Assembly (NCBI RefSeq): GCF_019649055.1 | Contig: NW_026570290.1 | Coordinates: forward strand, 620,001 to 684,000 | Source of the DNA: Paramacrobiotus metropolitanus | Taxonomy: Eukaryota > Tardigrada > Eutardigrada > Parachela > Macrobiotidae | Reading direction: 5' to 3' | DNA length: 64,000 bases | Program-made: the position numbers and the translations under genes | Part shown: positions 1 through 64,000 of the stretch, one piece after another | Layout: each line of letters begins with the position of its first letter | How positions within the stretch are numbered: position 1 is the stretch's first letter | Notes under the pieces: model-generated | Databases searched by the model: none | The model's input: the letters and a program-made list of their open reading frames with translations, nothing else | What the model was told of the DNA's origin: nothing

Positions 1-804
1 ATAAACATATAAAACACCTCAACAATTTTCGCCGTAACAATTACACATGCACATACAGTAATACAAAGCATATGCGATGGCCGAGTATCTTATGTTTTGC
101 GTAAGAAAAAGAGGAACCACACTGAAATTTCCAGAAAAATTAGGAAAACTTTTTTTAATCCAATAAGTGTACGCTAGCTGCTGCGAAGTCAAGTCCACTA
201 CGGTTTACGAGTAGCACAAAGCAACAAACTACATAACATGTACACGGCAAACGTAACAAGACGCTGTACCAGCGTTTGGGAGTGCGTGAAAGTAGAACTT
301 CCCCTAGCTGCAAGTGCAGATATACGAAATTTAGGCTTTGTATTATACCAGCACACTTTCTTTATGTTTGTGGATGTCATTCAAGATGTGTTGATAAAAT
401 GAGACCTTTCTATTAGTTTTGAACATTATTGTCCGATTCCCGGATTGCATAATCATAAATGTTAACAGTAGCCATAAGGAAATCTATGCAGAATCAGCTG
501 AAAACGGCAGCAGATATATTTCCGGACATAGCCGACAGAAGTTCTCAAAAATCACCGTTGACATACTTAACAAATTTACGAAAGCTGTTTGAAACAAAAC
601 ATTTAAAAATAAAATGTTAATTTTACTACCTACGCTGCAGTTTTGCCGAAAGTGTGAAAATGGTTTACTGCATGATATACAGATAGCGGTTTGCTTTAGC
701 AAACACCTTTAAGCAGAAAATCATGCATTAGAGGTTATTTTTCTTCGATGTGCGATTTTAAAATTGATTTGATGCAAACCGGTAAGTTGAAAGTCGATTT
801 AGGC
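1..804. other. Intergenic, no gene recognised
   Basis: AT-rich sequence with only short open frames that show no signal peptide, domain or convincing splice pair. It lies downstream of the minus-strand SRCR gene and may hold its 3' untranslated region. I see no clear AATAAA on the minus strand directly after the stop at 805. Confidence 0.5.
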
Positions 805-2880
805 CTAATACGGTAAGAATGTATTGTTGCAGGTGACGCTGATGAGGAAATTCCGTCCGCACTGTGTCTGCTGCCTTGTTTCGACAAACTGGCACATGGA
901 GATATCATCCGCATTTTCTGTAGCAACAGAAAAAAAGTGTACTTATACAAAGGGCACTCCAAAAGTAAGTTTCCCTATTTTATATCTTTTGATGCGACCA
1001 AGTATCTTTAATTGTTACAATTTCTTTATTCAAAGTAATCACCTCTGGCCTCAATGCATTTTTTACACCGGACTAACCAATCATCAAAAACATCAGAAAA
1101 CCCGTCAACAGAAAGACTTCGAAGAGCATTTGCCACGGCAGCTTCCGTGTCCATTGAATTTTTATAGTGGTTTCCCCTTAATAAATCTTTCATTTTCCAG
1201 AACAAAAAAAAATCACAGGGACTAAGATCTGGACTGTAAGGAGGGTGAGGTAGTAATCTGATCTTTCGTTTCTTTAAATAATTTTTTGTCAGTCGAGCAG
1301 TATGGGCACGCGCATTATCATGATGAAGCAGTTGAAAGCGCATATTCGACTTCCCGATTTTCTTCCGCAGCTTCTCCAGCGTTTTACGAACACAGACTTG
1401 AGTATAAAACTGCGCAGTTACTGTCCTTCCCTCAGGTATCCGAGTGATATTTATTATGCCGTTTGCGTTAAAGAAAACAGAGAACATAGTCTTCTCAGCG
1501 AATCGATCTTTACGAACCTGGACTGATCCCTTCTTCCCTTTTTCGATCCACTCCCTCGACTGACGTTTCGTTAGCGGATCCCAGTGATAAACCCATGTTT
1601 CATCACCAGTAAAGATCTCAGATAAACGACGACGAGGATAATTCTTGCAGCGCGCCAACAGATCCCGACAGAATTTCACACGTGCCCGTTTTTGGCTCTC
1701 CGTTAGCGTATGCGGGACGAACTTGGAAACAATTTTCCTCAAATTCAGATGTTCATGCAAAATCGTCGCCACTGCCTGCGCACCAAGGCCAAGTTCGTTC
1801 ATAATCTGTTGAAATGTAATTCGAGGATATTTGTGGACAAGATCGCTCACACGGGAAATATTTCGAGCATTGACCGCTGTCCGTGGTCTTCCTGATCTTC
1901 CCTGATCTTCCACAATTTTTCGCCCATCACGGAATTTTCTGTACCACGTTCTAATAGTCTGTATCGATGGACAGCACTCTCCGAAAACTCCCTTAATTTT
2001 TGCAAAACAAGCCTTACAGTCTGAACCGTGTGAAAATTCAGAGAAGATAACCGCGCGAATATTTTCCTTCGTAAAAGGCATTTTGTAATTAAACACGTGG
2101 AAATTGGTGTAAAAGTGACTGGCAATAAACAAATGCCACAAATAGCCAGTGGTTAACTGGCTCACCAGGTGTGCATGAGTCATTGCACCACTGACCATTG
2201 TTGATAATGCTGTACAATACTTACCTCTAATAACTTCGCATCAAAAGATATAAAATAGGGAAACTTACTTTTGGAGTGCCCTTTGTATATATTCGTTAGC
2301 AAAAACTCGGTACGGCGAATGTTTTTTGCAGTTCTGATAATTTTAAATTCACGACCCCGGCAGTGCGACCGGGTTATCATAATGTGGAGTCTTAAATTCA
2401 AAGCGATCGGACGCGATAATTGTAGAGATAGTGATAGCTTACTAACCGGGACAGGAGACAATATTCACCGACGCATATCCGGGTGACGGGGCGCCACTGA
2501 CGAATCCAATAGAAACCAGGTTATAAAATCCCAGTTTCTTGCACAGGAGCAGTCCCAGACGATCGGGCGAGTTACGAAGTGTGGTATTGGACGAGCAGGT
2601 TTTCCACCATGTGTTGTATGTTGGTGCGTAGCCTGAGACTTGACCGGTTTGACGATTGCCACCTTCCTCCGTTATCGCGGGTTGTGCCCAGCGAATTTGC
2701 AACTTAAATTTATAGTACGGCACTATGAACTTATACTTCAAAGCGCGCACTTGATAACCAGTATAGTAGCAATATTAAAAGCAGTTGAAAAAATTAATTA
2801 ACAGAAATACTAACCTGCGAATAAACACAGTGCGTGTTAAACATCACGAAGATGACAGCTAACATTTGATAGGTCCACAT
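805..2880 (-). CDS. Small secreted single-SRCR-domain protein, 3 exons
   Basis: I assemble this from three exons: 2880-2815, 2702-2447 and 917-805, about 144 residues. Exon 1 is a clean signal peptide (starts MWTYQMLAVIFVMF, likely cleaved at YS|Q) ending on a CAG|gttagt donor in phase 0. Exon 2 opens LQIRW and carries the N-terminal SRCR half, with WWKTC, then LLLCKKLGF, then VNIVSC. Exon 3 follows a strong pyrimidine-rich acceptor and carries DISMCQF and ISVTCNN. The exon 2 to 3 junction is phase 1 on both sides. The order Gly-Gln-Val, W..C, CKKLGF, V.C, C and VTC is the SRCR pattern, a family used in adhesion and pathogen binding. It has no membrane segment, so it should be secreted. The second intron (918-2446) contains a complete mariner in the same orientation. 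None of this is tested by transcript data. Confidence 0.7.
946..2289 (-). mobile_element. Complete Tc1/mariner-family element
   Basis: Near-perfect terminal inverted repeats of about 50 bases bound this element: CAAAGGGCACTCCAAAAG at 948 onward and its reverse complement ending at 2285. Both outer edges abut TATA, consistent with the TA target duplication of mariners. Total length is about 1.34 kb, normal for the family. It contains one uninterrupted transposase frame on the minus strand. The close match of the two repeats and the open frame suggest recent insertion, here into an intron of the SRCR gene. Confidence 0.92.
1026..2081 (-). CDS. Mariner transposase, DD34D
   Basis: The frame encodes about 351 residues, the family's normal size, if it starts at MPFTKENIRAV (2081). 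The open frame runs 39 codons further upstream, but that extension is not mariner-like. N-terminal paired-type helix-turn-helix motifs include SIQTIRTWYRKFRDGR. The linker motif reads FVPHTLTESQ in place of the usual WVPHEL. The catalytic triad is visible: TGDETWVYHW, HHDNARAHTA and YSPDLSPCDFFLF, with 34 residues between the second and third Asp. No stop or frameshift interrupts the frame, so it is potentially active. The enzyme cuts and pastes the element through the terminal repeats. Confidence 0.95.
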   Translation of the reverse strand: MPFTKENIRAVIFSEFSHGSDCKACFAKIKGVFGECCPSIQTIRTWYRKFRDGRKIVEDQGRSGRPRTAVNARNISRVSDLVHKYPRITFQQIMNELGLGAQAVATILHEHLNLRKIVSKFVPHTLTESQKRARVKFCRDLLARCKNYPRRRLSEIFTGDETWVYHWDPLTKRQSREWIEKGKKGSVQVRKDRFAEKTMFSVFFNANGIINITRIPEGRTVTAQFYTQVCVRKTLEKLRKKIGKSNMRFQLLHHDNARAHTARLTKNYLKKRKIRLLPHPPYSPDLSPCDFFLFWKMKDLLRGNHYKNSMDTEAAVANALRSLSVDGFSDVFDDWLVRCKKCIEARGDYFE

Positions 2881-3029
2881 GATAGACTGGATTCTATGTG
2901 AAGTTGTTAATTAACGCATTCGATGAGATAGGAGATCTGACAAATCGCACTTTATTGCTAACGAAAATCTACAAAATTCTATAACCTATATCGACGAAAG
3001 TCTAAACATGAGTGCCTTAAACGAAATAA

Positions 3030-3260
3030 GGGGGGATCCATAAATTACGTACGCAGCGAACCAGGGAGGGACGGTTCCAAAAAACGTGACAAGCTGTGAC
3101 GGCCCCGGCGAACCCAGGGGGGAAGTGGTGGGCAGCTCCATGTGTTACGATTGAGCGGACCAGGGGGGAGGGGTCAAGCAAACGTGACGGACCGCTACGA
3201 AGGGGGAGGGAGGGGTGAAAAAACCGTGGTTTTCTGCGTACGTAATTTATGGATGCCCCC
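3030..3260. mobile_element. MITE with TAA target duplication
   Basis: Inverted terminal repeats of about 27 bases (GGGGGGATCCATAAATTACG at 3030 and the reverse complement of GGGGGCATCCATAAATTACG ending at 3260) are flanked by TAA on both sides (3027-3029 and 3261-3263). The interior is G-rich and has no open frame. A three-base TWA duplication fits PIF/Harbinger-type elements, but the superfamily is only inferred. Confidence 0.75.
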
Positions 3261-3924
3261 TAAAGGTAATTATCGCAACAGTCCTAGAGAAACTTAAGTT
3301 AGGTATATCACCGGTTATGTGATACATATGTATTTTCCAAAAAGCCACACAACGCGAGTTACGCGACATACGCAGAGTGCTTACGGAAGTGCGCATTGGG
3401 ACTGATAACCGCTACAAGCTTTACTGCGTCCTTTCAAAATGTTATCGGATGTCCTTTAGCAGAGCTATTCAACGCTTATTATTAACTACGCAGCAACGAC
3501 AGGAACTAGATTAATTTTTATTGCTTTATCCGGCTTCATATACGAGTATTGACACTCGATAGTTCGATAAACATGGATGACATAAGCGAAGTAGTGATAT
3601 TAATATACTGCTTTACCACATTGCGGAAGTTACAGAATAGGCAAAAAATGATAACTTTATGGCGAATCATCATTGCCATTGTCGTCGTAATGTCTAGAAA
3701 ACGCTCTAGCATCGTGGGTTTCCCCCGAATTATTTCGAGGGAAATTAGAATACATACTCTTATTTTGTCCACTGGTTATCAATACATACTCTTATTTTGT
3801 CACGCAAGGCTGCCCTAACCGAACAGTTTGTACATGGACAGTCTCCTCGCTTTGAAAAGACAAATCCTTTAAATCCTCTCAAAATAGCCAATCATTCTGA
3901 AACTGATCAGATGCCGTTAGGGAT
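3261..3924. other. Intergenic, nothing recognised
   Basis: Short overlapping open frames occur on both strands around 3536-3818, but they show no domain, signal peptide or homology to other genes in the window. A short direct repeat (ATACATACTCTTATTTTGTC) occurs at about 3751 and 3783. Confidence 0.4.
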
Positions 3925-4150
3925 ACTGATCAGATGCCGGCGGTAATGGTGGTGCGGATGGTGATAACAGCGGTGACGCTAACGATCAAAGTGGGGAAAC
4001 AGAACAGACCACAGCGGAAATTATGTCGGCGGGAAAGGCGGTGCTGCTTACAATGAAATTTCTGTGGCCACGGCGGTCCGACGCCTGCACGGTAGCCGAC
4101 GTATGAGTATTACTCAAGACGACTTAAGTTCATGCATGGAAGAGGCGGAT
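3925..4150 (+). pseudogene. Decayed partial copy of the Gly/Asp-rich gene at 20 kb
   Basis: This stretch aligns in order with the second exon of the secreted Gly/Ser/Asp-rich gene at 20161-21088. Shared segments include GGCGGTAATGGTGGTGCGG, GGTGACGCTAACG, GGGAAAGGCG and the CATGGAAGAGG end. Several deletions break the frame and the signal-peptide exon is absent. It is a truncated, non-coding duplicate. Confidence 0.7.
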
Positions 4151-4612
4151 ACCGCGATAACGGTGGATAGAATGGTCTGTGAATACTGTTAATAATAATC
4201 TTCATAAAATACAGATATATTATGGCTTTTGAGCATGTTTCCAGCATTTATAAGGGGTTTTCCAAACAGATCTGAGTTGGTTTCGAACTTTTGGTTTCTA
4301 GGCAGAACGTAGGTTCTGCATCTGTTTTAATAAAAGTCCTTTTCATTGCACTGCATATAAAATTATGTTCTTCGGCAACCAAGAGGGAAAGAATTTCAGC
4401 TACTGTTCCGTGATAGTTCGGTGATAGTCTATAAAGTAAAAAAACGCTTGTTACCAAGCACCACATCAGTTCCTATAAAAACTTGTGTCGTACAAGGACG
4501 ACAAGCGAGTCGCATAGTACTTACAGTATGCGTGGCGCACTCAAACATATGGAAAAATACCGAAACCGCTACACTTTGGTGCACTTTTTGCAGATCTTCA
4601 TTAATTTTTAAA

Positions 4613-6454
4613 ATGTACGCAGTCTGCAAAGCGCTAAGCTCCTGTTCTATAATCCGTAACCGATGTACACGAAAGGTTATTTCGCGTTTATTTTGGATTG
4701 TTACACTGTTACTATTTTTTAATTTTGTTCTCTCTGTCGCTTGCCCTGTTAATTCTAAAGGGGGACACGGTATAACCGCTGACACATTTACCACAATGCA
4801 GTATTATGATACAAATCCCACGGAAACAGGTACACAGAAACTTTATAATAAGGTGTATTTAAATCTGCAATGTCAACAGGCCAAAGAACCCCCATCAATC
4901 CATGTGCAGAAGATACAGAGATACATACTTGACTAGATTCTGTAGACAGATTACAGTAAGTAATGCGCAATTGAATGTATCGCTGCCTTTATATTTGTAT
5001 TAAATAAATGGTGATCTAAATCTTCGCTCTTAATTTCAGAAATAACATGCAAGTTGGCACCTCATTATTAAAACTCTATTTCATGCATGTACTATTCTAG
5101 TACGAGATTGTACGACGTAAAAGTGTAAACTATACGGAATTTATGTGGAAGTATGTTTTGTTAGGTGAAGCATAATGACGCAGATGAAACGTAGTTAAAG
5201 TCAGTTTAACAAAAATAAGAAAAATGGGTCTGAAAACGCTGCCAAAGGCTTTTTCGTGGTTTAATTGATAGTTCTAGCATTATAGAAAGGCGATCCTGCA
5301 AATCTGCTTTGAGTCATTACTGTGGCATATTTTCCAACAGTTCTTGTTAGCGCTTACTGTACTGCAAGAAAACTTTCTGAGATCCGGACAAAGCGTCGTA
5401 AAGTTTTCTCAGACCTGAAAATCAAAACATTAAAAAGCGTTTATCATAATTTCGCGCAGCCAGCAAGCAATATCGAAACTCCAAGAGTCATTAGGCATTT
5501 ACTACTATTAATGCGAATAGGACATCTTACGTATTTAACTTGAGAACGATTTTTGAAGCCCAACAGTTTACGTGATATTAAATTTTGCATTGCATATTTT
5601 TAGTGTTGCGTCAATTAGACGGAGCTGTCGCAGCTAGCGGAAACACAGGGATAGTCGTATTGAAAAATACTTCTGAGCCCTTGCATTACCCTCCCGTTGA
5701 TATTAGGCCAACAGACGTGGTGATCCGGGTACCCGAAGGCGAGAGTGTGAGTCTTCAGTGTGGTCGCAAAACACCTGGCTACACTTTGCCCGAAGTCTTG
5801 ATTAGATTCAACGGGAAACTGTTAAACTTTACGGATGTCAAGCATGTTGACTGGCGAGAAGCACACTACCACTGCTGCAGACTGTCATCACGCGAGAAAC
5901 AACCGAAAGCGGAAGACATCCAGATTATTAGGAATGAAGACTATAACACTACTGGCGCGTTTCAGATAAAACTGACACATTTAACGCATGCCCACGCAGG
6001 TGTATACGAATGCCTGGGTACGAATGGCACCGAGATTGTTGTAACCAAACGGTTTGTGGTCAGTCCCCTCCTTTTTCGCAACCAAGTGTTTCAACCGGGC
6101 ATGAACGTCAGCGCTGTTGTTGGAGAGCCGGCGCAGCTAGCCTGTTCAGTTCAGTTCAACACTATGTCGGGAAAACTTCGAGACTTCGACGCGCGGTTCA
6201 TTTGGAGAAAGGACAAATATCTGATGCATGCTTTGGGTGTGCCATCTTTTCGAAAGGCCGTAATTATGCCGCCTGGTTGGAATGGACTAATCAGTGCTCA
6301 GATTGATCATTCCATTTGCGAATGTCACGACGCATTGATGTTCCATGACGTGCGACCGGACGATGCTGGGTTATATCAGTGCTTTTTTAAGATAGACGAT
6401 GTATTCGACGAGTGGGTTGTACAAAATATCTACCTGCATGTGAACATGCTTTGA
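4613..6454 (+). CDS. Two-immunoglobulin-domain protein
   Basis: The certain part is one large exon from 5604, just after acceptor TATTTTTAG, to the stop at 6454. It encodes two Ig-like domains. The first has SLQCGRK and, near its end, HAGVYECLG. The second has AQLACSVQF, FIWRKDK and DDAGLYQCFF. Both show the paired Cys and the D-x-G/A-x-Y-x-C signature. Several N-glycosylation sequons (NFT, NTT, NGT, NVS) support an extracellular location. The frame has no in-frame ATG before the domains, so an upstream exon is needed. A candidate is 4613-4769 (starts MYAVCKALS, with hydrophobic WIVTLLLFFNFVLSVA), whose donor is phase 1 as the acceptor requires. I see no C-terminal membrane segment; a further exon after CAT|gtgaac is possible. 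Likely a secreted or surface adhesion or recognition protein. Confidence 0.65.
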
Positions 6455-7001
6455 ATTCAGTTAACCATTGACCATTGGTAAACTATAAATGTACCGTTCC
6501 TTCTAATTGACGACGCTCTTATAGGTAAAACTGTGAAGACTGAAGGACAAAAATTAGTGCCAGTACTCCCCAATATCGGCATTGTTGTAAGTCGGTAAAA
6601 ATTCCTTGTGCCCAAATCATTCCAAATTGACCCGATGGGAGAGTACCATAGATTAAATCCGGAATGAGCCGGTCCACTCAAAAAACGCACAATGTTAGCC
6701 GCCAAGTAAGTGTGGCATACCGTTGCGGCAAAACGACAACGGCGACAAAACGGTTTCGCTGCTAGCGCCACCCAGGTCCAGCTGGTTCAGCTGGTCCGGG
6801 GTCTTGCGGCATGAAGAAATTTACCGGCGAACCGGCGTAGGTGAAGATGACAAACTTTGCGTCAGATATATGGGCAGCGTGCGATGAGCATTGGACGAGG
6901 AAGTAAACGAGATCAACGGTGATGGATGGAAGGAGCAGGATGCCGGAATCGTTTCTCCACTTTTGCAACCGGTGGATCTTTGAACGTACAAATTATAATT
7001 A
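6455..7001. repeat. Duplicated segment shared with 24.6-24.9 kb
   Basis: From about 6710 to 7000 this region matches 24610-24880 in the same order. Shared segments include TTTACCGGCGA, ACGAGGAAGT, GGAGCAGGATG and CAACCGG. It is the upstream part of the duplicated six-cysteine peptide locus and may contain its 5' exon. Candidate short starts MPESFLHFCNR and MTESLFHYINR are conserved between the copies, but their donor phase does not join the next exon cleanly. Confidence 0.55.
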
Positions 7002-7295
7002 ATGCTTTGTTGCTCATTTCAGCGCAGAGATATCGCGACAATTGCTTGGAGTTTTGTAACGATAGCGTTCGTATTTATTGATGCGGGTTTGGTACAGGCG
7101 AAGCCGCTCCTTCAAAGACCCTTAGTTGACGAGCTGACCAAAACATGGAAAAGCTTCCGAAAGTACTCGTGCCAAGGTTGCTTTTTCGCATTATGTCGCC
7201 ATAAAAGATCTAAAAAACAAATTGAAAAATGTGCTCCCACCCGCAGATGCTGCAAAGGAGGTGCGGGACTACCGATTAGCTATGCGCCTCTGTGA
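7002..7295 (+). CDS. Six-cysteine secreted peptide precursor
   Basis: The frame encodes up to 97 residues. It opens MLCCSFQRRDIATIAW, but TTGCTCATTTCAG before CGCAGA also looks like a splice acceptor, so the first residues may come from an upstream exon. A hydrophobic stretch ending GLVQA makes a good signal peptide. The mature part has six cysteines in the order C-x2-C-x4-C-x11-C-x5-CC, beginning KYSCQGCFFALC and ending RRCCKGG, with the basic stretch RHKRSKK between. The pattern suggests a small disulfide-bonded extracellular peptide, either a defence peptide or a neuropeptide; I cannot place it in a named family. A decayed duplicate lies at 24.6-25.2 kb. Confidence 0.6.
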   Translation: MLCCSFQRRDIATIAWSFVTIAFVFIDAGLVQAKPLLQRPLVDELTKTWKSFRKYSCQGCFFALCRHKRSKKQIEKCAPTRRCCKGGAGLPISYAPL

Positions 7296-7784
7296 CAGTA
7301 CCTCGTTATCCATGAAAAACACGCTGGCGCGCTCTGGGTAATTTTCAAATTACCTGGTCATAACTTTTATGGAACAACATAAGGCCTACTAGAGTAGAGT
7401 AGGGTTGCTGCAATTTTTCTCACCTCCCACTCAGGACAGACTGCAATAAAAGTTTAAACTATGTAAACAATGGAAAACTGTTGATGATTAGGTGTCACGT
7501 TTCAACGCTAGATAGCATAATTAATTTTATTTTACTCAAACTATAAATAATGAACAAGATTTTATAAAAGAAGTTGTGGCCGTCGCTGCAATTAATAGTT
7601 CTTTTGATAAGATTTGCGGCTTAACTGATATTTACTGGCAAGCATCCTTTCGGGCATTATAGACTATAGAGTGCACTGGCAGAACAAGGTTCTTTGCACT
7701 GCCAGCGCAGTTTCCAGGCACCAACTGGGCCAGTGAAGAGTTCCTGCAATGATGCAGTGCTTTATAAATCGTAAATGCTGTCAA
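7296..7784. other. Intergenic, nothing recognised
   Basis: No convincing coding frame. The segment 7668-7720 holds a short imperfect inverted repeat around GTGCACTGGCAGAAC and TTTGCACTGCCAGCG. Confidence 0.4.
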
Positions 7785-8509
7785 AACTCACCAGGGCACA
7801 TTTTCCGGGTCCAAATTCAGAAAAATCTGATCTTTGGCAGAAACATAGTATACCATCTTAGTATATTTAAAAAAATAATTTCAGCTGCTGGCACGCAAAG
7901 GGCGTGGCCAAACAAAGTTAATAAGTAAGTAATAGTACATACTATTGCACTGCACTAGTGCAGTACTCTAACAGCTGTTTGTATCAGTGTAATAATAATA
8001 AATCAGGAAATTTTCATTTTTTGCCGAATGACAGTGTACGACTGTAGCACGCTTAAAAATATTTAACTTAATTATTTATGAGAAGTTCGGGAGCACACTG
8101 CAGACAGTGAGGAAAAGTAAAATCCAGAATTGAAATACAGTGGCAGTATGTGGTACTTACTGTTGCAGTACCGCAAAGAATCGCAGCTACAGGATGGTTT
8201 TTCTACTGTGTCGTCTTAACGTTTGCAGATGAAATTTTTCATTAATCATAATGTGGCAAAGTACTACGTTTCTGCAAGAGGTGAAACTTTTTTGATCTGC
8301 TGTTATTTTATAAAAAGCCTGTGCGGGTATTGCGCTAGTGCATTGTAATAACATGCAGTATTACTCGCTTATTAATTTTTGTTTGGCCACGCCCTTTGGG
8401 TGTCAGCAGCTGAAATTATTTTTTAAAATATACTACGATGGTATACTATGTTTCTGCCAAAGATCAGATTTTTTTTAATTTGGACCCGGAAAATGTGCCC
8501 TGGTCAGTT
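7785..8509. mobile_element. Long-armed inverted-repeat element (MITE or foldback type)
   Basis: The arm 7785-7970 is closely matched by the reverse complement of 8325-8509. Shared stretches include CCAGGGCACATTTTCCGGGT, ATCTGATCTTTGGCAGAAAC and AAGGGCGTGGCCAAACAAA. About 355 bases lie between the arms without a coding frame. The outer ends are AACTCACCAGGG on the left and AACTGACCAGGG on the right, read outward to inward. The reading frame that begins in the right arm at 8438 is an artefact of this repeat. Superfamily undetermined. Confidence 0.75.
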
Positions 8510-9044
8510 GTATTAGTAGTAGTACTACTACTGCCGTACTTTGGTTGCGTCACAATGCTATTTTGCTCTACAAAATTAATTAAAAAATCAGGTGAACTAC
8601 TTAATACACAACGTAAACAATGTGTACCTAATTTTCGCTGCCCGAAGCACTGGTATCACGCAATCGTATCCATTAATCAGCAAGATAATTTGCTTAATGG
8701 CGATGCCACAAGCGGCGGAAGTTGCAGCCGTATTACTAGGCAGTATACAGAAATGCCACACCTGCTTGGGAAATGAGTGGCAAAACTGTCACCGGCGCAG
8801 CACAACGGCCGGGATACCAACTCCTTCTCCCTCCAGCGTCTATGATTTCGCGCATACCGTTGTTTAATTAACGCTTTCCCATTGAGTCGGTTTCTTATGA
8901 TAAGCGGCGGTTTTAATTTACGCGGTGCGCAAAAGCGGTTGTGTAATGCCGGCCAGGGCGAAGATCGGTTGCTTTCTTTTAATTTTTAAAGGAATTTTCG
9001 CGCAGTGTACTGCATTCGCACTGCTGTAGATTTGTCACACCATA
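8510..9044. other. Region upstream of the GPCR gene
   Basis: Short frames cross this area (8592-8867) but none has a recognisable domain. It probably contains the promoter and 5' untranslated region of the GPCR at 9045. I cannot point to a TATA box with confidence. Confidence 0.35.
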
Positions 9045-11666
9045 ATGTTCCTATCACTAAACTGGACTCATGCACCTAGCCGCAGTGCAATCCCTCAGCC
9101 GAATTATTTCGCTTGGAACCGTTCTTTGGCGGAAAATGTTACGGCACACTTTCCGCTGAACTTCAGCGGTGAATTATCGTTATGGTATGCGGTGTCCATG
9201 GTGTTCTGCATCCTGGGCGGTACGTTGTCGGTCATGTTAACGGGGGCTGTGTGGAAGCAATGGAAACGGTCCAGGCTGAGCAACCACCACAGTGGGACGA
9301 GGCTACTGATTGTTCATGCCACCGGAGTCGAAATGTTGATGTGCTGTCTATGGGCACCGATTACCTTCACCCAAGTTTACTACGGACAGTATCCAGTAAG
9401 GCGCATTTTTTGTAAATACCTTTTCAAATTACGTATAACAACGTCAGTACACAGAGCTGCCGCTTCACTGAAAAGAAAAATTACCACAGTCGTGCCTCGT
9501 GCGTCCGGCGCACTTCCTAGTTCCTACCGGATGCTCTTGCACGTTCCCTAGAATCGGTCGACAACATCCACCAGACTGCATAGATGCTGAGTAAAAATGG
9601 AAGCCTTTGGGATATAATTGTCTTGTTGACAATTTTTATGCAACCGCTTCCTTTTTCTAGACGGTATCACGACGGTATGGTCATCTGTAGTCATGTGACA
9701 TTTAAAATAAAAATTTTATAGAAAACAGAACAGCCTTCTTTGACAAAAGTTCAACGGTACCCAAAAACTAGCGGGTTTATCGCGTTCACTGAATTTGAAT
9801 TGGCCAATGTCAAAAGCAGGAAGGACATTTCAGAGAAAAAAAATCTAAGAAGAAGGAAATTTTCTGGAGTCAAAAGGAGGAAAAAAATTTTCACTATCAA
9901 AACATTTCCAACATATTTGTTTGCAGCTGTGTAAATGTTTATGAACATACAGAGGCGTTTAACCGAATGTCTTACAAAGATAAGTTTTAACAGAACTCCC
10001 CATGTTTTTAACTTAACTCTCGGTTGCGCTAACCCTAAGATATACGAGTATACTTGGCATGATGGCACAGACATCATACGTGACAGCAAACATGCAGCAT
10101 CATCGAAAAAGAATTAATTATAGAAGTTCTCAAAATAACAAAGAAACAAATCCCAAATTTTACAAGGTACTTAACTACTTATATAAGTAAAAAAACCAGC
10201 CTTCGGGAAAACAAAAAACAACACCAAAACACGAGTAAATTGTGTTGTGCTCTAACCAGCATCAACGTAAAAAGTCAACTACAACAAAATCGTTTTGCTG
10301 AGTAGTATTCCGGTTGCTGAAATACCGTGAATTAAAATGGGCTAAATGGACGCGCGTAATCATGAATCACACATCTGGCAAGTAAGCACCTAGCTAAAGT
10401 TTCTGTTATGCAGTTATCCGAAAATTTCCTTCCTCCCTTTGATTTGGCCTTTGGAGCTTAATCTAAAAGACTACGACAACAAACCCCTCCAGCGAACCCA
10501 TTTTAAATAACAACAATAACAATAACAAAATTTTAGATAACCAATTAAACCGATTAATAATTTGAGGTCATCGATTGGTACACTTTCAGTGTCAATCAGG
10601 TTGGCGTGCATTAAAAATTTAAGAACACATCTTGTTAAATCATTTAGAATACTGATCTAAAACTTGTACTCGTTTAAAAGTCAGCTCCACCGGTTGCACA
10701 TTCATCCAGTTTCCCTTCGCCCTAACCCGTTCCATCGTATACTGGTCATCGGCTTTTCTGTCCCTCAACCGACTTATGGCCGTCTACTTCCCCGCGACTT
10801 ATCGCGCACACTGCACACAACAGCGTGTCAGTCTGCTCATCATCGCCGTCATCTGGTTAATCTCCCTGGGCATTTTTCTCCCGGTGGCTGCCGGATGGGG
10901 ATCGCAGTTCCAGACCCTGCCACCGCATAATGGCTGCGGCATCAAGTCCTTCACACCGCTGGCCAACTTGATTACTCAAGTAATATGCACGTACGTACCG
11001 TTATGCACGACGGGTGTTGTCTACGCCAGCATCATTGGATTTCTTGTATTTCAACGGATGACTAATCCTGCCGGCACCCGGTATCCGTTATTTCGGAGGC
11101 GCTCATTGCAGCTGGCATTTCTCTTGTTCTTCTCGGCTCTGTGGCACTGCGCCTGCTATTTCCCACAAGCCACATATACGGTGTTTGACCGGATACGTTG
11201 GTGCGCCATCCCGGGTTCGCATTATGGATACGGCTGATATTTATCCTGGGCTACGTTGGAAATCCGGTAAGCTTATGCTCGGATATCATAAGATGTATCT
11301 TGTAACAGCAGTTTTCGTTTTTTAATTCCACATTTTTTTAATTTTTTTGAAGCTTTAAAAATCCCTTTCTTATAGAAACACCGTTAATAAAATCACTCGC
11401 TACGTTTAAACGAAAACTTACCGTTTCTCGATACTTTCTAACAGAATGAACTTTTACTCACATTCTACTAGGTAATTTTCTTCGGAATGAATTATGAATA
11501 TCGCTCCATTTGTGGAGCTCGGATTCGTTCGTTCCGCGCAAGCATACTGTCACTACCCAAAAAGTGGATCCCAAATTACATGATTCGGTTAAGATGCACG
11601 CTTTACGCAAGTCAAGAGTCCCGGCGGATTTCACCCGAAGGGCACACGTGTTCCCAGAACAGTTGA
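9045..11666 (+). CDS. Class A-like GPCR, 3 exons, one frame break
   Basis: Exon 1 (9045 to 9395 or 9411) encodes an N-terminus with glycosylation sites (NWT, NRS, NVT, NFS) and helices 1-2. Exon 2 ends at 11266. It begins either at 10710, phase 0 with donor 9395, or at 10681, phase 1 with donor 9411. The second choice retains a Cys (TGCTFIQF) where helix 3 should have its disulfide cysteine. Helix 3 ends LNRLMAVYFP, in the place of DRY. Exon 3 (11472-11666) continues helix 7 and the tail (VIFFGMNYEYRS). Helix 6 (QLAFLLFFSALWHC) and helix 7 (LWIRLIFILGYVGNP) lie in different frames with no splice site between, around 11183-11190. The gene is therefore either newly broken or carries a sequence error. 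It is related in style to the intact GPCR at 59.4 kb. Ligand unknown. Confidence 0.65.
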
Positions 11667-12593
11667 GGTATCCGAGTTCAGTGGCTATTCAAATTATTCA
11701 ACCCGCGCTTGGGGATTCCATAATGTCTACAGTAGGTGTGGAGTATAGCGGTGATTATTTGTCTGCGTTGCAAGATGGATGCAAGTTCCGCATGCGTCAA
11801 ACCCAAAACTGGGATGAAGGGTCCGGCGACAACCTATTGCTTCATTTTTGAAGTGGAAGTGCACATTGAACTTTTTTGTTTGGTGGATTGTTTCGGGTTT
11901 TCTCTGGATAAGTTTTTCCATAATGACGATTGTTTCCTTTCCGTACTATGAAGTTTTACAAAATTTGTATTACTTTTACTTTTATTGTTTCTTGACCACT
12001 GTCAGATGACGTATCATCATCGACGACACAAGCGCGCAGCATTGCATACCAACAAATCCCAATGGCAACCCTAATTTTTTTCATCAAGCGCTTTTTACGG
12101 GAGTAAAAAGGATTTTGGCGCTTTGCAGCTTTGCTTTAGCCGTTCGATTTCAGTTATTGTTCGCATAGCAGTCCCTGGACTGTCCACTAACTGATTTGAA
12201 CTCTGAACGTCTAAAGTCATTCCTGAATTTATGGCTGAATTAAAATGTTTATCTGCACTTCCATGACTCGGCCTTTGCTTCGAGAGGTATTTCTCACGGC
12301 ATCGCAACCAAAAATCGATTGAGTTTTGTTCAATAAGTGCGCAAAAGAAAACTGCACTGGACACTTTAAAAACATGTAATCCGATTCGTTTATCATCACA
12401 GTTTTTAAAACCAGTTTGCATATGGCGGTTGGCAGCTGGGAATTGTAGTCCATTAAATACGCTTAAATTAAAAACTTTGGCACAATTTACATTGTAATAT
12501 AAAATCAATGGCTATACAAATGAAGTAAGTACACCCTAAAATATAAAACGTGTCTGAGCACACAGAAAACATAACAAGAATGACCTTTCAAAC
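11667..12593. other. Intergenic, nothing recognised
   Basis: This holds the 3' region of the GPCR and, on the other strand, the 3' region of the Ser/Gly-rich gene. A minus-strand open frame at 12095-12508 has no signal peptide, domain or paralogue here, and I do not call it a gene. Confidence 0.4.
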
Positions 12594-14255
12594 TTATGTC
12601 TTTTCGTTTTCCTTATTTCTTCCACCTTCGTGTTTGTTTTTGCCGTTGTCCTTTCCTGCTCCTGAGTTATGCTTGTGATGGTGCTTTCGCTTTTTGAGCT
12701 GCTTCGGTTTGTGCTTGAAACTTTCCGTCTTCTGGTGGAGATGATGCGAATGATGCGATCCCCCGCGGACGGGAACGGGAACAGCCACAGGGATAATACG
12801 AACTGGAACACGGCCTCCTCCCGTTCCGGGGCTGTTACCCGCGCTACTACCACTTCCCCCAGCACCGGTACTCTCTGCACCGGTGTCGTTACTACTGGAG
12901 CTGCCATCATCAGGGGTGCCACTACTTCCATCGGAACTCCCGCTTCCACCGGTATCTGAACCGCTACTGTCGCCACCGCTGCTACCACTATCGGGACTAC
13001 TTCCACCGCTCGCAGATCCTGTATCACTGCCACTATCCGATCCACTGCTTCCTCCGCTCACAGGACTGCTGCTGCCCGTGTCTCCTCCACTACTGCCGCT
13101 GCCACTACCGCCGCCGCTACCGCCACTACTACCACCGCTGCTTCCGCTATCGGATCCACTGCTGCCGGCGCTGCCGCTGCCGGAACCCCCGCTACTACCA
13201 CCAGTTCTGCCACCACTGCTACCGCCGCTGCTGCCACCACTGCTATCGCCGCTGCTGCCACCACTGCTACCGCTATTACCACCACCGCTATCACCACTGC
13301 CACTGCTACTGTCGCCACTGCCACCACCACCGGAACCACTGCCACTATCGTTGTCACCACTCCCACTGCTGCCGCTGCCGGACCCGTGTTTCCCTCCGCG
13401 GTGATGGCCATGTTTTCCACGATGATCCGTGTCGTTATGTTTTCCGCCGCCTTCGTCGTTTCCACAGTGGTGGTGCTTACCATGATGTTTGCCGCATTTA
13501 GCACCCTGCGACGTGTCTTCGTCCCCATGATGATGACCGCTGCTGCCGTGGCCATGACCATGCGTCTTATCCACTCCACCGGGATGGGATGTGCTGTTTT
13601 TATGGCTAGTAGAATTTTTGTGGTGGCTTAATCCTGAATCACATCCTTTACTTCCGTGACTGCCGCATGACTTCGTCTTATTTTTCGCCTCGGCTGGAGA
13701 GATCTGCTGAGTAGAAAAATTACAGTTTGTAGATCCGTTCTTGTAGTTTGAAAACAGATAATAGCTGTTGAGTCTTAGTAGAATATGTAAAATTAAGCAA
13801 AATCTTTTAACGCTAACGCGCTTGTTGAGTTCATTTATTGATTTTCTTTTTTAAATTTGTTGATAAACTGCCGCAACAGGTGCTAGTCACTACTCGCTGT
13901 TAATGGACATGCCTGCACACAGTATCAGTAAGTACTGTACGTAGGCACAGTAGCCGGTACATACCATTAAAAGTGCAGCTTAAATTTGAAAGAATACAGA
14001 CCCACTTAACTAATGACTGTAGCATATTTCAGCAGTACAGTACAAAATTCTGCAGAGCACTTTGTACTTTTTTCGTAATATCCAATTAATTGAAAGAAAT
14101 ATGTAAGGGAAGTTATAAGTTGAGGTAACTTAAGTTTAGTTAAGTTGTAAGGTATTGTATGTAAGTGGCCGAATTCATCAGAATTCCTTGGCCCGAAAAC
14201 TTACCAAAATGCAAGCTGCCAGCAAGCAGCAATACGTTAATATCCGTACATCCAT
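12594..14255 (-). CDS. Secreted Ser/Gly/His-rich low-complexity protein
   Basis: There are two exons: 14255-14205 (17 codons) and 13706-12594 (370 residues plus stop), joined in phase 0. Exon 1 is almost only a signal peptide (MDVRILTYCCLLAACIL). After cleavage comes QISPAEAKNKTKSCG, a His/Lys-rich head with CGKHHGKHHHCG, and then a very long Ser-Gly-Asp tract. Next is a short hydrophobic segment (VPVRIIPVAVPVPVRGG), and last a basic tail with SHHSHH and KKRKHHHKHN. Total about 387 residues. The sequence would be disordered and extracellular, and its His clusters could bind metal. The same plan recurs in the gene at 20.2 kb. Glue, cuticle, silk-like or desiccation-matrix roles are possible, but the sequence does not show which. 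Confidence 0.75.
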
Positions 14256-16054
14256 TATGTTCAGCTAATTTGTGGCAACGCCTGAAAATGAATAGTAAAA
14301 ACTAACAAGTACTAAAAAACCATGCAATGAAGTATCTGATGCTGAAACACACAACAGATTTTGTTTAAATAACATGTGGCAAATTAAAAAGTGAAGATAA
14401 TATCGTACGGCCTTACGGGTTAATTAAAAACACAGTGCAACACAAACACAAACACAATGACGCGCAAAAACAACCGGTATTTCCTATTTACTGTTGACCG
14501 ACATCTTTTTCGGAAAAGTGTGTTGTGCACTGTGTACACAAAGTCATTAGCGAAGCTGAAAGCTTACGGCTACCGCAGACTTGCCGAGAATTGTACGGGT
14601 GCATTGATGGTGTAGTTCATTCTTGCATTCTTTAATAGACAATTTTAACGCACAAGCGCCCAGCAAGGCACTCCCGCTTGGCTAATTAATCAGCCTAAAT
14701 CGTACGTCGTAGTTGGTAATAAACGTGTTTTTGCCTAGAAAAATAGACAAACCGTTGAAGGATAGCCAGGTTGCTACTGCTCAGAGGATTTTTGAAAATT
14801 TGTATTTCAGATCCCGAAAGTCGAGTATCCACACTTTCTACAAATTTGTAGCTTTTTTATTATTACTTCAGTATAACAACTCCTGGTCAGGCTTAACCAG
14901 GGTAGTGTTTTAAAAATTCAGCTGCTTTTAACAATTTTTGAATTATCGTTCTATTGAAACACCGATTCGTGCTTATTAGTGCAAGGTACAAAGAAGTACC
15001 GTAAATTTGCATTGGTACTTAGTACTGCACGATGAATTAGCCATTGGTCAGGGATTTTCGGAAAGCTGCACACAAGCAGATACCTTCAAACATAGCAGTT
15101 GACGACCATACCGATACGTCATCATACAACTATTTTAATTAAGAAAAGTGAATATCGCAGGAGTCAATAAAGTACAGTAGAAGTATGGAAAATGTTTGGT
15201 CCAAAATTAAGAAAGGTTATAAAAAGCCTGTATTGAACTAATCACACTCCATTACTCATAGAAAACAATCGAATAATTTCTTATCAACATTTTCATCATA
15301 ATATTATTAGTCTTTCTACAGTACGGAATCATTACGGTACGGAAGCGATGCTATTTATTTACAAATCATTAATTTTGGGGTAAAACCACGGCAACAGTTT
15401 GAAATAATGCTTCGCTCTTAGTTCCATCATGTTCGTGAGGGGAGCGAATTCTACCTGTCTTTACAACGTATGTACTATACAAATACAATTGCACATATTT
15501 ACTAACATTAATTTTATTTTTCAAGCAAGGTACTGTATATTTTGCATAGAAATAAGACTCAAATAACACACAAGATACTAGCAAAAAAAGAATTTATCAT
15601 TAAATCTCTAATCAGCATTCCACACAGTGTTCATAAGCCGAGCTGGCACTGCCAAGCGGATTATCAGCATTCAGCGCTGCCAATGAAGATCTGTGTTTCC
15701 CTAACCTAACCACACATCCGTAATCAGCTGTACATTCTGGTTGGTGTCGCTGCTGCAGCACATTGCCGTCTGCCAACTGCCACAGCGTGCGTTCTGCGCT
15801 GTCGTGCGTGTGCCATGGCTTCTCTTTGGTAAGCTGCCCCATTAAATCTTCAAAATTCACCGCATCGAATCGCTATCAGATTCTGGTAGATTTTCAGTTA
15901 TCAAGGATCACTCTTTCCAATATGCATTTAACCTGTTCAGCAACGTTGTGTGTAAAATTAACATAACCCAAGCTTCTTCGCCAGTCTATCTAGTCGACTA
16001 TCCTTCCCTTTAACGTCTGATCGGTAAACTTTCGTTCGGCTAAGAGTTTGAAAG
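14256..16054. other. Intergenic between divergent genes
   Basis: This separates the Ser/Gly-rich gene (minus) from the Polycomb RING gene (plus), so promoters for both should lie here. A minus-strand frame at 15860-15612 opens with MNFEDLMGQL and runs 82 residues, but it has no domain or signal peptide and I leave it uncalled. No RNA gene or repeat is apparent. Confidence 0.4.
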
Positions 16055-17995
16055 ATGGATTCTATCCTCAACATTCCCATGGCGGATCTGTCACCGTTGC
16101 TGATCTGCCAGATATGCCGTGGGTTCCTGGTTGACGCCACGTCTCTCCCCGAATGTGGTCATGTCTGTAAGCGTGTGCCCTGATATTCCCTATTTTGCAA
16201 AAGTACTGCAATTTGAGTATTGATTGATGCGATTCCGTATATGTGTGCAGTCTGCAAGACCTGCATCGTGATGCACTGCAACAAGAGTACGATGTGCCCG
16301 TTGGATTCCTGTCGGGTTTACATCCATGCCCGACCTCTCACCCGTTTGAAGTACGTGAAAAATTCTACCTATATTTTTGCAGTTATCTGAAAAATTTAAT
16401 TGGCGTTTTGGACTTACAGGAGTGTAACAATACTGCACATTATAAGTTTGGGAAACGTTAGCTGTTAGTCGTTACTGTAGCTTGTGCATCCAGTAACAGC
16501 AAGTCGGAAAGCGCTTAGAAATTATTGAGTTTGAGATAGTTATTGAGTTTATGTTATTTGTAATGTTTTTACTAATGTTTGCGTTTGCAGGAAGGACACC
16601 ACATTGCAGACCGTCGTGTACAAGCTCCTTCCCGAAATCTACCACAGTGCGTGGCAGTTGAACCTGTTGTAACGTCGCACGTGCTTCAGTGCTTGTAACA
16701 TTGTAGTATCATATTGTATAGGTGAGATGTCACGCCGACGGCTATATTTCAAGAACAACGCGCACACCCGTAAGTCATGTGTGCAACATCGTTATAATCC
16801 GTGTTCCATACCAGTCGCATAATGTAGATAACTAAAACCTAAGCAAACAAACGTTAATGTTGTGTGTTTCATAGTCGACGACGTTAACACGCATCAGTTG
16901 GATTCGGAGGCTCGCGGTTTGGCCGACAATCCCGCCTGGCTGCCCCATGTCAGCATCCCCGACGAAATTGAAGTGGAGTTGGAATACAAATTCAGTTTAA
17001 TGTACGGCGATTTCACGCGACAATTCCGCTGAATGCATTCCCGGTTCTAGTCACACTTCGTTTTGTAGATCTCACCTTCGAGCGAGCTTCTCTCAATCCC
17101 TGTTGAACAAGGAACAAAAAGCAAGCGAAGGATAAATTTTCGTGATACCTTTGGATTCTATCATGATTAGCAATTAAGGTGTTTGTTTTTTATATTCCAG
17201 GCTGATTCGCGTACGCTGCGCACCATGTGCCATTGCAGTGTCTCCGTCCAAGAACTACGCCAGTTCATCGTCGATTTAATCCGCATCCCCGCCGACGTAT
17301 CGGTATGACGTTCAACTACATTTAAATCTTGTATCTCAGACCAGATAAAAAAATGAAAATGATTAGTTTGTTATTGTGCAGAGAGCTGCTTCTGTAACAC
17401 TCACGTGCAAATTCTAAGCTACCTTTATTGCCGTAGACGATTATCGATTTTTATCGTTCTCCAGCTTTTACGCTGCTAACGCGTTCACTACGGTGATGCT
17501 GTGTATTCTACCCACATTTCTGCTTATTTTGCATGCTGTATGGTGTGTGCTGATGCACATCGCTCGCCTTTAGATAATCATCATGCAAGGTAACGTGGTC
17601 ATGACGGACGCGCAGACGGTGGCCGATGTGTGGCGGTTTGATTGCGGAAAACCCGTAAGCTGCTCACGCACCCACATTGTACGTCATGAGCCTTAATCAC
17701 CAGTTAACATAGTTATTTTAAACGTAACCAGGAAAATCAGACTTCCATCAAACTGCACTACATCTTTCTCCCCGCGTCATCCATTCCGTCATCTGCGGCG
17801 GAAATCCAAGATTTCATCTATGACTGTTTCCGCAAAGACGTTACCCTCCATGTCCCGCTGTCCGGCCGCATGCGCTGTCCTAAGAAGCGTCCCCATGATA
17901 ACGCGAAACACAAGGTCGCTGATGTGCTGGATAATGGCAAACACAACTGGGGAGTGGTGCCGGCCGCGGCGACGAGTGCGCTCTCCTCGTTGTAA
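16055..17995 (+). CDS. Polycomb-group RING finger (PCGF/Psc-like) protein, 8 exons
   Basis: Exons: 16055-16166, 16251-16350, 16591-16646, 16722-16769, 16875 to about 16972, 17201-17302, 17574-17654 and 17732-17995. Phases agree at the junctions, except that the end of exon 5 is uncertain (GAA|gtggag is the only phase-0 choice I find). The N-terminus has a RING finger: LICQIC, LPECGHVFCKTC, then CPLDSC. It is followed by the PCGF-typical HARPLTRLKKDTTLQTVVYK and EMSRRRLYF segments. Exons 6-8 form the C-terminal RAWUL ubiquitin-like domain (SVSVQELRQFI, VADVWRF, IKLHYIFLP). PCGF proteins pair with RING1 in Polycomb repressive complex 1 to ubiquitylate histone H2A in the nucleus. The last RING cysteine pair is spaced C-x4-C instead of C-x2-C. 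Length is about 250 residues. Confidence 0.87.
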
Positions 17996-20160
17996 TATTC
18001 CCGTTGTTTGACGTGTTTCTCTCGTGATGGCACAAGTTGGGGTCGTTGGTTTGGTTTGTTTAAGATTTCAGTTCTTCGTTTTTACTGACTTGGAACCGTG
18101 TATTCAACCGGGGGCATTTTCATGGACTTCTGTAGTTTAACTTATTCAGATTTATTCTAACGTGTTTCTGGTGTGCGACTGGGAAATTTCCGATTCTTCG
18201 CATCTTTTCCCTCACCCGTTCCCTACCGTGTTTACTGCGGTGTGCAAGCGTACAGATTTTTTGTATGGGATTTCTCGGAGAAACCCGATGTCATGAATTT
18301 GCTTTTTGCTCAACAGAGCATTTGAGCTTGTTGTCGCTTACGAATTACTGGTGCGAACGAACTGGCAAGCAGCCAGATTCTGGAAAATTAAAACGTTCGA
18401 ATAAGATGTGGTAAAACGGTTAGCTTAGACCGGATAACATTGCGCAGTTACAGCGCACTAACTAAAAATTTAAACAACGTTTCTTTCTTTGGAACGGATG
18501 GAAGCACTTGCCCGATAACTGGATGCTTCATGTTGAATTGTTGGTCACTGCAATTATCGAACCGTAGAGCAGGAAGCAAGTACACAAGCGTTTCTCGAGG
18601 ATGTCTGGATATGGGCCAATGCGATCGGCTGAATCAAGATGCACTTGAGAACAGTACGACACTCTGCAACAACTTCCCTCCATGCCCAGATGAGGTATTC
18701 ATGCCAGCTGTGGATGCGGTGTCCATCATTGACCAGAAGAGCCATGTCGAAGTCATACTCATGCATTATACAATATACTAATATGGAAGTACCTTCACAA
18801 GTGTAGAACCTTGGTGGGATTCTCAATAGGCGCTGTAGCCGCTAGACGAACTTGCACCTCAGAGTATGGCGTACCGAGAAGTCACACATGCTGCGTGTTC
18901 CACGTACGTAACGTGCGCAATGGTTACGTTAATGACGCCCTCGAAACATAGTTTTTACACAATATGAAAGAATGACAAATTAAAATGTCTTTAGGACGCC
19001 CCCACTGAGCGCTTGTTAATTAAATTAACATGGAGGCGTCTCCTGTAGCATGTTAGCAGTTTGCTTGGCTGTGATGGCGCATTCTCAGGTGGACCTGCCG
19101 TGAGGAATATTGGCGATCCCTGATTTGTGGGATTCACTCATAATTTATGACACCCAGTTCCTCTTTTCCTGTCTTTTTGTGCGATTTCTGCTTGGCGGCA
19201 TCAGCTTGGAAAAACAAGCGTGTACCGCGTAATTCAGTAAATCAAGCACTGTACTGGCCATGTGAGAGATACAATAGTATCAGTATCGACGTTATTGCGG
19301 AAGTATTTGAGTGCAACTGACTTAAAGTGTGAAAGAAGCGGCCCAACTGGGCCGAAGTATTTGTATATCAGCTTCAGCACTAGGGATGGCAGAATAAATA
19401 TTGACCATGAAATACTTCAGATAGTGTATTCGAAAATATTTTTAGGCTTCAAGTGTATTAAAATGACCGCTTACTGCATTATCGTTATCGTTTGTACATG
19501 ACCAATGTCCACACATATCATATGATTCATATCCATTCTTTGCTTGACTTGTAAATTTAGTACTTATTAGTTTATTTGGCCGATTTCTGAGTGTGTATTA
19601 CTTGGTAAAAGCATGAGCAAGCTAAAAATTATATGAATGAGTGCTTTACGAGAATGGATATGAGGTAATTTCCTAGGCCGGCAGCCACAACAAGCGACCA
19701 CATATTAACTCATTTTGTTTGTTTGTTCGGATAAGATCATTGGAACTGCAAAAACACTGTCGGCAGACAAGCAGCAGAGTGTGTTGCTTTACATGATCTA
19801 CGTGCACAACGTAACTCACATGTGAAGACTGAATGTACTGTACTCGTAATAAACCAACAATACGCCGGTAGTGTCTATCTCTACAAAACATGTCTATCTC
19901 TACATGTCTATCTCTACAAAAATACTGTGCAGCATTTTTTGGAAACTATGCCGCGCAAAAACCGTAAACAATACACATGACTGCTATCACAATGTCCGTA
20001 CAAACAGCGGCATTTTCTGTGTAAAACCTACATAAAGGAGCGTACAGCTGTTGCGCAGACTAAACTATCGAATTTAAATGTAACAGGTACACTTGTCAGA
20101 TCTTTCCTGCTATTAAGCTAATCCTACAGTATCTGTAGTTTACAGCTTCATAAAATCATC
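17996..20160. other. Intergenic, no gene recognised
   Basis: This contains the 3' region of the Polycomb RING gene. Overlapping frames at 18440-18826 are unconvincing; the minus frame vaguely resembles a decayed reverse transcriptase. A small tandem repeat of TCTATCTCTACA lies at about 19877-19918. Sequences just before 20161 would hold the promoter of the next gene. Confidence 0.4.
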
Positions 20161-21088
20161 ATGAATTTCTTTTTATGTTCATGTTGGTTTATTGCCTGCA
20201 TGTTGGTAAGTCTGAACAATTTTTTGTTAACCCAACAAGCTTCGTTTCGATGCATAGAGATAATTTGTCAATACAATCTTCGCTAATGGAGTCTTAATTA
20301 CTGTAGATAAGTTTTACAAAGTCTTTTATTTCGTTTGAATATTAACGTATATTTCGTTTGTATATTTATTTTAATAATAATAAGTTTTTTATTTTACTGT
20401 CTTTATGACTTCGCTGGTATAGACGTTTCATCTAGTACAGTGTTTAATTTTGAATTCTTTTGCATAGATCCTTCCCAGTGAGATCATAGGCAAAGACAAA
20501 CCCGCTTCAAAAGGAACATCCTCGAAATCCTCCCCCAGTAACCAATCGAAAGGAAGCGATGCAAGTGACGCCGGAGCCGGTGATGGTAGTAGCGATAGCG
20601 GCGCTAGTGGCAGCGATAGCGGTAGCAGTGGTGGTGCGAGTAGCGGCAAAGACGGTGCAGACGGCACCGGTGACAGCAGCGATGGTGGCGTCGATGGTGG
20701 CAGTGATGACGGCGGTGATGCCGGTGGCGACGGCGATGCCGGCGGTGATGGTGGTGCGGATGGTGACAGTGGCGGTGACGCTAACGGGCAAAGTGGTGGG
20801 AATAGCACCGACGATAGCGGAAATGATGCCGGTGGGAAAGGCGTTGGTGCTTACAACGGCATTCCCGCGGCAGCGGCGGTTGGCGCTGGTGCGGTAGCTG
20901 TCCCCGTATTGCTTAAGACGGCTCATAGTCATCTGCATGGAAGAGGTGGACATCGCCACACCGGCGGGCAGCAGAGGGGCGGTCTGCGGCATGTGGGGCG
21001 TAAAGTGAAACATGGCCTTCAAAGGGGCAAACAACGTCTACGGGGTCGCAAGCAGGGCGGCGCACAAAAAGGCGGAAAGAAGAACTAG
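20161..21088 (+). CDS. Secreted Gly/Ser/Asp-rich protein with basic His tail
   Basis: There are two exons: 20161-20205 (signal peptide MNFFLCSCWFIACML) and 20468-21088, joined in phase 0 by TTG|gtaagt and TGCATAG|ATC. The product is about 221 residues. After ILPSEIIGKDKP comes a long acidic repeat-like tract of Gly, Ser, Asp and Ala (units such as GDGSSDSGASGSDSGSSGG). Then follows a short hydrophobic AVGAGAVAVPVLLK, then a strongly basic tail with HSHLHGRGGHRH and many Arg, Lys and Gln. The frame has no internal ATG near its start, so it is invisible without the spliced first exon. The architecture matches the gene at 12.6-14.3 kb. A broken partial copy is at 3.9-4.15 kb. Likely secreted and disordered; function unknown. 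Confidence 0.75.
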
Positions 21089-21674
21089 CCAACGGTTACG
21101 AACAAAATGCAGTATTTTTTGGTGTTTTTCATTAACTGGTGTAAGGTGTATGACGCAGTATCATGTATCTGTCTGAAACGCATGTGTCATATTGACACCG
21201 TGATGTTAATCAAAATGCATATTTCTGTGATCCGTAAACTTCAAAGTGTGTTTTAATATTTCCGCTGTTTATCTGATTATATATTTTTATACCTAATCTA
21301 TGTATGTACGTGCTTAATTTAGCGAAAATAAAAACTTTGGATCAATAAGCAAGTGCAGTTATTTTAAGCCTAAAAATGTCTTTGATATCCTTGTTAGCCG
21401 CTGTCATATTGTATCAGTTGTAAATTTTGATAGCTGAACAAGCATTTGTTTTCAATTTCAGAATAAAAAAGTACTTACAAACAAAGTACTTACAAAGTTT
21501 CCAATTCGCTCAGTAATCATACTTATCAGTTAATAGTTATGATATAAGGGCTGGGATAAATGATTAAGCCATGACTCCGTCCAGAAAGCATAATTTTAAA
21601 ATAGAGATATTTCGGTCTAGAAATGCATACAACCGACAAACTTCCACAACCGTTGCTGGCTCCAAGGAATTCAG
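21089..21674. other. Convergent 3' flanks
   Basis: This sequence lies between the stop of the Gly/Asp-rich gene and the stop of the first GRL receptor. GCGAAAATAAAAAC near 21323 could supply a polyadenylation signal. No coding frame is supported. Confidence 0.4.
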
Positions 21675-22975
21675 CTAATTCTTTTCCCACGTCAGCAACA
21701 CATATGTCGCATGCAAACCAACCATCTACGAGTTCAATTATGGATAACACCAGTTTCTGCATGTAAAAACACCCCAAAAAAATCAAAATCAAAACGCTTA
21801 CTGTCAGCACGAATTGCCGATTGATCATGCAGACTCGTGCGAAATGAAATCCAGGAGGATGGAAATCCAAATCGTACGCTGTTACATGTAGTAGTTCTTT
21901 CATATCTTCTGGCTGCTCCACAAGCTGCACACGTCCAGTTTTCCCAAATTCTTGCGCCTGCATATGAAGTGAGCCCCCATTAGTAGCCCTAAGCGATGCC
22001 TACTCCAGTAACTGTTATGGTTTTGCCAACCTTATCGAACGTGTAGACCATGGATAAAACCATCGTGCATGTTGCCATAATCATTGCTGCTGTGTCCAGC
22101 AGCTGCTTCAAGAACGTCTCGCCTTCATAGGTAATTCGAAAGGACCGTGCTTGGTTGGTTAACGGAAGAACTAAGAGGAACGCCAGCGCAATATAGCAGG
22201 TAACAGCCGGTGCAGTTTCATCCGCGACATCCTCCAGCCGGCGACTAAGCTCTTCATGATCAAGTAAAATCTGTTTATTCAGCGTCCTCCGCTTCTCTTT
22301 AGCTAGACGTCGAAACAACACTCCCATGGAAAAATTCCACACAGTCAGATAGAGCTGCATGGCGCAGGTATTCAGCCCGGGTATAAACATGAACAGGGGC
22401 GCAACCATACCCATGGTCTCCGACGTCGCATGCGAATGATTGACCGACGTGCCGTTAACGTTGCTTACTGGATACAACAAAGCATAGCATACGGGAAGCA
22501 ACTTCTGTACTGGGATAATCCAGTAGACAGCGTAAGCTATTAGTGCCAAAAGCCCGCTAATCGTTATCGCCATTTTGTCATTGTTTTTCAGGTATTTGTT
22601 GAAGAGGTCACTGGACTTTGTTACGTGGCTGCGGACATTCCGAAAGCCCCAAACCGCGCACAAAAACTGCAATGGTATGAACACGCCTGTAGCAGCCTGG
22701 GAGACCAACGCTAAAAGATCACCCGGAGATGAGGTCAGCGTCAAGGGATTCAGTTGATAGAATGGCAGGCAACCAGTTAACACCGCCATTCCAAAAATTA
22801 TCATACACCACACGGTGTTAACAAACAATTTCAGATGGCGGTGTCGACCGGAACGGGGATATTCCCACCAACCAACCAGCAGTAATGCCGGCAGCCAGGT
22901 AAAAAGAAATTCAGGGAACATCACAAATGATTTGACCCTAATTGTCTTTTGAAATGCCATCTTGCGGTTGGACAT
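21675..22975 (-). CDS. Gustatory-receptor-like 7TM protein (GRL 1)
   Basis: Exons are 22975-22031, 21957-21802 and 21725-21675, all phase 0, about 383 residues. The first exon holds most membrane helices, including FLFTWLPALLLVGWWEYP, FIPLQFLCAVWGFRN and MVLSMVYTFDK at its end. The second carries DLDFHPPGFHFARVCMINRQ. The third is short, MVGLHATYVLLTWEKN, and contains the TY-x-LLTW motif where insect gustatory receptors have TYxxxxxQF. The same three-exon plan and motifs recur in the GRL genes at 45.4 and 61.5 kb. The family are ligand-gated chemoreceptor channels in insects; that role here is inference. Reading through the second intron keeps a longer frame open but loses the conserved terminal motif. 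Confidence 0.75.
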
Positions 22976-22989
22976 TTCTGATGCGACCG

Positions 22990-23380
22990 ATGATTAGGTC
23001 TGTTACGTACTTTCAAACTGCACATCGCTCACCGCTATCAAACTTGAGCACAGTTCCCTACGGATATTCAGGTGTCCGCCATTGTATTTGATGTAGATCC
23101 GTTCGTACTCCAGGAGATACGCTTTATGACGTAATAAAGTTCAGCTTCATTAAAGCCCCTTGGTCCATGGTTGAACTGTGCATTACGCTAAATGGTTGGG
23201 AAAACCAACCCACACCGAAGGTTAACCGGTGTCCCTGGGTTACGTTCATTTCGCAATGGGAATGCCACTGTATGCTTTCCCGGTTAAGCAAACACTGATA
23301 CTCATCCGCATCACTTCCGTCAATATTCAATATTGCTATAAGGGCAAGAACTGTCAGAAAAACACTTCTCTGTTGAAACT
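22990..23380 (-). pseudogene. Possible small secreted protein, frame-broken
   Basis: On the minus strand a frame reads VFLTVLALIAILNIDGSDA, like a signal peptide, then DEYQCLLNRES, HSHCEMNVTQG and TFGVGWFSQPF, ending at 23124. A second protein-like stretch (AYLLEYERIYIKYNGGHLNI, then RRELCSSLI) continues in another frame to about 22990. No splice pair joins them and no start codon is in frame. It is either a decayed gene or my misreading of unrelated frames. Confidence 0.3.
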
Positions 23381-24609
23381 TGAACTACCGGAAATAGCCA
23401 CATGGCACCTTGAATATGAATGAAACAGCACGATTTATCGCAGCGGTATTGTAGGTAGAGTGGTAATAACAACATCTGTTCAAATAGAATCTGCTTGCCA
23501 TAGAATGATCTTGACTACGCTACAGAGGCGACGATGTGGGCGGCGAAAAAACAGTACGGTGTACCTGCTTTATTCACACCAAGCGGTTGTTCCAGATTTG
23601 AGCCGTTTGCAAAACAGTGTATTATGTACAGAATCGATATCATAGTAAGTGTTATAAACTAGCCGGCTAGCCTGCCGGGATTTAGCGAGCTGAGCTCTAA
23701 CTTTGATACCCAAAAGACTGGGAAGTATGAAGCCGGTGAGTCACGCGTGGTTTGTGTTTCTAACGGTATGATGCGAGATGGTGAAGTTGGCCACGGTGGC
23801 CACTGGCCAGTCAGAGATGTGCATTTTCGTAAACTTCTACTAAATTCCGTCAATCGACATTCTGTCGCTCGATCGTTCGGAGCAACCTTTCGAACCTCAG
23901 TTTCTCACAGCCTTTCATCCTGAGTGTACAGTAACATGTTACAGTTTGTGTACACCTCAAAAGTGCAATAAAATAGACCACGAACATGGTTGCTTAGCGT
24001 CGTATGGCGGTGTGCAACCAATCCACAGAAGGTCGGAAGCACAACATCAGGCCATCCGTTGTACGTACTTACTACAAATATTACTAGTACACGAAATGCA
24101 ATGACTGCCTATGAAATGATAAAACGCAAGCACAATGAAATGCACATCGAAGTTAAGCTTTGTAACTGTCAGGATTATGCAGGGATGAATGCATTTTTAG
24201 TGATACGTGTTGAAAAATTGTTTTTCAAATAAACTATGGTACCCAAGCCGGTACCAGCCTTCTTAGTCGGTTTTCTGTAAAAATGAAATGGCCTCTCATC
24301 TCCTGTCTTTTAGCAAGAGGGTCAACCGACGCCGCATCGTAACATTACGGGAGATGCTTTGATTGTACTGCACATGAATTTAATGTTTTGGAACTGAAAC
24401 CGTAGGCGATGCAACCACAGTTCGGCTAACCCTTGAGTAAAGCGTGCAGCTTATTTGTCACTGCGATGAAGTGGAGCAGGATGTCTTTCCCGTTTTTTCA
24501 ACCGGTATTTCTTTTGACAAAACGGTAATTCGCTCATTGCTCCAAAAATACTAGCGGAGATGGAAAACGATACCAGCGATAGATACAGGCATAAAAATGA
24601 TAAATTTGG
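23381..24609. other. Intergenic, nothing recognised
   Basis: Frames at 23460-23645, 23659-23853 and 23990-24232 show no domain, signal peptide or splice support. No clear repeat is visible. Confidence 0.4.
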
Positions 24610-25210
24610 GGTGCGTCATACCGCTAAGGTGATCGATGGCGATGAAACGGTAAAAGTGCTAGTGTCACCCACGTTTAACTGCTCAGATCGAGGTTCTGCA
24701 GTATGAGGAAATATACCGGCGAGCAGTTCAACAGTGACAGGTGAAGGTGGCATGCCTCTGCGTCGAGCAGTGTGGAGGTGGGCATAGAAACGAGGAAGTG
24801 GACGAGATCTACGGCGATGGAGTGAAGGAGCAGGATGACGGAATCACTTTTCCATTATATCAACCGGTACATCACTGCTAGCCACAAGACCAGAAGAAAC
24901 AGTTGCCACACCGCCTACGATGAACTGTACTGCCAACCAGTTGCTCGCTCTGTTACAGAAACCGTTTCGTGCAATGGCAATAAGCCGTTGAATTTGCTGG
25001 ATATATGTAATGTTTGGTTGTACATTTTACTTTTCAGCTCAGAGATATCGCTACAATCCTTGGTGGTCTCGGGTTCTGCATAATGGTAGCACGCTGGCTT
25101 TGCACAAGCGAAGCCGCTCCTCTAAGCAGACTCCGTGGAGACGACGCAGAAGCATGACTAAACTTCCGGAAAAAGTTCTGACAGATTTCTTTGTTCGTTG
25201 GCCCATGTAA
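24610..25210 (+). pseudogene. Decayed duplicate of the six-cysteine peptide gene
   Basis: This segment is colinear with 6710-7200. It keeps the acceptor-like TTTACTTTTCAG, then LRDIATILGG (compare RRDIATIAWS) and the SEAAPLSRL cleavage region. The equivalent frame stops at DDAEA, before any cysteine of the mature peptide. Downstream, AAACTTCCGGAAAAAGTTCT still aligns with the parent but in another frame. The cysteine-rich end is missing. Confidence 0.65.
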
Positions 25211-28146
25211 CTGTAGACTATTTGCATCTAGTGTCGTTTGACAAACATGCCCCTTTGCGGTAGACAAAGGATTCTCGCTGTCCTGTTTGAACAAATTAAT
25301 ATAGACGTAATTACAGTAAACAAAATACGACTGCACATGCAGTTCGGGACAATACGGGGTTTCCAGCGGACCGTCATCCGATTTTGTTAGGCTGTTGGAC
25401 CAACTGATAAAAAATTTACCGGTAAAATCGTCGTACGGTATACTTCGGCTGGAGACAGTCAGTTTTTTTCACCCTGGCAAGGCGCTGGCTTTGGGAGTCT
25501 GGTGTTCCAATTAGCGCACCAGGTGATCAGTTGGATAAAACAATATTACTATATGCAGGAGATACGTTACTGTCCTAATTTATGCAGTTTACATTAATCA
25601 AGATAAGAAACACAACATATAGTGTTTTCATTACTGATGCAGGAAATCGTATTGTATTAACAAATTTTTGGACACCTGTGATTACATTCCGCTAACGTTT
25701 CGTACCTGGCCGAGCCTTCAGGATTCAGCAATTATTAAGCTGGATAAGTACCGTATCGCACATACTGCTTAATGTTCCCTTAATCTGTTGCACTAGAACG
25801 TGCTGATATTCCACGCTCGTTTCGGTAAATTATCAACTACAGCAAACAAATGTGTCAGCAACGCATACCAACCGGGAATTAGTTCCGGTGTCTGTACGGT
25901 CATGCAGTTGCGTAATGTATGCACTTGCTCACGATGGGAGGATGAATTAACAGAAATGATAGGAGTGGTAAACATAAAATCATCCTCGTTCGCAGCACCT
26001 TCCGATGTGTTTCACAACTTTTCCTCATTCCTTTCCTATTCCTTCAATAAATAGAACACAAACTGGAAAAGAGTGTTTCTCTGCATTCTGCTACCAATAG
26101 GCGATAGATGGCTTATTTAAACATTCAGAAAGAAGTTAAGCTCGCAACTGCAAGGGAATACATAGATCCTGCTTGCTTTTCTTATCCAGTTTTATGTGGT
26201 AAGCACTCGCGCCAGTCTGTTAACACCAGAGGAACATGAAGCGTAAAAATGTTTTCATAATCTACGTATTGAAATCGCGAGTAAAGATGTATCGTCGCCG
26301 TTTTTTGCCAACTGCATCTAACGCTAATTACATCGAACTACCCAAGAAGTACTGTAATTAGACATACCATATTGTAATTTTGTAAACACGAATAAGTACG
26401 TCAAGCATACATGCAGACCCCGGCGTCTAGACTCTGAATAGAGGATGCAGGAATATGTACCGAGTAAATCGTTACAAACGCTAAATACAGACATTTGTAT
26501 CCTGTACATCTGTACACCCCATAACATTTTAATACGAAGCGTGTACAAGGTTGCATATATATAAGTTGCACCAAAGTAATAAAAATTTACATCAAGTTTC
26601 GCCATTTCTTTTGTCACTTTTCGTTTTTGACATCCCTGGCGTTGTTTTCGCGAGCTGATTAATGCTTTCTGGTGCAGACCGCTTCTACGCCGGAATGAAT
26701 TTCTCATTATCGGAATACAACCATCAAAGCTCTTGGGAAATGTCCAACATCCTTCCGACGCTTATTACCGGACAACACTACAGAGTATAAAATATCCACT
26801 GTAGTAAAAAGGCATTGTAATCGTTTATCGTTTCACCATGGTAAAACTAAAAATGCGCGGGTGTACGTTGTCACTGTACAGACATGTCTGTATCTGTACA
26901 ACATATTATATCTATATGTGTAGATGTGGTGTGGCTGTGTAGCTGGCTTGTGTTTTCAGTTTCTCACGTTTTATGTAGAATGTGTGTAAAATTTTGTTTC
27001 TCACAACGCGAATAAAAGTGTACATATAAAAAAATATGTGTAACGGTAGGAATGAAGGTTGTGTTGTAATCTGTGGAATGAGTAACGAATTCCCACTCTC
27101 AGTATGAAATCAACTACTACCTACTACTAACATTACCTGAATATACGTGAAGTGCTCCTGGCCTTCCCATGGATTCATTGCTTTTCCCATCCCTAACAAT
27201 TATAGAATAAATGACTGAAATAATTCTTTTCCGATCTCAATAAAACTATTTTCAAAGCATGCAGTTGATCAAAACAAATCCACTTGAGTATGGGAGTAAT
27301 TAACTGAACTGTGCAATTACTGTAGTTTCTATCAGGCACAAATACTGTACAGTAACTCCTATATGTACAGTAATTCACGTTTTTAAAAAATTAAAATCTC
27401 AGTGCTGCGGGTTAATTAAATTTTGCTCGTATGTTAAGGCTTACTGTCTTACCAGTCATAACGAAATTCGTGTCACACTTTGTTACCCAGTAGCCATCGT
27501 AGTGTTCGCCTGCTCTAAAAAGCGATAAGCAATATTTTGCAATAAAATAAATGCTGTACGACAAGGAAGTTTGCCATGACCCAAAACTAATCGTGGGAAA
27601 TAACTGTTCGCACTAGAACGTCTAGAAGTTTAAAGACTTGCTTGTCATGAGTATATTTCCACTGGCAGCGGTTATAATCCAACCGGTATCCACTTGGTGT
27701 TTTACCTTTTACCAACAGAACAAACTCAGTGACCAAATTACCTAATTACCGCGTCATATAAAATCAGGAAATGAAAATTAACAATTTACAACATTTCATT
27801 AGGTTAGGAACCACCGGATCCAACGAGACGGCAGAATACAAACCTAGATGCAAATTCACCATAAATCATGCGCTGTTTTTTTTCCTGGATGCCGTAGCAC
27901 TTGTTATTTCTCACCTACCGGTCACAAAAGTATCCGTTGTATCAGCGGGCCACAATTTGTCATAACAGTAAAATTCATGATATGCAGTGAAGTTCCTGTA
28001 TTTGAACAAACCAAATATTGTACATGCAAGTAAAACGCCGTTACATCTAACACCGTTAAATCATGTTGGAAACAAGACTGCAAACATACTATTACGGTGT
28101 GTAGACCTACCGGACGTTGCAGCCTGAGTAGAAGGGATATATTCCA
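25211..28146. other. Gene-poor AT-rich region
   Basis: Nearly 3 kb without a frame I can support. Open frames at 25800-26054, 26324-26707, 27193-27378 and 27771-28033 lack domains, signal peptides and paralogues. No inverted-repeat element with clear ends was found. Regulatory sequence or short unrecognised exons cannot be excluded. Confidence 0.4.
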
Positions 28147-28739
28147 TTACTCGGTGGCTTTTTGGGGAACAGGAAATAACACCAAACCTCTACAATTGAA
28201 ACATCTAAATTTATTTTCTTCGAACCAATTGAAAGTTTTTGTTGATTGTGCGTTTTTACGAGAAATGCCGACGAACTGGTGGGTAGTATCGTATATTCCG
28301 ACCATTCCTTCTCCATCGTTGCATTCTATGAGCCATCGCTCATTTTCAAGCAGGGTTCCACCTCCATAGTACGTAGTGGTTATCAACGTATCGCCGGTGC
28401 CTGTAAGTTGTCATATAGTATCTGTATTAATTACTGTACTCATACAACAGTTACTTTCCTTTAAAACGAACTATAAGTTTTAATATACCGTGCACGTTGT
28501 ACAATATACGTGCATAGACAAGAAGTGCCACTGTCGTACGCACCCACAGCATAATAATGTTATATTCCAAAATTATTCATAATGGTGCAGTTATCTGTAA
28601 TTTCATCTGTTCTGCTCGCGAAAAAAACACTCAATTTGCGCTTACCGAACACCTTAAAATGGCTGTAATAAGCCAGACAAATTTCGATCGAACTGATTAA
28701 GATCAGGAAACCGGCTGCGAGAGAGAAGCGGGTTTTCAT
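28147..28739 (-). CDS. Small secreted protein, unknown family, 2 exons
   Basis: Exon 1 (28739-28646) encodes a strong signal peptide, MKTRFSLAAGFLILISSI, ending EICLA, then YYSHFKVF. It ends in phase 1 at a G|gtaagc donor. Exon 2 (28400-28147) begins after CAACTTACAG and continues the frame: TGDTLITTTYYGGGTLLENE, then RWLIECNDGEGMVGIYDTTH, NWFEENKFRCFNC, and a C-terminus PVPQKATE. Total about 115 residues with three cysteines in the mature part. A second ATG eight codons upstream (28763) is also in frame. I do not recognise the fold. Signal peptide and phase agreement are the reasons for calling it real. Confidence 0.6.
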
Positions 28740-29841
28740 TTTTTGCTGCAGCTTCACCACCAAAATATAGGCAACTGTAACTAATCACTCTCAAATGCAA
28801 CTGTAACAAAATGTCATATTAAACTTAATAATTTCCGATACGTTGAAGCGTCACACGGCTCGAACAACGATTTCGAACCGAAATGTTTTCTAAAAATTTC
28901 TACGACTAGAGATAATTTTTTCAATGCAAGCATCTTTGTGACAACTGGCAGATTAAGTCTTTCCATCTATGTTGTGCTCGAAACTACGCATTAGCTTGTT
29001 TTTCAGTACGTTGGAAAGGGTTTAGTCGAGATGCTGACGAGTTTTAATACAAGCGTGAGAAAATTTATGTGATATCGCAGCTATAATCATAAGCCGAGTC
29101 TGATAATTTGCGAAATCAATATACGTGCTGGATGGAAGAAATTTAATTACCATGTCGCATAGTATGGCAGTCGTACATAACAGTGTCAAATAAACAGGCA
29201 TGTGAAGATATTATTTACTACAGTAATATGCTTTGCTTCAGGCACATTTTCACGTCGGCATTGTTCATAATGCATCGTTATGTATACACTTTTACTGACT
29301 GTTGCACGTGCAGGAGACAACATTAAATTTTTAAACTAATACGTACAGATATCACTTGGTTAAAGGCAAATGCCACATGCGAACGGAAAGCCGGCAACTA
29401 CAGCACTCTACTACAGTAGTTACAGGCAACTACAGTAGTTAAAAATTAATCAAAACAGGTAACGTGGCATAATTAGCGTGGCCAACGTACATGTGTTGCC
29501 AGTTAGTGGGCTCTATGAAAACCTGTAACGTTCCATAAAACAACAGGGGAGACGGTAGACGTTACAGGCCTGAAGGTTTGCACTTTCTGTAAAACCAGGC
29601 TCATACAGGCCTGCGTCCCACAATATTGGTCAAAATTACTGATATCTGATATTTATCGCATCGCATTCATTATCAGCCGCTACAGCCAACATTGCCCCGA
29701 ACATATTTAGAATTTTTTCCCCGCCAAAAAAAACGGTAAACAGAAGTGTACGAATTCTGCAGCTCCAAAAGAATACTCCACGCCGTCCGTTCGGCTCTTT
29801 CACTTATACATATCAGCCTTGGTATAGCATTAGAAATAAAC
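28740..29841. other. Upstream flank duplicated with 33.0-33.8 kb
   Basis: Parts of this flank match the flank before the next paralogue. GGTAACGTGGCATAATTAGC and the following GTTGCCAGTTAGTGGGCTCT correspond to GGCAACGTGGCTTAAACAAC and GTTGTCAGTTATTTGGTCCT near 33330. The tandem duplication unit therefore included upstream DNA. A small local repeat of CAACTACAG lies at 29393-29440. Confidence 0.5.
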
Positions 29842-32538
29842 ATGAAAAAATCTGCAGCCTGCTTTCTTGTGGTTTGGCTGGGACATTTTGTGTACGTAGC
29901 CACGGAATCAGCTGAGGAGTGTGCCGCCACCCGAGATAGATGCTATACCGCCATCTCACAGATTTCGGCCAATGCTACATTTCCTTGGCCACCTGAGGGA
30001 ACGTCTGCCAGTATGCGTCAATCTACTCCCGATGGAGATCGATATTGCAGGTACAGTAATTCTTTGGCAAATTTTGAGTATCCTTTAGACATAATTTTCC
30101 GGTACAAACGCGTTACGCAGGCTTATTACTGCCACTCAACAAGGCGGTAATAGACTGTAAGGCTTAGGCCTCGTCCCGAATCTGTAGCGCATCTCGTTAC
30201 GGTACAGGGCACCACCGTCCCAGAATAGGAGATACGCGATACGGTATGTCGATTCTCGCTTCGCGTACCTCGTTACCCGTGAAAAGGTTCGGGACGGGGG
30301 TATGCTCCGTATCCTAAAGCGGAGCATACCCTCATACATATTCACAACTCTCTGATACGGTTTCCTGCAAACCGTATGTCAAAACCCAAATAAATTGCGC
30401 GGATGGTTTGCAAATTGCAAGTGCAACTGATCTGTCTCATCAGTCATCAGTGCATCACCAACTACGGGGTACTAACTGAGATGCCAAACAAAAACTTTCA
30501 ATCCGGGGAACAACCATTTCACAATGCAGACTAAGAGCTAACTAGAATGACGGCATGAAAACAATCAACCCAAGAATCGAAATTCCTCAAACAAACTTCG
30601 AATTTTTCACCACATAAAAACTGGTAAGCAGTGCGATATGTGACCGGAGCGATGGGACGCAAAAATACAGCGACACGGCGCTAAAGCTGAAGATTCGATA
30701 CAGAAACCGAAAGCGAGCCCCGTTTCCGATATGCGTAGCCTATACGTAGCGTTGGTGGCGCGCACCAAAGAGGGTCCCATTTCTGTACTGCAGCGAAGCT
30801 AGCTACGGTGCTGTATCGTAACGAGATGCGCTACAGATTGGGCCTTAAAAGCAGCCGGTTAATTCCGGTGCGACGCCACGATAAGGCAAGCCGTTTACAA
30901 GCGCAAAAATACAAGGCTCTCGCTGTGTTTTATCACAGCACTTATCTTGGTTGAGCTATAGCTTTGCTACCACATATTATAGCTTAAAGAGAGAATACAA
31001 AATTTTAAAGTATTTTAATTTGTACTGAATGTACTTGTAAGTCGATCGAATGCTTTGCCGCGATACCTATTGTATGCACTATGCAGTATGTAGTTGTACA
31101 CAACGGTTTTCGGTCCGGACTAACCGCTGAACTGACTTTGAATTCTGACTGAGGCTAACTCAGTTTACTTATAGAAACCTATAGGAATTTACTTCCAAAT
31201 TTTGTTAAAAGTTAAGCACCAGAAAACTTCAATTTGTTGGTCTTTTGGCTGAGCTGAGGAAAGTTAATTTTCAAGGACATAAATCGACATAAATCTGCAA
31301 TAAAACCTGTCGCCACCTGTCAAAATTGCAGGTATTTAAAGGTTAAATAAACATGTAAAGTGTATGGGTCAAAGCATTTTCTGTTACAACGTTTTAGTAT
31401 AGGAATGCAGCGCGATAATGCTGCTTGTGTGTCCGGAACTGTTGAGAAGCAGGCTGATCTTGATGATGTGCTTTTAGTTTGTGCATGGTTGAGCAGATCG
31501 TTTTGTAGGCTCTTGTAAACTTTGTCTCCTTGTACTTGCACTATACAAAAAACGTTGATCAACGAACGTGTTTGGCAAAGTAGAATTTTTCAAAATAATT
31601 TTTTCAACAAATTATATATAAAATCAAAGCATGTGAAGTATATACATAACACATACCTGTACTTGTACGCTGGATCCTTAACCAGGGCGTCCAGTGCATT
31701 ACGAAATAACCGGAATCCGTTAAAGCAAATGTATTTAAGCTAGACTATACAGAGTTACAGACTAATAGCCTATAATTCTCCAGTCCTACTATACCAATCG
31801 GAGCGAAAATATCGAGATAAGCGTCCTCAAGAGCCACGCTAAAGCGGTGCGCTTGAGCGCCGCTTGCATTACTTTGACGTTCTCGATGGCATATTTTTAC
31901 ATACATACATGAATTCTTTGTTGGTGCTCCTTTTACAACAAGCCGCTTTAACAGTTATTTCAATGCCACCGGAAGCTGTTTGCGGAATCTGCGCACCCGC
32001 TGCCCGGCATCGAACCTTCCGCCGTTTGACGCTACCATTGAAGGATGGTACATGGTGCTGTATTACGAAGCCATGGCTAAGATTTGTACCATTTTCAACC
32101 CTTTACGATTGTTAGCGGCTAAAACGCACTGCGATCTGCAAACGAATACTACCGACTTTACCGTTGAAGTGGTGTTGGGGGAGAACCTCAACGAGTTCAT
32201 TACCAATGCCACTACCGAGGAGAAGGCCCAAGCCGCAGTGTGCCGGTTAGTGTCATCGCTGTTTATCCTAACGTAATTCGATAGCCGTTGCGCTTATGTA
32301 ACTCTCATTTATATCAATTTCTGTATTTTAATTCAACCAATCATGTTACTCAGTATTTAACAGAAAAATTCAGGAGTTTTTGCCACGAATGGGCAATCCA
32401 GAAAACAGCAGCAGAACGCCGTTGTACTCACATTTAGTGGCAACATGCGGGCAGAAGGCCATTGACACCATGGAGGACGCGATGGAGTGGACTCTGATGA
32501 GCAGGAATAGCCCGTGTAAATCCAAAGGAGCCCATTGA
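29842..32538 (+). CDS. Ten-cysteine secreted protein A
   Basis: Exons are 29842-30050, 31955-32245 and 32364-32538, with phase 2 at both junctions; about 224 residues. Exon 1 gives the signal peptide MKKSAACFLVVWLGHFVYVA, then EECAATRDRC and ending DRYC. Exon 2 carries GSCLRNLRTRC, EGWYMVLY, AKTHCDLQT and DFTVEVVLG. Exon 3 has EFLPRMGNPE, ATCGQKAID and a last Cys near the end. Ten cysteines outside the signal peptide are shared with genes B, C and D. There is no membrane helix after the signal, so it is predicted to be secreted. The Cys-rich, intron-matched pattern recalls nematode DUF19-like secreted proteins only loosely. The first intron (1.9 kb) is swollen by a Harbinger-like MITE absent from gene B. 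Confidence 0.75.
30167..30844. mobile_element. PIF/Harbinger-like MITE in intron of gene A
   Basis: The element is flanked by TTA on both sides (30164-30166 and 30845-30847). Its ends share CTGTAGCGCATCTCGTTACG close to the left end and the matching inverted copy on the right. The left repeat begins GGCCTCGTCCCGAA and the right, read inward, begins GGCCCAA. Gene B's intron keeps the empty site (GTAAGGCATAAAAGC against GTAAGGCTTA/TTAAAAGC). There is no transposase frame, so it is non-autonomous. Length is 678 bases. Confidence 0.75.
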
Positions 32539-33796
32539 GTAGCGTGTTCTGCAAAGACTACTTACAGAATATGGCACTGTTTTGTTATCGCAGCGACTCG
32601 TACGCGTTTCTATAACGGAGGTGCGGAGTTTGCTCACAGATCTTGTTGGTTACAACTGCTTATAATTAGATGTGATTTACATGGCAAGAACTGCCACACC
32701 ATTATGTTCGCAGCAGCATCCATGCCGCTCTTCGCTCCATGATGCACTTTATGGTACGGGTTTATCTGTCTTGCTCTAATCTCTCTGATAAATTGAATCT
32801 CATCAGTTAACTGAGAATTCGTTTAACGCTCGCGAAATTGACATGCAAAAAATACGTGGTATGTATTGTGCATACAACGTATTTAGTTACAAATTCAGGC
32901 GAGTTAAGTAGCTTCTGAGACGACACTAGCTGTCGAATTATTTTTGCCGTTATCACGCACCAAAGTTGCAACATTACTCAGTGTTTTTTTCGTGGAAGGA
33001 AGCGCGTAAGATCGAAGGTGTCCAGTCGGGGTGTTAAAGAATCTTAATGTATGGCAGCGCGGTTTTTATCAGCTTGTCGCGTCTTACATTTTGCGATATT
33101 AATATGAGCGGTGTGCAGTATCAGACTTCATTGCCATGTCGCGCATGACAGTGAAAGACAAACTGGTAATTTTGGCATGTAAATACATCATTTACGGCTA
33201 CAATTTAATAAGAGCACATTTTGTTGACTACACAAGGTGCAAGGGACAACATAAAACAGTAGGTTAGCTAGGTGACAGCAAATGCATACGAAAAGCAGAA
33301 AACGGCCAAAATTAAAAACAGGCAACGTGGCTTAAACAACTACTCCATAAGCATGTTGTCAGTTATTTGGTCCTAATGAGAACTGGCGCTCTATAAATGT
33401 GTGAGAAAGTCGGCGTTCCAGGCCCGTGAATTTTCGATGTACGTGTAGTACATAAGGCATTGCGCTGTATAATGTTAAACAATATTTCAAACAGTAGAAG
33501 GGTGTGATCTATATAAGTAATTGTAAATTACAACCGGAAATGCACTCCAGATTATTATAGTGCAACAGAATTAATGCCTGATGTTAATCGCCCTCCCACT
33601 CGTTATCACCCGCAACAATCAATTGCCCGAGCGAATTTAACAACAAAATGTATTCAACGCTAGGAGAAGCGAATAATTATAGTTACTCGTATTTAGAAAT
33701 CTTACCGCCACGCTGGCTGCATAGAAACCCTGCTTCCTTTTGGCACTTTCACTGAGGTATATGGTACCGGTATATACAGCTATACTGTAATAAAAT
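32539..33796. other. Intergenic between paralogues A and B
   Basis: This holds the 3' region of A and the promoter region of B. From about 33000 it is a diverged duplicate of the flank upstream of A. No additional coding frame is supported. Confidence 0.45.
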
Positions 33797-35481
33797 ATGA
33801 AGAAATCTGCAGCCGGTTTCCTTGTGGTTTGCCTGGTACACTTGGTGTATGTAGCTACGGAATCAACGGAGGAATGCGCCGCACTGCAACACCGATGTTT
33901 TGCTGTCATATCACAATTTCCCAACATCACGTTCCCTTGGCCGTCTACCAGCCGACTTTCACAGCCACCTGGTTTTGATGGGATCCGGTTTTGCAAGTAT
34001 TACTCTCAGTTCTTTAACAAATTCGAGGATCCTCCAGTCTTTAGGCAATATATCCCCTTACGTGTAACACAGGCTCATTAGAGTTCCCAGGGCAGTGTAC
34101 TGCTACGTAGCAGACTGTAAGGCATAAAAGCAACACGCTTGCGTTCGGTCTCACGTCAAGCCGTTTAAAAGCACAGTGATTTACCTAAGCTTATGGACTC
34201 CACAGGCTGATATTTATCATTAGCAACGTACTTCGGTAATAATGATCCTCTCTTATAACCAACGATGTATAAATTAACGATAGGGTAGAAGAAATCTAAG
34301 ACTACTTCTTATTGATTTGTGTTTTATACAAATCGATCTAATGGGATGGAAAGGTTTTCCGAGTGCATGTAGTATGTGCACAACGTTTCTACTTTTTATG
34401 TTGCATCAGAAGACTTTAATTCATTTTGATCTTTTGTTTGAGCCGATTAACGTGTGTTTCAATGCCAACGTTGTCAATAAATACAGTAAACACATACAGG
34501 TAAATAAATATACTGGATCCTTAATCGGGCGTCCCGACGAACACTAAACATGCCGGGTATCCAAAATAAAACAAATGCACCTACGTGTGTAACAGACTAA
34601 TAACCGCATCCGCATTTCCCGGTTTACATGCGGCAAACAAAGTTGAGCCAAGACGCGCGTACCGAACGACAAAACAGACGACGCCTATGCAGCCTACGAG
34701 TCGTACAGCAACCTGCCTTTGAGCGCCGCTTGCCTGAATATTGTTCTAGGGGAAACTGTTTTTTGCCTTTATTTATGTCTAAAATCGTATTGTCACACAC
34801 ATAAAATGATCATACTGTATGCTGTATAAATCCTTGTTGATGCCACGTCTACAAGAAACGTTTTATTAGTTATTCCAATGTCACTGGAAGTTGTCTGCGA
34901 GAACTGCGTAGCCGCTGCCCGGCATCCAGCCTGACGCCGCACCAAGCCAGCGTCGAAGGATGGTACCAGGTGTTGGTTAACGAGGCCATGGCGAAGTCTT
35001 GTACCATTCTGGACCCCATCAAATTCTTAGCGGCGAAAATGCACTGCGATAAGCAGACAAATACCACCGACTTTACCGTGGAAGTGGTGTTGGGTGAGAA
35101 AATTGACGAGTTTATTAGCAACGCCAACACTGAAGAGAAGGCCCAGGCCGCGCTGTGCCGGTTAGTATGATTTCTGACTCTGTCTACTCGTACCCAGTAG
35201 TAGTACACCGTTAAATTTACGTAATCTTCACCCATATTAATAATTTAATTCTTCGTAGAAGTATAACAAATTCAGTTAATCATGTTGCTACGGTCTGTTA
35301 CAGTAAAATCCAAGATTTTTTGCCGCGAATGGGCGATCCTGAAAGCCAAAACAGAACACCGTTGTACACAGATTTGGTAGCAAAGTGCGGACAGGATGCC
35401 ATTGACACTATGGAGGACGCCGTAGAGTGGACGCTAATGAGCAAAAAATATAGCCCATGTAAAGCTCAAGGAGCACGTTGA
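33797..35481 (+). CDS. Ten-cysteine secreted protein B
   Basis: Exons are 33797-33996, 34870-35160 and 35304-35481, phase 2 at both junctions, about 222 residues. The signal peptide is MKKSAAGFLVVCLVHLVYVA, followed by EECAALQHRC. Exon 2 is exactly 291 bases as in A and C, and carries GSCLRELRSRC, EGWYQVLVNEAMAKSC and AKMHCDKQTN. Exon 3 has FLPRMGDPES, AKCGQDAID and SPCKAQ. All ten family cysteines are present and no stop interrupts the frame. Its first intron matches that of A without the MITE. It sits in the same orientation between A and C, as expected from tandem duplication. Expression and function are unknown. Confidence 0.77.
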
Positions 35482-36319
35482 GCAGTGTGTCCTACAAAAT
35501 GGCTTACAGATCTGGTCATTATTTGTGTCTATCGTTGACGTTGAGACATATTATTAACGGGATTGCGGAGTTTGTTCACGGATATTGATGTTCGTACTCG
35601 CTTAGTTTTGATATGAACAGAAATTGGGATTGCTTCATAATTCTGTTCCTTGGGGAATTTGTACCACTTCTGCAATATGATGCGTTTTATGACGCAGGCT
35701 TTTTTGTTCCTCTTAACCTCTCCTATAAAATTATCAAATTTTATTGATCTAATGAGAGAACTTCTTTGGTTTAACCGAAATAAAATTAATGTGTAATGAG
35801 CTGGTTAGTGCAACAGGCGCACAAAAAAGGCATCTGTTAAAATCAAACCGGCAACTTGCCATACAATCTGCCGGTGATACAGAGAACTGATGTTCTGCAA
35901 CTGTAAAATCAATGTACCAGAAATACGTCAGTGTTTGTAACTTTCATAATTGTAGATTCCAGTTCAACTGCCCACCCCTACCGATACAATATTTATATGT
36001 AATATGTGCAACCGTAGTTTCTAACCGCAAACTGTACTTGTACTTTCCATGCCTTTAGTTGTTTCAAAATGCAGTATTACAAATACATACCGTTTATACC
36101 TGCTGTATCAATTGTGGATATCAATCGTAGCGCGATCATTATCAAGGCGCAACAACTGGCAGTAGCCAAAACATTTTAAAACGCATTTCCCACCGCTTAG
36201 TACGCTGCCGAAGAAGACCTGAACGGTTTACCGCTTCGCAGGCCGCGTGCAAACAAACAAACATCGCCTCCGTTGTGCTGATTCTGCTATCTTCCGTATT
36301 TTAAAAATCATAAGAAAAC
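35482..36319. other. Intergenic between paralogues B and C
   Basis: No gene or clear repeat seen. Promoter sequence for C is expected near the right end, and the start codon at 36320 is preceded by an AT-rich stretch. Confidence 0.4.
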
Positions 36320-37324
36320 ATGATGAAATTTGCAGCCGGTTTCTTCGTGGTCAGCTTGGTACATTTTGTGTACGTGGCCACGGAATCAGCAGAGGAATGC
36401 GCTGCCATTCGACAGCGTTGTTACGCCACCATGGCACAGTTTCCCAACATTTCCCTCGCCTGGCCGCCTCCAGGCGGTGGTACTTCTTCCAGCATGCTCC
36501 AGGCCACCCCTGATGGAGATCGCTTTTGCAGGTACCTGTCGTCTAACTATAAATATTATTATATTATTATGAAATGTACTTAGTTATGTAATAATGTTAA
36601 AATGGCAGTTTGTCATACGGAGAGTGTTTTATTACTAATTCTCTTGTTGGTAAAAGCTATTGCGTAATGTTCCTTTTGAAATTTTTCTTTCAATGAAATT
36701 TATTAAGTTGCTAAATTAAAATATTAAATTTAATTTAAATTTATCAGTTATTCCAACGCCACCGGAAGCTGCCTGCGGGAACTGCGAACACGCTGCCCGG
36801 CTTCCAACCTGACGCAGCATGAGGCCATACACGAAGGATGGTACACGGTGGTGGTTAACGAGCTCATGGGCAAGATTTGCAATCGTTTCAACCCAATAAG
36901 GTTCTTAGCGGCTAAGATGCACTGCGATCGGCAAACCAATACCCGGGACTTTACGGTGGAAGTGGTACTGGGTGAGAACATCACCGAGTTTGTTGTCAAT
37001 GCCAACACCGAGGAGAAGGCGCAAGCCGCGTTATGCCGGTTAGTATGATCGCTATCTGCCTTACCGGCAAACAGTGTACTCTGGACATAGCGGTTTACGA
37101 TATCTATGTAATTCTTATATAATTTCTACCCCAATTATATTATCTCGGTTTTTAACAGAAAAGCACGAGAGTTTTTGCGCATTGGAGATCCTAAAAGCAA
37201 AACCGCAAACCCAAAGTATACAGATTTGGTGGCAAAATGCGGGCAGGATGCCATTGGCACTCTGGAAGACGGCATGGAGTGGACGCTGATCGGACGTCTT
37301 GTCCACTGTCAAGAAGGACACTGA
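36320..37324 (+). CDS. Ten-cysteine secreted protein C
   Basis: Exons are 36320-36531, 36748-37038 and 37159-37324, phase 2 at both junctions, about 222 residues. It is the most compact copy, with introns of 216 and 120 bases. Signal peptide MMKFAAGFFVVSLVHFVYVA precedes EECAAIRQRC and a Pro-rich SLAWPPPGGG loop. Exon 2 carries GSCLRELRTRC, EGWYTVVVNELMGKIC and AKMHCDRQTN. Exon 3 has FLRIGDPKS, AKCGQDAIG and a terminal VHCQEGH. The ten cysteines align with A, B and D. Predicted extracellular; function unknown. Confidence 0.78.
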
Positions 37325-37791
37325 GTAGCACGTTTTCGAAATTAATTACAGAAGCGGTCAATGTACTTGTGTACCAGTTATTCTAATACAAACACCTTCA
37401 TGGGTATTAGCACTTCGGTCAATGAATATTTATTGCCCCAATTCAAATTATACATACGTAATAATGTTCTTAGCAGAATCTTTCCTGCTTTTCGCTATGT
37501 AACGCATTCTGTACATGTGGTATCGTGTATTCCGGCATAATCCTCATTCGATAACATTGTCACATCTTATCGGTGTTATGAGTGTCCACAGCATGTACCT
37601 AGAAGTGTAAACCGATATCATTAAATTTCACCTGACACAGCTCAGAAGCGGAAAGGATAAACATTTTAATGGTTTATTGTCGTGGTATGCAGCTAGCAAA
37701 GTCGGTCTCTTGAACCAAAGAAATTTAGGAGTCTGATGATTGGCGTTGTTTTTTTTTCATTTTCCCCCAATTTATTTGCAAATCGTAAATA
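37325..37791. other. Intergenic before the SLC13 gene
   Basis: The 3' flank of gene C and the promoter region of the carrier gene. A T-rich tract lies at 37749-37760, shortly before the start codon at 37792. No gene is supported. Confidence 0.4.
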
Positions 37792-40497
37792 ATGGGTATC
37801 AAACAGCTCTTGAGCTCAACATGGCGAATTGCCGTTTTCTTCGTTATTCCGCTAGCAATTCTGCCGTTTCCTCTTGTGGTGAATACGCAGGTAATTATTA
37901 CAGCTTCCATTAATTCTGTTAAAAAATAATCAATTTTAACGAGCAGCTAAAAGTAATGACATCAATTAAAACGGTGTTTCGTTTTTCGCTCCAGTAGGTA
38001 CGAAAGGGAATACTGTTATTATTTTATATAATCATAATAAAACCAAATATTATTTACACAATGCATTACAGCTGGCGGGAGCGACGTATGTCTTGATGAT
38101 CAACATAATCTTCTACATCCTCATGCCGATTCCCTTGGCCATCAATGCCATGCTGCCCGTTTTCCTGTATCCGCTTCTGGGCGTTCATCCTGCTGGGCAA
38201 ATCGCAACATGGTTTATGAATGTATGTAGTATGTACTACTGGAGCTCGTCCTAACTGCGGTACAAAGTTATAGTACAAAGTAACTGCTGAATGGATTATC
38301 ATCCTTTATCACAGGATCCGACAACATTGCTAATATCCAGTATGGCGTTCGCTCTGGGCATCGAAGCCGTTAACCTCCATGAGCGCATTGCTTTAAAAGT
38401 CTTGACGGTATTAGGACCTCGGCCAGAACGGTATTTTGAGCGTTTTCCCAATGCCGCACTCGCACAGCATCATATAAATTTTTGTAGTTTACTGTTGGCG
38501 TTTCTCATCGTTTCCGGTTTCTTGTCCATGTGGATAAGCAATATCGCCGCCGTGGTGATGCTGCTACCCATCGTCCGCGCTGTTAATAAAGACTTGTGCG
38601 AACAAGAGAACAACATCACCGGAAATGATGCTGTGTCGATAAACAGTAAAGCGGTCAACGAAGAGTTCGCTGAAGATCCACCGGCAAGCACGAAAGGTAG
38701 TAAATTTAGTTTTAGTACCGGCTATCTGCGTGCTGACAAACGTTTGTCTTGTCTATATAACTGCTCGCCGAATACTCCGTAACTTGTAAATGATTGTAGT
38801 CCAAAAGTTCACCATGGGTCTGGTTTTATCCATCATCTATGGGGCTTCCATTGGCGGCATGTCGACACTGATTGGGGCTCATCCGAACATCGTCTTCAAA
38901 CTAGTTATGGATCAGTAAGTATACAACATACATATATTGTTGACGGAGAATCGTGCAGTTTTTACGATGTTGATAGACCATTCAGTAGTATAGTATGGGC
39001 AGTCCTTTATGTTAAATAAACAACAGTTTTCTAGAATTTACGGTGACGTGACCGGTGTTAATTTCGCAACACACATGATGATCTGCACACCGTTGGGCAT
39101 TGTGTCGCTGCTGATTGTCTGGCTGCTCATGACCATCATGTATGTGCCGGATTACATCAAATCCTGCTGCAAGAAACAGGAACGCACACCGGAAGAAATG
39201 CGAGCACAAGACAAACTGCATAAAAATTTAAAGGGTCAATACGAGAAACTCGGATCAATTAGGTAGTTGCCGTTGTGTACGAAGTTCACCGGGATTTTAC
39301 ATACGGCATAGTACCTCACAAATTTATATTATCTTCGTTTTTACGTGCTCAGCACTTTCAAACAGACTTCATCATAAATTTTGAGTTCAGTCTGTTGCAG
39401 CTATGTATAATCGTAAGTATTAATACACCTTATTGTTATCACTGGGTCATTATTTACGGTTCTTTATTGTAGATTTGAGGAAGGATCCGTGATATTCTTT
39501 TTCTTATTCCTGCTTATGTTATGGTTCTTCCGGAGCCCTAGCGTATTTCCTGGATGGGAAATTGCCTTTAAAAAGGGGTAGTGGGCCACAATCTTGAACC
39601 GGCCCACTGTGGAAAAATTTACCTGACTTTGACTTATTTGCAGTTACGTTTCCGACAACGCGCCCACATTACTGTTGGTCGCCACGCTCTTTGTCTGGCC
39701 ACGGAGTCTTAAAGCACTGTGGACTACCGGCAAACACGACCCCATCCTGACGTGGCCCATCATGCAGCGGCGTTTCCCGTGGGAGATCTTCCTGTTTGCC
39801 TGTGGCACCAATGTCTTGTCAGAAGGGTCGACAGTAACGCAAATCAGCTTTTCCATCAACAATACTTCGCGAATTCTGGTAACAAAATTTTATTTACTTT
39901 ACAGCGCGGTGGAATTGCGGAGTGGACAGCCGAACAGATGAACGCACTGAGCGGCATTCCTCCGTGGGCCATGATGATTCTCATCAGTCTAGTTACGGCG
40001 ATCTTGACGGAATTTATCGGGAATTCTACACTGGTTACGCTGCTGTTACCAATATTAGCAACATTCGTACGTTGAATTTTGTATTGGATACAATTATGCA
40101 ATCACGTACAGCTTTAGCACGTTTGTGTGTACTCGTACACTTCATTATTGTAATTCATGTTTTAACTTTGAAGGCTACGCAGTCGCTGGTGAATCCGATC
40201 TATTATCTCCTCCCGGCCGCTTTATGCACAATGCTGTCCTTCATGACGCCGGTGGCTGCGCCCATTACCGCGTTAGTCTACGGCGAAAAACTGGTAACCC
40301 GGCGTGAAATGTGCGTAACCGGATTGATTCCTAAAATTACCTGCTTTATCTTGGTTATACTGTTTGTTAATACATTCGGCGATCTGGTGTACAATGTGCA
40401 CCATTTTCCGCAATGGGCAAATCTTAGCGCAGCTAATAATGCCAGCTCTGTTCACAGAGTTCGCGTTCTGAATTTGTTTCTTAATGAACCAATATAA
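37792..40497 (+). CDS. SLC13-family carboxylate/sulfate transporter, 9 exons
   Basis: Exons: 37792-37890, 38072-38221, 38315-38696, 38800-38914, 39035-39262, 39473-39577, 39644-39878, 39905-40066 and 40174-40497. All phases agree, giving about 599 residues, the usual size. Family landmarks in order: IPLAINAMLPVFLYPLLGV, the first hairpin motif MWISNIAAVVMLLPI, ASIGGMSTLIGAHPNIV, PGWEIAFKKG followed by YVSDNAPTLLL, then the second motif TEFIGNSTLVTLLLPI and NPIYYLLPAAL near the end. SLC13 proteins move Krebs-cycle dicarboxylates, citrate or sulfate with sodium across the plasma membrane. The two SNT-type sodium/substrate motifs are altered here to SNI and GNS, so substrate or ion coupling may differ. 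A decayed copy of its 3' end lies at 46.96-47.3 kb. Confidence 0.92.
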
Positions 40498-40868
40498 GAA
40501 GTTGCCTAAGCAAAGGTACTACAGAGTACCATACTTCTCTCGCGATGTCAAGCTGTGCTTAATTTCGCTGATGCTGCATACTTTTGCAGTTTTGCTCACC
40601 TGTGTTTGTGTCTTTAAATCGTATCCCTTTAAAGTTTTATGCATCGAAATAATATAACTTAAGACGTGCATGGTCGCAGGGAATTTATTCGAAGCAGAGA
40701 GAATCGGTGCCATAACTGCCACCGTAAGAATTTGTCGCCAATGCCATATAAAACAAAAAGGTCATCTCAAACCGCTTAGTTACCAAGCACGGTAGTTGTA
40801 TTTGTTGCATGAAGCGCCCACTATAAATAAAAAGCTAAGAAATGTTCAGTGTGTTCGGCAAAAAACCA
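40498..40868. other. Convergent 3' flanks
   Basis: This sequence lies between the carrier's stop and the stop of the Cys-rich peptide on the other strand. The part to about 40640 is matched by the relic at 47.1-47.3 kb, so the duplication included the 3' untranslated region. A minus-strand AATAAA lies at about 40683. Confidence 0.5.
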
Positions 40869-41195
40869 TTAAAATGGTCGATTATTCAAGTTAGCTAAAT
40901 TTGGGCATTCATGTGTAAAAAATGTACACTGTGAGCTCCTAGGAAAAAACTCTGGTTCAATGGGGAATAACGAGCGAGATGGGTCTTTGCGGCTGGGTGC
41001 CGGGTGGAATCGGTCGAGTGATTCCACTAGAAAATCTCCATATCCACGGCACAGTCCTTCGGTGCTTGATCCCCCGATACAACAACATGTGTATCCGGAA
41101 GGACACGGCCGATACTGGGTGTGGCAGGTGACAATTTGTGCTGCAGTGCAGGACACGCAACTACACAGAAGCAAAACGATCCATTTCGTACCCAT
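40869..41195 (-). CDS. Single-exon Cys-rich secreted peptide
   Basis: The frame starts best at 41195 with MGTKWIVLLLCSCVSCTAAQ, a strong signal peptide. An upstream in-frame ATG at 41258 would bury it. The product is about 108 residues. The mature N-terminus has CHTQYRPCPSGYTCCCIGG, then GLCRGYG: C-x6-C-x5-CCC-x10-C. The CPSGYTCC run resembles half of a granulin/epithelin module, or other small disulfide proteins. The C-terminal half is Pro/Arg/Ser-rich with SRKDPSRS and ends with two more cysteines (SSQCTFFTHECPN). It is intronless, unlike its neighbours. Role unknown; extracellular defence or signalling is a guess. Confidence 0.6.
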   Translation of the reverse strand: MGTKWIVLLLCSCVSCTAAQIVTCHTQYRPCPSGYTCCCIGGSSTEGLCRGYGDFLVESLDRFHPAPSRKDPSRSLFPIEPEFFPRSSQCTFFTHECPNLANLNNRPF

Positions 41196-44100
41196 AGTAA
41201 ATGGACAGGAGTTTCGCACAGTCACACACAACGGTAGCTGTAGCATCAAACGTGTCAAAGTTTAAGAAAAGAATATCGAAACGGCAGCTAACGGCCTAAC
41301 GCTTTCGCTTTTCAGTTCATCTAACTTTACTGCTCCTGAGCTGTCCACTCTTCCTTGCCTTAAATTGCTGTCTGACTGCCTTTGGATGTTATGCCAAACA
41401 ACCTGAGCGGAAAAATATGTTACGTTGCACTTGTTATGCTCTAGCCTATCACCGTGCAAGAAAGTAAAGAAAGATCATGATAACAGAATCCAGTTTATAG
41501 TTAAAATTTGGAACGTCTCGCAGTCTTCGTCTCTGATTGTTATTGTTGCTGATGGCAAAACCGGTTGCCCGGTATGTAGCAGTCTTAGTTACAAAGCATT
41601 TGCTAAGATAATTCTTGCGATACAAGCACTACAGTGTACTTGTATAAAGTCTCAATAGTATGTAGTGTACCGTATATAAGCCTGTACGGACAGAAAAGTA
41701 TAAAATTAATTTACCCGAGATTCGTAAAATACGTATATATAATTTAAATTGCGTAGAGTTGTACGGAGTAATTATCGTAATACAATGCCTAAACATACAG
41801 AAATCGTTGCCAAATTGTCTGTTTGGTGGAGTTATGGGCCATTTACAGCTATCTGTATAGTGTATGCTGCATTACACATCCTTCCATTCTTCTTTCGGAC
41901 AGGCTTCGACTTAACGTAATATTATATATATATTATACAAGAGTCATCTTCGGCTTCGCCTCAGATGCTCTTGTGGTCTACACTCTACAGTCATGTCCTT
42001 GACAAATAATTCTGTTCGCGCTGTTCGAAACTTCAGTCAGCTTGCTCTAATCAGGAAACAGCGTTATATAGCTGATCGGTTCATTTTATGTGAAACAAAA
42101 TAGTTACTAGTAGTAGCACGACTAATAATAGGAGAGCGGTCAGCGGTGCTAAGTTTCTAATACTTCTACTTCGCTAGTCGCTACTTTTTAATAACTGGTC
42201 CGTGGAAACCAATTTTGATCGAGGACAATAATATCCTTTGTTCGGTAATCAGTAGGCTTGGTCGGTAAATACAGTATTGTGAATTTTTTGATAATTTTTT
42301 GATTTTTGATTCTGTCGGCAGCAACGAGTGTGTACTGTGTAGTGATAACGAGCAAAAGAGATCACGTTGTCCTAGTCACCGAACATTAGTAACAGCAATG
42401 GCGGGTCCTGTAATTTCCTGTACGCAGCAGCCCTGATTAGTGATACCTAAACACTGGTTGGCTCTTTCCGAATTTCGATTGTTTCTGGATAACTGTTTCC
42501 AAAACATTTTTTGACAGAGATTTTAAACATCTAATGGCGTTTGCATTTACACGGGATGTCGTTCTACCCGGTACTAGGTAGTTAACATTTTTTGTTTATT
42601 GGCAATTGCCACCATCAACATAAAAACTAGCCCTCGCGGTCACACTGTTTGTGGGAAGGGGTGGTAAGGCCGGTGGTAAATTTAGGATCTCGGACCAAGG
42701 CGACCGTTCCCTTTATTTAGTAAGCGATTGGTCGGTGGATAGACATGCCAGCTTTTGCACAGTTCTGTTCGTTTGACAGCTGGAGCATTAGCGTTGTACT
42801 AGACGATGATAACGGTTCTGCTCTTATCTGGTCTAAGCCACTAACACTAAGATAATGCTCTTTCTGAATATCCCTTCCCTAAAACTTGAGCTTCTACTCT
42901 ACAGGCCTGATCGACGGTCAGTATGTTTCCTGTAACTCAGTAGGTCTGGTTAGTGGATAGTGTAACCTTTGTGCGGTTCTGTTCATTCGACAGCTCAAGA
43001 ACTTTGTTAGCATCGAACAGTGGGTACTGGGCAAGGGTTCCGTTGGGTTCCGTTCTCTTATGCCGGTCTGGTCAGTGAGTTTTTTATTGCATAGAAAAAC
43101 TTACGATCAGTAAACTTTCGCTTGCAAACTATGGTTAGACACTGCCTGTTTTCTCACTACCACCGATTGGACGAAGTGCGATTACGCCTTCTACCTAATA
43201 TGTAAAGGAACTATGCAGGTAAATAGGAATACGTTCGCAAACTTTCGCAATTCGCATCCTCAAGCACTTCTTTAGTTTCATAGCTTTCATAATGATCACC
43301 CTGCAGCCAAAGGATTTGTACTTTATACATCGGTGTGAAATTGTTTATGAGATATAAGGAGAATAAAATTTTAAAATGTTTAATTGCATTCACATGGCAT
43401 TCAAAAGCCACATTATGAATCGATATCTTAACCCAAATTTGCATGTAAACGCGTGAGTATACCGTAGTATGAGTATTAAGATCGTTTTACACCGAACCAA
43501 ACAAATTTTTTGGTATTTAAGTTAATTTTAGATTTTCTGTTAATTGTAGATCTAAGTGTTTTGTAATGCACAGAGAAAAATGTATAAGGACGCGGAAAAG
43601 CTAAAAAGTTCCAGTGCAAAAGCGCTTTCCGGTCCCCGAAACCAAAAGTAAATTTCTTCGCTTTAGAGCATTTTGTTGAAACGTGACAAAGTTGAAAAAT
43701 TTTTCAAAGTTTTTTTGAAAAAATTAAACCATTCCAGAAGCTTTAAAAACAAACTTAAGTTGCTTTAAAACCATTTTTGTGTTATTTAGACTTTTGGTGC
43801 ACGACAATTTGGATTTAAACTTTTTTTTATTACACTACATACTCTGCATTTGAATATTAGCTGCTCCACGCAACAGTGTTTTATGTAAAAGGTCTTCCAA
43901 GGTCACCTTGAACTGATGCCTGTACCGGTACCGGCATCCGAGCGATGGTCCAGGGCAGATATTTTTGAAAACAAAATCCATGTGGGACCCTTTTGGGACA
44001 TGCTGAGTTGAATGGTGAAATCGGTTTTTTGATTGGCGTAGCGGTTTTTTCTAGCCACGTTCCACGGGGCGGCCGATCATAATATAGATCTATTTCCTTG

Positions 44101-44253
44101 ATATATATAATTATATAGGTAACCGGTAACACATTTTCCTTTATCATAGTGATGTATTGTACTGTGTTGGTTGTAGCTTTTGGAAACAAAATAATAAAAA
44201 GTTAAATTTATGGTTTGCCAGAGTTTGACAACGCTTTTTCGCTATACAAGTAC
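41196..44253. other. Gene-free segment with diverged repeats
   Basis: No coding frame is supported over about 3 kb. A hairpin lies at about 41939-41974 (CAAGAGTCATCT pairing with AGATGCTCTTG). Two related blocks occur near 42705-42800 and 42935-43020, sharing the order AGT(A)AG, GGTGGATAG/AGTGGATAG, then TTCTGTTC and TCGACAGCT or TTGACAGCT. This may be old repeat DNA inserted within the duplicated block. Confidence 0.45.
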
Positions 44254-44850
44254 TCAGCCAGAATGCAGCATGTCTACGACAGCTGCATTCGCATTTCGCA
44301 GTGTCTCCAGACTATGCTAGCAAACTGCCTAACGTGCTGTACGGATGGTGCACCGTTGAGCTGAACGCTGAACACAGCGCTGGCACAATTCTGCACAATT
44401 ATGAGCCTGCTACATCTTATGGTGTCCAAAGTGTACTGCGATCGTCAGAGCGGTCAGACCGGCAGCCAAGATTTCAAGGTGGAAAAGGTTCTTAGGTATC
44501 ACTTTGAGCGAGTACATCGACAATATCGTAACCGCTGCGCAGGGCGGAAAAAGCGTCTATATTTGAGGAAATTAATTTTAATAAAAGGAGCGAGCGACCT
44601 CCACGTCATCCAACAAGGACCACACCCCACGGGTGGTTTTAATTAGCGAAGGTCGGAAGATGTTTCTAATTTACAGAAAAGTTCAGAGGTCCTTTGGCAT
44701 AACACCGGATTTAACAAGGAATCGCCTTGTTCCCGGATTTAACAAGGAATCGCCTTGTTCCCGGATTTAACAAGGAATCGCATTGTTCAGCAGTGCAGGC
44801 AAGACGTAATGAAGAAGTAATGTGCAGGACTCTGCTTGTTTACTCGGGCC
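44254..44850 (+). pseudogene. Decayed ten-cysteine gene (copy E)
   Basis: This aligns with exons 2 and 3 of gene D. Shared segments include GTACTCAGCCAG, TGTACTGCGATCGTCAG, GGCAGCC, GCAAGACGTAATGA and the 3' flank beyond the stop. Insertions and deletions shift the frame several times, and a stop interrupts the EGWY-equivalent region (ACGGATGGTGCACCGTTGAG). Three tandem 28-base units have expanded inside the exon 3 relic. No signal-peptide exon is recognisable upstream. It is the inactive partner of gene D in the duplicated block. Confidence 0.75.
44705..44788 (+). repeat. Three tandem 28-bp repeats
   Basis: Units start at 44705, 44733 and 44761. Each begins CCGGATTTAACAAGGAATCG, with one base change in the third copy. 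They lie within the exon 3 relic of pseudogene E and have no counterpart in gene D, so they expanded after the duplication. Confidence 0.9.
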
Positions 44851-45396
44851 CTACACGATAATGAGCTTTGATATCTACGTTTGATCCACGTGAATGTCGG
44901 ATATTTGCGTCTCTTTGATCTGTTTTTAAGATCGTCATTACATAAATCACATTCGATGGCTTGTTTTACGTTGTACGATAAGCTCGTGCGAAATTCTGCA
45001 ACGCAGTCCAGTTTACATAACCATTTAGCAGAGAAGAAGTAGCTCTATAAAACTTCAAAATCCCATAACATAAAAAGTAGTGTATCTATAGGTACAGTAA
45101 CTCAGCAATGTGACACCCTGCTTTCCATTGGGATAGGGAGTCCATTCTCAACTGCGTAGGGTTCTCTAAGCATCCATTCAGGGATAGGTGCACCGTGCTC
45201 GTGGGAAAGTAGAATCGCTAAATAAGCTTATAATACTGTTTGTTTTTAGCATACCTATGCAAACATCGGAGCGGCCTACATTCTGCGGCCTGGTAGTACC
45301 GATGTCGAAATTTTACCGCATTGTATTTGTGCATATAAAAATTCTTATTATTCGCCACATCCATAGAAGTATTGTAACGATTGGCGAATATACGGT
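44851..45396. other. Flank upstream of GRL 2
   Basis: Non-coding. It corresponds to 48760-49345 upstream of the GRL pseudogene. Matches include ATAACTCAG-type stretches and CATTTGGGGATGCAT against AGCATCCATTCAGGG neighbourhoods, much diverged. It should contain the promoter of GRL 2. Confidence 0.35.
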
Positions 45397-46743
45397 ATGC
45401 TATTCACCATGTTCGTTATGACCAGGGCAAAACGAAGAACACTGTATTCGAGAGTTCAGAAAGCCTTTACGATTCCTGATTTTCTCATCACGTGCCTCCC
45501 TTTGCTGTGCCTTGTTGGTTGGTCGGAGCTTCCTCGTCATTTCAAGCAATGGCGCGAACAGCCGGCGTCCATCGTCCAAGCGCTGTGGTGTTTCATTGTT
45601 TTCAGTTTATTATGTTTCACGGGTTTAACCATTTTTATCTTCACCCCCAAGCTATCCGCGTTTTCAACCTCTAGTGACCTTGTAGCCTCAGGATCCCAGA
45701 TACTCCTTTGCGTGGTGGCACCAGTCGAAATACTCTCCTGCATATGGGGACTTCGCAATATTCGAGCGCGAGTTGGAGAATCCCGAAGTCTCTACACAAA
45801 ATACCTGCTACACGTTGACATAATTACGGTACGAATCTTTATGATTTCAGCGTTAACGATTTTCGCCGGTTCAGGCTGTGCTCCAGCTGCCCGTGTGATC
45901 TCTTTGGGCATGCATTTAATCAACGAGCCATACAACATAACGAGCCAGCGTTATACGTTTTGGGAAGCGGCGCGCTCGTTATCGCCATTAACTAATTTTG
46001 TTCCCAGACTGTATACGAATGCAATGCAGTTATATGTTACAACGTGGTGTCTGACACTGGGAATATTATTCCGCCGCATGGGAATGCAAGCCAAACGAGG
46101 CGTTACCAGAGAACTCCTCAGTGATCACGATGAACTGTGTGGTGTACTAACAGAAATTGCGAATGACATTAGTTCTGCTGTGTTCTCCATTATAACCAAA
46201 ACGTTTTCCTTAACAATGTTCGCATTGACGTCTGCCCAATCATTTCATAGAGATAGTTTTTATTACGCCTACACGTTCGAACGGGAAATGGCGGCATCTG
46301 TTATACCTATTGCCATAACCGGTGTCTTTATTTTTGCGATGGTCTACACCTTTGAGAAGGTAACCTAATGCGACTGTAATCGGATAATTACCTGTTTTAC
46401 ATGATCATTATATTGATTACTAAAATGGTGTATGTAACCGAATAGGTACAAGATCTTCGCAGTGTTCTACAAACATGTCAACTATCCAAACAAAAGCATT
46501 CATTGGATATGGAACGGATAATGTTGAAAAAGACCAATACGTTGTATTTTCAACCACCTGGATTTCACTTTGCTGGCATTTGCATAATCGATCGTAGATT
46601 TATGGTGTCGGTAAGCAGAATAACCTAAATCACTAATTAATGGAGGTTTTATGAACCATAGAAGTGCAGCTGATGAAACGTTTTTCTTGCAGATTATTAG
46701 CCTCTTTACAACCTACACACTGCTAACATGGGACCATAAATGA
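45397..46743 (+). CDS. Gustatory-receptor-like 7TM protein (GRL 2)
   Basis: Exons are 45397-46359, 46446-46610 and 46693-46743, all phase 0, about 392 residues. Exon 1 contains most helices: IPDFLITCLPLLCLVGW, VQALWCFIVFSLLCFTGL, QLYVTTWCLTLGILFRRM, and the end FIFAMVYTFEK. Exon 2 begins VQDLRSVLQTCQL and contains YFQPPGFHFAGICIIDRR. Exon 3 is IISLFTTYTLLTWDHK and carries the TY-x-LLTW motif. Structure and motifs equal those of GRL 1 and GRL 3. Two in-frame ATGs follow the first within eight codons, so the exact start is uncertain. Predicted chemoreceptor by family resemblance. A broken tandem copy lies at 49.3-50.8 kb. Confidence 0.78.
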
Positions 46744-46959
46744 CTATAACGGATACATCGTTGGTTTTGTCTCCGAATAATAAACGAGGTTGACTGCTTA
46801 GTTGAGAGCTGAAATAATTCTGCTGTTGTAACGAAAACGCTGTTTTGGCAGGCTGTTGCACTGCACCTTTAGTGAGTTGGTATGAACACAATAAAATTAT
46901 TATCTGCACAATCAACACTGGACTGATTTAACTTTTGCCACGATTTGATACAATATTTC
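46744..46959. other. GRL 2 3' flank
   Basis: Short non-coding spacer. It contains CCGAATAATAAACG about 40 bases past the stop, which could serve as a polyadenylation signal. Confidence 0.4.
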
Positions 46960-47300
46960 TTTCAGGTTGTTCTGTAAGGACATACGAGATTATGCGATAC
47001 ACATTTTACTGTCACAAGAGTATCCCATTTTCTGTTCTGTTTGTTAATACATATGTTGTGACAATTTTGTTGGACAATGTGCAACATTTCCGCAATAGGC
47101 AAATTTGGCGTAGCTGTTAATGTTAATTGTTTCTTAGGTTCCCTTAATACACAAGCATGAATTTACCTAAGCGAACGTACTGCCCCTCGAGCTATTAAGA
47201 TATGTTTTTTTGCTGATGATGCATACTGCTATTCCAGTTTTGCCCACATATGTTTGCCTGTGCGCCGTACAACTTTAAACTAGTTTCTTAATCTGGATTA
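46960..47300 (+). pseudogene. Relic of the SLC13 3' end
   Basis: From 47030 the sequence follows the last SLC13 exon and 3' flank (40355-40640). Matches include CTGTTTGTTAATACAT, ACAATGTGCAACATTTCCGC, AATAGGCAAAT, TTGTTTCTTA, TACCTAAGC and CTGATGATGCATAC. Multiple deletions destroy the frame. The first 80 bases (46963-47040) also match 60868-60945. It marks the left edge of the second copy of a duplicated block. Confidence 0.7.
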
Positions 47301-47518
47301 GAGTACCAAAAACTTGCACAGATCAGCAGTGAGTCAGCAAAACTGCAAAACGCAATACTAAAAAACCGGCAAATTTTTCGAAAGTTTTCCGCTACCGTTA
47401 GTAATATATAATGCATTACTTATGCCGAGGAAATCTGGAGTGTGAAACACATGTACAAACGTACTGTATTTATTTTAGTACATACAATTGATTTTCCGTA
47501 CAGAATTTGTGCATCAAA

Positions 47519-48759
47519 ATGAAACTGGTAATTATAGTCATTTTACATGGATTTCTGAGCATCTTGATTTCCGCAAGCCGGACCGTTACTGAATACTGCA
47601 GCGATATCAAGCAAAAATGTGAGACGTCTATTGTCAGTTTTCCAAATATCTCACTACCGTGGTCCTACAGTAACGCGTACATGAGATCCCATCCTCAGGA
47701 TTCCGAACTCTTCTGCAGGTTTGTATTATTGTATTTTGCACTTAAACATACTCTTAATCTTTTTCCTATGCATAGTTACTACTGATAGCGATGGCAAAAC
47801 CGGTTGACCGGTATAATCTTACCACGCATTTCCGAAGACACCGTGCAAGTACTTACTGCTTACCGGTACAGTGTATAAGAATGAAGCGCATACCGCTCGC
47901 TAAAAGCCTCCTTTGCGGAAATAAAAGCATAAATGTACCCGCAAAATAGAGATACATACTCTGTAAATTGTGTAAGGTAATTAAATACAACTGTTAGGGC
48001 AACAGCCAAACCTAGAGCCACACATCAAATCACAATTTCAAACAAAACATGGAATGACTTTTAAATGATTCTATCATGGCACATTCGCTTAAAGCAGTGC
48101 GGCACTAATTATGACGAAAACGAGTCCCTGATTATGGGAACCGGATACACATTTTTTGGCATTGTACGGTATTCCTGTACCTTTTGAAACCAATATGTAC
48201 TAAAATCTGTGGCTCGTCATATTTCGACCCCTTTTTTTCGTTACACAGGTACTCAGCCAGCAACGCAGCCTGCTTACGGCAGCTGCACTCGCAGTGTCCA
48301 GACTATGCCGGCACACTACCGAAAGTGCTATATGGATGGTACACCGTGGAAGTGAACACCGCGTTGTCCAAACTCTGCGCAATTATGAATCCGCTGCAGT
48401 TTATGGCGGCCAAAGTTTATTGCGATCGTCAAACCGGCAGCCGAGATTTCACGGTGGAACAGGTCTTAGGCGCCAATTTGAGCGAGTACATCGAGAACAC
48501 CGTGACCGCAGTAGATGGTATAAAAAGCGTGTGCAGGTGGGGACACTTAGCAAATAAACAGACTTCCGATACATTAACAACCACATGCGACTGTATGCAG
48601 CTAATATCAATAATTTATAGAAAAGCGCAAGGATTCCTACAGATGGCACCGGAAACAGAGAACCGGATTATCCAAAAGTGCGGGCAAGACGTAATGACCA
48701 TAATGAACGAGGGGATGCGGAAAACTTTACTTGTTTATCCCTGCCCATATCGGCTTTGA
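47519..48759 (+). CDS. Ten-cysteine secreted protein D (diverged)
   Basis: Exons are 47519-47718, 48249-48536 and 48621-48759, phase 2 at both junctions, about 208 residues. Signal peptide MKLVIIVILHGFLSILISA precedes EYCSDIKQKC and ends ELFCR. Exon 2 carries ACLRQLHSQC, YGWYTVEVN, SKLCAIM, AKVYCDRQTG and DFTVEQVLG, and ends VCR. Exon 3 has FLQMAPETEN, KCGQDVM and YPCPYRL. All ten family cysteines and both intron positions are kept, though the sequence is well diverged from A, B and C. That conservation argues for a constrained disulfide fold. It is the intact partner of pseudogene E. Secreted; function unknown. Confidence 0.75.
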
Positions 48760-49345
48760 CATATTCACGTGAATGTGCAGTTTGTGCAAGTCCGGGTACG
48801 ATTACTTTTAGGGTAATTGCCAGTTTTTAGAACGTTATTACAGAAAATTCGATTGCTTGCTTATGTTGAACGATGAACTTACGCGAATTTTTGCAACGCA
48901 GTACCAATTCCATAAGCCACAAAGAAACTATCGTACCAAATCAGCAAAAGTCTTAACATTTCTGGAACCGAAAAGATGCACAACGGCTTTATTAACTGAA
49001 ATTTATCAGAACATGGGAATATGAAAGTGTACATAACTCAGGACCTATATCATACAAATTACGCCATGGGAAAAAACGACTCTATTTTCAGCTGTATCTG
49101 TAAGGTTTCCTCTCTTTATCCATTTGGGGATGCATGCGCTCAAGGGAAAATCCATCGTTAAATTATTTTAACATTGTATGCTTTGAGCGCACAGTCTGCG
49201 TACTTATGCAATCATTGAAGCGGCATACCATGTTGTTAGGCGGTACGGACATCCAAATTTTACCGCTTTCTATCTGTCGAAGTACACATGACAAATCCGT
49301 AATGTAGGTAGCGCGCAAACCGAAACGAATGTATTACGTAACAAC
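48760..49345. other. Spacer before the GRL pseudogene
   Basis: The 3' flank of gene D and former promoter region of the broken GRL copy. No coding frame is supported. Confidence 0.4.
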
Positions 49346-50769
49346 ATGGTGTATTTTACTTCATTAGGCATGATCGTTATTCTTTATGGCCATGGTACAA
49401 CGCAAAGCACTACAATGAGTGTCAAGAAGAAGACGTTTGTGATTCCTGATTTTCTCATCACGTGCCTCCCTTTACTGCGCCTTATTGGCTTCTGGGAGCT
49501 TCCTCGTCAGTCCAAGCACTGGTTCGAACAGCTTGCATCCATAATCCAATCGCTGTGGTCGTTCGTTGTTTTCGGTTTGTTATGTTTGACATGCTTGACC
49601 ATTTTCGTCTTCACTCCCAAACTATCAGCTGCGTCCTCATTTGCCAGTGACCTTTTAGTGGTGGGATCCAAAATAATTCTTTGCCTGCTGGCTCCCTTCG
49701 AACTATTAACGTGCATATGGGGGCTTCGTAATGTTCGAGTGCGCGTCAGCGAATCCCGAAATCTCTACACAAAATACCTGCATGATATTGACAAAATTGT
49801 GATACGAATAATTATTAATGCAGCATTGACGATCTTCGCTGGTTCGTGCTGCGCTCCAGCTGCCTGTGTGATCGCCATCGGCATGTCTCTAATCAACGAT
49901 CCATACAACCTAACAAGCCAGCGAAATACGTTCTGAGAAGCGGCACGCTCGTTAGCGCCATTAACTAATTTTCTTCCCAACTTGTGTACGAACGCATTGC
50001 AGTTATATTTTACAACATGATGTCTAACACTTGGGATATCATTCCGCCGCATGGTAAGCTAAACGAGGCGTTACCAGAGAGCTCCTCAGTGATCACGATG
50101 AATTGTGTGGCGTGCTAAGAGAAACTGAGGACGATATCAGTTCCGTTGTTTTCTCCATTATAACCATAGCGTTTTTAGTTGACCATGTTTGCGCTGACAT
50201 CTGGCCAATTATTTCGCAGTTTTTATTATGGCTACACATTCGAACGGGAGATGGCGGCATCGTTCATACCCAATGCCATAACCGGTGTGTTTATTCTCTG
50301 TATGGTTTGCACGTCTGATAACTTTATGCAACGAAATCAAGCGGGCACCTTCCTGTATTACACTAATTATTGCTAATTATTGCTATTAAAATAATTATTA
50401 TTGTCACACTTTACAATTATTGCTTATTAAATCCGTTTGTGTGTTTGTATAAGTGCAAGATTTTGGCAGTGCTGTACAAGGTCAAATATCCAAAAAGAAA
50501 CGTTCTCCGGATTTGGAGAGCATGCTTTTGAGAAAAGACCAATATGTTGTATTTTCAACCACCTGGTTTCCACTTTGTCGGCATTTGTATGATTGATCGT
50601 AAATTTGAGACGTCGCTAAGCGGGAACGACTTCAATCACTATTCCACAAATTCACAGAGATTCAAGAACCTTAGAGTAGAATACTAATCGCTGCTGCATT
50701 CTTTTCTTTGCAGATTATCGGGCTCTTTACAATCTATGTACCTCTAGCGTGGCACCGCTATAATAACTG
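49346..50769 (+). pseudogene. Broken tandem copy of GRL 2
   Basis: The frame opens MVYFTSLGMIVILYG and matches GRL 2 from IPDFLITCLPLL through LTSQR. It then stops at 49937, where the parent's Trp (TTTTGGGAAGCG) has become TGA. A second Trp-to-TGA change follows (ACATGATGT near 50019), then a deletion shifts the frame near 50053. Relics of exon 2 (about 50455-50615, still with the PPGF-type region) and exon 3 (about 50715-50769, ending in TGA after a TIYVPLAWH-like motif) remain in order. The upstream 190 codons are intact and well conserved, so inactivation looks recent. A read-through or truncated product cannot be excluded. Confidence 0.88.
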
Positions 50770-50939
50770 ACTGATGCCTCGCTGGTTATATTTACCGTGT
50801 AGTAAACGACAAGATAATGAATGAACTAAAGACTTACGCGCAGGTATCTGTAGTTTAATTTATTGAAGAAACAATGAGTGTTGTCCGAATGAAAAAATTT
50901 CGTTTGATGCTGTATTAGTCGTGCGTGCAGCAGAGCCAT

Positions 50940-53720
50940 TCGTACAAAGGTGCATATATCAGCCGCTACCAGTGCTGGCGCTAATAAGCCCGGCTGTATA
51001 TAGGCACGCTTGTTACGGTGCCACGGCAGAGCCGTGGTACCGTACAAGTGTGCATATATCAGCCGCTACCAGTGCTGGCGCTAATAAGCCCGGCTGTATA
51101 TAGGCACGCTTGTTACGGTGCCACGGCAGAGCCGTGGTACCGTATGTGCATATATCAGCCGCTACCAGTGCTGGCGCTAATAAGCCCGGCTGTATATACG
51201 GGCCACGCTTGCCGTGGCGGTTGCCACGGAGATGGTGCCGTACCGAATGATGCATATATCAGCCGCTACCAGTGCTGGCGCTAATAAGCCCGGCTGTATA
51301 TAGGCACGCTTGTTGCGGTGCCACGGCAGAGCCGTGGTACCGTAAGTATGTGCATATATCAGCCGCTACCAGTGCTGGCGCTAATAAGCCCGGCTGTATA
51401 TAGGCACGCTTGTTGCGGTGCCGCGGCAGAGCCGTGGTACCGTACAATCGCATGCATATATCAGCCGCTACCAGTGCTGGCGCTAATAGGCCGGCTGTAT
51501 GGGCGCGCTTGTTGCGGTGCCCGGCAGAGCCGTGGTACCGTACAAAATCGATGCATATATCAGCCGCTACCAGTGCTGGCGCTAATAAGCCCGGCTGTAT
51601 AGGCACGCTTGTTACGGTGCCACGGCGGAATGTGGTACCGTGCAAAGTCGTCGCATATATCAGCCGCTGTCTTGGCGCTAATAAGCCCGGCTGTATGGGC
51701 GCAGCTTGTTGCGGTTGCCGCGGCAGAGCCGTGGTACCGTACAAGTCGTGCGCATATCAGCCGCTACCAGTGCTGGCGCTAATAAGCCCGGCTGTATATA
51801 GGCACGCTTGTTGCGGTTGCCACGGCAGAGCCGTGGTACCGCAAAAATCGTCATATATCAGCCGCTACCAGTCTTGGCGCTAATAAGCCGGCTGTATGGG
51901 CGCGCTTGTTGCGGTGCACGGCGGCAGGAGCCGTGGTACCGTCAAAGTCGCATATATCAGCCGCTACCAAGTCTGGCGCTAATAAGCCCGGCTGTATATA
52001 GGCACGCTTGTTGCGGTGCCACGGCGAGCCGTGGTGCCATGCAAATTAATATCAGCCGCTACCAGTGCTGGCGCTAATAAGCCCGGCTGTATATAGGCAC
52101 GCTTGTTGCGGTTGCCACGGCGGAGCCGTGGTGCGATATAAGCGCATATATCAGCCGCTACCAGTGCTGGCGCTAATAAGCCCGGCTGTATATAGGCACG
52201 CTTGTTGCGGTGCCACGGCAGAGCCGTGGTACCGTACAAATATGCATATATCAGCCGCTACCAGTGCTGGCGCTAATAAGCCCGGCTGTATATAGGCACG
52301 CTTGTTGCGGTGCCACGGCAGAGCCGTGGTACCGTAAGTCGCATATCAGCCGCTACCAGTGCTGGCGCTAATAAGCCCGGCTGTATATGGGCACGCGCTT
52401 GTTGCGGTGCCGCGGCAGGCCGTGGTACCCAGTATAAATCATCAACCGCTACCAGTGCTGGCGCTAATAAGCCCGGCTGTATAGGCACGCTTGTTACGGT
52501 GCCACGGCAGAGCCGTGGTACCGTACAAGTGTGCATATATCAGCCGCTACCAGTGCTGGCGCTAATAAGCCCGGCTGTATAGGCACGCTTGTTGCGGTTA
52601 TGCGGCGGAGCCGTGGTGCCACCGTACAAGTGTGCATATATCAACCGCTACCAGTGCTGGCGCTAATAAGCCCGGCTGTATATAGGCACGCTTGTTGCGG
52701 TTGCCACGGCGGAGCCGTGGTACCGCAAAACGTGCGCATATCAGCCGCTACCAGTGCTGGCGCTAATAAGCCCGGCTGTATATAGGCACGCTTGTTACGG
52801 TGCCACGGCAGAGCCGTGGTACCGTACAAGTATGCATATATCAACCGCTACCAGTGCTGGCGCTAATAAGCCCGGCTGTATATAGGCACGCTTGTTGCAG
52901 TTATACGGCAGAGCCGTGGTACCGTACAAGTGCATATATCAGCCGCTACCAGTGCTGGCGCTAATAAGCCCGGCTGTATATAGGCACGCTTGTTGCGGTT
53001 GTACGGCAGAACCGTGGTACCGTACTGATCGATGCATATATCAGCCGCTACCAGTGCTGGCGCTAATAAGCCCGGCTGTATATAGGCACGCTTGTTACGG
53101 TGCCACGGCGGAGCCGTGGTACCGTACAAAGTGATCGCATATCAGCCGCTACCAGTGCTGGCGCTAATAAGCCCGGCTGTATGGGCGCGCTTGTTGCGGT
53201 TGCACGGCGGAAGTGGTGCCGACACAAGATGTGCATATATCAGCCGCTACCAGTGCTGGCGCTAATAAGCCCGGCTGTATATGGGCGCGCTTGTTGCGGT
53301 GCTGCGGCGGAGCCGTGGTACCGTGCAAGAATGCATATATCAGCCGCTACCAGTGCTGGCGCTAATAAGCCCGGCTGTATATAGGCACGCTTGTTACGGT
53401 GCCACGGCAGAGCCGTGGTACCGTACAAGTGTGCATATATCAGCCGCTACCAGTGCTGGCGCTAATAAGCCCGGCTGTATATAGGCACGCTTGTTACGGT
53501 GCCACGGCAGAGCCGTGGTACCGTACAAGTGTGCATATATCAGCCGCTACCAGTGCTGGCGCTAATAAGCCCGGCTGTATATAGGCACGCTTGTTACGGT
53601 GCCGTACAAGTGTGCATATATCAGTGTGCATATATCAGCCGCTACCAGTGCTGGCGCTAATAAGCCCGGCTGTATATAGGCACGCTTGTTACGGTGCCAC
53701 GGCAGAGCCGTGGTACCGTC
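50940..53720 (+). repeat. 100-bp satellite array, about 28 units
   Basis: Units repeat every 100 bases (for example at 50961, 51061). Each has an almost invariant first half (GCATATATCAGCCGCTACCA, then GTGCTGGCGCTAATAAGCCC, then GGCTGTAT). The second half is variable and centred on a hairpin (GGTGCCACGGC, loop AGA or GGA, GCCGTGGTACC). Changes, small deletions and insertions concentrate in the second half and in the junction of a few bases before the next core. The many open frames here on both strands are by-products of the repeat. Array edges are sharp on the left; the right edge is described separately. Confidence 0.97.
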
Positions 53721-53739
53721 CTGCGGAGTGGTAGTATGG

Positions 53740-53885
53740 TAGCGGCTGATATTAGGAGAAATGCAGCACGTTACGTGCTGCACAGCCTCTATGGTAACTT
53801 CTCGTAGAGCCGTCAGAAGTGCAGCACGGCACGTGCTGAGAGTGCTTGCACGTCCTGACAGTGCTTGCACGTCTCAGGACTCAGC
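53740..53885. repeat. Inverted satellite core and palindromes at array edge
   Basis: Directly after the last unit, GGTAGCGGCTGATAT is the reverse complement of the satellite core start. It is followed by the near-perfect palindrome GCAGCACGTTACGTGCTGC, then related GCAGCACGGCACGTGCTGAG and a duplicated AGTGCTTGCACGTC (two copies 20 bases apart). This is a structured boundary rather than a random end. Confidence 0.75.
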
Positions 53886-54577
53886 CGCGCTATGCAGGCG
53901 ACTACGAGTAGTATGAATAATTTTTAATTCTATATTTATTTTTAAATAATTTTTTATTCTATACTTTAAAGTTTATATTACATGGATCGTTTTTTGGTGA
54001 TTTTATTCATTCAGTTGTTTTTTATTCATCAATTATTATTATGATTTATTCGACATTTATTTTGTTTATTCTGCACAAAATTTTTTAAGGTGAGTTTATT
54101 GTATGTTTCCATCCTACAGTCACAACCTCACTTATTCTACGCCAATTCATTTGATTTATATTTTGCTATATTATTATGTAGCTATATTCTGTTTTAGTTC
54201 CATAATATATGTGGGTCTTCCAAGTCAAGTTGCAGTCCGCCAGTGAACGCCGGGAAGATTGCGTCCTTTTAATTCTAACAGCCTGATAAGCATCGCAATA
54301 AAACAAGAAACCACCATTTTATCGAAAATTTTTCGTAACGAATTTCCAAGAATTCCTCGACAATTCCAACCGTGGTCTCGTTTCATACAATAACACCAAT
54401 AATTTAATCCATAGCAAATAAAAATAAACCGTCAAAACAACTAATTTAAAAAGAATTAATTTACAACACTAAAAAATCAATTTAAATTAACTGTCTCAAT
54501 ATCGGCGCTCACTGTATCCATCACAAAATTCATGATTCGGCTAAGAATTGTAATTGAATTTAATTGACCTGGAATTG
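53886..54577. other. AT-rich spacer right of the satellite
   Basis: Strongly AT-rich with runs such as ATAATTTTTTATTCTATAC. No frame is supported. The composition differs sharply from the GC-rich satellite and from the coding remnants that follow. Confidence 0.5.
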
Positions 54578-55541
54578 TCAGACATAACCGGCATCCTCAT
54601 CCTCCGTCTCGGCGGCGTGCAGGTCGGCCTCGCGGGCGGCGAGATGTTTCTTCAGTTCGGCCATCTTGTTAGCCGGAAAAGGTTGCCGGCAGAAGACGCA
54701 CAGAGCGGCTCGGTTAAATCCGTGTTCACAAGTTTGGGCTGCTCCTTGTCAACCATGATCTGCCCTTCCGCCTATAAAGTGCCGATATAATGAACAGCGC
54801 CCTGTGACTGAAGGAGCGATAGTCCGCCGGCCCCACCGCGCCTAGAAAAAAATACAGAAAATCAAACCGTGCGGAAAAAAGTACGGGTAAAATAAATAAT
54901 AATTCTCGATTTTAACTGAGGCATCTGGCAAAAACGATTTTTAATTTTTTTTCAATTTTTAATCTGACAAAAACCACAAGCAGAAAACTATTTCGGAGCA
55001 AAATCAAACAAATCAACGAAAAATTAGAGAAAGAAAAATATCAAGATTAATTAAATAAACCACAAAAATTATTACAAAAATAAAATTTAAAAAATTCAAA
55101 TTTAAGAAATCAGAAGAAAATAGCAGAATTAATTAGGCCAGCGAATTCTCTAAAAATTAGTATTCAATTCGACAAGAAGCGCACTAACCTGGCCCCTGAA
55201 AATCCACGGTAATAATGTGCATATGCAGCCGGAATGAGAATATGTGCATACGTCGGAATCGTATGGAACCCCAGCACCAGCGGATAGTGCGTTTTCGGTC
55301 GAATCTGCTCATTCGCAAAGCATTGCGCCCGCTGGATCATATGCCGCAACAATGGCACATTCTCCCGCGTCAAATCCTGGACGGAGTCGATGGGCTCCAG
55401 GGGCAGCACCAGTCACCAGATAATGGTGAACTTGGGGATGGAGTCGGACAAGATGACAATGGATTCATCGAGGCACAGTTGGCGCGCGGGGTCCTGGGAG
55501 GATTGCAGGAGGCCCAACTCCAGCGTTGTCGGGAGACACCT
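54578..55541 (-). pseudogene. Aprataxin-like (HIT + zinc finger) gene remnant
   Basis: The minus strand from 55541 reads LLQSSQDPARQLCLDES, then IVILSDSIPKFTII, LVLPLEPIDSVQDL, ENVPLLRHMIQRAQ and LVLGFHTIPTYAH. This is the order of the aprataxin HIT domain, which repairs adenylated DNA ends. A TGA follows IIW. About 19 extra bases shift the frame inside the catalytic His motif, after which HMHIITVDF resumes and ends at a donor near 55189. A separate downstream exon (54744-54578) encodes LCVFCRQPFPANKMAELKKH, matching aprataxin's C-terminal zinc finger. The exons are GC-rich and the introns extremely AT-rich. At least two disruptions make it a likely pseudogene; assembly error is the alternative. 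Confidence 0.6.
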
Positions 55542-56272
55542 CCCAGAGGGTCTCCAGACGGGACGCGGTCACCCGCCGATCCGAGCCGGCGTCGTAGGTG
55601 GAGAGGGAGGCGTGGGTGGGGGCAGGCTGATGGAGTAATCACGGGGGTTTGTCTCCACTGCCGGGCGGGTGGCGCTGCGACACGATGCCACAACGTCGTA
55701 GCGTCGGGCTTAAGTTACCGCTTAACCGATAAATTCGTGTAACCAAGGTTTCTGCAAGACCGGATGGGTACAGTACTACAAAAAATTCCAGTACTGTTAT
55801 AAAAACCGGGGAAACGCGGTCTGGGGATGGTAGACTTGGTAGTACAGATTTAGAAATACTCGTAAAAAGATCAAAATTAATCATCAAAAATCAAAAGAAA
55901 AATCGAAGACTGATCGAGGAATTCACGAATCAGATTTGTCAAAACTGGAAATTAATTCGCGTTGCAGCTGACTGCCCTACCGAGGCGGCGTCCGCATATT
56001 TACATATTATCGCTTTTATTAGGAATTTCGATACGTCTGCGTTTACTTTATTTTAATTTTTTTATGCAGCCATAATTCTAAGTTATAATCTATTAAAAAC
56101 TAAGTTCTTTGAATGAGCAAATGTGAACGAGTTTATATATCATTTAAAGAGAATGATTTAAAGAGACTATCAGAGTAACAAAAATGCAGGTCCAATCGCT
56201 AACGCTATCCACCAAGAAAACTTCAAAGCCGTCCATGTGCGGTTGAACAGAGAAACCACGCCTCCTTGACAG
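55542..56272. other. Mixed-composition spacer
   Basis: The GC-rich stretch to about 55700 (minus) could include further 5' aprataxin-like exon sequence that I cannot align. The rest is AT-rich with no supported gene. Confidence 0.35.
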
Positions 56273-56355
56273 CTGGTGGGCACCGAGCTGGCCTACGTCA
56301 ACACGCGCCACCCCGACTTTCACGACGCCGCCGCCCTCGTGGGCGCCTCCTGCCC
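56273..56355 (+). pseudogene. Fragment of a dynamin-related GTPase exon
   Basis: After an acceptor-like CTCCTTGACAG the frame reads LVGTELAYVNTRHPDF, then HDAAALVG. This closely resembles the ELAYINTKHPDF stalk motif of Drp1-type dynamins, which cut mitochondria and peroxisomes. No neighbouring dynamin exons (GTPase, GED) are visible, and the frame then enters Pro/Arg-rich sequence and a stop. It is probably an isolated exon fragment in very GC-rich sequence. Confidence 0.5.
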
Positions 56356-57749
56356 GACCCCCGGCACTCCGCCGCCGAGACCCCGGCGCACCCGCTCCCG
56401 GGGCGCAGGAGCCGCTTCCGGGCGACAGTCAGGATAGCAAGACCGGTGGGGCGCTGAACGCCCTGACACGTCCGGAAAGTACATGCCCGGAAAGTAACGT
56501 GTGTGACCTCGTCCACATCTAGATAATTTTGCCGCATATTCTTAATACTTTCTTAATTTAGCGGGAAGTGCTCGTGTGCAGGCAGGGCAGAACTCAGAAA
56601 TGACCACAGTTAGCTAAAAATTAAAATTAGAAGCACTCGCTACTGAAACGGTTGTTTATGTTTACGGTCTGTGTTTATGTTTAATACGCTGTTTTGTGGC
56701 AAAACGTTGATAAGGTATCGGGGAAGGTGCAAGATTTTCTTGCAGACCGGGACTGATCATGGCAGATGGCAATTCAAAAGTAGATGCTCTGGCGTGCATG
56801 ACCGGAAAAAATGACCCAAACAAACCACGACCTCTGGTAGTGCTCCATGTTAAGCACTCTTACTGTCGACCTGAATTTTGACCGTTTTCTAGGCTTTTTA
56901 GATTTATTCGACGCTTGCAATTATGAAAGGTGACAAAATTGAACAGCTGCTAAGTAGTTGTTAAGTAGACAAAACTGAGCAGTGGTCGCGGTATTGTCGC
57001 CATTGTAACGAAAAGGTCATTGTTTTCCAGCTAAATCAAGAGCGGATTTTTGAGCCCAGTGTTACGGGACGGCAGTTGCGTTCGTGCGGTTGATGTAAAC
57101 TTTAAAAATTCGTGCTTTTAGTCATCAACGGAACCGTCTGAACGGTATTAAACGCAGTCTCCAAGCCAAAGGTGAGCATTACCTTCGAGCTGCGAAACCG
57201 GTGGCTAAGTTGCCAAAATTCAGTACCATCCCGGCATCTCGGCTGGGCGCAGGGAATAAGATAGAAGTACAGAAAAATTTTCCATGAGGATATTTTTGCC
57301 GGAAGCCATTATTGCCGGTCACTCGTGTCAGTCGTGTGCATTACGCTGTTTCGTGGGATGCATTTGTACGTCGAAATGTCATGCGCTATCTACATCAACA
57401 GAAATCAAGATATACGGCACCACTGTATAAGGCCGATACGGAAGTCAGCAATGACTTCATATATGTACACCAGCTGAGGTGACGTCACAGTGGTCAGCAG
57501 CGTGACTTCATAGCGTTGCTTCTGTAACAACCTTTCATAACAAACGTCCGTAACGGACAAAAATCAACAAATGCATTAGTCTTGAACATAGAGGACCTCC
57601 GCTACGCTCCGGTTGATCAATCGTAAAAGTAGCATAAAAAAGTACAGTATAACGAAGCAGAGGCCTGGCCACTTCTTGTGACTTCTGCACTGCACCCAAC
57701 ACATGCCTCAAGAAATTGCCTGTCGCACTGTACAACAGCAGCATTACAT
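56356..57749. other. Spacer, nothing recognised
   Basis: The GC-rich start fades into ordinary sequence at about 56550. No supported gene, RNA or repeat with clear ends is seen to 57749. Confidence 0.4.
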
Positions 57750-58335
57750 TTACGCAGAGTCGGACTCGCTGCGATCAACAGAATCAGAAGGTGGAGCTTG
57801 AGCTGTGGTAGTGCGGCGTTCCCGACACAATCCTCTGCGCTTCAGAAAACGCTGAAGCCAGCTGTGTGATCCGGCAAAGCTCTTCCTCAGCGACTGTGAA
57901 ATCCGAGCGGCTGGTGCTAATATGATGGCGCTTGATAGTGACAGCTTCCTTACTCTCTGTTCAAGAATCCACTTATGCAGTGCCAACTCCATTTCTGGGT
58001 TTTCCATCGGACGTCCCGCTCCTCCCAGTCTCTTTCTCGCCGTAGGGTCTTCAAATAAAAACTAAGCTATTTTTTGAAATTAAAATATACTTGGGAGAAA
58101 CATTGAAATTATCTGTGGTTACTGTACCCACCCACAAAAAATTCTGGATACGTGTACTAATCGTAGTGTATTTACTTTCTTCCATAGCTTTTTTAATAGA
58201 AAGCTCATTCTGGCACCATTCCTTTACTTGCTTTCGGTCGACGTTGTATTTCAGGGCAGTCTGTCGAATGCTGGTTGTCTTCGCGTACTCCACAACCTCC
58301 ATCTTGAATTTCATATCAAGGCCGCGACGCGGCAT
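57750..58335 (-). CDS. Pogo/CENP-B-type DNA-binding protein, no nuclease domain
   Basis: Two exons, 58335-58176 and 58048-57750, join in phase 1 to give about 152 residues. The N-terminus MPRRGLDMKFKMEVVEYAKT, then SIRQTALKYNVDRKQVKEW, is a Brinker/pogo-type helix-turn-helix. It is followed by ARKRLGGAGRPMENPEMELA and WILEQRVRKL, the start of a CENP-B-type DNA-binding domain, and SWLQRFLKRRGL near its end. The product stops at SVDRSESDSA without the DDE nuclease of pogo/Tigger transposases. I see no nuclease sequence downstream on this strand. It is either a truncated transposon or a domesticated DNA-binding protein. A start 7 codons upstream is also in frame. Confidence 0.6.
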
Positions 58336-59403
58336 TTTTTTAGTGCATATAAACAATTATCAACTTTAATAGCGCAAAACGAAACTGAACAATATTATCT
58401 TGCGCTTCACTCTAGAGAGGCGAGTAGGTCTGATTAATTAAAAGATCTATGTAACACTAAATTGTGTCTGTACATGAATGCGTTCAATTCTATACCCATC
58501 CGAAAGGCATCCGGTTTCAAATTGTTTCTTTTATTGCTTGATCAGGATTACTGCGTATTATTTGCCGGTGTGTGGGAAGGTATCTGTAGGTTGTAAGCCG
58601 AAATTCTGTTCGGCCGTTTTTTTTCGTTTTCGGACTCAAAAGCATCTTGTCGAAAGCAGATCCTTGTCCTTTCGTACCGCCTTCAAATCGAAGCGGTTAC
58701 AGCTACGGAGTGGCTTGTATTTCGGGTAAGCGAATAAACGGCTTTCTTTAATAAGAATCAAATGCAAGTTATCAGAAAAAAGAAAAACTTCTTTTGTTAT
58801 TTGTTTACTACAGATCTGTATCTAAATAGTTGATAAGTAATTGATCAATAGCGCACTGTAATCAGTTTTCAAACAGCTTATTAAGCGAGCGCTCTAATAA
58901 CAGTATGTCAAAAGCATGCACATGATCCCGGATGTACATACGTACAGACTTGATCCCTGGTGCAAAGATGACAAATTAGCGGATACAACTTGTTTCCGGT
59001 GTTACGGGGTCTTTTATCCGAGCGGTATGATCTCACACCGCATAATAGAATCTGAGAACACCAAATTAGATTACAATGTATTATGCGTGGTTCTTTCATC
59101 AAAGTATACGACATGCTGCGTGGGTAATTGCTCGTGACTCGTGATCTATAAAAAAAAGGCGTTCCCAACTACGCAAAGTCGGCAAAGCCCAGAATCTTGG
59201 AAAACCGTGGGGTATCGTCATCTATTTAAAGGCCCCTCACTATAATTATGGAGGAGTTTTGTAATAAATATTTCTGCGTCTTCAGTCAAGGCGCACGATT
59301 GGAGCAGTCAGTCTGAGTCGAACAGTGTTGCCAGTTATTTGCGCTGGATTTCTAAAAAGCTGGACAGTTTTTTTCCTTGCAGTGAGTCTCGCACAATGCA
59401 ATA
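58336..59403. other. Spacer and GPCR promoter region
   Basis: No supported gene. A TATTTAAAGG box lies at about 59222, roughly 180 bases before the GPCR start codon, and could be its TATA element. An A-run occurs at 59150-59158. Confidence 0.4.
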
Positions 59404-60724
59404 ATGAATCAAAACATCTTTTTCAATGATTCAGTAAACACCACTGGTTTGCTGCCGCCAGATGACCCGAAACGCGTCGTTACGCTTCTTTCCAATGCCA
59501 CACAAGCCGCAAACGCCAACCCTACTGTGTCTCTATTAACCGGCTTCCTCGGATTTTCCCTCGTAGCATCCATCCTTCTCAACGGTTTAATCGTGTTTAT
59601 TTATTTCAAGGAACATTCGTTGCGCAGCAGCTTCAACGCCTTAATCGCCAACCTATGCACAGCGGAAGTTCTGTTTGCCGGCACCGGAATGCCGGGAAAT
59701 TTTATCCGCGGTCTGTACGGTTACTTCCCGTACAGCGCAACGGCCTGCTCTTTTTTTCAGTATTGTATAAATGTTTTTGGCAGCGCTGTCCGCTACGGGC
59801 ACGTTCTTATTACACTCAACCGCTTGTGGGCCGTCAGTTATCCGGTACACTATAAACGAAACCAGAATATGCGCTTGACCTGCAGTATCATAACACTTAC
59901 GTGGATTTTTGTCAATGTTCTGTGGTTGCCAGTAATTATTCCCGGTCGAATGTGGGCAAACCCTCACGATAAACAGTGCTTAGTCAATACGGATTTCCAG
60001 CCGAAAACAGCGCTGGCAGTAGAAATACTGGGTTTTACCGTCACCGAGATCATCGTCGTGGTGGGAAGTCTGCTTGTCTCGTACAGAATCCACTTACGCC
60101 GGAAAATCAAAGTGGAACTCGGGCTAAGCAGTTTATCCAACAAGCAAGGTACTTGTTAGCCTTCATCAATAATTTAAATACAAAAATTGCTCAAAAACAC
60201 TGCGTAAAAATTTTTGAGATTTACATTGCAACATTTGGTGACCTTAGCCCATAATGCTGCATAAAAACTTTGATCCAAAACACAGCGTAACGTCTACAGA
60301 TTTACATCAAGCTATTTGATGACCTTTGGAGTATATAAAATGCCACTCCAAATCCAAAAATGCAGCATGAATTTCTTCAGATTACTATTAATTTTTAGAT
60401 TCTCTTTCGCTACCAAAACGCGACAATGGCTTGTCCAAATCAGCAGCGGGAGATTCCGGCGGTAGTGATACGACGCAAAGACGCCGAACTGTGTCGAAAC
60501 AGAGCTCTCATAATCGCGTCCTGGCCTATCTGGTGGTGGCCGTAATTGTCTGCTGGACACCTAATCACGTGTACTGGCTTATGGTGGATACGATTGACTA
60601 CTGGAATAACACCTTTCTTGCTGTACAGTATTTCGCTTTGTATGCCAATTCATGGATCAATCCAGTTCTTTGCTTGCTAGCACTGAAAGATTTTCGCCAG
60701 GCAATTCGCAGACTAGTTAATTGA
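59404..60724 (+). CDS. Class A-like GPCR, 2 exons, intact
   Basis: Exon 1 (59404-60148) and exon 2 (60399-60724) join in phase 1 to give about 356 residues. The N-terminus has sequons NDS, NTT and NAT. Helices 1-5 are in exon 1, with LIANLCTAEVLF as helix 2, a conserved Cys in ATACSFFQYC, and ITLNRLWAVSYP replacing DRY at the end of helix 3. Exon 2 holds a Ser-rich third loop, helix 6 (YLVVAVIVCWTPNHVYWLM) and helix 7 with NSWINPVLCLLALKDF, matching the NPxxY region. It is a plasma-membrane receptor. The family style suggests a peptide or small-molecule receptor, but the ligand is not predictable. AATAAA-type sequence (ACAATAAATAG) lies about 110 bases past the stop. Confidence 0.88.
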
Positions 60725-61465
60725 TGACCTGGTGAAGTTAAAACAACCCCAAGTTTATATGGCACAATACTTAAGTTAACGCTCAGATTTCACCCACTAT
60801 GAATGCGTGTACAACATCTATTATATACAATAAATAGTGCACTGGTTTTATCTTTGATACGCTGTAAGGTTGTACGGTAAGGATATACGATCTTATGCGA
60901 GACAGCTTTTACCATCACAGAGTATTCATTTTTCGTTTTTGACCTGTACATGCAGAGGTTCTTTCGACCGCATTGTATACGAGGCTTTAAGCTGTTAGCA
61001 AATAGCGAGGTGTCCTCCCAAATTCAGGAAAGCGTAGGTACACATGAATATACTCCTCAGCAAAATTCACCGGGGGATAAGCACAACAGGATATCTCTGC
61101 TTAAGGGAATCCGAGAATGGTTATTGTAATTGTCATTTCTGGGTAACACCATTGCTGCTGCAATATATATAGAATAATATTACCAGCTGTGAATTGTAGC
61201 CGTGTCTGTAATTGGGAGAATGCGAGATTACGATCCTTATCAATACAGCAATTAATTTGTGCTTGAGCGTTGTGCTTCGGTTATTATGGTTGCGCAGTTA
61301 AAACGGAAATATGTGGAAAGTTTTTGAAAAAACAGTGAGATGCCTGGGAGTCTCCCACTTTCTTCCTGTAGAGCGGTGACAAAATCTGCGTAAGACTTTA
61401 AAAGCAACAAAGTACGATAAATTTCGATAATATTTACTGCAGCTTGGTGATGAGAAAATAGGTAG
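60725..61465. other. Convergent 3' flanks
   Basis: This sequence lies between the GPCR and GRL 3 stops. It contains the dispersed repeat at 60868-60945. No other feature is supported. Confidence 0.4.
60868..60945 (+). repeat. Dispersed repeat shared with 46963-47040
   Basis: The two sites align over about 80 bases. Shared segments include GTAAGGATATACGA or GTAAGGACATACGA, then TTATGCGA, TTTTAC and CACA(A)GAGTAT. It may be a piece of an unrecognised mobile element or of the SLC13 duplication. Confidence 0.6.
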
Positions 61466-63460
61466 TTAGTTCGTGATGTTCATCGCTCGTCGCGTATGTG
61501 CCAAAGCAGTGGGTGGAGAAGCTTTGCGTTCCCAGGTAAGAAGCACATAGGTCGCCACCAAGCCAACAGCCTGCAATTGCAGTATTTTGCAAATATTAAT
61601 GGCGCACAGCACATAATGGCACACATAATTAGAACTAATAATTCTGACTATATTTAAGACTGTACCGTCCCGATAAAGGCACGATTGATGACGACCATGC
61701 CGGCCAAATTGAAACCCGGTGGAGCGGTACTGAGACGATACGTTGTCATCAGACAAATCGTATGCATTTCGTTTGTAGCTGATGGTGAGAATTTGGACTG
61801 CAATACAGTGCCGATATCTTGCGCCTAAGAGATTAAATTTGTTACCTAATTAAGCTAGCAGATATGCAGACCTTTTTTATCAATTAGTTTTAGTTTCGTG
61901 TACACACTCAGAAATTTCACGCGTACAACAGTTTCGCAGTCTGAGTTTAAGGGTCAACTGGGCTATATATGTTAAGGGAAGTGACCGGTACACCAAATTC
62001 GTGATCATGTACGGACACGCGTTCAAACACTTTCCCATGTTTTTATGACATTATGTAACTGCCAAATGATTTGCACATATTGATATGAAAACCGTCTGTG
62101 CGCGTAACTTCCCGTTGGTGAATTACGGTAAAACTAAGTGTCAAAACGTGTAAATATAAAAGGTAACTGTTGAGCCAAAGTCTCGTTTGGACCGATGTCC
62201 TTAAAATTTCGCTGGAAATATACAAATGCTTTCGATGGCGGAAGTTGACCGGAACTACTCTTCCATCATTTCGTGTTCTAAATTTTTCAACTCGATCGGA
62301 AAACTTTTAACGGAATGTAATATTAAAATTTTAAAAAAGGCAAATCTGCACTCTGAAGCTGGTTGGAAAAAATCGGTGAGTTAGAGGACGTTTGGTAAAT
62401 TTTTATACGAAACAGGGCGATCTAAGGTACATACCTTGTCGTAAACGTACACCATGGCAACTATGGTTACAGCCAGGGCCAGTATCATTACGACGGCGGT
62501 TTCTATGTGGTAATCGACCTGCTCGACTTCCGTTTGAATCCCGTTCCGCAGTGTATCGGCTGTTGTCAGAGTATAGAAGAAATTGGTTGTCGCCAAACAG
62601 AACAGGCACATCCCGATGTCGTCAGCCAGCTTCAGGCAGGTCGTACTGACCGTGTTATGATCGTCAATACATTGCTTCACACCATCCCAATCGGAATCGG
62701 CCAAGCTGTTTGCTGCCGCACCGATCCGCTTAAAAAGCAATCCCAAGTAGCAGCTCCATACGACAATCATGCACACGAATGCTATTTGATTAAAATCGCC
62801 AAACAGAAGGATAAAAGGAATTACGGCGCGATATCGTTCCCACGCTGAATGTGGTTGAGAAAAAACGTCCGTAATGTTACGGCGATCTTCGGAATCTGAC
62901 GAAAAAATACCGTAGAGACGTGCACCAGCCGTCATAAGACAATTCATTAGCACCACGCTGCTGATAACCAACAGGACGATTCTGTCTTTCCGGGTAAAAT
63001 AAATGTCGCGAATTTTATTGAATATTTGCAGATGATGTGTGGCATTCTGTAATCCGGCAATTTGCGAAGCAAAAGATACTGGGTAAAGGAGAAAAATCAC
63101 CAAACGTGAAATCACGTAGAGTAAGTCGCTCGGTGATGAGAAATGATTGGTCATCCGATCCCGAAACGCGTCTCGAACGCCGAAAACACTGTACATGATA
63201 GCCGCCATGATCACCACAGAAACGGGCGCGATGCATTTAAAAAGGCCTAGAATTTTCTTTCCGTAATGTTTCGGTAGTGGCTGCGGAAACTCGCAACAGC
63301 CGAACCAACGCATAGCGGTCAGCCAACGGGCTGGAATACTGTTGGATACGGAGTCCACAAAATCCATGTGAAATTTACCGGATAAACTCGACTGTGACAC
63401 AGAAAGCGGTTCGGAGTTCGTCATGCATGTTTGTATTAGTTCTGACAGTGACATTGCCAA
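61466..63460 (-). CDS. Gustatory-receptor-like 7TM protein (GRL 3)
   Basis: Exons are 63460-62435, 61797-61666 and 61570-61466, all phase 0, about 420 residues. Exon 1 begins MAMSLSELIQTCMTN and carries most helices, including RLVIFLLYPVSFASQIAGL, CYLGLLFKRIG and the end VAMVYVYDK. Exon 2 begins SKFSPSATNEM and contains STAPPGFNLAGMVVINRAF. Exon 3 begins AVGLVATYVLLTWERK and adds a longer tail ending AMNITN. The intron positions and the PPGF and TY-x-LLTW motifs match GRL 1 and 2. It is more diverged in exon 1 and has a longer first intron (637 bases). Predicted chemoreceptor by family resemblance. Confidence 0.75.
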
Positions 63461-64000
63461 ATTTACAACATGAATTTTGAAATGATAGCGATGGGTCGTA
63501 TATTATACTAAAACTCGCATGTAGGACGCATTAATAGCGCGCGCAAAATGGGTGAAATTTACAAAGTGAAATGTAATGGTCCCTTTAGACCCATGCGGCT
63601 TGTTTGTTTAAGAAACAGGCAAGACAGACTTTGTGGTTGACGTAACTCAGAGCTCTGAAACTCAATACGTATTTTTACTGGTGCCGATTGGATCCTCTAC
63701 GAAAACATTGAAGGACGGCACCAAGAGGATTCCTTATTGAACGCTGGGTACGCATTTTCTGTGGTGTCCCAGTAGCTTTTGTTCAGTTTTCAACTAGAAT
63801 CTATTGGAAACTAAATAAGTTAAGTATTCACTGGTTGAGAACACCGTAACACAGACAGCAGAAGTGGTCGGCAAACACTGCATCCCGCGCCTTACTGTTA
63901 GGACAATGTTCCCATATGAACATATTCACCGCTTTGCGCAAACAGATGCATCGTCTGATGGGAATAAAACTTCTATGCTATGCAATTTTCTACTAAGTTG
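63461..64000. other. Upstream flank of GRL 3
   Basis: No gene is seen. It should include the promoter of GRL 3 on the minus strand. Nothing else is recognised. Confidence 0.4.

Follow-up and report, generated by a model that had tools for sequence, protein, structure and literature searches.

Probably secreted ten-cysteine proteins of a large multigene family in the tardigrade Paramacrobiotus metropolitanus

Four genes, here called A to D, were studied in a 64,000-nucleotide stretch of contig NW_026570290.1 of P. metropolitanus (positions 620,001 to 684,000, the window). They belong to a large multigene family, and we consider it rather probable that its products are secreted, mainly alpha-helical proteins with N-glycosylation and disulfide staples, which would serve as soluble extracellular binding proteins. 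A preliminary description of this DNA, made from its letters alone, had reported a shared ten-cysteine plan in the four genes, and this observation was confirmed; the main correction to it is the scale of the family.

The coordinates of the four genes are given in Table 1. All eight of their introns are GT-AG and lie in phase 2, and the spliced frames are open up to the stop; intron 2 of gene D, 84 bases long, is by chance open in frame and could be read through. Ten cysteines align in all four spliced models, split three, five and two among the exons, while A and B each carry one additional cysteine within the leader. The fixed cysteines, the shared intron positions and phase, and the motifs GWY, CD-x-QT, DFTVE-x-VLG and CGQ had all been claimed beforehand and were all found. 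The middle exon of A to C, which had been called identical, is so in length alone (291 bases, against 288 in D), as over 300 bases the exon 2 DNA of B and C is 78% and 77% identical to that of A. At the protein level A and B are 70% identical, C is 66-68% identical to A and B, and D is 36-40% identical to A to C. The leaders of A to D have a hydrophobic 9-mer core of 2.5-3.1, as measured by hydropathy only, and past the leader the highest 19-mer reaches 0.73-1.01, with no membrane-like stretch. Among A to C dN/dS is 0.19-0.25, which shows purifying selection, and the three genes are old duplicates with a dS of about 0.9.

Table 1. Ten-cysteine genes and the decayed D-like copy, with positions in the window
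Feature	Exons or remnants	Strand	Product or basis
Gene A	29842-30050, 31955-32245, 32364-32538	+	224-aa spliced product
Gene B	33797-33996, 34870-35160, 35304-35481	+	222 aa
Gene C	36320-36531, 36748-37038, 37159-37324	+	222 aa
Gene D	47519-47718, 48249-48536, 48621-48759	+	208 aa
Decayed D-like copy	~44250-44812; exon-2 remnant ~44250-44556, exon-3 remnant ~44769-44812	+	blastn of D exons

The window also holds a decayed D-like copy (repeat family D7), which, like the genome-wide spread of the family, was missed by the preliminary description. By blastn its exon 2 is 73% identical to that of D over 308 columns with five gap openings, and its exon 3 is 80% identical over 44. Its frame is broken, the exon-2 fragments fall in two frames, and from 41501 to 45400 no match to exon 1 of D was found.

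When the whole genome was searched in four runs, exon 2 was found at 71 or more places, spread over 27 contigs and with identities falling to about 20%; the list was copied by hand, and one further candidate (C8:837794, E 4.2e-4) was left out of it. No exon-2 model was obtained from 9 of 76 loci; in eight of these, six-frame translation reveals homologous pieces of exon 2, many of them broken, and in one (L047) it reveals none. Some exon-3 starts in the locus models are over-long, and the exon-1 search outside A to D used hydropathy as a selection rule. In a tree that left out L011, L014, L053 and any row lacking at least two exons, members clustered by contig (28 label changes, where shuffles gave 49.0), and SH-aLRT support was 98 for A to C together and 100 for A to D with the trio on C38. 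Frameshifted or broken copies include L014, L030, L058, L068 and the copy at 44250. The sequences show that the family has duplicated locally, forming clades biased towards particular contigs, and that some of its copies are decaying. The earlier term "locally expanding" understates the scale and does not fit the age of A to C or the decay of the local D-like copy.

Both introns lying in phase 2 at common places is a feature of the family, and is found more often than chance would give. In six-frame matches at the family loci, taken with no splice rule and with profiles built from phase-constrained models, a phase-2 donor followed the third-cysteine codon in all 59 exon-1 matches containing that cysteine (69 in total); the eighth-cysteine codon was followed by one in 62 of 66 matches. 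Of 68 cases (82 exon-2 matches in total), 64 had an AG exactly 22 bases ahead of the fourth-cysteine codon; the acceptor distance of intron 2 is variable and uninformative (best 17 of 67).

The cysteines are similarly fixed. In an automatic count, with L014 dropped and exon 2 of L005 trimmed by hand, all ten were retained in 40 of 50 three-exon models; the remaining ten comprise five truncated or mis-joined models (L020, L024, L027, L037, L057) and five with true changes or frameshifts (L008, L030, L032, L033, L045). The ten cysteines and W48 were invariant in all 17 members aligned, which are 19-69% identical to B and were hand-picked from 35 full models with none of the known cysteine losers included. 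The sole invariants in this alignment are the cysteines, one tryptophan and the start methionine, with one alanine and one glycine nearly so, and no catalytic-looking invariant residue set was seen among the 17. Cysteines 2 and 4 are jointly lost in L008 and L032, and these two double losses indirectly support a disulfide bond between cysteine 2 in exon 1 and cysteine 4 in exon 2. L045 lost cysteine 4 alone and L030, in which exon 2 is frameshifted, cysteine 2 alone; L039 is without cysteine 4; its exon 1 is unmodelled, and nearby on the opposite strand lies a match that resembles exon 1 and contains cysteine 2. Cysteine totals are even in 39 of 50 members and odd in 11, of which five are truncated or frameshifted models and another five carry an odd extra on top of the complete ten. 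The earlier proposal that selection maintains a probably extracellular fold, with cysteines and introns fixed, was upheld.

As to the fold, helical periodicity reached a z of 4.6 at 100 degrees and at most 0.2 at 160-180, with the test passed individually by only 8 of 34 sequence segments, and two AlphaFold models on alignments from the window only had a mean pLDDT of 45.4 and 47.8, too low to show a fold. N-glycosylation sequons in exon 2 numbered 95 against a shuffled mean of 42.3, and the best sequon columns had 29/70 and 27/70 against at most 5 in 200 shuffles. The helical periodicity, the clustered sequons and the dN/dS values suggest a helical protein that carries glycans, is stapled by disulfides and evolves under purifying selection. 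A leader with secretion, an all-helical fold and glycosylation shortly before cysteines 4 and 8 are each supported indirectly and may be regarded as predicted.

After removal of the leader the mature product would have about 185-200 residues. The family probably evolves by birth and death, and each protein may act as a soluble extracellular binding protein, as judged from the pattern alone. The stapled core is conserved and variation falls between cysteines 2 and 3, behind cysteine 5 and between cysteines 7 and 8, which may allow paralogues to recognise different partners. This is the pattern expected for secretions used in recognition, feeding or defence and not for an enzyme; an enzymatic or structural role stays among the alternatives to binding. 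More tentatively, the family might be specific to one lineage, possibly to tardigrades, and consist of extracellular recognition proteins whose all-helical ten-cysteine fold is new.

It seems unlikely that these are structural proteins of an extracellular coat such as eggshell, cuticle or mucus, with cysteines serving assembly and not recognition. Chorion genes do show the same pattern of secreted, cysteine-rich, clustered paralogues; however, by eye the aligned members are without repeat or low-complexity make-up, the cysteine number is mostly even, and a compact helical core with variable stretches would fit assembly proteins less well. That chance open frames or decayed repeats were taken for genes is hardly credible: the several broken copies named above would suggest it, but the dN/dS of A to C, a splice phase fixed across dozens of copies and the retention of ten cysteines at about 20% identity all argue against it.

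A link with receptors was also considered. A unit of about 3.97 kb is duplicated, and within it gene D and its decayed twin are each located upstream of a receptor-like gene. Being helical, disulfide-rich and probably secreted, the proteins might be carriers of small hydrophobic ligands that work with these multi-pass receptor-like genes, in the manner of insect odorant- and pheromone-binding proteins. This is quite improbable, since within the unit the intact receptor-like frame stands beside the dead ten-cysteine copy and the intact D beside a receptor-like copy with stops. Outside the window's contig, receptor-like matches were found on C153, C51, C44, C81 and C158, and among the ten-cysteine matches listed none is on the first four and a single weak exon-3 match (E 0.155) is on C158. 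A functional link was rejected on both counts, and the linkage is best read as hitch-hiking.

Of similarly low probability is that the family is a divergent branch of a known C-x8-C-x7-C helical-hairpin family, namely the RGM N-domain, the GDNF-receptor domain or DUF19. That no known family could be assigned still stands, as no Pfam or NCBIfam cut-off was reached by the proteins scanned, and B, the A to D profile and the consensus gave no PDB match at E up to 10. A 17-member profile had one PDB match, the RGMA N-domain (4uhy_C, E 0.63), and among Pfam families RGM_N (PF06535) alone matched two or more of the 17 members (3 of 17, best E 0.03); it scored 15.0 bits against a cut-off of 24.2, and its genome matches fall at no family locus. 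Of these five matches four were retrieved (C21 was left out), and none of the four places had a family-profile match at E below 0.1; L077, which by eye we take to resemble an RGM N-domain, had a best single-domain E of 0.28 in its RGM-like frame, and L078 and L079 presumably carry reverse-transcriptase-like frames. The GDNF receptor domain (PF02351) was absent from all protein scans. The proposed analogy to DUF19 (PF01579) did not hold, with matches in 0/4, 0/17, 0/7, 0/7 and 0/3 consensus proteins (overlapping sets) and one genome match (C3, 15.6 bits against a cut-off of 23.2). None of the open-access titles and abstract starts listed describes such a family; passages of PMC11191345 were also covered.

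Although unlabelled in Pfam and NCBIfam as searched, the family is large, has diverged deeply inside this genome and is under selection where measured (A to C). It would add a big secreted family to tardigrades, a group in which most of the special proteins known are disordered or heat-soluble. If the recognition-family reading is true, the family would by gene number be among the animal's larger secreted families, and might represent birth-and-death diversification for immune recognition, feeding secretions or gamete interaction. Intron phase and cysteine pattern, both conserved, make a ready profile with which to find and name the family elsewhere.

Several known systems are comparable. DUF19, the nematode T20D4.11-like domain, likewise forms a secreted, cysteine-rich multigene family in an ecdysozoan, but its profile is absent from the ten-cysteine proteins scanned and from all family loci. 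The helical RGM N-domain is alike over a 45-residue stretch around cysteines 3-5, whereas the ten-cysteine frame as a whole is unmatched and a separate place in the genome (C206) bears an RGM_N match. The GDNF/GAS1 receptor domain is all-helical, cysteine-rich and extracellular, but its single match in this genome (C25) lies outside the family loci. Insect odorant-binding proteins are also secreted, helical, disulfide-stapled products of a tandem multigene family, built on six core cysteines as against the ten of the present family, for which the scans gave no such Pfam match and linkage to receptor-like genes is not consistent.

The family represented by genes A to D, four neighbouring three-exon genes on the forward strand of the window, is real, large and unlabelled, and its members are ten-cysteine proteins that are probably secreted. 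When the four models were reconstructed base by base, the coordinates in the preliminary description proved exact; all eight introns of the spliced models are GT-AG and all eight are in phase 2, and the products of A, B, C and D (224, 222, 222 and 208 residues) share ten aligned cysteines, three, five and two per exon, as had been described. A and B each have one extra cysteine inside the leader, and GC content in A to D is 0.42-0.55 in exons versus 0.23-0.42 in introns. The second intron of D (48537-48620) was seen to have a length that is a multiple of three and to be open in frame; if retained, it would add 28 residues including two cysteines. The middle exons of A to C, previously reported as identical over 291 bases, do share that length but not their sequence. 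Since dN/dS was 0.19 between A and B and 0.25 for both A with C and B with C, at dS values of 0.87-0.97, A to C are old genes that have been kept under purifying selection; the values of these three against D were saturated.

B, D and two distant members were each used as a single-protein query against the genome to which the window belongs (533 contigs, 169.8 Mb); counting all exons, they gave 59, 62, at least 151 and 107 matches, respectively. After neighbours were merged, the matches to exon 2 at E ≤ 0.01 marked at least 71 places on 27 contigs (19 on contig C46 and 10 on C31); the counts are lower bounds, and the 71 places include a decayed D-like copy in the window and leave out a further candidate at C8:837794. 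The figure of 71 may overstate the true gene number because of assembly copies, and could understate it if some members have too diverged an exon 2. Near-identical copies were found at loci L051 (C249) and L052 (C172), and at L059 and L060 (both C8), and are probably unmerged haplotypes or recent duplications. A script applying a phase-2 splice rule to 76 fetched family loci recovered exon 2 in 67 and all three exons in 46, which together with A to D make 50 three-exon members. Because this script itself required phase 2, six-frame matches were rechecked without any splice rule. In this partly blind test (the profiles had been trained on phase-constrained models, but the positions are set by the cysteine codons themselves), a GT stood two bases past the third-cysteine codon in 59/59 matches and past the eighth in 62/66, and an AG lay exactly 22 bases ahead of the fourth in 64/68 (next commonest distance, n = 10), the denominators being those matches, from 69 for exon 1 and 82 for exon 2, that contain the cysteine concerned. 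The exon-3 acceptor distance was variable and uninformative (best 17/67).

The ten cysteines and one tryptophan were invariant in 17/17 full members, 19-69% identical to B, which were chosen from 35 (31 plus A to D) in a way that favoured clean models. An automatic count found all ten cysteines in 40 of the 50 three-exon members. Misses in L020, L024, L027, L037 and L057 came from truncated or mis-joined models (in L057 both missing cysteines are visible in the raw frame), and those in L008, L030, L032, L033 and L045 from genuine changes or frameshifts. Both cysteine 2 and cysteine 4 were lost in L008 and L032; L045 lost just cysteine 4 and L030 just cysteine 2, its cysteine 4 being hidden by a frameshift. 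L039, modelled without exon 1, also lacks cysteine 4. The Fisher value for this co-loss over 58 rows was 0.0003 with hidden or truncated sites scored as losses, and about 0.005 by hand on the same rows with those of L030 and L057 scored as present, uncorrected and for one of many pairs examined. The co-loss suggests a disulfide between cysteines 2 and 4, which would link the parts encoded by exons 1 and 2. The total count of cysteines was even in 39/50 members, and an extra CC was present between cysteines 7 and 8 in 21/70 exon-2 rows. At L039 (C46:922416-924876) family exons 2 and 3 lie on one strand and an exon-1-like match on the other, which looks like an inverted exon 1 or one that belongs to a neighbour.

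A rapid maximum-likelihood analysis of 68 rows grouped A to C (SH-aLRT 98) and A to D with the three C38 copies (SH-aLRT 100); in the resulting tree, the 20 extra-CC rows included all fell inside a C46-rich group of 26. Contig labels required 28 changes against a shuffled mean of 49.0; 24 of 65 inner branches were well supported, the deepest ones being weak. The pattern is one of repeated local duplication accompanied by loss, seen on several contigs.

Neighbouring features in the window
Feature	Position	Strand	Remarks
Sodium:sulfate symporter-like gene	~37812-40494 (extent by eye)		Between C and D; sub-cut-off family similarity on two of its exons
Open frame, 130 residues	40869-41261	minus	Leader-like, cysteine-rich start
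Decayed D-like copy	~44250-44812		Exon 2 aligns 73%, five gap openings; exon 3 over 44 bases only
Receptor-like multi-pass gene, intact copy	45397-46368		Five hydrophobic 19-mers
Receptor-like multi-pass gene, second copy	~49406-50316		Frame with stops

Within 41501-45400 no exon-1 match was found for the decayed copy, in whose exon-3 region a segment of about 28 bases appeared by eye to be locally triplicated. Pfam gave no match for the 108 residues from the ATG of the minus-strand frame, and nothing above cut-off for the receptor-like genes, more relatives of which were seen towards the window's end and immediately beyond it (C70:682435-704091, same contig). A receptor-like gene lies downstream of the decayed copy and of D alike, the two pairs being about 3.97 kb apart, and a functional pairing of the two kinds of gene was considered. 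However, the first pair combines an intact receptor-like frame with a dead ten-cysteine gene, and the second an intact D with a receptor-like frame interrupted by stops; in the genome search, 14/20 receptor-like matches were on the window's own contig. Functional pairing was therefore rejected, and the neighbourhood was treated as hitch-hiking.

Secretion, glycosylation and a helical fold are each supported indirectly. In A to D the hydrophobic core of the leader scores 2.5-3.1 (9-mer), and no membrane-like stretch was found in the mature part. N-glycosylation sequons exceeded shuffled expectation in exon 1 (43 vs 14.5), exon 2 (95 vs 42.3) and exon 3 (29 vs 13.5); the two top exon-2 columns, shortly before cysteines 4 and 8, held them in 29/70 and 27/70 members, against at most 5 per column in shuffles. 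Family mean hydropathy oscillates at 100 degrees, the alpha-helical period (z 4.6; at most 0.2 at 160-180 degrees), with only 8/34 windows passing individually. Structure prediction, proposed earlier as a check, gave all-helical models but of no confidence (AlphaFold on window-only rows, pLDDT 45.4/pTM 0.29 and pLDDT 47.8/pTM 0.40).

That no known family could be assigned was borne out. In Pfam scans with E up to 10 (up to 1 for seven extra proteins), there was no match for A to D, nothing above cut-off for 17 members (RGM_N in 3/17, best E 0.03) or for a set of seven that shares five with these 17, and no match for seven more, partly hand-joined or partial; the best for three consensus proteins was Spectrin_7, 17.7 bits against a cut-off of 27. 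NCBIfam gave no match for B and D, nor did PDB for B, the A-D profile or a consensus, and the 17-member profile had one weak PDB match, the RGMA N-domain (E 0.63). In genome searches RGM_N exceeded its cut-off once and stayed below it four times, and GDNF had a single match, above cut-off; all of these lay away from family loci. The loose analogy with DUF19 was not upheld, its sole genome match being sub-cut-off and away from family loci, with none in the Pfam scans. Thus, as far as sequence comparison reaches, the family stands alone. The RGM_N match just over cut-off (24.5 vs 24.2 bits) was at L077 (C206:45400-46300), a candidate repulsive guidance molecule gene. By eye, part of the peptide sequence of L014 (C23), a broken family copy, is similar to part of that at L078 (C115), another RGM_N-matching place, which suggests a repeat insertion.

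We infer a binding role for the family proteins, and their fold may be related to that of helical cysteine-rich domains. The family is new and its kind familiar, and it is notable for its size and coherence more than for its mechanism.
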